DNA of 32,408 nt from Armatimonadota bacterium (GTDB lineage Bacteria > Sysuimicrobiota > Sysuimicrobiia > Sysuimicrobiales > Sysuimicrobiaceae), in contig JANXCW010000019.1 of NCBI GenBank assembly GCA_025059775.1, positions 1-32,408 on the forward strand, written 5' to 3'. This document shows, piece after piece, positions 1 to 32,408 of this stretch (positions within the stretch are counted from its first letter, which is position 1; each line of letters begins with the position of its first letter). The position numbers were made by a program, and so were the translations under genes. The notes beneath the pieces are model-generated. The model was not told the origin of the DNA and searched no databases. It was given only the letters and a program-made list of their open reading frames with translations.

Positions 1-2
1 CG

Positions 3-566
3 TCGGTGGAGCGCCTGCTGGGTGAGCTAAGGGCAAGTTCGGCGCCTTCGGAGGAGGAAGTCCGGGCCGAGTACCGCCTCCGCCCGGACCGGTACCGGGA
101 GCCTGAGGCGGCGTTCTTCCGGCAGGTGGTGGCCGTCGATCGTCCTTCGGCTGAGGAGGCGGCGAAGAGGATCCGGGCCGGTGAGTCCATCGAGAAAGTG
201 GGGGAGGAGCTGGGCGCTGGCCGCACGGGGTTCGAGAAGGGTGCTGCGGAGCTGCGCATGTTCAGGGGGAACCCGGACCCAAGAGAGCCGGTGCTGTTCC
301 GGCTGAAGCCAGGGGAGGTGAGCGATCCAGTGGAGGTGCCCGGGGGGTTTGCCGTGGTCCGGCTGGAGAGGAGGACGCCCGCGCGGCAGGTCCCCTTTGA
401 GGAGGTCCGAGACCGGATCGCGGAGGCCCTGCACGCTCGGAAGGCCCAGACGGCCATCCGGGAGCTTGTGAAGGGGCTGCGGAGCCGGGCGAAGATCGAG
501 CGGTTGCCGCTTCCAGAGGAGGCATCGACCCCACCCGGTTCCCCGGTACCGAGCCCGAGGCCGTGA
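3..566 (+). CDS. Parvulin-type peptidyl-prolyl isomerase, C-terminal part (cut by the left edge)
   Basis: The reading frame is open at the left edge, so the N-terminus (signal sequence and chaperone domain) is outside the window. The visible part has the layout of a PpiC/SurA/PrsA-type foldase: a charged helical segment, a strand around FRQVVAV, a helix around AEEAAKRI, the loop LKPGEVSDPVEVPGGFAVVRLE near residues 98-120, which is the conserved C-terminal half of a parvulin fold, and a closing helix. The protein ends in a Pro/Ser-rich tail. Such proteins catalyse prolyl cis-trans isomerisation in secreted proteins outside the cytoplasm, which fits the many exported products that follow. The gene is convergent with the next one, with 12 bp between stops. 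The family call is good; the exact orthologue (PrsA or SurA) cannot be decided from this fragment. Confidence 0.8.
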   Translation, partial: SVERLLGELRASSAPSEEEVRAEYRLRPDRYREPEAAFFRQVVAVDRPSAEEAAKRIRAGESIEKVGEELGAGRTGFEKGAAELRMFRGNPDPREPVLFRLKPGEVSDPVEVPGGFAVVRLERRTPARQVPFEEVRDRIAEALHARKAQTAIRELVKGLRSRAKIERLPLPEEASTPPGSPVPSPRP

Positions 567-578
567 CCCGGGCCGGGG

Positions 579-1166
579 CTAGCCCGTCCTCCGGTAACCG
601 GACGGGATCCGGAACAGGTCGGGCCGCTGGGGCCCGACCCGGAGGTGACGGGCGCGCAGCAGGTCTGCATCCCGCAGGCGCCGGCGGAGCACTAGACCGA
701 GTTCCCGGTCCACCCACACGAGTTGCCCTCTGGGGCCACCCACCTCCCACTTCACCGCGCTCCGGCCCGCCACGGGCTCTACACCGAGCCGCCGGCAGCG
801 GACCTGGAAGAGCGCCCGCCCGCACGGGTCCCCGCCGGGGAGGGGCAAAAAGGGGCTCACCTCGGACGGGCCGGAGACCACCAGGTACTCCTTCTTCAGG
901 GGGAACAGAATCGTCGTCTGGTCTTTCACCGGGTCGTATAGGAACACTGCCTCCCCCGTGGCCCGTTCCAGACGGACCAGGGTAGGGGTGGCGTACAGCC
1001 GAACCCTCTGCGCTGCCCTCCCGCCAGCGGGAATGAGATCGAACTCGGCGGAGAACGACATGCTGTACCGGACCGGCCCGGCTTTGGCCTCGGAGATCCA
1101 CAGGGCTATCGCGCCTGTGAGCAGGAGTACCCCGAGGAGGTAGGCTCTCTTTCCCCTTGCGGACAC
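579..1166 (-). CDS. Exported protein of unknown function, DUF4412/LolA-like
   Basis: A 195-residue protein with an N-terminal signal segment (YLLGVLLLTGAIALW, then AKA as a likely cleavage site) and a beta-rich body. The pattern of short strands such as RLYATPTLVRLER, AVFLYDP and TTILFPLKKEYL resembles periplasmic proteins of the DUF4412 or LolA-like type, which wrap hydrophobic ligands or report on cell envelope state; this is fold resemblance only. Two Cys occur in a PGGDPC...C region. The GTG at 1166 was chosen because GGAGG lies 7 bp upstream and the signal peptide begins there; the longer open frame to 1349 overlaps the protease gene and is poor in sense. It follows the protease 1226-2545 by 59 bp on the same strand and is probably in its operon. 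A broken relative lies at 2651-2984. Confidence 0.7.
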   Translation of the reverse strand: MSARGKRAYLLGVLLLTGAIALWISEAKAGPVRYSMSFSAEFDLIPAGGRAAQRVRLYATPTLVRLERATGEAVFLYDPVKDQTTILFPLKKEYLVVSGPSEVSPFLPLPGGDPCGRALFQVRCRRLGVEPVAGRSAVKWEVGGPRGQLVWVDRELGLVLRRRLRDADLLRARHLRVGPQRPDLFRIPSGYRRTG

Positions 1167-1225
1167 CGTCTCACCTCCCGGCGAGTCTTCCGTGGGGTGA
1201 TTCGACCCCGATCTCCCTCCTCCCT

Positions 1226-2545
1226 TTAGGGCCTCGGCGGCCAGCTGGGCGGCCAGCTGGGCATGGGCTTGGGAGAGGGAGTCGGCGTGGGGCTCGGCGA
1301 AGGGGTGGGGGAGGGAGTGGGCGAAGGCGTGGGGCTTGCACCTGTGCACTCCACCGCCCTGCGGGCGTTGATCCGGCCCCGGGCGAAGGGGTTTCCAGCT
1401 ACCGGGTCAGTAAAGTTCTCAATGCACGCGCGGACCGCGGAGGCGGTCGCCTGGCGCGTCCACACGAGTCCTGCGAGCCCGGCCACGTGCGGGGTGGCCA
1501 TGGAGGTCCCGCTATACGAGGCATATCCCCCGGGTACGGTGCTGAGGATGGAGACCCCCGGAGCCCCCACGTCTACCCAGGTCCCATAGTTGGAGAAACT
1601 CGCCCGGCTGTCCGAGGGGGTGGTGGCGCCCACGGCGATGCAGTTCGAGTAGTAGGCGGGGTAGCTGGGCAAAGGGGAGCCGCTGTTGCCCGCCGCACAG
1701 GCCAGGACTACCCCCCGGTTCCAGGCGTAGTTCACCGCGCTCTGCAGGGTAGCACTGGGGCTACTCCCCCCCAGGCTCAGGTTGATGACCTTTGCCCCGT
1801 TGTCCGCGGCCCAGAGGATCCCGCTTGCGACCCAGGACAAAAACCCATACCCGTCGTCGCCGAGCACCTTGCCGTTCATCAGACGTGCCCCCCAGTCCAT
1901 GCCCGCGATCCCCGTGGCGTTGTGGGTGACCGCGGCGGCGATCCCGGCCACATGGGTGCCGTGGCCGTTCTGGTCGTCTGCCGTGGGTGAGGTGGTGAAG
2001 TTCTGGGAGGCCACGACCTTGCCGCTGAGGTCCGGGTGGGTGGAGCGGATGCCGGTGTCCAGGATGGCGATGCGTACAGACGGGCTACCCGTGGTCGTGT
2101 CCCACGCGGCAGGGGCCTCCACCTTCTGCGGGCCCCACTGGGAACTAAACATGGGGTCATTGGGAACGAGCAGGGCCTGCACCACCCCATCCGGCTCCGC
2201 GAACTCCGTGACGGGGTCCGCGGTGTACACCCCGAGGGCGTTCCCGACCGTATTCGCGGGCACCTGGACCACCAGTACGCCGATCTGCGGGAGGACCTGC
2301 ACCACCCGTCCGCCCACCCGGCGATGGAGGGCCTCCATCTTCTCGGTCGGCGTCCCCGGCCGGAACCGTACCAGCACCCGGTCCGGAGCGTGCGGGCCCG
2401 CCTGCTGGAGGGTGACCTGGGGCTGAGAAGGGGAGTCGGGTGGGCGGTGTACCGGGCCCTGTCCCTGCAGGGTCCCACAGGCGACCGCAAGGAGTAAAGC
2501 TACCCCCGCTCCGAGGAGCGGAGTCCACGACCGGAATTCCCTCAT
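1226..2545 (-). CDS. Lipoprotein subtilisin-like serine protease (peptidase S8, thermitase type)
   Basis: A 439-residue secreted endopeptidase. Signal segment with lipobox VACG (Cys23) for lipid anchoring. Residues about 55-127 form a propeptide-like domain (DRVLVRFRPG ... VTEFAEPDG) of the fervidolysin/I9 type that would assist folding and inhibit the zymogen. The S8 catalytic domain spans about 140-400 with the full triad: Asp163 in AILDTGI, His195 in NGHGTHVAG, Ser348 in GTSMATPHVAG, plus oxyanion Asn287 in AAGN. The C-terminus is a Ser/Pro/Thr repeat tail (SPTPSPTPS) of about 35 residues, a typical cell-wall or surface spacer, encoded by a G-rich low-complexity stretch at about 1226-1340. 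The ATG at 2545 is preceded by GGAGA about 7 bp away. It probably degrades external protein or processes surface proteins. A second S8 lipoprotein lies at 10127-11536. Confidence 0.95.
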   Translation of the reverse strand: MREFRSWTPLLGAGVALLLAVACGTLQGQGPVHRPPDSPSQPQVTLQQAGPHAPDRVLVRFRPGTPTEKMEALHRRVGGRVVQVLPQIGVLVVQVPANTVGNALGVYTADPVTEFAEPDGVVQALLVPNDPMFSSQWGPQKVEAPAAWDTTTGSPSVRIAILDTGIRSTHPDLSGKVVASQNFTTSPTADDQNGHGTHVAGIAAAVTHNATGIAGMDWGARLMNGKVLGDDGYGFLSWVASGILWAADNGAKVINLSLGGSSPSATLQSAVNYAWNRGVVLACAAGNSGSPLPSYPAYYSNCIAVGATTPSDSRASFSNYGTWVDVGAPGVSILSTVPGGYASYSGTSMATPHVAGLAGLVWTRQATASAVRACIENFTDPVAGNPFARGRINARRAVECTGASPTPSPTPSPTPSPSPTPTPSPKPMPSWPPSWPPRP

Positions 2546-2650
2546 GGTCTTTCTCCGCGTTCCCTTAATTCGGCTGCTCCAGCACTTCCTGGATTAGGGC
2601 GTGGGCAAAATCCGTGCCACCCCAAGGAGATCAATGGCAGGATCAGGGCC

Positions 2651-2984
2651 CTACCGCCCATTAACCCGTTCAGCCCCGGCCTTGCGGCAGGTCACGTTCT
2701 TGGCCCCGAGGCCTCTCGCACAGGGGTTCCCGCCAGGATCTGGGAGCAGGTCCATAGCCCACGCCACCGCACCCCGGGTCTCCCGGTACTGCTTCCGAAT
2801 AGAGGCCCCGAGTGACTCTCTTGTGGGGGTCGATGAGATCTGGCCCCACGATCTGCGCCGAGAACTGCTTGGGGAACCACGGCCGGGCCGGGGCGCTGTG
2901 CACACGTCCGGCTGGAGCCCAAACCAGCAGCCCGGCGGTGATGAGCACGCTCAGGAGCACCCACACCCTGCTCGCTCTGCACAT
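2651..2984 (-). pseudogene. Broken paralogue of the exported DUF4412-like protein at 579-1166
   Basis: From the ATG at 2984 a signal peptide is readable (VWVLLSVLITAGLLVWAPAG), followed by FPKQFSAQIVGPD. The frame then loses protein-like character. A second frame takes over and reads YRETRGAVAWAMD and LPDPGGNPCARGLG followed by TCRKAGAERVNGR, then stops at 2651. The motif order PGG-PC-R...C...G-E-V-GR matches the intact neighbour at 579-1166 (PGGDPCGRA...RC...GVEPVAGR), where another 60 or so residues follow. So the copy has at least one frameshift and a premature stop. No good ribosome binding site is seen close to the ATG. That it is a decayed duplicate is inferred from this short match; a small unrelated gene is possible. 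Confidence 0.5.
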
Positions 2985-3420
2985 AGGCCGGGACGGTGGA
3001 ATCCCTCCTCAGTCCGTCACCGACTGTGTACCACCCGGAGTACCACGGGAGGAAGGACCTCCTCGAGTTGGTCCGAGGTCCCCGGAGGGGGAGGTTCCAG
3101 GCGGAAGCACAGACGGATTTCCGTCTGGTGCCGAGGTCTACGGACCCAATGATCGGGGGTGAGGAGGATGAAGGGGAGGGGGTCGGGCCGGGAGAGCCCG
3201 GGGCGGTTCCGGGCATGGCCGCAGCTCCCTCACCCTGCCACCAGGGTCAGGGCGACCAGCCAGGCCAGCGTCTCGGTCAAGCGGGTTCGGCCACTCAGAT
3301 GCACCACGTCTCCCCCGGACGCAAGCGTACTGTACGCAATCGGCTCGGTTGCGGTTCCGTCAAGCCGAGTATACCGCGTAGCGCCTGGGTCCTGACCCCC
3401 AGATGTCCGGCACCATGGCG
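2985..3420. other. Stretch of 436 bp without a convincing gene
   Basis: Open frames here on both strands have no recognisable domain, no signal peptide and biased Pro/Arg/Ser composition typical of shadow frames in GC-rich DNA. The only structure seen is an inverted repeat at 3107-3131. Together with the pseudogene on its left and the gene remnant on its right, the stretch looks like decayed coding DNA. Confidence 0.5.
3107..3131. repeat. Inverted repeat (hairpin or operator candidate)
   Basis: The arm CAGACGGA at 3110-3117 and its exact complement at 3120-3127 are separated by 2 bp. The outer bases GCA and TGC extend pairing to 11 bp if one G is bulged. No T-run follows on either strand, so an intrinsic terminator is unlikely. 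Confidence 0.4.
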
Positions 3421-3471
3421 CTACCGGAATAGTGCAGCGCCGAGCAGGCTGAGGACGGCTCCCGAGGCGCC
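3421..3471 (-). pseudogene. Remnant of the C-terminus of the small coiled-coil/membrane gene
   Basis: Read on the minus strand these 17 codons give GASGAVLSLLGAALFR and a stop. The intact gene at 4276-4524 ends in TVLGLLGAALFG and a stop. At DNA level 33 of 36 bp match, including an exact 20-bp run, and similarity ends abruptly on the gene side, where an in-frame TAA at 3472-3474 blocks translation. It therefore appears to be a truncated duplicate of the 3' end of that gene. There is no start codon and no expression expected. Confidence 0.55.
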
Positions 3472-3491
3472 TTAGAGCACGGGGCTCCCGG

Positions 3492-4115
3492 TCACGGCCG
3501 TGCTTCTACGATCCGGAGGGACACGTGCATGGGCGCACCGAGAGGCCCGCTGCGGATCTGTTCCGCTGCGTCGAACCGGCTGTTGAGAGGGTTGGCGTCC
3601 TCGTACACGAAGAATACGCCCTCCAGCGTCGCGCCCGACACCCCGGGCCGCACCACAGAGAGGAAGACACAGGTGGAGGCTAAGGTGCCGCCGGGCCCTA
3701 CTGCCAGCACCGGGCCGCCTGCGGGCTCCACGTCGTATTCCACAGCCCATCCGCCCGGATAGTCACTGGGCTGGGTTCGGGGCAGAGATCCCCGGAACGG
3801 GAGGGCGCACCGGGCATCCGGTGAGGAGGCCACGGAGAGATCCTGTCCCAAGTCCACAAGTCCGGTACCCCTCAGCGCCAGGGCCACCCGGAGGGTGCCG
3901 TAGGCGTTCGCGCGGTCGGTATTGACGGCTTCCACCACCACGCGCAGGGTGCTGCCGGTCTGGAGCTGGGAGGCCCAAAACGTCGCCAGGATAGGATCTA
4001 CGGCCACCGGGAGGGACGGGGTTGGAGTCGGAGGCGGGGGTGTGACCACCGGCTGGCTGCAGGCGGAGAGGATCACTGCGAGCAGGGCGGACTTTGTAGC
4101 GACCCAGGTCCTCAC
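3492..4115 (-). CDS. Lipoprotein of unknown function
   Basis: A 207-residue protein with a signal segment and lipobox LSAC (Cys19), then a Pro/Thr-rich spacer (PPPPTPTPS) and a beta-rich body of about 160 residues with strands such as TLRVVVEAVN, TLRVALALRG and GVFFVYED. Two Cys (in ARCALPF and STCVFL) could form a disulphide. No family was recognised. The GTG start at 4115 has GGAGAG 6-7 bp upstream. It lies on the same strand as the 4276-4524 gene, 160 bp downstream of it. The Pro-rich linker after the lipid anchor suggests a surface-exposed role. Confidence 0.75.
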   Translation of the reverse strand: MRTWVATKSALLAVILSACSQPVVTPPPPTPTPSLPVAVDPILATFWASQLQTGSTLRVVVEAVNTDRANAYGTLRVALALRGTGLVDLGQDLSVASSPDARCALPFRGSLPRTQPSDYPGGWAVEYDVEPAGGPVLAVGPGGTLASTCVFLSVVRPGVSGATLEGVFFVYEDANPLNSRFDAAEQIRSGPLGAPMHVSLRIVEARP

Positions 4116-4275
4116 GTTTTCTCTCCGGGCATCGGGACTTCTTGCTCCCCCATCACTTCGACGAAGACCGATCCATCTCCTGGTGTTCGGCTCAGGGACT
4201 CCTAAGCCAAGAGCCGATCAGAACCTGTGTTCATACCCGACGTAAGGGAGGCGTGACGTTCCAAGGGAGTCCGTT

Positions 4276-4524
4276 CTACCCGAATAGTGCAGCGCCGAGC
4301 AGACCGAGGACCGTGAGGAGGGCGGTGGTGAGGATTCCGGTGAGCCAGGCGAACCACCGGCTGAACTTCTGGTCCAGGGCGTCGATGCGGGAACTGAGTT
4401 CTTCCCGGAAGCGGTCCACTTTCTGGTCGAGGGCGTGGATATCCTGGCGGAGCTGTCCGTACCCTCCGGACAGCTCCTCCACCTTGCCCTCCAGGTAGGC
4501 CACGCGCTCCTCTAGGGTGGCCAT
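4276..4524 (-). CDS. Small coiled-coil protein with a C-terminal membrane anchor
   Basis: An 82-residue protein from the ATG at 4524. Residues about 5-55 are heptad-like (LEERVAYLEGKVEEL, then LDQKVDRFREELSSRIDALDQK), followed by a single hydrophobic segment (FAWLTGILTTALLTVLGLLGAALF) at the very C-terminus. This is a tail-anchored layout with the coiled coil in the cytoplasm. A longer form from a TTG at 4542 is possible but adds only six residues. Proteins of this layout are common and mostly uncharacterised; the coiled coil could pair with the coiled-coil nuclease encoded divergently at 4728, but that is speculation. A duplicate of its 3' end is at 3421-3471. Confidence 0.65.
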   Translation of the reverse strand: MATLEERVAYLEGKVEELSGGYGQLRQDIHALDQKVDRFREELSSRIDALDQKFSRWFAWLTGILTTALLTVLGLLGAALFG

Positions 4525-4713
4525 GGAACGCTTCCCACCCAAGCGTACCGGATCCCCGCCTCCTCCGCCAGTCCGGCCATCTTGGACCGTCGGTCTCTCC
4601 GCCTTGGACGCGGTTCAGAAGGTGACCGGGCAGTCGCTCCGGAGGGTTTCCCTGAATTCCGCGAGGGTCCCACGGGGTTGCTTCAAGGTTCTCCCGCATA
4701 CGGGTGGGGCCCG

Positions 4714-4719
4714 TATAAT
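4714..4719 (+). promoter_or_regulatory. Perfect -10 box (TATAAT) for a leaderless transcript
   Basis: TATAAT ends 8 bp before the ATG at 4728, and there is no ribosome binding site in between. Transcription starting 6-8 bp after the box would begin at or just before the start codon. No clear -35 element was found at 16-18 bp. Confidence 0.55.
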
Positions 4720-4727
4720 AGGCCGGG

Positions 4728-6023
4728 ATGCCATTCACAGTGAAGGATCTGCAGGGTTTGCTGCGGCTGCTGGACAGGCAGCCGGAGTGGAAGGACGCTC
4801 TCCGGGCCAGTCTGCTGGGAGAGGAGTTCTTGGCGCTCCCGAAGTTGGTGCGCGGCCTGTTGCGTGCCCAGCAGGCCACGGAGCGCCAGGTCCGGACCCT
4901 GGTCGAGGCTCAGGAGCGGACCGAAGAAGCGCTGCGCCAGCTGGCGGAAGCGCAGGCGGGGACAGAGGGGGAGCTGCGCCGACTGGCGGAGGCGCAGGCG
5001 CGGCTGGCGGAGGCGCAGGCGCGGACCGAGGGGGAACTGCGCCGGCTGGCGGAGGCGCAGGCGCGGCTGGCGGAGGCGCAGCAACGGACGGAGGAGCAGG
5101 TTCGGGGGTTAGCGGAAGCACAGGCGAGGACGGAGGAGCAGGTTCGGGCCCTGGCGGAGGCACAGGGTCGGATGGAGGGGGAACTGCGCCGGCTGGCGGA
5201 GGCGCAGGCGAGGACGGAGGGGGAACTGCGCCGGCTGGCGGAGGCGCAGGCGCGGCTGGCGGAGGCGCAAGCGCGGACAGAGGGGGAGCTGCGCCGGCTG
5301 GCGGAAGCGCAGGCGCGGACCGAGGAGCGCATGGATCGTCTGGAGCAGACTGTAGCCCGCCTCGCAGAGGCCCAACTCCGGACCGAGGAACGCCTGGCCA
5401 GACTCGAGGAGCGCACGGATCGCCTGGAAGAAACTGTAGCCCGCCTCGCAGAGGCCCAACTCCGGACCGAGGAGCGCCTGGCCAGACTCGAGGAGCGCAC
5501 GGATCGCCTGGAAGAAACTGTGGCCCGCCTCGCAGAGGCCCAACTCCGGACCGAGGAGCAGATCCGGGAACTCGTGGAGGCCCAGCGGGTCACAAACCTC
5601 CGCCTGGGCCGCCTCGAGGACGTCTTGGGTCTCACCATCGAGGAGCACGCGGAGGACATCCTGCGGCTGGTGCTCCGGGAAAAGGGGTTGGAGATCCTGG
5701 AGGAGCCGAGGTCTGTGCCCGTGGACACAGAGGGGCAGGTGGACCTGGTGGCGGTGTGCCGGGACCCTCAAGGGCGGCGGGTGGCGGTGGTGGTGGAATC
5801 CAAGGCCCGGCTTTCGGTCTCCGCGGTGCGGCGGTGGGCGAGTCGGATCGGATCCGCGGAGTTTCGGCGCCGACTGGAGGAAGCAGGGCTGCCCGGACCT
5901 TACCTCGCATATGTGTTCGGGATCCGGATGGACCGGGCCGTAGAGGAGGCGATCCGGGAAGCGGGACTCGGGCTATTGGGAAGCCGGGGAGAGGTGATAG
6001 CGCCATCGGGATTGCTGGAGTGA
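4728..6023 (+). CDS. Long coiled-coil protein with C-terminal PD-(D/E)XK-like nuclease domain (DUF3782-like)
   Basis: A 431-residue protein in three parts. Residues 1-60 form a conserved N-terminal helical region. Residues about 60-285 are an almost pure heptad coiled coil made of repeats of RTEGELRRLAEAQA and, later, of a 28-residue unit. Residues about 290-431 form an alpha/beta domain with the PD-(D/E)XK signature: Asp339 in QVDLVAV and Glu357-x-Lys359 in VVVESKAR. Proteins of this build are usually annotated as DUF3782 or, misleadingly, as chordopoxvirus fusion proteins; their role is unknown, and a DNA-cleaving or DNA-binding function is inferred from the motif. The repeats evolve by slippage, so length should vary among strains. 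The gene is preceded by a TATAAT with no ribosome binding site, and is convergent with 6086-6994. Confidence 0.8.
   Translation: MPFTVKDLQGLLRLLDRQPEWKDALRASLLGEEFLALPKLVRGLLRAQQATERQVRTLVEAQERTEEALRQLAEAQAGTEGELRRLAEAQARLAEAQARTEGELRRLAEAQARLAEAQQRTEEQVRGLAEAQARTEEQVRALAEAQGRMEGELRRLAEAQARTEGELRRLAEAQARLAEAQARTEGELRRLAEAQARTEERMDRLEQTVARLAEAQLRTEERLARLEERTDRLEETVARLAEAQLRTEERLARLEERTDRLEETVARLAEAQLRTEEQIRELVEAQRVTNLRLGRLEDVLGLTIEEHAEDILRLVLREKGLEILEEPRSVPVDTEGQVDLVAVCRDPQGRRVAVVVESKARLSVSAVRRWASRIGSAEFRRRLEEAGLPGPYLAYVFGIRMDRAVEEAIREAGLGLLGSRGEVIAPSGLLE
4942..5338 (+). repeat. In-frame tandem repeats of about 21/42 bp encoding a coiled coil
   Basis: Units encoding LAEAQAR (7 residues) and RTEGELRRLAEAQA (14 residues) alternate without breaking the frame. 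Base identity between units is high, for example repeated GAACTGCGCCGGCTGGCGGA, so recent expansion by slippage or unequal exchange is likely. Confidence 0.75.
5351..5558 (+). repeat. 84-bp tandem repeat, about 2.5 copies, inside the coiled-coil gene
   Basis: Near-identical units begin at 5351, 5435 and 5519, exactly 84 bp (28 residues, four heptads) apart. They differ at only a few positions. The third copy loses similarity after about 5558. Confidence 0.8.
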
Positions 6024-6085
6024 CCCAGGGAGACCCGTCCTGTGAGTTCTGGGGAGGGTCGCAGGGGAAGTTCTCTCTCCGGAGT

Positions 6086-6994
6086 TCACCGATCCCCAGA
6101 CGATACTAGACCCCCGGTCAAGAACACGCGGCCATCCCCCAGCCTGTATGTGAGTGACAACCATCCCAGCTCCATGCGACCTCCGACGTGGAGCTCCAAG
6201 ATCGCGGGGGTGGCCCAGGTGTCCGCGGACAGGCCAGCCCACCAGGTGCCGCGCTGACCTACGGGACCGAGGAGGTAGCCGCTCCAGACCCGCGTGGGCG
6301 AGACCGAGTCGAACCGGAGAGGGCTAAGGCCGAAGGCGTCCACATGCTGGTAGCCGAGCTGGAAGCCCAGATCCCGGGTGAGGGGGAGGTGCAGGTGGAC
6401 GGTCCACTGCAGGGAGGTCTGAGTCTGGCTCCGATCGTACCGGTAGTGGGCGGCGTCCAGGGTGAGCCATGTGGTCCCGGAACGCACCGGCATGGTCCGG
6501 CTAGAGAGACGGAGCCGAGCTCCCACCCGGCCTCCCTCTCCCGCGGCGTGGGTTGAAAACCGGCCGAACGTGACCTCCAGGGCACCGCGCAGGAGACTGG
6601 GAGGGTTCAGTGTCCAGCGGACTGTGACTTCGGGGAGCCGGTCTACCTCCCAATCCCCGATCCGCTCCCGCAGCCCCACGTTCAGGCTCACCGTGGTGTC
6701 CCCGAGAGGCCAGACGTACTGGAGCGCCGCGTAGGGCCGGAGGTCCATGCGGGACTCCGTGTACCGCACCCCGAATCTCAGCACCCCCCCGTCTGCAATC
6801 CCACAGGTGGCGGCGAGTTCCGCGTAGGTCCCCAGTACGCCCGTGCGCCCTACTGCGGGACTCAAACGCAGGTGCTGACAGCCCGGCTCAGAAGTCCGGG
6901 CGCCGGATCCCCGAGGAGCGGTCAGGATCGCTAGACAGACTAGGAACACGGCCGCCGATCCCTTCCAGGAGAAGAACCTGCGACCCAAGGGCAT
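6086..6994 (-). CDS. Exported beta-rich protein, possible outer-membrane beta-barrel
   Basis: A 302-residue protein with a signal peptide (AAVFLVCLAILTA) and then many alternating strands: LRFGVRYTESRMDLRPYAALQYVW, TTVSLNVGLRER, TVRWTLN, GALEVTFGRF, RVGARLRLSSR, TWLTLDAAHYRYDR, LGFQLGYQHVDAFG, LELHVGGRMELG, LSLTYRLGDG. Short turns and amphipathic strands of about 10 residues are what an outer-membrane barrel looks like, although no terminal aromatic residue is present. No family recognised. The ATG at 6994 was preferred because the signal peptide begins there; a GGAGG lies about 12 bp upstream. It is divergent from the CsgG-like gene at 7211, with 216 bp between them, and convergent with the coiled-coil nuclease gene. 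Confidence 0.65.
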   Translation of the reverse strand: MPLGRRFFSWKGSAAVFLVCLAILTAPRGSGARTSEPGCQHLRLSPAVGRTGVLGTYAELAATCGIADGGVLRFGVRYTESRMDLRPYAALQYVWPLGDTTVSLNVGLRERIGDWEVDRLPEVTVRWTLNPPSLLRGALEVTFGRFSTHAAGEGGRVGARLRLSSRTMPVRSGTTWLTLDAAHYRYDRSQTQTSLQWTVHLHLPLTRDLGFQLGYQHVDAFGLSPLRFDSVSPTRVWSGYLLGPVGQRGTWWAGLSADTWATPAILELHVGGRMELGWLSLTYRLGDGRVFLTGGLVSSGDR

Positions 6995-7210
6995 CTCCCC
7001 GTTGCCCTCCGAACAGGCCAGGTGTCCTTCCCCCGTGAGCATCTTGAGGACCAGGGTAAGGAACCATAAGCCCCCTGCCAAGCTGAACCGGTCCCCTACG
7101 GCCGTGGGCGCAAGGAGGCTAAAGGCTACCCGTAGTATCTTGGATGGTACAGGAGTTGCTCCGGGGGCTTTCCCGATGCAGCCCAGGCTTCGCAAGAGGA
7201 GGTGAGGGAG

Positions 7211-8461
7211 GTGCGGAACGCGCTTCTGACCCTGAGCGGTGCTGTAGTGCTCGTTCTGGCCGCGTGGCCTCACTCTGTGCCCGCCCAGGATGGTCGCCCG
7301 GTCGTGATGGTGGTGGACTTCGCGGTGGCAGTCGGGTGGTCTGCGGCCTCCGAGGTGGTGACCGAGCGGATCGTCGCGCGCCTCCGGGAGGAGGGCACGG
7401 TGAGGGTCCTGTCGCGTTCTGAGACTCGTTCGGCCCTGCAGGCGGCCCGTCTGGATCTCCGAGGGATTCTGGACGTGGCCGATGTGAGCCGGGCAGCTCT
7501 GCGGGCAGGCGCGGACTACGTGGTGATGGGCGAAGTGGAACAGCTGGACCAGAACCACACAGGCGGGTGTTTCCCCATCGTGGGCTGCATGTACACCATC
7601 ACGGCCAATGTACGGCTCCGAGGGGTGGTGGTGGACGCGGAGACCGCGATGGTGGTGGCCCGTCCGGACGGTCAGGCCCGAGGCCAGCAGACCTCCGCAT
7701 CGGTGTGGGTCGGACCCTGGTGGACGCATGTCTCGGTCCACAACTTCGACGGGCAGTTGATCGGGAAGGTTACCCTGGAAGCCGTGGGCCAGTTCGTGTC
7801 CCGGGCTCGTCCGGCTCTCCGGCCGAAGCCGGGCCGGTCCCGGGAAGCGCAACCCCTTCCGTCGACCCCAGCTTCGGGGGGATTGGAGCGCCCCGGCCTG
7901 AGCTTTCACCGGGGCAGCCGCGTGATCCTCGGCGAGACCTTCTCCGGCTGCACGGTGCGTCCCCCGGGCTGGCGCGTGTCCGGGGGGAGTGTAGAGTGTG
8001 TCCGGCTCGAGGGGAGGACGTGGCTCGCAGGAGTGCGGGGGGAAACCTGGGTAGAACGGGACGTGCCTGACCTCGAGCCTAGCCGAGACTTCGCCTTGGA
8101 GTTCGCGGTCCGGCTAGAGGGCCAGGGCGTCGCACCACGGCTGCGGGTGTACCTCGGACGCCGTGAGTCCCCGTTTGTGTTTGAGCTGGACTGGCGGAAC
8201 AACTGGCGCGGTTTCTGGGCTGGCAAACCGCTGCCGGACGTGGTCGGAGAACTGCGGGGCCGGACTCGCCAGGTGGCCATCGCGAGGCGGGACGACATGA
8301 TCCACGTGTTCGTCGACGGGCAGCGGGCTCTTTCGGACCCTGTGGATCCCGTGACGCTCGGCCGCCAATCCCGCCAGATTACGGTGTACATGGGCGATGT
8401 AGACATCGAGCGGAGGCTCTATGTGCTCCTGACAGAGGTGGTCGTCAGCCAGTACGACTGA
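7211..8461 (+). CDS. CsgG-like exported protein with C-terminal lectin-like domain
   Basis: A 416-residue exported protein. After a signal peptide ending near VPAQ, residues about 20-190 resemble the CsgG/TolB-N fold: a strand VVMVVDFAV, a helix ASEVVTERIVARLRE, then VRVLSRSETRSALQ, and ALRAGADYVVMGEVEQL, which is the typical GADYVVxG signature of CsgG-family secretion or assembly proteins. A Pro/Ser-rich linker follows, and residues about 230-416 form a beta-sandwich of concanavalin/LamG type (GETFSGC, DFALEFAVRL, RLRVYLG, IHVFVDGQRAL). The two Cys pairs may form disulphides. The GTG at 7211 was chosen over the GTG at 7202 because GGAGG occupies 7198-7202, leaving an ideal 8-bp spacing. The next gene is a lipoprotein on the same strand. 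Confidence 0.7.
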   Translation: MRNALLTLSGAVVLVLAAWPHSVPAQDGRPVVMVVDFAVAVGWSAASEVVTERIVARLREEGTVRVLSRSETRSALQAARLDLRGILDVADVSRAALRAGADYVVMGEVEQLDQNHTGGCFPIVGCMYTITANVRLRGVVVDAETAMVVARPDGQARGQQTSASVWVGPWWTHVSVHNFDGQLIGKVTLEAVGQFVSRARPALRPKPGRSREAQPLPSTPASGGLERPGLSFHRGSRVILGETFSGCTVRPPGWRVSGGSVECVRLEGRTWLAGVRGETWVERDVPDLEPSRDFALEFAVRLEGQGVAPRLRVYLGRRESPFVFELDWRNNWRGFWAGKPLPDVVGELRGRTRQVAIARRDDMIHVFVDGQRALSDPVDPVTLGRQSRQITVYMGDVDIERRLYVLLTEVVVSQYD

Positions 8462-8549
8462 GGGGCCGGAACGCCTCAATAGACCTCTGGAGGGGAGCGC
8501 CCGTCCTGGGGGAGAGGTGGATGGTTTCTCCTCCTTGGGAGCGGACGCT

Positions 8550-10130
8550 GTGGAAATTCGTCGGACGCGGGAAAATGGAGCGGTGCAGCGTCGGAGCATC
8601 CTCTGGACCCTGGCAATTCTGATCGCCTCCTCTGCGTGCGGGGGAGGAGCCTCCTCTCCGGACCTCGTGGGAGGCCTGTCCGGCTACGTCTTCGCGGGAA
8701 TCGGAGGGGACGGGAACTTCTCGGGAGAGCCCCTTCCCGGAATCCCGGTGCGCTATGAATCCGGAGGCGAGGTCGTTACGGTCACCACGGATCAGAACGG
8801 CCTTTTCCGCACGGGCCGGACCCCCACGGGCTCCTTCACCCTCCACGTGCTCCCTCCCCCGGGCGTAGCGGCCGCCCGATCCCTGTACGGCGTCTCCGCG
8901 ACGGAGACGGGTTTGATGCTGCGGTTCTATCTGCCCTTGCGCAGGCCTGTGGGAAGTTCTCCCCGCGGGACCGGGAACCGCCCCCTTTCCGCTGTGACCG
9001 GCACCCTGTTGGACCCCGAGGGCTCATCGCAGTCCGGGTCTGTGCCGCCTGGTAAAACCCCGGGGGAGCCGGGAACCGTGGGGTTCGTCTGGTGGGGGGC
9101 TTACCGGTTTCAGTCCGCCACCTGCCCCCGCTGCTACTCCACGGTGGCGGGACCGGACGGGAGGTTCGAGATCCAAGCCTTCCTGGGCGGGCAGATGCTC
9201 GGGCGTACCTTCCCCTTCTTCGCGGGCAACTACGACGGCGTGAGCGCTGACGGACTCATCGCATACTACACCGCCTACGCCTTCCTGCCCGCGGTGGACG
9301 CCCTGAGCTCTCGGCCCACGGACCTGGGCCGGGTGCTGCTGGTCCCCTCCACGGGGGCTCTCCCGGTCCACTACGACGACACCACCCTGAGCCTTGCGGC
9401 CAGCTACGGGCCGGGTGGCGTGATCTACACCTTCGTGCAGTTGTACACCGGCCCCGCGGGTGACCTCCTGGAACTCGCGGAGGCCGCAAACGGCCCCCTC
9501 CCGGTTGGTACAGCCCTGCCCGTCCAGTCCATCCCGGTGCCGCAGATCCAGGAGGCGGAGTCCCGGTACTTCGTGGCCACGAGTTTCGTGCTGGACGGCC
9601 GGGCCCAAACCCAACCGGAGGTGGCGGCCACCCAGGTGTTCCGGATTCCGGGGCAGCCCCTGCGGGTAGGCCATCTCCGGCCACCCCGGATCCTCCGGGT
9701 CGAGGACCGAGGCCGCCCCTCGTTCTTCTGGACGCCGAGCCTCGGCGCCACGGTACACGCGGCGGTAGTCCTCGATGCCTCCTCCTCGGAGGTGTGGACG
9801 GGGATCCTGGGCGGGGAGGGGAGCGCCGCCGCCCTCCCCCTGGACCTCCCACCGGGGTCGTACCGGGTGTTTGTGTTCGCAAGCGATGCGGCCCGACCTG
9901 CGGATCTCGCCGCGGCCGGCCGGAGGCCTCCTCTTCTGGAAGCCCTCCGGGGTCTGGGTTCTCTCAAGATCCCGGGGAGGGACGTACGGGCCCTCGGGGA
10001 TGCCCTCCGCACCCTGCGCACCGCGTGGGTGACCCGCGACCCTGGGCAGCTGCTCCTCAAGGGTGCCGCGCCTGCTTCCCGGGCGGTGCGGGAGGCGGTA
10101 AGTGCACCGGGGGGGTTCTGGGTGCCGTGA
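8550..10130 (+). CDS. Large lipoprotein with a carboxypeptidase-regulatory-like domain
   Basis: About 526 residues. A hydrophobic segment with a lipobox (IASSACG) marks a lipoprotein. Directly after it comes a beta-sandwich of the carboxypeptidase-regulatory type (LSGYVFAG ... LPGIPVRYESGGEVVTVTTDQNGLFRTGRTPTGSFTLHV), as in many cell-surface proteins. The remainder is beta-rich, with a Cys cluster (CPRCYS), and has no recognised enzyme motif. The start is uncertain: the GTG at 8550 has GGGAG 8 bp upstream, while GTG codons at 8517 and 8583 are also in frame. Its stop overlaps the start of the downstream protease (GTGA), so the two are probably translated together; this protein may be a partner or surface scaffold of that protease. 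Confidence 0.7.
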   Translation: MEIRRTRENGAVQRRSILWTLAILIASSACGGGASSPDLVGGLSGYVFAGIGGDGNFSGEPLPGIPVRYESGGEVVTVTTDQNGLFRTGRTPTGSFTLHVLPPPGVAAARSLYGVSATETGLMLRFYLPLRRPVGSSPRGTGNRPLSAVTGTLLDPEGSSQSGSVPPGKTPGEPGTVGFVWWGAYRFQSATCPRCYSTVAGPDGRFEIQAFLGGQMLGRTFPFFAGNYDGVSADGLIAYYTAYAFLPAVDALSSRPTDLGRVLLVPSTGALPVHYDDTTLSLAASYGPGGVIYTFVQLYTGPAGDLLELAEAANGPLPVGTALPVQSIPVPQIQEAESRYFVATSFVLDGRAQTQPEVAATQVFRIPGQPLRVGHLRPPRILRVEDRGRPSFFWTPSLGATVHAAVVLDASSSEVWTGILGGEGSAAALPLDLPPGSYRVFVFASDAARPADLAAAGRRPPLLEALRGLGSLKIPGRDVRALGDALRTLRTAWVTRDPGQLLLKGAAPASRAVREAVSAPGGFWVP

Positions 10131-11536
10131 GGAAATCGCTCATCCGCTTGGGAATCGTGGGAGCCGTGCTCCTGCTGGTCGCGTGCGGATCCGGACCGAT
10201 CCCGCGGCCCTCCAGCCCTATCTCGGAGATCGTTCCTGGAGAGATCCTCGTCAGGTACCACTTCGGTTCCGGGTTGGCAGGCCAGGCCGTGGTGCGGGGT
10301 GCGTCCGTGGTGCGAACCGCCCGGTTTCGCCTCCCAATTGGCACCTACCACCTCGCCTTGGTCCGGGTACCGGTGGGGGAAGAGGCCGCGTACATCGAAC
10401 GGTTCCGGCAGCGACCAGAGGTGGCGTACGCGGAGTACAACTACCGGGTGCGCCGGGTGGAGAGCCAGACCCTCCTGCCTGGGGATCTGCGGGTGCACCA
10501 AAGCGGTGAACTAGATTGGGCCGGCCTCGCGGACCCCAAACTGCGGGAGTGCGATCCGGCCTTCGAGGTGCGGCGGCTCAACGGTGAAGTCTCCCGGTGT
10601 ACGGATGCGGAGCGGAACGCTTCCTGGCAGTGGAACCTCTGGCGGATCCGGGCTCCTCAGGCCTGGCGGATCTCAGACGGGGAGGGCGTGGTGGTGGCGG
10701 TGGTGGACGAGGGGGTAGATCTCTCGCACCCGGAGTTCGCGGGCCGGCTCGTGCTCCCCCGGGAGGGATGCCCTACGGACACCGTGGACGGGGACTTCGA
10801 TCCAGGGGATTCCGGGGGGCACGGGACCCACGTGGCGGGGATTGTGGCCGCGGGTGCAGACGGGCTTGGGATCGTGGGCGTGGCCCCTCGGGCGAGGGTC
10901 CTGCCGATCCGCGCGCTGGGGCCCTTGGGAGGCACCACCTTCACCGTGGTGAGCGGGATCCTGTGCGCGGCGGAGCACGGGGCCGCGGTGCTGAACGGCT
11001 CGTGGGGCGGGGTGGCGTACTCCGCGCTGGAGCTGGATGCCCTGCGGGCGGTGGTGGCCTCCGGGGTGTTCGTGGTGTTCGCCGCGGGCAACCTCTACGA
11101 CGCCGGCAACCCCAGGGTGTACCCCGCGGCCTTCGCGGAGGTCGTCCCGGGCGTCGTCGCGGTGGGAGCCACCACCCCTACCGACCGCATCGCCTCCTTC
11201 TCCTCCTCGGGCCGGTGGGTCACCCTGGCGGCCCCGGGCACCACCGTCTACTCCACCCTCCCCACGGCTCAGGGGTCCTACGGGTTCCTGCAGGGGACCA
11301 GCATGGCCGCGCCGCACGTGGCGGGGCTGTCGGCCCTTATGCTTTCCCGGAACCCGGGACTCTCCCCCGCCCGCGTGCAGTCCCTGCTGCAGGCCACCGC
11401 GTTTGCCCCTTGCCCGGAATATCCGAGACCCGACTGGGACCGCCCGGGCTCGTGTGGCAGCTTCACGATGGGGCCCGGGGCGTACGGATATGGCATCGTG
11501 GACGCCTGGGCCGCCCTCTCCGCGACCGGGAGGTGA
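10127..11536 (+). CDS. Second lipoprotein subtilisin-like serine protease (peptidase S8)
   Basis: A 469-residue secreted protease. Lipobox LVAC (Cys20). Residues about 33-105 form a propeptide-like domain (PGEILVRYHFG ... PEVAYAEYNYRVRRV) followed by an unusual linker of about 60 residues with two Cys. The catalytic domain carries Asp194 in VVDEGVD, His232 in GGHGTHVAG, Asn322 in AAGN and Ser392 in GTSMAAPHVAG. A Cys-containing extension (CPEYPRPDWDRPGSC) precedes the C-terminus; unlike the protease at 1226-2545 there is no Ser/Pro repeat tail. The GTG start at 10127 overlaps the preceding lipoprotein stop. It is followed by an M48 metalloprotease on the same strand, so the three genes may form one unit for surface proteolysis. 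Confidence 0.95.
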   Translation: MRKSLIRLGIVGAVLLLVACGSGPIPRPSSPISEIVPGEILVRYHFGSGLAGQAVVRGASVVRTARFRLPIGTYHLALVRVPVGEEAAYIERFRQRPEVAYAEYNYRVRRVESQTLLPGDLRVHQSGELDWAGLADPKLRECDPAFEVRRLNGEVSRCTDAERNASWQWNLWRIRAPQAWRISDGEGVVVAVVDEGVDLSHPEFAGRLVLPREGCPTDTVDGDFDPGDSGGHGTHVAGIVAAGADGLGIVGVAPRARVLPIRALGPLGGTTFTVVSGILCAAEHGAAVLNGSWGGVAYSALELDALRAVVASGVFVVFAAGNLYDAGNPRVYPAAFAEVVPGVVAVGATTPTDRIASFSSSGRWVTLAAPGTTVYSTLPTAQGSYGFLQGTSMAAPHVAGLSALMLSRNPGLSPARVQSLLQATAFAPCPEYPRPDWDRPGSCGSFTMGPGAYGYGIVDAWAALSATGR

Positions 11537-11626
11537 CTTTCCACGAAACCGCCGGGCGGATGTCCAGGACGATGGGCTCGGAGGGGCTTGGGGAGTCTGG
11601 GAGCATGCGTGAGAGGGAGGTGCGGC

Positions 11627-12778
11627 ATGGGGCGCGCATGGCCGAGTCCTCGAGAGGTCCTGAGGCGGGTGAGCGTGGTCCTGGCCTTGGTGCTCGTGGC
11701 CACCCCGGCCTCAGCCCAGCCGAGCATCCCGGAGTCCCAGGAGCTGGCCATCGGACGGACGGTGGCAGCCCAGCTCATCGCGGAGTACGGGCTGGTGGGC
11801 GATGCAGAGTGGCTGGGGTTCCTGAGCGGGTTGCGGGATCGTCTGCTGCCCTTCTCGGGGCGCCCCGGGATCCCCTATCAGGTAGGCATCCTCAACCATA
11901 CGGTTCCCAATGCCGCGAGCACCCCGGGGTGGCTCTTCGTCACCGCGGGATTGGTGCACCTGCGTCCGGAGGTGGACGCCTGGGCGTTCGTTCTCGCGCA
12001 CGAGATCGCCCACATCGCCCGCCGCCACGTGGCCCAGCACGTGGCTCGGGCCCAGGCGGGCCAGCTCGCCAGCATCCTCGTGGCCATCCTCACGGGAAGC
12101 CGTGCGGCGGGGGACGTGGTGGGGCTCCTGGTGCAGCTCTCCACCCTGGGGTTTTCCCGGGAGCTGGAGCTGGAGGCGGACCGGGAGGCCCTGCGGATGC
12201 TGGTGGAGGCGGGATTCGATCCGCAGGCGGCGTCCCGTACCCTCTCGTGGTTCAACGAGGTGACGGGCCGCCGACAGGAGCGCACCCACTGGACGGGCAC
12301 CCACCCTGGGTTCCTGGACCGGGTGGCGGCGGTGCAGCGGGCCTACGAGGAGTTCGGGGCGCGGGGGTTGCCCCTGCGGGTCCGGCACTTCCGGATCCGG
12401 TACGAAGTGGGGCCCGTGGTGCTGGTGCCGGAGCGGCTGGTGGAGCTCCGGGACGCCTGGAACCTCCACCTCCTCGTGGAGAACCGGGGGGAGCGGCCGG
12501 CCGGAGTCCAGAGCATGAACGCGGTGTTGGTGGGACCGGATGGGGAGGTCCGCGTCCGCTTCCTGCGCTCTACGCTCCCGGAAGAGGTCCCCGCGCAGGG
12601 TCGGGTCCAGGGCGTGCTGGCCTTCGAGAAGAAGTCCAGCCGGTGGCCGGAGGCCCTGGTGGTGCCCGTGCGCGTCGGGGAGGAGCGGGGGGAGGCGCGG
12701 GTGGATCTCACCTCCGGCGGTCCCTACACGCCGCCCTCCGCTCCGCCGTCCCTCCCGCGGCCCCCGTCCCTGCCGTAG
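11627..12778 (+). CDS. Exported M48-family zinc metalloprotease
   Basis: A 383-residue exported protease of the BepA/M48 type. Signal peptide (VSVVLALVLVATPASA). Zinc-binding helix HEIAH at residues 125-129 (His125, catalytic Glu126, His129) and the third ligand Glu183 in ELELEADREAL. The lead-in ESQELAIGRTVAAQL and the NAASTPGWLFVTAGLV strand are characteristic of the family. BepA-type enzymes degrade or repair misassembled envelope proteins. The usual TPR repeats are missing; instead residues about 255-370 look like a beta-sandwich (HLLVENRGERPAGV, AVLVGPDGEVRVRF), and the tail is Pro-rich. The ATG at 11627 has GGGAGG 6 bp upstream. Transcription probably ends at the hairpin at 12805-12842. 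Confidence 0.9.
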   Translation: MGRAWPSPREVLRRVSVVLALVLVATPASAQPSIPESQELAIGRTVAAQLIAEYGLVGDAEWLGFLSGLRDRLLPFSGRPGIPYQVGILNHTVPNAASTPGWLFVTAGLVHLRPEVDAWAFVLAHEIAHIARRHVAQHVARAQAGQLASILVAILTGSRAAGDVVGLLVQLSTLGFSRELELEADREALRMLVEAGFDPQAASRTLSWFNEVTGRRQERTHWTGTHPGFLDRVAAVQRAYEEFGARGLPLRVRHFRIRYEVGPVVLVPERLVELRDAWNLHLLVENRGERPAGVQSMNAVLVGPDGEVRVRFLRSTLPEEVPAQGRVQGVLAFEKKSSRWPEALVVPVRVGEERGEARVDLTSGGPYTPPSAPPSLPRPPSLP

Positions 12779-12804
12779 GGTCGAGGGAACGAGACCGGGA
12801 TTCC

Positions 12805-12842
12805 GGGCGGGCCGCAGGAGATAAGACTCCTGCAGCCCGCCC
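12805..12842. terminator. Strong hairpin between convergent genes (bidirectional terminator candidate)
   Basis: A 16-position stem with a single mismatch: arms at 12805-12820 and 12827-12842 (GGGCGGGC and GCAGGAG halves), loop of six bases. It sits between the stops of the M48 gene and the minus-strand 57-residue gene. No T-run follows on either side, so termination may need Rho or the hairpin may mainly protect mRNA ends. Confidence 0.6.
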
Positions 12843-12849
12843 CACCGCT

Positions 12850-13023
12850 TCAGTCCCCTGCCTCCCGCATGAACCGCTGGAGGGCCTCCACAAGGGCCTG
12901 GAGGTGCTTCACCACATCCTTGGTGCTCGGGTACTCCCCCAGGTTCTGCAGCTCCTTCTGGATCCGCAGGAGCTCCCGGTAGCAATTGGCCGCGGCGTCC
13001 CTCACAACCGTCCGCGTGGCCAT
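12850..13023 (-). CDS. Small helical protein, 57 residues, unknown function
   Basis: The ATG at 13023 is preceded by AAAGGAGGTGAT, an almost perfect complement of the 16S rRNA 3' end, with good spacing. The product is all-helical and amphipathic (CYRELLRIQKELQNLGEY, then DVVKHLQALVEALQRFMREAG), acidic/basic balanced, with one Cys and no signal peptide. The very strong ribosome binding site and clean helix pattern argue for a real and well translated gene. No family was recognised; a structural or partner-binding helical hairpin is the most that can be said. It is divergent from maf and convergent with the M48 protease. Confidence 0.7.
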   Translation of the reverse strand: MATRTVVRDAAANCYRELLRIQKELQNLGEYPSTKDVVKHLQALVEALQRFMREAGD

Positions 13024-13105
13024 ACCATCACCTCCTTTTACCTGAGTTTCGGCTATGAAGGCCGCCCCTTCCATGATGCGCGGTCCCCGCAACCCCTGCA
13101 CTCGG

Positions 13106-13111
13106 TACACT
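13106..13111 (+). promoter_or_regulatory. -10 box (TACACT) for leaderless maf
   Basis: TACACT ends 8 bp before the GTG start of maf, with no ribosome binding site between. The same spacing is seen upstream of 4728 and, at 9 bp, upstream of ftsY. Confidence 0.45.
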
Positions 13112-13119
13112 AGGGAACT

Positions 13120-13743
13120 GTGAGCCCGAGCCGGAGTGCTTCCCCTCGTAGGCCGCGGATCGTGCTGGCCTCCACCTCGCCCCAGCGCCGGTCCATCCTC
13201 CGGCAGCTGGGCATCCCCTTCGTGGTGATCCCTCCTCGATACGAGGAAAGGGACTGCGGCCCGGATCCTGTGGCCATGGTGCGGGAACAGGCCCGGGGGA
13301 AGGCCCGATCGGTGTTCCCGCAGGCCCGGGGACGTCCGGTGCTGGGCGTGGACACCACGGTGGTGCTGGAGGGCCGTGTCTTCGGTAAACCCGCCACGCC
13401 GGAGGAGGCGGGGCGGATGCTGCGGGCACTCGCGGGCCGCACGCACCTGGTGATCTCCGGCCTGTACCTGGGGACTCCGGAGTGGGAGGAGCTGCACCAC
13501 GAGGTCACCTATGTCACCTTTCGGCCCCTGGGGCCGCGGGAAATCGAGGCGTACGTGGCCACGGGGGAGTGGGAAGGGCGAGCAGGGGGATACGCCATCC
13601 AGGGCCGGGGAGCGGCCCTGGTGGAGCGCATCGAGGGGGACTACTGGAACGTGGTGGGGCTCCCAGCGTCGCTGCTGGTGCGGGTGCTCTGCCGCAGGTT
13701 TCCCGGAACATACGGGTTCGGGGAGCCCGGAGAGGTGTGGTAG
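13120..13743 (+). CDS. maf: Maf-like nucleoside triphosphate pyrophosphatase
   Basis: A 207-residue Maf/HAM1-fold enzyme that hydrolyses non-canonical or pyrimidine nucleoside triphosphates to monophosphates and pyrophosphate, a house-cleaning role in the cytoplasm. The signature substrate-binding strand ASTSPQRRSIL lies near residues 17-27, the catalytic region GVDTTVVLEGRVFGKP around residues 76-91 (Asp78 as the likely general base), and the closing motif EGDYWNVVGLP around residues 173-183. The 10-residue extension before PRIVLAS is Arg/Ser-rich. The start is GTG at 13120, without a ribosome binding site. Its stop codon TAG forms part of the -10 box of ftsY. Confidence 0.92.
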   Translation: MSPSRSASPRRPRIVLASTSPQRRSILRQLGIPFVVIPPRYEERDCGPDPVAMVREQARGKARSVFPQARGRPVLGVDTTVVLEGRVFGKPATPEEAGRMLRALAGRTHLVISGLYLGTPEWEELHHEVTYVTFRPLGPREIEAYVATGEWEGRAGGYAIQGRGAALVERIEGDYWNVVGLPASLLVRVLCRRFPGTYGFGEPGEVW

Positions 13744-13746
13744 AAT
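13738..13746 (+). promoter_or_regulatory. Extended -10 promoter (TGGTAGAAT) for ftsY
   Basis: The TG-N-TAGAAT element overlaps the last two codons of maf (TGG TAG). The box ends 9 bp before the GTG of ftsY, which has no ribosome binding site, so a leaderless or near-leaderless ftsY mRNA is expected. Extended -10 elements can work without a -35 box. Confidence 0.5.
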
Positions 13747-13755
13747 CGGGCGGCT

Positions 13756-14670
13756 GTGGAGAGGCGGATCGGGTTTGTGCAACGGTTACAGGAAAGCCTC
13801 CGGCGGACCCGGCAGGCCCTCGCGGAGCACCTGGAGGTCCTGTTCGCCAAACCCCCGGACGAACGCTTCTTCGAGGATCTCGAGGAGGCCCTCCTCCGCG
13901 CGGACGTGGGACCGGATACGGCGGAGGAGATCACCCGGGAGATGCGGCGACAGGCTCTCTCAGGTCTCCACCGACCCGAGGACCTGCGTCGGGCCCTCCG
14001 GGCCATCCTCCTGGATCGGTTGGGAGAACCGGAGCCCTTGCGGGTAGACCCGCCGCCCGCGGTGGTACTGGTCCTAGGGGTGAACGGTTCCGGAAAGACC
14101 ACCACCGTAGGCAAACTGGCCTACCACCTGACCCGGGAGGGCCGACGGGTGCTGGTGGCCGCCGCGGACACCTTCCGGGCCGCGGCCGTAGACCAGCTGG
14201 AAGCCTGGGCCCGGCGTGCGGGGGTTCCCGTGGTGCGGCACCGGGAGGGATCGGATCCCGGTGCGGTGGTCTTCGACGCCCTGCAGGCCCTGCGGGCCCG
14301 GAGCTACGATGTGCTGCTGGTGGATACCGCGGGGAGGTTGCACACCAAGAGCAACCTCATGGAGGAGCTGCGGAAAATCCGGAGGGTGGTGGATCGGCAA
14401 CTGCCCGGAGGGACCGTGGAGGCTTTGCTCGTCCTGGACGCCACCACGGGCCAGAATGCCCTCGCGCAGGCGCACCTCTTCCGGGAGGCGGCGGGCGCCA
14501 GCGGCATCGTGCTCGCCAAGCTGGACAGCTCCGCCAAGGGGGGAGTGGTGCTGGCCATCCGGCGGGAGCTCGGCATCCCCGTGAAGCTGGTGGGTACGGG
14601 CGAGCGGATGGAGGACCTGAGCCCCTTCGACCCCGAGGCCTTCGTGGAAGCCCTCCTCCCGGAGGCTTGA
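13756..14670 (+). CDS. ftsY: Signal recognition particle receptor FtsY
   Basis: A 304-residue SRP-type GTPase. Residues about 1-95 are the helical N domain; the G domain follows with the P-loop GVNGSGKTT at 108-116, the insertion-box region [31 protein letters not shown], and the specificity loop [10 protein letters not shown]. The acidic A domain found in E. coli FtsY is absent, as in many Gram-positive and thermophilic bacteria. FtsY docks ribosome-SRP complexes on the membrane and pairs with Ffh, encoded about 1 kb downstream. A perfect 7-bp hairpin (CGGAGGC / GCCTCCG) encloses its stop codon at 14659-14676. Start GTG is supported by the N-domain homology and the nearby promoter box. Confidence 0.97.
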
Positions 14671-14686
14671 GCCTCCGAAGGATCTG

Positions 14687-14695
14687 TGCTACCCT
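14687..14695 (+). promoter_or_regulatory. Extended -10 promoter candidate upstream of ylxM
   Basis: TGC followed by TACCCT fits TG-N-TANNNT. The expected start of transcription (about 14702) lies inside the palindrome at 14697-14720. Confidence 0.4.
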
Positions 14696-14696
14696 A

Positions 14697-14720
14697 CTGT
14701 AAAGGAGTTTTCCTTTACAG
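14697..14720. promoter_or_regulatory. Perfect 10-bp dyad upstream of ylxM-ffh (operator or leader hairpin)
   Basis: The arm CTGTAAAGGA at 14697-14706 is exactly complemented at 14711-14720, with a 4-bp loop GTTT. The dyad is A/T-rich against a GC-rich background and is not followed by a T-run, which argues against a terminator. Its place 20 bp before the ylxM ATG and over the predicted transcription start suggests a repressor site or a hairpin at the 5' end of the SRP operon mRNA. Confidence 0.5.
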
Positions 14721-14740
14721 GTGGGCGGTGAGGAAGGGAA

Positions 14741-15109
14741 ATGGAACGGGTGCTGGCGGATCGGTTCACGGTGATCCGCCTCTTCGATCTGTACGCACGG
14801 CTGCTCACGCCGCGCCAGCAGCAGCTGGTTCGCATGTACTTCCACGAGGACATGTCCCTGGCGGAGATCGCGGAGCACTTCGGGGTCACCCGACAGGCCA
14901 TCCACGACAGCCTGCGGCGGTCGCTGGCGGACCTGTACCGGTACGAGGATGTGTTGGGGCTCGCGAGCCAGGCGCGGAGCGCGGAGCGCCGGAAGGTGCA
15001 GGCCCTGCGGCAGCTGGACCGGCTGGAGGAGGAGGTGCGGGCCCTCGGAGCGAGCACCCGGGTGGAGCGCCTGCTCGCGTGCATCCAGCGGGTGCGGGAC
15101 CTTCTGTGA
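14741..15109 (+). CDS. ylxM: YlxM-type SRP-associated DNA-binding protein
   Basis: A 122-residue helical protein. Residues about 20-70 form a sigma-70 region-4-like helix-turn-helix (LTPRQQQLVRMYFHEDMSLAEIAEHFGVTRQAIHDSL), followed by a coiled-coil C-terminus (LRQLDRLEEEVRALG). YlxM/p13 is found next to ffh in Firmicutes and Mollicutes and stimulates the SRP GTPases in Streptococcus; that it also binds DNA is inferred from the fold. The ATG at 14741 follows GAGGAAGGG. Unusually, a methyltransferase gene is inserted between it and ffh. It might bind the dyad at 14697-14720 and control its own operon, a testable idea without direct support. Confidence 0.9.
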   Translation: MERVLADRFTVIRLFDLYARLLTPRQQQLVRMYFHEDMSLAEIAEHFGVTRQAIHDSLRRSLADLYRYEDVLGLASQARSAERRKVQALRQLDRLEEEVRALGASTRVERLLACIQRVRDLL

Positions 15110-15717
15110 GGGAGCACTACTTCGTCCCTACCCCCATGGTCCGATCCCGGCCCCGGGAGGTGCGTCTGTGGTTCGGGAGCCGGCTTTTCGTGTTCGAGAC
15201 GGACCGGGGCGTGTTCAGTCACGGCTCTGTGGATCGGGGAACCCGGCTGCTGCTGGAGGCCCTGGAGGTGCGGCCGGAGGACGAGATCCTGGATGTGGGA
15301 TGTGGCTACGGGGTGATCGGCCTCGTGGCTGCGGCCCAGGCGCCCCGGGGGCACGCGGTCCTGGTGGACGTCAACGAACGGGCGGTGGCGCTCGCCCGCC
15401 GTAACGCCCTGCGGAACGGCATCCACAACGTGGAGGTCCTGCAGGGCGATCTCTACAAACCCGTGGGAAGCCGCACGTTCGACCTGATCGCCACGAACCC
15501 ACCCATCCGGGCGGGCCGCGCGGTGGTCCGAGCCCTCATCGAGGGCGCTCGGAAGCACCTCAAGCCGGGGGGACGGTTTTACCTCGTGGCCCGCACCGCC
15601 CAGGGCGCCCGCACCCTGGGCCGTCTCATCGGAGAGGTGTTCGGGGGGGTGGTGGAGGTGGAGCGGGGCGGCGGATACCGGGTGTACCGGGCCGTGAGGG
15701 AGGACGGCCGTGTTTGA
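15106..15717 (+). CDS. Class I SAM methyltransferase, RsmC-like
   Basis: A 203-residue Rossmann methyltransferase. Motif I is DVGCGYGVIGL (near residue 65), acidic loop VDVNERAVALARRN, and the catalytic NPP motif TNPPIRAG, the signature of N-methyltransferases acting on the exocyclic amino group of guanine or adenine in RNA or on glutamine. The leading FVPTPMVRSRPREVRLWFGSRLFVFETDRGVFSHG matches small RsmC-type (16S rRNA m2G1207-like) enzymes of Gram-positive bacteria. The start GTG at 15106 shares GTGA with the ylxM stop, and the end overlaps the ffh start by 8 bp, so translation is coupled with the SRP genes. Confidence 0.88.
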   Translation: MREHYFVPTPMVRSRPREVRLWFGSRLFVFETDRGVFSHGSVDRGTRLLLEALEVRPEDEILDVGCGYGVIGLVAAAQAPRGHAVLVDVNERAVALARRNALRNGIHNVEVLQGDLYKPVGSRTFDLIATNPPIRAGRAVVRALIEGARKHLKPGGRFYLVARTAQGARTLGRLIGEVFGGVVEVERGGGYRVYRAVREDGRV

Positions 15718-17032
15718 GAACCTGCGGGATCGACTGCAGGAGGCCTTTCGCCGGGTTTCCGGCCGCGGAGTTCTGCGGGCGGAGGACGTGGACGCCGCGC
15801 TCCGGGAGGTGCGGCGGGCCCTGCTGGAGGCGGATGTGCACGTCCAGGTGGTCCGGGATTTCGTGACCCGCGCCCGGGACAAGGCCGTGGGCCGAGAGGT
15901 GTGGAGGGACCTGAACCCGGCCCAGCAGGTGATCCAGATCGTGTACGAGGAGCTGGTGCAGCTGCTGGGCGGGGAGCACCGGGAGCTCCGCCCGGCCCCC
16001 CGTCCCCCCACCGTGGTCCTCCTCTGCGGCCTCCAGGGTAGCGGCAAGACCACACAGGTGGCCAAGCTGGGGAATTACCTCCGCAGAAAGGGGCGCCGTC
16101 CCTTGCTCGTGGCCGCGGACCTGCAGCGGCCCGCTGCCGTGAAGCAGTTGGAGGTGGTGGGCGGGTCCGCGGGAGTTCCCGTGTTCACCCTGCAGACCCA
16201 GGACCCCGTGGAGGTCGTCCGAAGGGCCGTGGAGCATGCCCGCCGGGAGGGACACGACTGGGTGCTGGTGGACACCGCGGGTCGGCTGCACGTGGACGAG
16301 GCGATGATGCAGGAGCTGCGCCGGGTGCGGGAGGCGGCGAGCCCGCACCACACCCTCCTGGTGGTGGATGCCATGACGGGGCAGGAGGCCCTGGCCGTGG
16401 CCCAGCAGTTCAACGCGCGGATCGGGATTGACGGGATCATCCTCACGAAGCTGGATGGCGATGCCCGGGGCGGAGCCGCCCTCTCCGTGGTCTCCGTTAC
16501 CGGGAAACCGATTCTGTTCGTGGGTACGGGCGAGAAGGTCGAGGCCCTGGAACCCTTCTACCCCGACCGCATGGCCTCCCGGATCCTAGGGATGGGCGAT
16601 GTGCTCACCCTCATCGAGCGGGCCCAGGAGGCCATCAGCGCGGAGCGGGCGGCAGATCTCCAGCGCAAGCTCCGGCGGGCGGAGTTCACCCTAGAGGACT
16701 TCCGCCAGCAGCTCCAGGAGGTGCGGAAGATGGGGCCGCTCCGCAATCTGCTGGAGATGATTCCGGGGTTCGCGCAGATGCGGGGATTGCGGGAGGAGCT
16801 GGAGGAGCGGGAGATGGTGCGGTTCGAGGCCATCCTCAACTCCATGACCCCACAGGAGCGGCGCGATCCCTCCATTCTCAACAGCAGCCGTAAGCGCCGC
16901 ATCGCCCGGGGGAGCGGGACCACGGTGCAGGACGTGAACCGGCTCCTCCGGCAGTTCGAGGAGACCAGACGCATGATCCGGCAGCTGGAATCCGCGGGCC
17001 GCCGGATGGGCAAGTGGAAGTGGCCGTTCTGA
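15710..17032 (+). CDS. ffh: Signal recognition particle protein Ffh (SRP54)
   Basis: A 440-residue GTPase that binds SRP RNA and signal sequences and targets nascent membrane and secreted proteins to FtsY. N domain to about residue 95; P-loop GLQGSGKTT at 107-115; DTAGRLHVDEAMMQEL; TKLDGDARGG; and after about residue 300 the M domain, with the RNA-binding helix-turn-helix ending in RIARGSGTTVQDVNRLLRQFEETRRMI. The M domain has rather few methionines in the finger-loop region, which is often seen in thermophiles. Start GTG at 15710, the usual MFENLRDRL. The SRP RNA gene was not seen in this window. Confidence 0.98.
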   Translation: MFENLRDRLQEAFRRVSGRGVLRAEDVDAALREVRRALLEADVHVQVVRDFVTRARDKAVGREVWRDLNPAQQVIQIVYEELVQLLGGEHRELRPAPRPPTVVLLCGLQGSGKTTQVAKLGNYLRRKGRRPLLVAADLQRPAAVKQLEVVGGSAGVPVFTLQTQDPVEVVRRAVEHARREGHDWVLVDTAGRLHVDEAMMQELRRVREAASPHHTLLVVDAMTGQEALAVAQQFNARIGIDGIILTKLDGDARGGAALSVVSVTGKPILFVGTGEKVEALEPFYPDRMASRILGMGDVLTLIERAQEAISAERAADLQRKLRRAEFTLEDFRQQLQEVRKMGPLRNLLEMIPGFAQMRGLREELEEREMVRFEAILNSMTPQERRDPSILNSSRKRRIARGSGTTVQDVNRLLRQFEETRRMIRQLESAGRRMGKWKWPF

Positions 17033-17059
17033 AGGCAAACACCTGGAGGGAGGGAGAAG

Positions 17060-17338
17060 GTGGCGGTGAAGATCCGTCTCATGCGCATGGGCAAGCGGCA
17101 CGAGCCGTTCTTCCGTCTGGTGGTGACGGACAGCCGCGCGCCCCGCAACGGCAGGTACATCGAGGCCATCGGCTACTACAACCCCCGCACGGAGCCCAGC
17201 ACCATCCACGTGAACGCGGAGAAGGCCCTGGAGTGGCTCTCCAAGGGTGCCCAGCCCTCGGACGCGGCCCGGGTGCTGCTGGAGAAGGCCGGGGTCTGGC
17301 GCCTGTGGCAGGAGCAGAGGCGCCGCAAGGCAAGCTAG
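17060..17338 (+). CDS. rpsP: 30S ribosomal protein S16
   Basis: 92 residues, normal for the family. The N-terminus [20 protein letters not shown] is diagnostic, as are [19 protein letters not shown] and the helix [20 protein letters not shown]16 stabilises the 5' domain of 16S rRNA. Start GTG at 17060, preceded by GGAGGGAG. It is 27 bp downstream of ffh and leads the conserved ribosome maturation block. Confidence 0.98.
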
Positions 17339-17340
17339 CC

Positions 17341-17607
17341 ATGGCAACGACACGCACGACACCCTCCGGAGGGGATGTGCGGGGGCTTGTGGAGTACGTG
17401 GTGCGGGGGCTGGTGGATCACCCGGAGGCCGTCCGGGTGGAGGAGGCGGAGGGGCCCGTGCTGCGGGTGCACGTGGCCCCCGAGGATCGGGGAAAGGTCA
17501 TCGGGCGCCAGGGACGGGTGATCCAGGCTCTGCGGACCTTGGCCCGGGTGGCCGCCCGAGGAGCAGGAACCGTACAGGTGGAGATCGCGGAGGAGAAGCG
17601 GCCATGA
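17341..17607 (+). CDS. khpA: KH-domain RNA-binding protein KhpA (YlqC)
   Basis: 88 residues: one KH domain of the bacterial KhpA type. The nucleic-acid binding loop is GKVIGRQGRVI (GxxG within it), preceded by VLRVHVAPEDR and followed by the helix IQALRTLARVAA. KhpA binds RNA, partners with KhpB/EloR in Firmicutes and affects cell elongation and division. ATG at 17341, two bases after the rpsP stop. Always found between rpsP and rimM in related genomes. The stop overlaps the next ATG. Confidence 0.93.
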   Translation: MATTRTTPSGGDVRGLVEYVVRGLVDHPEAVRVEEAEGPVLRVHVAPEDRGKVIGRQGRVIQALRTLARVAARGAGTVQVEIAEEKRP

Positions 17608-18008
17608 ACTCCATTACCCTGATCCGACCCGTGGTGGTGAAGGCCATCGTCACGGAGACCTTCAAGGAGAACTACAAGCGGGATCTGCAGGAGGCCCTGC
17701 GGGGGGTGGAGGATCTCATCGCCCGCGTCGACTCCCAGATCCGCCGCCTGGAGCTGGAACGGCAGATCACCCCCCAGAACCGGGCGGTGCGGCAGCAGCT
17801 GGAGGTGGAGCGGTCCCGTCAGGAGGCCCTGCGGGCGGAGCTCCTGGAGCGGCTGCGGGAGGCGGAGCGGCTGGAGCTCAACACCGAGTTCCCGCAAGCC
17901 ACCGTGGACGCCCAAGTGGAAGTCCGGGTGGGCGACAACCTCTTCAGGAAGCTGAGCCGGGCGGAGATCCTGGTGAAGGACGGCATCGTGATGGAGATCC
18001 GCCTGTGA
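17604..18008 (+). CDS. ylqD: YlqD family protein
   Basis: 134 residues. A short N-terminal strand (SITLIRPVVVKAIVTE), a long charged helix of about 70 residues (QEALRGVEDLIARVDSQIRRLELER ... ERLREAERL) that should form a coiled coil, and a C-terminal beta part (AQVEVRVGDNLFRKLSRAEILVKDGIVMEIR). This matches YlqD of Firmicutes, which lies in the same place between the KH protein and rimM and whose function is not known. The ATG overlaps the khpA stop (ATGA). Its presence is a useful lineage marker. Confidence 0.9.
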   Translation: MNSITLIRPVVVKAIVTETFKENYKRDLQEALRGVEDLIARVDSQIRRLELERQITPQNRAVRQQLEVERSRQEALRAELLERLREAERLELNTEFPQATVDAQVEVRVGDNLFRKLSRAEILVKDGIVMEIRL

Positions 18009-18012
18009 CGGG

Positions 18013-18513
18013 ATGCGGAAGCTGCGCATCGGCACCATCACACGCCCCCACGGCCTCCGGGGGGAGGTTCGGGTCCTGCCCGACACGGACTTCCCGGACC
18101 GGTTCCAGACCCTGCGGCGGGTCTTTGTAGCGGGTCCGGAGGGCGAGGTACCCTACGAGGTGGAATCCGTCCGGCCGCACGGCCGGTTCTTCCTGGTGAG
18201 ACTTCGGGGGGTGGAGGGTCGGGAGGCTGCGGAGGCTCTTCGGGGCCGGGAGCTGCGTATCCCCCAGGAGGAAGCACCCCCCCTTCCGGAGGGCACGTAC
18301 TACGTGGCGGACATCCTGGGCCTGGAGGTGCGGACTCCGGAGGGGAAGGTGCTGGGCCGGGTGCGGGAGGTGCTCCGTACGGGGGCCAATGATGTGTACG
18401 TGGTGGCGGGGGACCGGGAGATCCTCCTCCCTGCCATCGAGGACGTCGTCCAGGAGGTAAACCTGGAAGAGCGGTGCATGGTGGTGCGACTTCTGCCCGG
18501 GCTGGTGGACTGA
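18013..18513 (+). CDS. rimM: 16S rRNA processing protein RimM
   Basis: 166 residues, full length. N-terminal beta-barrel starting [28 protein letters not shown], linker [39 protein letters not shown], and a PRC-barrel with the end IPAIED-like sequence [15 protein letters not shown]. RimM binds S19 and assists maturation of the 30S head. ATG at 18013, four bases after the ylqD stop, with only a weak ribosome binding site, so coupling is likely. Confidence 0.96.
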
Positions 18514-18515
18514 GG

Positions 18516-19259
18516 ATGCGGGTGGACATCGTGACCATCTTCCCCGAGATCTTCCTGCCCCTCCGGGTGGGCGTCCTGGGACGGGCCCAGGAGCGGGGAG
18601 TGGTGCAGATCAGGGTGTGGAACCTGCGGGACTTCGCCACGGACCGGCACCGCACCGTGGACGACTACCCTTATGGGGGCGGGCCGGGGATGGTGATGAA
18701 GCCAGAACCCTTCTTCGCCGCGGTGGAGGCCATCGAGCGGGACGCGGGGGATCGGGGCCGCATCCTCTTCACCTCCCCCCAGGGCCGACGCTTCGACCAG
18801 CGGATGGCCCAGGAGCTGAGTCAGGAGGGGCACCTGGTGATCCTGTGCGGCCGGTACGAGGGCGTGGACGAGCGGGTGGTGGTGGGACTGCCGGCAGAGG
18901 AGGTGTCCATCGGGGACTACGTGCTCACGGGCGGGGAGCTCGCGGCCATGGTCATCGTGGACGCCACCGCCCGGCTGGTCCCGGGAGTGGTGGGGGACGA
19001 GGGATCCGTGCGGGAGGAATCCTTCACCACGGGGCTCCTGGACCATCCCCACTACACCCGGCCCGCGGAGTTCCGGGGAATGCGGGTGCCGGAGGTACTC
19101 CTGAGGGGCAACCACGCGGCCATCGCCCGGTGGCGGCGGAAGGAAGCCCTGCGGCGCACCCTGTTGCGGCGGCCCGACCTGCTGCGCACCGCGGCGCTCA
19201 CGCCCGAGGACCAGGTGCTGTTGCGGGAGATCGAGGAGGAGTTGGGGATCCGGGTATAA
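18516..19259 (+). CDS. trmD: tRNA (guanine-37-N1)-methyltransferase TrmD
   Basis: 247 residues, a SPOUT-class enzyme that uses SAM to make m1G37 next to the anticodon and so prevents +1 frameshifting. Start [13 protein letters not shown] is diagnostic; substrate/cofactor motifs include [32 protein letters not shown] and the knot [19 protein letters not shown], then [12 protein letters not shown]-like sequence [19 protein letters not shown]. The ATG at 18516 is two bases after the rimM stop. The stop TAA is embedded in the TATAAT box that precedes rplS. Confidence 0.97.
19254..19259 (+). promoter_or_regulatory. -10 box (TATAAT) for an rplS-internal promoter
   Basis: A perfect TATAAT overlaps the last codons of trmD (GTA TAA T). 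A start near 19266 would give rplS-lepB-rnhB their own transcript with a leader carrying GGAGG 8 bp before the ATG at 19285. No -35 box at the right distance was seen. Confidence 0.45.
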
Positions 19260-19284
19260 TCGAAAGCACGTGGAGGCCGTAGCC

Positions 19285-19626
19285 ATGGACAAGATGCAGC
19301 TGGTAGAGCAGCCTCACCGGAAGCCCGAGATCCCGGAGTTCGCGCCGGGCGACACCGTGCGCGTGCACACCCGGGTGCGGGAGGGCGGGCGAGAACGGGT
19401 CCAGGTGTTCGAGGGAGTGGTGATCGCCCGTCGGGGCGGGGGGGTGCGGGAGACCTTCACGGTGCGTCGGATCTCCCACGGGGTGGGCGTGGAGCGGATC
19501 TTCCCCCTGCACTCCCCCAACATTGTGCGCATCGAGGTGGTGCGCCGCGGGCAGGTACGGCGGGCCAAGCTGTACTATCTGCGGGAGAAGGTGGGCAAGG
19601 CAACCCGCATCAAGGAGAAGCGGTAG
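19285..19626 (+). CDS. rplS: 50S ribosomal protein L19
   Basis: 113 residues from the ATG at 19285. Diagnostic strands [59 protein letters not shown] and [16 protein letters not shown]19 sits at the 30S-50S interface. The ATG at 19285 is preferred over the GTG at 19270 because GTGGAGG supplies a ribosome binding site 8 bp before it; the longer form would add five residues. Confidence 0.97.
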
Positions 19627-19638
19627 CGCGGAGCGGCC

Positions 19639-20271
19639 GTGCAGTTGGCCCTGATCCGCAACGAGATGAGCATCCCGGTTCTGATCCTTCTCGTGGCCGC
19701 GGCCCTGGTGGTGTTGCGGCATGCCCTCCGGGATCTCGTCTTCTTCCCGCAGAAGGTGCGCCACGCGATCCTCGAGACCCTCGATGCGGCCCTGTTCGCG
19801 GTGGTCCTCGCCTTCTTCATCATCACCTTCGTGGCCCAGGCCTTCTTCATCCCCTCGGGCTCCATGGAGCCCACCCTCCAGATCGGCGACCGCATTCTGG
19901 TGGCGAAGTTCTACTACCGCATCGCCCCCATCCAGCGGGGGGACGTGATCGTCTTCCGCTACCCCCTCAATCCCGGGAAGGACTTCGTGAAACGGGTGGT
20001 GGGAGTGCCGGGCGACCGAGTGGAGCTGCGACAGGGGGTGGTGTACGTCAACGGGAAGCCCCACCCTGAACTCACCCCCGCGAACGGGGACCAGGGCTGC
20101 GCCCAGAGCTACGGTCCTAAGACGGTAACCGAAGGGCACCTCTTCGTGCTGGGGGACAACCGGTGCAACAGCGAGGACAGCCGGTTCTTCGGCCTCGTGC
20201 CCGTGCGGAACGTGGTGGGCCGGGCCCTGGTGATCTACTGGCCGCCGCACCGCGTGGGCCTCGTGCGCTGA
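19639..20271 (+). CDS. lepB: Type I signal peptidase
   Basis: 210 residues, the membrane protease that cleaves signal peptides from the many exported proteins in this window. Two N-terminal hydrophobic segments (residues about 8-25 and 50-68), then Box B with nucleophile Ser75 in [10 protein letters not shown], Box D with the general base Lys118 in [11 protein letters not shown], and Box [12 protein letters not shown]. Two Cys (in GDQGCAQ and DNRCNS) are placed to form a disulphide, as seen in several extracellular signal peptidase domains. Start GTG at 19639; an internal ATG at 19666 is less likely to be the start. The rnhB frame overlaps its end. Confidence 0.95.
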
Positions 20272-20870
20272 CTCGGGACCTCGGCCGGCTGGAGCGGGAT
20301 CTGCGCCGCCGGGGATACCGACTCCTCGCGGGCGTGGACGAGGCGGGCTGCGGCCCCCTGGCGGGCCCCGTGGTGGCCGCCGTGGTGCTGGGGGACCGGC
20401 CCCTCCGGATTCCGGGACTCCAGGACAGCAAGCGGCTTTCCGAAGCTCAGCGGGAGGCCCTGGCCGCACGCATCCGGCAGGAAGCGGTGGCCTGGGCCCT
20501 GGGCATGGCCACGGTGGAGGAGATTGATGCCCTGAACATCCGGGTCGCCTCCCGCCTGGCACAACTCCGAGCGGTGGCCGCCCTCCCCCAGCACCCGCAC
20601 CTCGTGCTCGTGGATGGACCCTGGCGTATTCCGCTGGAACTCCCTCAGCGGCCCGTGGTGGACGGGGATGCCCGCGTGGCCCTCATCGCCGCGGCCAGCA
20701 TCCTGGCTAAGGTGGAACGGGATCGCCTGATGCGGGAGCTGGATGCCCGCTACCCCGGCTACGGGTTCGCCCGGCACAAGGGATACCCCACCCCGGAACA
20801 CCTCCAGGCCCTCGCGCGCCTGGGTCCCTGCCCCGCCCACCGCCGCTCCTTCCGTCCCCTCAGGGGCTGA
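20163..20870 (+). CDS. rnhB: Ribonuclease HII
   Basis: Removes ribonucleotides misincorporated in DNA and RNA of hybrids. Catalytic Asp-Glu in [19 protein letters not shown], the third Asp in LVLVDGPW, and the C-terminal motif [15 protein letters not shown] followed by [17 protein letters not shown]. Homology starts about residue 40 of the longest frame. The only in-frame ATG/GTG/TTG upstream is the GTG at 20163, which overlaps lepB by 109 bp and encodes an Arg/Pro-rich, non-homologous lead. A CTG at 20268, overlapping the lepB stop as CTGA, would give a normal 200-residue enzyme, so that may be the true start. The usual GRG substrate-sensing motif is GCG here. Confidence 0.9.
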
Positions 20871-20912
20871 GGCGCGCGCAGTTGAGCCGGCTTGCCACGT
20901 TGAATTGCCGGG

Positions 20913-21275
20913 ATGAACCGGAGACGGATCGGCGCGGGGGCAGAAGAGGCGGCGGCAGACCTTCTGCGGCGCAAGGGGTACCGCCTCCTCGACCGCAACG
21001 TCCGGTTCCCCTTCGGGGAGCTGGACCTGGTGTGCGAGCAGGCGGGGGTCGTGGTGTTCGTGGAGGTGAAGGCCCGGTCGGGGACAGCACATGGGCATCC
21101 GTTTGAGGCGGTCACCCCGCGCAAGCAAAAGCAGCTCGGTCGGCTCGCCCTCGCCTACCTGCAGCGGAAGGGGTTTGTGAACCGCCCCTGCCGGTTCGAT
21201 GTGGTGGCGGTGCACCTCGATCCGGAGGGACGTCCCGTACGGGTGGAAGTCCTGCAGGACGCCTTCCGGTTCTAG
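20913..21275 (+). CDS. yraN: YraN/UPF0102 family endonuclease-like protein
   Basis: 120 residues, Holliday-junction-resolvase-like fold of the PD-(D/E)XK superfamily. N-terminal helix RIGAGAEEAAADLLRRKGYRLLDRNVRFPFGELDLV with the catalytic Glu and Asp of GELDLV, then FVEVKARSG with Glu-x-Lys. Function in cells is not settled; roles in DNA processing are suspected. ATG at 20913. It follows rnhB as in many genomes. Its stop TAG shares the palindrome CTAG with the stop of the convergent gene. Confidence 0.93.
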   Translation: MNRRRIGAGAEEAAADLLRRKGYRLLDRNVRFPFGELDLVCEQAGVVVFVEVKARSGTAHGHPFEAVTPRKQKQLGRLALAYLQRKGFVNRPCRFDVVAVHLDPEGRPVRVEVLQDAFRF

Positions 21276-22048
21276 CGCCGGTGCGGGCCCCGGTCGGGAA
21301 CCTCCCGCCGGGGTACGAGTACGTAGTGGGGCACCGCCCACTCCACGATGGCCGCCCGGTTCAGGGCCGCTACCTTCTCCGCGATCTGATGCGGCCGCGG
21401 AGCCCGCAGCACGTAGGTTCGGCCGTCCGCTTCCACCGAGGCCACTCGGAGACCCAGATCCCGCAGCAGCCGCTCGATCTGCTCTGCCGTCGCCCACGGG
21501 AAGAACCGTACGCGGATCATGCCCGGCACGAACACCTTCCGGAAGGGTTCGCCTGGACCTGGGACGGTCGCCCCGCCCCGGAGGTCGGGGGGAAGGATCT
21601 CGATGGTGACCCGGGGAAGCAGCACCGGAGGTGCTCCTCTGGGGAAGGTGCGCGGGGGAAAGATGGCTTCCACCACGTACCGGCCCGGAGGCACGGGCTG
21701 CCCTGCGTTGTCTACCTGCGTCCACGTTTCCTCAAAACGGATCTCCGAGCCGGGTTGGAGCACCAAGCTCCCCACCACCTGGGCGAACATTCTGTCGTGG
21801 GACCACTGCCAGATCGTGGTCCCGTCCAGCCGGAGGACCCGGAAGTCGTATCGCTGACTGGTACCGAACGTAAAGGTCATCGCCCGGAACCCGCGGTTGC
21901 GTACCTGGAGCACCATCTGGACGGGCTCCCCCGGCACGTACCGTGCCCGATCCGTCGAAACCCCCACCTCTACGTCCCCCATCCGCACCACGTGAGCAGG
22001 ACCCACGGTGGCCAGCACCGCCATGGACAGGATGAGAAAGGCCCGCAT
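21272..22048 (-). CDS. Secreted BsuPI-domain protein with a subtilisin-propeptide-like C-terminus
   Basis: 258 residues. A signal peptide (AFLILSMAVLATVGPAHV) leads to a BsuPI-type beta-sandwich at about residues 30-130 (YVPGEPVQMVLQVRNRG, YDFRVLRLDG, IWQWSHDRMFAQ, FEETWTQVDNAG, PPGRYVVEAIF). BsuPI is the Bacillus intracellular proteinase inhibitor; secreted relatives are of unknown function. Residues about 175-250 read MIRVRFFPWATAEQIERLL ... GLRVASVE ... IVEWAVPHYVLVP, which follows the pattern of the propeptides of the two subtilisins in this window (VLVRF-P, then V-E/AxAEP/PN). The ATG at 22048 is chosen because GGAGG lies 6 bp upstream. An inhibitory role towards those proteases is inferred. 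Confidence 0.7.
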   Translation of the reverse strand: MRAFLILSMAVLATVGPAHVVRMGDVEVGVSTDRARYVPGEPVQMVLQVRNRGFRAMTFTFGTSQRYDFRVLRLDGTTIWQWSHDRMFAQVVGSLVLQPGSEIRFEETWTQVDNAGQPVPPGRYVVEAIFPPRTFPRGAPPVLLPRVTIEILPPDLRGGATVPGPGEPFRKVFVPGMIRVRFFPWATAEQIERLLRDLGLRVASVEADGRTYVLRAPRPHQIAEKVAALNRAAIVEWAVPHYVLVPRREVPDRGPHRR

Positions 22049-22121
22049 ACGGCCCTCCCGGTTCGCTCTCACCGGGTGGTACGAGAGAATCCCCCCGGAT
22101 GTTCTCAGGCAATCCCCGAGG

Positions 22122-22153
22122 TTGACCTCAGGTCTCCATGCGCTGTCTAGACA
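22122..22153 (+). promoter_or_regulatory. Promoter and overlapping palindrome upstream of the alcohol dehydrogenase gene
   Basis: TTGACC at 22122-22127 is a good -35 box; 18 bp later lies TCTAGA, a weak -10. The latter is inside a perfect 10-bp palindrome TGTCTAGACA (22144-22153), which could be a regulator site. The remaining 135 bp to the gene contain hairpin-prone sequence (TTCCCTTT / AAAGGGAA) and form a long leader. Confidence 0.4.
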
Positions 22154-22288
22154 ATACGCTTTTCAGGTTTTCTCGGATTCCCTTTTTGCCTGTCGGGAAG
22201 GAAAGGGAAACGGGATCCTCGAATACTCCTCCCCCGGATTGAGGGAGAGCCCGTTTTCAAAGCCGGACTTTGCGGGGAGGGATTCCGG

Positions 22289-23344
22289 ATGAGGGCGGCG
22301 CAGATGGTGGAGCATCGTAAGCCGCTGGTGGTCCAGGAGGTTGCGGATCCGCGTCCCGGACCGCAGGACGCCGTGCTCCGGGTGGAGGCGTGCGGGATCT
22401 GCCGCAGCGACTGGCACGCGTGGATGGGAGATTGGACGTGGATCGGCTTCCGACCTCAACTCCCCCTCACGCTGGGGCATGAGCTGGCGGGAGAGGTGGT
22501 GGAGGTCGGCTCGGAGGTGCGGCGGACGAAGGTGGGGGAACGGGTGACGGTTCCCTTCCACCTCGGCTGCTCGTACTGCCCCTATTGCCTCAGCGGACGG
22601 CCGAACCTCTGCGACAACCTGCAGATGGTAGGATTTTCCTTCGACGGAGGCTATGCCCAGTATGTCCGCATCCCCAACGCGGACTTCAATCTCATCCGGC
22701 TACCGGACGCGGTGGACTTCGTGGCCGCGGCCGCCCTGGGATGCCGGTACATGACCGCCTACCACGCGGTGCTGCACCGGGGTCGGGTGCAGGCGGGGGA
22801 GTGGGTAGTGGTGCACGGGGTTGGGGGAGTGGGGCTGAGCGCGGTGCAGATCGCGAATGCCGCAGGCGCCCGGGTGGTGGCCGTGGACGTGGACGAGGAG
22901 AAGCTGGCGCGGGCCCGCCAGGAGGGCGCGGTTGCCACCGTGAATGCTCGCAAGGAGAACGTGCCGGAGGCGGTCAAACAGATCACGGGCGGGGGGGCAC
23001 ACCTCTCCGTGGACGCCCTGGGGATCCGGGAGACCATCCAGAATTCCATCTTCAGCCTGCGCAAGGGAGGTCGCCACGTGCAGGTGGGGCTCACCACGCA
23101 GGCTGAACAAGGGGTGGTGTCCCTCCCCACGGACATGATGGTGGGGATGGAGCTGGAGTTCTACGGGAGCGTGGGGAACCCCCACCCCCAGTACGCGGGC
23201 CTGCTAGGCCTCGTGGAGCAGGGCAAGCTGAATCCGAGAAGCCTGGTGGGGCGGACGGTTTCCCTGGAGGAGGTGAACGAGGTCCTGCAGGCCATGACGG
23301 AGTTCCGCACCCTGGGGTTCACGGTGATCACGCGGTTCCAGTAA
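22289..23344 (+). CDS. Zinc-dependent medium-chain alcohol dehydrogenase
   Basis: 351 residues, oxidises alcohols (or reduces aldehydes) with NAD(P). Catalytic zinc ligands Cys38 in CGICRSDWH, His64-Glu65 in LGHE and Cys152 in ALGCRYMTAYHA. The structural zinc site is complete: Cys94, Cys97, Cys100 and Cys108 in CSYCPYCLSGRPNLC. The coenzyme fold shows GVGGVG at 177-182 and the acidic VAVDVDEEKL, which favours NAD over NADP. It resembles general zinc ADHs of the ADH6/AdhP type; the substrate cannot be told. ATG at 22289, with GGGAGG 8 bp upstream. It stands before a branched-chain amino acid transporter, but 117 bp separate them and a metabolic link is not evident. Confidence 0.93.
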   Translation: MRAAQMVEHRKPLVVQEVADPRPGPQDAVLRVEACGICRSDWHAWMGDWTWIGFRPQLPLTLGHELAGEVVEVGSEVRRTKVGERVTVPFHLGCSYCPYCLSGRPNLCDNLQMVGFSFDGGYAQYVRIPNADFNLIRLPDAVDFVAAAALGCRYMTAYHAVLHRGRVQAGEWVVVHGVGGVGLSAVQIANAAGARVVAVDVDEEKLARARQEGAVATVNARKENVPEAVKQITGGGAHLSVDALGIRETIQNSIFSLRKGGRHVQVGLTTQAEQGVVSLPTDMMVGMELEFYGSVGNPHPQYAGLLGLVEQGKLNPRSLVGRTVSLEEVNEVLQAMTEFRTLGFTVITRFQ

Positions 23345-23461
23345 GGGCAAAAGCAACAAGCACAAGGCTTCGGAGAGGAGGTGGGAGACGGTTCGCGAAG
23401 GAAAACGAGCGTCGCTGTGGATTCTTGGGGAATCAGAAGAAATCTAGAGGGGGTGGTCGGA

Positions 23462-24691
23462 ATGCGATCTCGGAAACTGTGGTGGACTGGTCTAGTTCTG
23501 GCTATCGCGGGATGCCTTGCCCTGGGGGTCGCGTCGGGATGGACGGCTCCTCGGAAGGAAGCCATTCTCGTGGGCGTTGCCTTCGCGCTCTCCGGGCCAC
23601 TCGCTCCTATCACCAACGCCACCATCGGGCCCGTGTACGACATGTGGGTGAAGGAGGTGAACGCTCGGGGAGGGATCCAGGTCTCGGAGTTCGGCCGGCG
23701 TCTTCCCATCCGGTTCATCAAGTACGACGACAAGTCCGACCTGGGGACCGCCACCCGGCTTCTGGAGAAGCTGATCCTGGAGGACCGGGTGGACATCGTC
23801 TTCCCGCCCATCAGCACGGGATTCCTATACGCGGCAGCCCCCATCGCGAATAAGTACCGGAAGGTCCTCATCGGAGGTCCCGGGGGAGCGGCCAAGCTGG
23901 AAGAGATCATGCCGAACCTGCCCTACTTCTTCCAGGTCCTGAACTACTCCCGCAGCCAGATGCCGGTTCTGGCCGCCGTTTTGAAGGAGCTCGGGCTTCG
24001 CACGGTGGCCGTCGTCCACCACGAGGATCTGCACGGGGTGGAGTATAAGGACGTGGCCCTCCCGGAGTTCCGGAAGGCGGGATTGCAGGTGGCCTTCGTG
24101 AAGAGCTTCCCCATGGACATCAAGGACGCCACCCCGCTGCTGAAGGAAGCCACTGCGGCAAAGGCGGATGCCTTTGTAGCGTTCGCGTACCCCGATCAGG
24201 GGTTCCTGATGGTCCGTCAGGCCATGGAGCTGGATGCGAACTTCAAGGCCATGTACATCTCCGTAGGCGTGAACCTCAGTGCCTTCCGGAATGCCTTTGG
24301 CGTGGACGTGGCGGAAGGGATGATGGGGAGCGGTGCGTGGAGCCCGAAAAGCGGTCCGGGTGCCCGCCGCTTCGTCGAGTTGTACAAGAAGCACTTCAAC
24401 ACGGAGCCGCCGGACTGGTGGGGCCAGCTGTACTACTACGCTTCCCTGGAGCACCTGCAGCAGGCCATTGAGGCCGCGGGAACCCTCGACAACCCCCGGA
24501 TCCGGGAGGTTCTGGCCACGCGGACCTTCAACACTGTGGTCGGGCCCTTCAAGTACGATCGGGATCGGCAGTTCCGAGGGCACCTGGGGCAGATCGGGCA
24601 GTGGCAGAAGGGAATCTTCGAGGTGGTGGATCCGGGCAGGAACCGGACGGCCAAACCCATTCTGAAGCCGGCGTGGCCGAAGAAGCGCTAA
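23462..24691 (+). CDS. Branched-chain amino acid-type ABC transporter substrate-binding protein
   Basis: 409 residues. Signal peptide (KLWWTGLVLAIAGCLALGVASG), then a Peripla_BP_6 (LivJ/LivK-like) bilobal domain: ILVGVAFALSGPLAPITNATIGPVYDMWVKEVNARGGI, IRFIKYDDKSD, RVDIVFPPISTGF, then LGLRTVAVVHHEDLHG and AFVAFAYPDQG. A Cys in IAGC might act as lipobox, but the following context (ALGV) is not clearly lipoprotein. Ligand is unknown; Liv-type systems also carry amides, urea or aromatic acids. The ATG at 23462 is used because the signal peptide begins here. The other four transporter genes follow on the same strand. Confidence 0.92.
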   Translation: MRSRKLWWTGLVLAIAGCLALGVASGWTAPRKEAILVGVAFALSGPLAPITNATIGPVYDMWVKEVNARGGIQVSEFGRRLPIRFIKYDDKSDLGTATRLLEKLILEDRVDIVFPPISTGFLYAAAPIANKYRKVLIGGPGGAAKLEEIMPNLPYFFQVLNYSRSQMPVLAAVLKELGLRTVAVVHHEDLHGVEYKDVALPEFRKAGLQVAFVKSFPMDIKDATPLLKEATAAKADAFVAFAYPDQGFLMVRQAMELDANFKAMYISVGVNLSAFRNAFGVDVAEGMMGSGAWSPKSGPGARRFVELYKKHFNTEPPDWWGQLYYYASLEHLQQAIEAAGTLDNPRIREVLATRTFNTVVGPFKYDRDRQFRGHLGQIGQWQKGIFEVVDPGRNRTAKPILKPAWPKKR

Positions 24692-24729
24692 GCGCCACCG
24701 GTATCGCGGCGGTTTTCAGGACGTCTCGG

Positions 24730-24768
24730 AGGGCGGGGCCGGCCTCGAGCCGATGCCGGCCCCGCCCT
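24730..24768 (+). terminator. Strong hairpin between binding-protein and permease genes
   Basis: A perfect 14-bp stem, arms 24730-24743 (AGGGCGGGGCCGGC) and 24755-24768, with an 11-base loop. Only TTCCT follows, so it probably gives partial termination or 3' protection, letting the binding protein be made in excess over the membrane parts. Confidence 0.65.
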
Positions 24769-24800
24769 TCCTGTGAAGAGAGCTCCCTTGAGCGCGGGAC

Positions 24801-25673
24801 ATGGATCTGAATCGGGTTCTTGATATCGTCTTCGGCGGGATCATGCTGGGCGGGATCTACGGCCTCGTGTCCCTGGGGCTGAACCTCCAGTACGGCGTGG
24901 CCCGGGTGCTGAACGTGGCCCACGGGGAGTTCACCACACTCGGCGCCTTCCTCACATGGTGGCTGTACGTCGCCGCGGGGATGAGCCCCTTCGTGGGGTT
25001 GGTGACCTCCCTGTTGCTGAGCTTCGGCCTGGGGTGGATCCTGTATCGGTTGATCTTCGCACGACTCCAGCGGCACGTGCGGTCCCTGGAGGCCTTCGAA
25101 GCCGCATGCATGCTTACCTCCTTCGGGATCCTCTTCGCGATTCAGAACCTCATCATCCTGACATGGGGGGCGGACGTACGCAGCTATTCGTACCTGCCCG
25201 GCGCGGTGCGGTTGGGGGAACTGGTGCTTCCGGTGAACCGGATCCTTATCTTCGGGGTCTCCGTGGGGCTTGGAGGACTCTTCTACGCCCTGTTGAAATG
25301 GACGCGAACCGGAAAAGCCATCCGAGCCGCGGCCCAGGATCGGTCCGGAGCGGCCAGCGTGGGCGTGGACGTGCAGAATGTCCTGGGCATCTGCTTTGCC
25401 CTGGGCACAGGGGCCGCGGGCGCGGCGGGTTCCCTCATCAGCATCACCTACAGCATCCATCCCGTCATGGGCTTCGAGTACACGGTGATCGCCATCATCG
25501 TGGTGGTGCTGGGAGGGCTGGGGAACATCCCCGGCAGCCTGCTCGGAGGGATCCTGCTGGGGGTGGTGGGAACCGCGGTCACCTACTGGCAGCCGGGGCT
25601 CGCGGTGGTGGCCTACTACCTCTTCTTCGTGGTCCTGCTATGGTGGAGACCAAGGGGCTTGCTGGCAGCTTAG
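24801..25673 (+). CDS. livH: ABC transporter permease, LivH type
   Basis: 290 residues, about eight membrane segments. Start LNRVLDIVFGGIMLGGIYGLVSLGLNLQYGVARVLNVAHGEF is the hallmark of LivH permeases. The C-terminal MGFEYTVIAIIVVVLGGLGNIPGSLLGGILLG contains the coupling helix region that contacts the ATPases. ATG at 24801, with only a weak ribosome binding site. It overlaps the next permease gene by 34 bp. The gene name is given by family; substrate remains unknown. Confidence 0.93.
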   Translation: MDLNRVLDIVFGGIMLGGIYGLVSLGLNLQYGVARVLNVAHGEFTTLGAFLTWWLYVAAGMSPFVGLVTSLLLSFGLGWILYRLIFARLQRHVRSLEAFEAACMLTSFGILFAIQNLIILTWGADVRSYSYLPGAVRLGELVLPVNRILIFGVSVGLGGLFYALLKWTRTGKAIRAAAQDRSGAASVGVDVQNVLGICFALGTGAAGAAGSLISITYSIHPVMGFEYTVIAIIVVVLGGLGNIPGSLLGGILLGVVGTAVTYWQPGLAVVAYYLFFVVLLWWRPRGLLAA

Positions 25674-26623
25674 TACGGAGCGGCCTGGCCCTCCGGAGAG
25701 CAGGGCTGGCCCTCCTGGCGGTGGGACTGGTGGGTGCTCCCCTGTACCTGCCTGCCTACACCCTGGTGTTCCTGGGCAATCTGGGCATGTATGTGGTGCT
25801 GACGGTGAGCTGGATCCTGTTCGCGGGCTCCACGGGCTACGTCTCCCTGGCCTCCGCGGTGTTCTTCGGGATCGGGGTATACGCCGCGGTCCTGTGGCGC
25901 ACCGCCCTGGGATTCTGGGTGGCCGCCCTGCTGGGGGGCCTGCTCAGCGCCGCGGTGGCGGCGGGCATGGGCGTGGTCACCCTGCGGTTGCGGGGGGCGT
26001 ACTTCAGCATGTTCACGTTGGGGGCGGTGGAGCTGGCCACCTCCGCCACCCGGTGGGGGGAGGCGCACTTCTTCGGTCGGGTGGGACGCATCGTGCTGCC
26101 CGTGGGGCAGGAGACCATCTACTACGCCATGCTGGCGCTGGTGGCGCTGCTGTTTGCCACCTGGGAGCTGGTTCAGCGGTCGAAGCTGGGAATGGCCCTG
26201 CGGTGCATCGGAGAGGACGAGGAGGCTGCGGCGCACATCGGGATCCCCACCACATGGGTCAAGGTGGCGGGCTTCTGCTTGAGCGCGGTCTTCATGGGGT
26301 GTGCCGGGGCCATCATGGCCACCCGCTGGACGTACGTGGACCCCCGCATCGCCTTCAACCTGCAGCTCTCCTTCATCCCCGTGCTCATCGCGGTGTTCAG
26401 CGGGAGCCGGCGTCCGTACGGGGCGGCCCTGGGAGCCCTCCTCTTCGTGGCGCTGGAGGACTTCCTGATCACCCGCCTGCCCTATCACTACATGTTGCTG
26501 TTCGGCCTCGTGATGGTGGCGGTCATGCTGTACAGCCCCGGAGGGGTCACGGTGCTCGCGGGACGGTGGTGGGAGCAGGTCCTGGCGTGGAGCCGACAGG
26601 ATCGGACCGGGTCCCCGAGGTGA
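25640..26623 (+). CDS. livM: ABC transporter permease, LivM type
   Basis: 327 residues with about nine hydrophobic segments. The LivM signature GSTGYVSLASAVFFGIGVYAAVL follows the first helices, and SKLGMALRCIGEDEEAAAHIGI is the conserved cytoplasmic loop of LivM permeases. The C-terminal part RWTYVDPRIAFNLQLSFIPVLIAVFSGSRRPYGAALGALLF aligns with the family. The ATG at 25640 lies inside the end of livH; the overlap of 34 bp means coupled translation. The stop is 2 bp before the livG ATG. Confidence 0.92.
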   Translation: MVETKGLAGSLVRSGLALRRAGLALLAVGLVGAPLYLPAYTLVFLGNLGMYVVLTVSWILFAGSTGYVSLASAVFFGIGVYAAVLWRTALGFWVAALLGGLLSAAVAAGMGVVTLRLRGAYFSMFTLGAVELATSATRWGEAHFFGRVGRIVLPVGQETIYYAMLALVALLFATWELVQRSKLGMALRCIGEDEEAAAHIGIPTTWVKVAGFCLSAVFMGCAGAIMATRWTYVDPRIAFNLQLSFIPVLIAVFSGSRRPYGAALGALLFVALEDFLITRLPYHYMLLFGLVMVAVMLYSPGGVTVLAGRWWEQVLAWSRQDRTGSPR

Positions 26624-26625
26624 CC

Positions 26626-27357
26626 ATGGCCTTCCTGGAGGGACAAAACCTCGTCAAGCGGTTCGGGGGTCTGGTGGCCCTGGCGGGGGTTTCCTTCGCG
26701 GTGGAGGAGGGAGAGGTGGTGGGGATCATCGGCCCGAACGGGGCCGGGAAGACCACCCTGTTTAACGTGGTGACCGGGACGGTGCGCGCGGACCACGGAC
26801 GCCTGTGGTTTCAGGGGCGGCCCCTGCTGGGGCTCGGGCCCGATGAGATCTACCGGCGGGGGATCGCCCGGACCTTCCAGACCGTTCGGGTCTTCCGCGG
26901 GATGACGGTGTTCGAGAACGTGCTGGCGGGTGCGTGGTTCGGCCCGGAGTCGGGGCGGACACGGGCTGAAGCGGAACGTCACGCGTGGTGGGCCCTAGAG
27001 ATGGTAGGATTGAAGGACCTGGCAGGAGCGGTTGCCGGGGATCTCCAGATCGTCTACCAGAAACGGGTGGAGCTGGCGAGGGCCCTCGCGGGAAAGCCCC
27101 GGGTGCTCCTGCTGGACGAGCTCATGGCAGGCCTCACCGCCCGGGAGGTGGAGGAGGCTGTGAGCCTCCTCCGCCGGTTGCAGGGGCAGGGCATGACCGT
27201 GGTCCTCATCGAGCACGTGCTCCGGGCGGTAATGCGGGCGTGTGACCGGGTCCTGGTCCTGCACCAGGGGCGGAAGATCGCGGAAGGACGACCGGAGGAG
27301 GTGGTGCGCCACCCCGAGGTCGTGGAGGTCTATCTTGGAAGCGGGGCGCGTGCGTGA
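26626..27357 (+). CDS. livG: ABC transporter ATPase, LivG type
   Basis: 243 residues. Walker A GPNGAGKT at 36-43, Q-loop Gln85 in ARTFQTVRVF, Walker B LLLDE at 161-165, switch His197 in LIEHV. The signature (LSGGQ) is replaced by LQIVYQKRVELARAL at 140 onwards; the flanking KRVELARAL is normal. Some LivG relatives have loose signatures, and ATP hydrolysis at one composite site may be reduced. ATG at 26626 follows the livM stop by two bases with GAGG before it. The stop overlaps livF start (GTGATG). It forms the ATPase pair with LivF. Confidence 0.93.
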   Translation: MAFLEGQNLVKRFGGLVALAGVSFAVEEGEVVGIIGPNGAGKTTLFNVVTGTVRADHGRLWFQGRPLLGLGPDEIYRRGIARTFQTVRVFRGMTVFENVLAGAWFGPESGRTRAEAERHAWWALEMVGLKDLAGAVAGDLQIVYQKRVELARALAGKPRVLLLDELMAGLTAREVEEAVSLLRRLQGQGMTVVLIEHVLRAVMRACDRVLVLHQGRKIAEGRPEEVVRHPEVVEVYLGSGARA

Positions 27358-28061
27358 TGCTGGACGTGGAGCGCGTGTGCGCGGGGTACGGGAAGGTACA
27401 GGTGGTGTGGGAGGTGTCCGTTCGGGTGGACGAGGGAGAGGTGGTGGCCGTCCTCGGCCCCAACGGCGCGGGAAAGACAACCCTCCTGAATGCCATCACG
27501 GGACACCTCCGTCCCACGGCGGGCCGGATCGCATTCCGGGGGGAGCCCATTACGGGACGGGAACCGCACCGGATCGCGGAGATGGGAATCGCGTATGTGC
27601 CGCAGGGGGGTGGTCTGTTCCCGGACATGACGGTGCTGGAGAACCTGGAGCTGGGGGCGTTTTCCCCTGCCGCGTGGAAGGCCCGGCGGGATCGCCTGGA
27701 GTGGGTGTTCCAGCTGTTCCCCGTGCTGAAGGATCGCCGGCGGCAACTGGTGCGTAGCCTCAGCGGAGGAGAGCGACAGATGACGGCCATCGCCCGTGCC
27801 CTCATGGCGCGCCCGCGGCTGCTCATCCTGGATGAGGTCTCCTGGGGACTCGCGCCTCGGGTGGTGGCCGAGGTGTTTCAGCTGGTGCGGCAGCTGCGGG
27901 CAAGCGGCGTGACTGTGCTGTTGGTGGAGCAGAGCGTCCAGCAGGCCCTGGAGACCGCGGACCGGGCATACGTCATGGAGAACGGGCGGATCGTCCTGGA
28001 GGGAACCCGGGAGGAACTTCTGGATAGCGAGCTGATCCGAACCGCCTACCTCGGCCTATAG
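27357..28061 (+). CDS. livF: ABC transporter ATPase, LivF type
   Basis: 234 residues. Walker A GPNGAGKT at 34-41, canonical signature LSGGERQMTAIARAL, Walker B LLILDEVSWGLAP, switch His replaced by Gln in LLVEQSVQQAL, which is the normal LivF form. Start ATG at 27357 (TGATG overlap with livG); the GTG three bases upstream is also possible. Its intact signature contrasts with the altered one in LivG. Last gene of the transporter unit. Confidence 0.95.
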   Translation: MLDVERVCAGYGKVQVVWEVSVRVDEGEVVAVLGPNGAGKTTLLNAITGHLRPTAGRIAFRGEPITGREPHRIAEMGIAYVPQGGGLFPDMTVLENLELGAFSPAAWKARRDRLEWVFQLFPVLKDRRRQLVRSLSGGERQMTAIARALMARPRLLILDEVSWGLAPRVVAEVFQLVRQLRASGVTVLLVEQSVQQALETADRAYVMENGRIVLEGTREELLDSELIRTAYLGL

Positions 28062-28082
28062 CTCGGAGCTCTCTCCTTCCCG

Positions 28083-28091
28083 TGCTACACT
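28083..28091 (+). promoter_or_regulatory. Extended -10 promoter (TGCTACACT) at the start of the copper cluster
   Basis: TG-N-TACACT ends 11 bp before the ATG at 28103. Transcription would start within a few bases of the start codon. It gives the copper genes a promoter separate from the transporter operon. Confidence 0.4.
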
Positions 28092-28102
28092 GTCCCCGGA
28101 GT

Positions 28103-28480
28103 ATGTGGGGACGGAGCCTCTGGGTACTCGTGGTGAGCCTGTTGGTGCTCCCGCCCCTATGGGACCCCCATGGCCACGACCCCTACCACGCCCACGTGGT
28201 CCTTGGTGGGGATCCCGGAACCCGACACCAGGCCCTCCACCACCATCTCCACGGTCCGCACCTCCCGGCTTCCCACGCGCATGAACCTATGGTGGTGAGC
28301 CTCCGCGCCTTTGAACCTGCTCCTGGCGCGGTGCTCCATCTCCTGGGCGGTGTCGGGACCGCGGTGGCCTCTCCGAAGATTCCGGTCCCTGCATCTTCCC
28401 GATCCCACAGGAACCGGAATTTCCTGGCGGTCTACGAGACATTCCGGAGCCCGCCCGACCCACCTCCCAGGAGCAGCTGA
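28103..28480 (+). CDS. His-rich exported protein, putative metal-binding
   Basis: 125 residues from the ATG at 28103. A hydrophobic signal segment (LWVLVVSLLVLPPLW) is followed by about 45 residues holding 12 His, in clusters such as DPHGHDPYHAH, HHHLHGPH and SHAHEP, then a hydrophobic stretch (GAVLHLLGGVGTAVA) and a C-terminus YETFRSPPDPPPRSS. No enzyme motif. Small proteins of this kind, often next to copper or zinc genes, are thought to sequester metal outside the cytoplasm. The ribosome binding site is poor, in agreement with a very short leader. The Sco1 gene follows 36 bp downstream on the same strand. Confidence 0.65.
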   Translation: MWGRSLWVLVVSLLVLPPLWDPHGHDPYHAHVVLGGDPGTRHQALHHHLHGPHLPASHAHEPMVVSLRAFEPAPGAVLHLLGGVGTAVASPKIPVPASSRSHRNRNFLAVYETFRSPPDPPPRSS

Positions 28481-28516
28481 ATCGCCCGGAGCAGTCCGTT
28501 TTCGGGAGGGGATTGG

Positions 28517-29128
28517 ATGGCGCGCGGTGTGGTGCCGTTGGTAGCGTGCCTGGCGGTGGCGGCGTGTCAGGGCCCGCCGCGGTTCCGGGCAGAGGTGGTG
28601 GATCCGCCCCGACCCGTGCCGGACCTCGTGGCCCGCGACCACCGGGGCAGGGTGTTCCGCACCGCGGAACAACGGGGGTACGTGGTGGTGTACTTCTTCG
28701 GGTACACCCACTGCCCGGACGTCTGCCCGGGCACGCTGGCTAAGTGGAAGCGGGCGCAGGAGAAGCTGGGGGAGGATGCCCGGAGGATCCGGTGGGTGTT
28801 CGTGACCGTGGATCCCGAGCGGGACACTGCCCGGAAGGTGGCGGAGTACCTGGGCCTGTTTAGCCCGGACTTCCTCGGGCTGGTGGGCACCGAGGAGTCC
28901 CTTCGACCCTTTTACCGGGCCTTCGGGGTTTTGTACGAGAAAGTGCCTCAACCTGGAAGCGCCGTGGGGTATCTGGTAGGGCACACCGCCTTCGTGCCCG
29001 TGGTGGACGTACTGGGGCGGTGGCGGCTGCGGTTCAACTTCGGAACCTCCGTGGACGACTACGTCCACGACCTCCGGTTGCTCCTGGGGGAAGCGGGACA
29101 GACCCGACGAGGAGGTGTTGAACGATGA
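28517..29128 (+). CDS. Sco1/SenC/PrrC-type copper chaperone
   Basis: 203 residues, thioredoxin-fold protein that delivers copper (or reduces Cys ligands) during assembly of the CuA site of cytochrome oxidase. Lipobox AVAAC (Cys17) anchors it outside the membrane. Copper ligands are Cys66 and Cys70 in THCPDVCP and His156 in VGHTAFV, all present. Family landmarks VVYFFGYTHCPDVCPGTL and VFVTVDPERDT are clear. The ATG at 28517 has GGGAGG upstream. The stop overlaps the next start (ATGA), coupling it with the PCuAC chaperone. Confidence 0.95.
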   Translation: MARGVVPLVACLAVAACQGPPRFRAEVVDPPRPVPDLVARDHRGRVFRTAEQRGYVVVYFFGYTHCPDVCPGTLAKWKRAQEKLGEDARRIRWVFVTVDPERDTARKVAEYLGLFSPDFLGLVGTEESLRPFYRAFGVLYEKVPQPGSAVGYLVGHTAFVPVVDVLGRWRLRFNFGTSVDDYVHDLRLLLGEAGQTRRGGVER

Positions 29129-29568
29129 GGACGGTGGCGGTTCTCGTAGCTCTCGGGCTGGCCGTGGGTCTGGCACAGGCCCAGCAGACGCCGGTGGAGA
29201 TCAAGAACCCGTGGGCGCGCCCTGGAAATCGTGGAGGCAACAGCGCGGTCTATCTGGAGATCCGCAACCACCAGCCGCACCCGGACCGCCTGGTAGCCGC
29301 AGGCACCGATGTGGCGGAGGCGGTGGAGCTGCACGAGACCCGCACGGAAGGCGGCATGCACCGGATGCAGAGGGTAGGGTCCATCGAGGTCCCCGCCAAC
29401 GGCCAGGTGGCATTGCGACCGGGAGGATTGCACGTGATGCTCATCCGGCTGAACACCGACTTGCGGGTGGGTGACCGGTTCCCGCTGATCCTGCGGTTCG
29501 AGCGGGCGGGCCGGATCATCGCGGAAGTGGTGGTGCGCGAGCAGTCGGCCGGGGGGGAACACCGGTGA
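29125..29568 (+). CDS. PCuAC-type periplasmic copper chaperone
   Basis: 147 residues. Signal peptide to about AQAQ20; then the PCuAC (DUF461) cupredoxin-like domain. The metal motif H-X10-M-X21-H-X-M is exact: His70, Met81, His103 and Met105 (ELHETRTEGG, RMQRV, GGLHVML). Such proteins bind Cu(I) and pass it to CuA with Sco proteins. Thus genes 28517 and 29125 form the known Sco/PCuAC pair. The C-terminus shares GTGA with the next start. Confidence 0.95.
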   Translation: MRTVAVLVALGLAVGLAQAQQTPVEIKNPWARPGNRGGNSAVYLEIRNHQPHPDRLVAAGTDVAEAVELHETRTEGGMHRMQRVGSIEVPANGQVALRPGGLHVMLIRLNTDLRVGDRFPLILRFERAGRIIAEVVVREQSAGGEHR

Positions 29569-30353
29569 ACGTCAAGAGCCGTCCCCCCAGCTGGCCCCTG
29601 GCGCTGCTGGCCGCGGCGGGGTTTTTGCTGAGCGGGTACCTGTGGTTCGCCACCGGCGGAGTGGAGCTACCGCTCTGCCCCGCCGGTGGCGGCTGCCAGG
29701 TGGTGCAGAGCAGCCCCTACGCATACCTCTTCGGTGTGCCGCTTCCTGTCTACGGGCTGGTGTACTACGGGACCCTCCTGGTGCTCTCGGGATGGGGCAC
29801 AGATCCCGCGCTTCGGTGGCAGCTCGCGCGCCTCGTCTCCGCCGCGGGGTCCGCGGCCTCTGTGGTGTTTCTAGGCGTGCAGCGCTTCGTGTTGCAGACT
29901 TTCTGCCCTCTGTGCGTGCTGTCCGCCCTCCTGTCCTTCGCCCTCTTCGGCCTGAGCTGGTGGTACGGCCAGCAGGGGCTGCGCTGGCCGCAACCGGCGG
30001 TGGCGGCGGTGGCGGTGCTGGCCTTCGTGCTGGGCGGCTACGCGGTCTCCGAGCGGCAGAGGGCGGCCGGTACATACGCGGAGGGACTCGCCAAGCACCT
30101 GGCCCGCACGGGAGCTGTGTTCTACGGAGCTTACTGGTGCCCGCACTGCGCGGAGCAGAAGCGCCTGTTCGGAACCGCGGCCCGTTACCTCCCCTACGTG
30201 GAGTGCGATCCCCGCTCGCCGGAGGGAAATCCCCGGGCGTGTGAGACCGCGGGGGTGCGTGCCTACCCTACCTGGGTCATCCAGGGCCGCCGGTACGAGG
30301 GGGTCCTCACCCTGGAGGAACTGGCGAGGCGATCGGGGTATCCGCCGCCGTGA
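29565..30353 (+). CDS. VKOR-DsbA-like fusion, disulphide exchange membrane protein
   Basis: 262 residues. Residues 12-135 are a vitamin K epoxide reductase-type four-helix membrane domain with the loop pair Cys38/Cys44 (LCPAGGGCQVV) and the active CPLC at 114-117. After a fifth membrane segment (about 144-160) comes a truncated thioredoxin-like domain with CPHC at 192-195 (YWCPHCAEQKRLF) and the cis-Pro loop AYPTWVIQG. VKOR homologues take electrons from a Trx-like partner and pass them to quinone, here in one polypeptide. It likely keeps Cys in the copper chaperones in the proper state. GTG start at 29565 and the end both overlap neighbours. Confidence 0.9.
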   Translation: MNVKSRPPSWPLALLAAAGFLLSGYLWFATGGVELPLCPAGGGCQVVQSSPYAYLFGVPLPVYGLVYYGTLLVLSGWGTDPALRWQLARLVSAAGSAASVVFLGVQRFVLQTFCPLCVLSALLSFALFGLSWWYGQQGLRWPQPAVAAVAVLAFVLGGYAVSERQRAAGTYAEGLAKHLARTGAVFYGAYWCPHCAEQKRLFGTAARYLPYVECDPRSPEGNPRACETAGVRAYPTWVIQGRRYEGVLTLEELARRSGYPPP

Positions 30354-31363
30354 GAAGGGTGGTTTTCTCCCTCCTCTGGCTGGCCTTCGGGATCGGGCTC
30401 GCGGCAGAGTCCGCCTGGGCTCAGGTGCGATGCCTGAGTTCCTTCCCCGCATCCGGAGCCTCCTACGAGGTCCCTCCGGATCGGGTGATCCTGTGGATGA
30501 GCGAGCCCGTGGATCCCCAGTTGAGCGCCTTTCTGGTAGCCTCCCGGGACGGCCGGAGGGTTGAAGGCCCGGTGCGGATCTCCGCGGACGGGCGTCGGGT
30601 GGAGGTGAGCCTACGGCCGCTTGCGCCCGGGGTGTACCTGGTGGTCTATCGGGCCGCCACGCTGGTGGGCGGCCACGTGAGCACGGGGTTTTTCCTGTTC
30701 GGCGTAAAGGAGCCCGTTCCCGCTCCCGAGCTTTCGTGGGGAGTGCGGATCGTCCGATGGGCGGGAGCCGGAAGCGCGGTGCTTGCCACGGCGTGGGGCA
30801 CTCCGGTACTGGCAGTGGCGGCGGTGGCGGCCGCGGCCGCGGAGTGGGTTTGGGTCTCCACCGGCCTCCTCGGAACCTCCCTCGCCTCCCTGTGGCGGGC
30901 AGGGCTCCTATGGCCGCTTGTGGGTGGAACTGAGGCAGGCTGGGGGATGCTGCTCTCGGCCCCTGTGGCTGCGGCGTGGCTGCTGCCCCGTCGGGGTCTT
31001 GCTTCCCTCTTGCGGGCCGCGGCCGCAGTAGGAATCGGGTTCGTAGCAGCCCTGGTGGCCCTGGCCGGCGGTCCTCTGGAGTTTCTGGGCTCCGCGCACG
31101 CGGTGGTCCTCTTCCTCATGGTGGCGGTGTATGCGGTGGGGGGGCTTGTGGCCTTGGCGGTGGTGGGTGCGACGGGGGTTCGCCTCCCGGAGCCCGGCTG
31201 GTCCACCCCCGTGCTCGGAGCCCTGCTCCTCGCCGCCTCAGCCCTGCGTCTGGCCGACTCCCCCTGGGAGTTCCTGGGAGCCTGGGCCATAGGAGGAGCC
31301 CTCACGGTGCTCCTCCGCATCGGGCGCAGACCCGAGTCCAAAGATCGGGTCCGAGCCCGATAG
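30350..31363 (+). CDS. CopC-CopD fusion, copper uptake/resistance membrane protein
   Basis: 337 residues. Signal peptide to AWA24, then a CopC-like beta-sandwich (about 25-120: LSSFPASGASYEVPPDRVILWMSEPVD ... GVYLVVYRAATLVGGHVSTGFFLF), then a CopD-like domain with about seven or eight membrane segments. CopCD fusions import or pass copper across the membrane. Unlike typical CopC, the mature N-terminus reads QVRC rather than His-x-His, so the Cu(II) His-brace is lost; His109 (GGHVSTG) remains and Cys28 is nearby. Start GTG at 30350 shares GTGA with the preceding stop. Confidence 0.85.
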   Translation: MRRVVFSLLWLAFGIGLAAESAWAQVRCLSSFPASGASYEVPPDRVILWMSEPVDPQLSAFLVASRDGRRVEGPVRISADGRRVEVSLRPLAPGVYLVVYRAATLVGGHVSTGFFLFGVKEPVPAPELSWGVRIVRWAGAGSAVLATAWGTPVLAVAAVAAAAAEWVWVSTGLLGTSLASLWRAGLLWPLVGGTEAGWGMLLSAPVAAAWLLPRRGLASLLRAAAAVGIGFVAALVALAGGPLEFLGSAHAVVLFLMVAVYAVGGLVALAVVGATGVRLPEPGWSTPVLGALLLAASALRLADSPWEFLGAWAIGGALTVLLRIGRRPESKDRVRAR

Positions 31364-31385
31364 CCGACTGCCTTCAAACTTCGTT

Positions 31386-31391
31386 TACAAT
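31386..31391 (+). promoter_or_regulatory. -10 box (TACAAT) upstream of the cupredoxin gene
   Basis: TACAAT stands alone in an A/T-rich patch (31371-31393) behind the CopCD stop. The dyad at 31399-31422 begins 8 bp downstream, at the expected transcription start. Confidence 0.45.
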
Positions 31392-31398
31392 ACGAGCC

Positions 31399-31422
31399 GG
31401 ACAGAACGGATCCGTTGTGTCC
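31399..31422. promoter_or_regulatory. 24-bp dyad, candidate operator of the cupredoxin/oxidase genes
   Basis: Twelve-base arms GGACAGAACGGA and TCCGTTGTGTCC meet without a spacer and pair at 11 of 12 positions; the central AACGGATCCGTT is perfect. Position over the predicted start of transcription fits a repressor site. No T-run follows, so it is not an intrinsic terminator. Confidence 0.5.
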
Positions 31423-31499
31423 ACAGCCTGGCGCTCGCGAGGAGGCGGGTGGCCGGGCTGAATTTTTGGGTCCGAAGACCAAAGGGGAGGTGATGCGGG

Positions 31500-31850
31500 A
31501 TGCGCACGGCGGTGTTTCTGGGGACGGGGGGGCTCATTCTGGCGCTCACCCTGGGGGGGATTGCGGGAACGGCCCCCGCGTCCATCAAGGTGATCGCCAA
31601 GGAGTTCGCCTTCGAGCCCAAGGAGATCAAGGTGAAGGTCGGACAGCCCGTGAAGCTCGTGCTGGAAAATAAGGGCGTCATTGAACATGACATCGTGATC
31701 GAGAAGCTCAACGTGAAGACGGAGGCCTTAAAGCCCGGGAAGAGCGGGGAGGTGACCTTTACCCCGAAGTCCAAGGGCCGCTACCTCATCTACTGCAGTG
31801 TGCCCGGCCACAAGGAGGCGGGCATGGTAGGGACCCTGATGGTTCAGTGA
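31500..31850 (+). CDS. Small cupredoxin (plastocyanin-like) copper protein
   Basis: 116 residues. Signal peptide (AVFLGTGGLILALTLGGIAG), then a single cupredoxin domain with a complete type 1 copper site: His63 in IEHDIVIE, Cys99, His104 and Met109 in YCSVPGHKEAGMVGTLMV. A mobile electron carrier outside the membrane, probable donor to the NirK-like enzyme encoded next. ATG at 31500 with GGGGAGGTGAT upstream; this is the first gene after the dyad. Confidence 0.95.
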   Translation: MRTAVFLGTGGLILALTLGGIAGTAPASIKVIAKEFAFEPKEIKVKVGQPVKLVLENKGVIEHDIVIEKLNVKTEALKPGKSGEVTFTPKSKGRYLIYCSVPGHKEAGMVGTLMVQ

Positions 31851-31862
31851 GGAGGTGAGGCC

Positions 31863-32408
31863 ATGCGGTCCCTTGATCGGACGCTGCTGGTTTTCGCCGT
31901 TGCGGCTCTGGCGGCAGGACTCCTCACGGGGGCTCACCCCGTGCAGGCAGCCACGAAGAAGTTCGAGCTGGTGGCCACCCGCAAGGCCCTCGTGGTAGAC
32001 GAGGGTGTGGTGTGGCGGGCGTTCACGTGGAACGGCCGCGTGCCGGGACCCCTCCTGGTGGTGGAGGAGGGAGACACCGTCGAGCTCACGGTGCGCAACC
32101 CAGACACCATCACCCATGGGCTGTCAATCCACGCGGCCAACACCCAGACGAGTCTCGTGGTGGGCAACATCCCGGCCGGGCAGTCCCGTACCCTTCGATT
32201 CCGGGCAGACTTTCCCGGCGTCTACATGTACCACTGCGCCCCGGGCGGCCACGGGATCCTGGCCCACACCATGGGCGGGATGTTCGGGATGGTGGTCGTG
32301 GAGCCCAAGCGCACCAAGTACCGGCTGGAGGAGGAGCTCGGCCGGCCCCCGGACGTGCGGGTGTACATCGTCCAGCATGAGGTGTACGCCAGCGGGAAGG
32401 ACTTCGCG
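31863..32408 (+). CDS. NirK-like two-domain multicopper oxidase, N-terminal part (cut by the right edge)
   Basis: The 182 visible residues start MRSLDRTLLVFAV with a signal peptide to about QAA30. The first cupredoxin domain has a complete type 1 site: His85 (ITHGLSIHAA), Cys125, His135 and Met140 (YHCAPGGHGILAHTMGGMFG). Type 2 ligands His90 and His124 are present. In NirK the residue two before His90 is the catalytic Asp (HxxDFHAA); here it is Ser88. The frame then goes on into the second domain (VRVYIVQHEVYASGKD) and leaves the window. Copper nitrite reductases reduce nitrite to NO as trimers; the Ser substitution makes that activity uncertain, and an oxidase role is possible. ATG preceded by GAGGAGGTGAG. 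Confidence 0.88.
   Translation, partial: MRSLDRTLLVFAVAALAAGLLTGAHPVQAATKKFELVATRKALVVDEGVVWRAFTWNGRVPGPLLVVEEGDTVELTVRNPDTITHGLSIHAANTQTSLVVGNIPAGQSRTLRFRADFPGVYMYHCAPGGHGILAHTMGGMFGMVVVEPKRTKYRLEEELGRPPDVRVYIVQHEVYASGKDFA

Follow-up and report, generated by a model that had tools for sequence, protein, structure and literature searches.

The window, a stretch of 32,408 nucleotides from an Armatimonadota bacterium (contig JANXCW010000019.1), carries on its minus strand a gene for a 258 aa protein in which a BsuPI domain is joined to a domain of the subtilase-propeptide type (NPro), and at some distance two S8 proteases with NPro propeptides of their own. The domain order of the fusion protein, taken from the open reading frame and Pfam, is signal peptide, BsuPI, NPro; the Pfam scan found no S8 domain in the frame. 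The features are:

21272..22048, minus strand: BsuPI-NPro fusion gene, 258 aa; ATG at 22048 and stop at 21272, the G001 orthologue having its start codon at the same position
21998..22048, minus strand: signal peptide, residues 1-17 (MRAFLILSMAVLATVGP), read from the sequence; residues 2-12 are helical in the model
21659..21955, minus strand: BsuPI domain (PF12690), residues 32-130, by Pfam and by the sequence and structure of PDB 3isy
21773..21811, minus strand: conserved wedge loop of the BsuPI domain, WQWSHDRMFAQVV, residues 80-92, placed by alignment to 3isy, conservation and the docking model in PMC3901451
21311..21538, minus strand: subtilase-propeptide-like (NPro) domain, residues 171-246, by PF22148, hhalign, AF2 and shuffles
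21305..21325, minus strand: C-terminal tail YVLVPRR, residues 242-248, kept in four orthologues, positioned like the tail that a propeptide inserts into the S8 active site
1226..2545, minus strand: S8 protease with NPro propeptide, putative target, by Pfam
10127..11536, plus strand: S8 protease with NPro propeptide, probable lipoprotein, putative target, by Pfam

The fusion gene overlaps a convergent gene (20913-21275) by 4 bases at its 3' end, and its upstream neighbour (22289-23344) is divergent; thus the gene stands alone. Promoter and terminator patterns were looked for around it and none was found. The hydrophobic N-terminus is common to all orthologues in the alignment, and the signal peptide read from it supports the export that an earlier note on this DNA had assumed. 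Elsewhere in the window, an open reading frame at 4728-6023 consists of long near-identical coiled-coil repeats (LAEAQARTEGELRR) followed by a C-terminal globular part; frames with a similar beginning (MPFTVKD) lie near S8 loci in G001.

The BsuPI domain

The assignment of the N-terminal domain to the BsuPI type, also made in the earlier note, is secure: the Pfam match scores 83.8 bits against a curated cut-off of 22.9 (E 9.2e-24, profile positions 3-96 of 101). PDB 3isy is matched at the sequence level with an E-value of 3e-07, and Foldseek with the full-length model again ranks it first (E 1.8e-07, target-normalised TM 0.69, rmsd 8.1 over 137 columns), the BsuPI part being predicted to have the Ig fold of IPI. 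The wedge loop WSHDRMFAQ is kept in the fusion, and its Q90 aligns with Gln67 of Bacillus subtilis IPI, the proposed P1 residue in a docking model of that protein (PMC3901451). Inhibition of Isp1 by B. subtilis IPI was reported; the inhibitor status of BsuPI proteins is disputed, even for IPI, and the family has been removed from MEROPS (PMC3901451).

The propeptide-type domain

Four lines of evidence from profiles and modelling agree that the C-terminal domain is a subtilase-propeptide domain with a predicted propeptide fold. Residues 173-240 match the Fervidolysin_NPro-like family (PF22148) with 24.5 bits (curated cut-off 21). A model built from S8 propeptides only gives the domain 40.3 bits, the best of 20,000 shuffles reaching 12.9, and a profile-profile comparison (hhalign) of free-standing NPro domains with ten S8 propeptides gives an E-value of 3e-13 and a probability of 98%; a chance match is thereby excluded. 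In 386 genomes the profile of the free-standing domains, which contains no protease, retrieved mostly S8 proteases, each at the propeptide. The orthologues lie near the PF22148 cut-off (G001 22.8 and G004 18.8 bits by hmmscan; G002 25.1 and G004 21.0 in the genome search), and a free-standing relative in G014 (L038) falls under it with 16.0 bits by hmmscan.

The AF2 model of the NPro domain, made from five sequences with no S8 rows and no templates, has a pLDDT of 90, a pTM of 0.77 and the order E-H-E-E-H-E; strand-helix-strand-strand-helix-strand is the topology described for subtilisin propeptides (PMC6993865). Foldseek overlays the model on the PC1/3 prodomain bound to furin (9fid; TM 0.75, rmsd 1.9), on the subtilisin propeptide 1scj (TM 0.71, rmsd 2.1) and on the PCSK9 prodomain, with weak E-values (best 0.0075) that other ferredoxin-like folds equal, mostly at far worse superposition. 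The C-terminal profile retrieved no propeptide from the sequences of the PDB, and the structural claim therefore rests on the profile comparison and the predicted fold. A propeptide-like C-terminus had been claimed in the earlier note, with structure prediction and profile comparison named as ways to check it; both checks bear the claim out. The closing pattern VxExAxP, said there to be common to the fusion and the window proteases, is shared only loosely (IVEWAVPH in the fusion, VTEFAEPD in 1226-2545, VAYAEYNY in 10127-11536).

Tail and helix-capping positions

A propeptide bound to subtilisin rests against two helices of the enzyme that an acidic pair caps (Glu69 and Asp71 in BPN'), with its C-terminal tail occupying the substrate cleft (PMC6993865). 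The tail pattern YVL[VL]PRR is conserved in all four fusion orthologues, and the G002 and G004 proteins stop at the tail or one residue past it, approximately where propeptide cleavage would fall. By Pfam and alignment, the fusion has a propeptide domain with its tail outside a protease.

The acidic pair is replaced by Val239 and His241. Among the five members of its clade (the four fusions and the L038 protein), the Glu69 position is Val in the fusions and Ala in L038; the Asp71 position is Asp in three (G002, G004 and L038) and His in two. By inspection of the alignments, most S8 propeptides keep Glu at the Glu69 position, but some true ones have Gln, Tyr or Gly there, and the pair is therefore a typical rather than a defining feature. 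Even so, these replacements count against an inhibitor. The loss of the capping Glu throughout the clade favours the main alternative, a docking module without inhibition, in which NPro would only bind S8 proteases (or other partners), BsuPI would be a non-inhibitory Ig-like module of the envelope, and the protein would recruit or sense proteases. A pure docking module would have no need of a conserved tail of the right length in the right place. We regard this alternative as unlikely, though not markedly so.

Conservation, distribution and origin

The fusion is present in the genome of the window (G000), G001 (77% identity), G002 (49%) and G004 (48%), and is conserved across two genera. Its neighbours are the same in G000 and G001 and different in G004 and G002, giving two gene contexts. 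Between G000 and G001, the BsuPI part and the NPro part each have a dN/dS of 0.19; both domains are under purifying selection. The values for the linker (~0.7) and the last ten residues (~1.0) come from short regions and a crude method.

A tree of 39 NPro domains unites the four fusion domains with the free-standing lipoprotein of G014 (L038) in one clade (support 99/98), separate from the propeptides of both window proteases; some S8 frames that are cut or interrupted carry the label free-standing in this tree. A special kinship with the propeptides of the window proteases, to which the earlier note had likened the domain, is not borne out by this grouping with free-standing copies. The relation of the C-terminal domain to S8 propeptides could also be explained by a relic, a truncated S8 protease gene joined by chance to a BsuPI gene. 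Occurrence in four genomes and two gene contexts, with purifying selection on both domains, shows that the fusion is neither an artefact nor a decayed protease; with its spread over two genera and a clade of its own apart from the sampled S8 propeptides, we give the relic next to no credence.

A contig search with the single fusion protein as query gave no match; with the four-row alignment it returned the two known relatives and proteins with BsuPI only. The NPro domain was absent from all 20 BsuPI loci examined outside the order, so within what was searched the fusion looks restricted to family f1. The other BsuPI proteins of the order are small, exported and without NPro, and in G003, of the same family, BsuPI is followed by another kind of C-terminal region, ~110 residues long and unmatched in Pfam (L042 12111-12947, adjoining an S8 gene). 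From these comparisons the NPro domain was most likely added to BsuPI within one family.

Several candidates were rejected. The apparent fusion on a Margulisiibacteriota contig (L050) has a stop that ends BsuPI, and the next gene is unrelated. Of the apparent free-standing NPro frames, L062, L063, L064 and part of L046 turned out to be S8 genes truncated where the contig or locus stops; that on contig C46 of G014 looks like an S8 gene with an interrupting stop codon. It is some of these frames that the tree labels as free-standing.

Association with S8 proteases

In both window S8 proteins NPro precedes the catalytic domain (46.0 and 22.1 bits, Pfam). The earlier note had taken these two proteases to be the cognate targets, a view that the genomic evidence does not favour: they lie 10 and 19 kb from the fusion gene in other transcription units, the sister genome alone shares this linkage, and the 10127-type protease is absent from G002 and G004, both of which have the fusion. 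No S8 gene was found near the fusion in G002 and G004, which also counts against an inhibitor of S8 proteases. In G014, the gene of the free-standing NPro lipoprotein (L038) is directly downstream of an S8 protease, a 47%-identical relative of 10127-11536, and this position is a suggestive hint of function. The window protease 10127-11536 is directly preceded by an exported, CarboxypepD_reg-like protein (8517-10130); a similar arrangement at L038 9496-11070 in G014 suggests a conserved pair.

For BsuPI genes in general, a link with S8 proteases is supported. Among the 32 small BsuPI genes in the 43 genomes of the order, 5 have an S8 catalytic domain no more than 1.5 kb away, against 0.16 expected; the Poisson value of 7e-7 is optimistic since two of the five cases are in one genus, which leaves four lineages. 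Four of the five neighbours are on the same strand, and the distance from the S8 gene to the BsuPI gene behind it is ~50-70 bases in G013 and G032 and ~400 in G003. Outside the order an S8 gene adjoins BsuPI in two of 20 loci (L138 and L149, from distant genomes). BsuPI genes directly beside S8 genes were seen in several unrelated lineages (L042, L065, L069, L061, contig C251 of G034, L138, L149). An S8 domain at E<=1e-8 was not found in four genomes that have a small BsuPI protein (G017, G019, G024, G035), which counts against a strict S8 role of BsuPI and would suit a docking module.

The lack of consistent linkage between the fusion and one protease type, and of a 10127-type protease in G002 and G004, might mean that foreign subtilisins are the target, the protein serving as self-protection from the proteases of neighbours and not as a brake on the cell's own enzymes. 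This would be compatible with the promiscuity that mesophilic subtilisin propeptides can show (PMC10580911), but the order's other BsuPI genes and free-standing NPro genes adjoin the cell's own S8 genes, and we consider a foreign target improbable. Propeptides of mesophilic subtilisins are also intramolecular chaperones (PMC6993865, PMC10580911), and the fusion might assist the folding of an S8 protease in trans. The S8 proteases examined closely already have their own propeptide, however, and in hyperthermophilic archaea the subtilase propeptides act mainly as inhibitors (PMC10580911); a folding role is thus very improbable.

Propeptide domains on anti-sigma factors

In three genomes (G000 on contig C26, G001 and G006) a zf-HC2 anti-sigma factor with one membrane segment has NPro at its C-terminus, which is probably extracytoplasmic; its gene is flanked by that of an ECF sigma factor on one side and that of an S8 protease on the other:

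L043 (own genome, contig C26) 4794-5372, minus strand: zf-HC2 anti-sigma factor with NPro
L061 14637-15215: zf-HC2 anti-sigma factor with NPro
L058 5034-5618: zf-HC2 anti-sigma factor with NPro

The anti-sigma NPro domains match S8 propeptides with an hhalign E-value of 2.6e-09; the one in G000 scores 20.4 bits against PF22148 in the protein scan (cut-off 21) and 23.4 in the genome search. They end directly after the capping motif and have no tail, an arrangement that suits docking or sensing better than inhibition and so lends weight to the docking alternative for the fusion. The anti-sigma factor with its tail-less NPro is possibly a sensor of protease state. The literature searched on ECF regulation mentions subtilases near sigma genes, and the combination of an anti-sigma factor with NPro was not found in it; this may be a more interesting lead than the fusion itself.

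Taken together, these settings suggest a tentative picture that we think less likely than not to hold. The subtilase propeptide of this lineage would be a mobile regulatory module used apart from proteases: fused to BsuPI in a bivalent secreted inhibitor, made by itself as a lipoprotein whose gene comes after an S8 gene, and attached to anti-sigma factors, where it may sense an S8 protease and couple transcription to extracytoplasmic proteolysis.

Two further NPro settings were seen. The frame at L060 1753-2310 (contig C259 of G040), which shortly precedes an S8-like gene that has a propeptide itself, carries one clear NPro (29.0 bits), possibly a second before it, and no evident signal peptide. 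At L097 1148-1537 (contig C38 of G129), a small exported free-standing NPro directly upstream of a frame with a C-terminal S8 part may be a split or trans-encoded propeptide.

Proposed function

The fusion protein probably restrains subtilisin-type proteases. As judged from sequence and models, the reading of an exported two-domain regulator of S8 proteases, most likely an inhibitor, has in our estimate slightly better than an even chance. This reading draws on the scores of both domains above curated cut-offs, on a C-terminal profile free of S8 sequences that retrieves mainly S8 propeptides, on the predicted fold with its prodomain overlays, on retention in four genomes and two contexts with a dN/dS of 0.19 between G000 and G001, and on the conserved tail, just past which two orthologues end. 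The proximity of BsuPI and S8 genes and the position of the closest free-standing NPro (L038) behind an S8 gene point the same way, as do the free-standing propeptide-like inhibitors of S8 proteases proven elsewhere (PMC6993865) and the report on IPI and Isp1 (PMC3901451). Against it stand the capping positions, the disputed status of BsuPI, the small BsuPI proteins in genomes without S8, and the G002 and G004 fusions away from S8 genes.

In the simplest version the protein would be a bivalent S8 inhibitor with one contact surface of the propeptide type and one of the BsuPI type. The NPro domain would dock in the manner of a propeptide against the helices in the catalytic domain of an S8 protease, the tail YVLVPRR would be laid in the substrate cleft like a cleavage product, and the BsuPI wedge would bind the same protease or a second one. 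Such a protein would hold extracytoplasmic proteolysis in check; inhibition, target and stoichiometry are what we infer for it.

Relation to known systems

Free-standing inhibitors of the propeptide type and BsuPI proteins are each known already. A single exported protein that combines the two was absent from the BsuPI loci examined outside this family; the published BsuPI architectures (2013: SLH, LysM, Gmad2, PG-binding and others) contain no NPro fusion, and the literature searched, a weak guide with most subscription papers outside its scope, held no such pairing, in keeping with the earlier note, which knew of none.

The N-terminal domain resembles BsuPI/IPI of B. subtilis (PF12690, PDB 3ISY, formerly MEROPS I22) in domain type, wedge loop and proposed P1 Gln. 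Unlike IPI, a single domain that is intracellular or alternatively secreted, the fusion is exported and joined to a propeptide domain. That BsuPI genes repeatedly adjoin S8 protease genes gives this disputed family a testable extracytoplasmic role. The C-terminal domain resembles the fervidolysin-type prodomain (PF22148) of S8 subtilases in sequence family, predicted fold and position of the C-terminal tail; it differs in having no S8 catalytic domain after it, in the lost equivalent of Glu69 and in its separate clade.

As in the free-standing I9-type inhibitors, several of which are exported, the propeptide-like domain is encoded apart from a protease. Those described in PMC6993865 (Pleurotus POIA1, the yeast proteinase B inhibitor, Arabidopsis SPI-1, TgMIC5 and Plasmodium SUB1-ProM) are eukaryotic, whereas the fusion is bacterial, is joined to BsuPI and has a putative inhibitory role. 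The best-described free-standing inhibitors of the propeptide type come from eukaryotes, and a bacterial one, joined to BsuPI and kept across genera, would show how such inhibitors arise.
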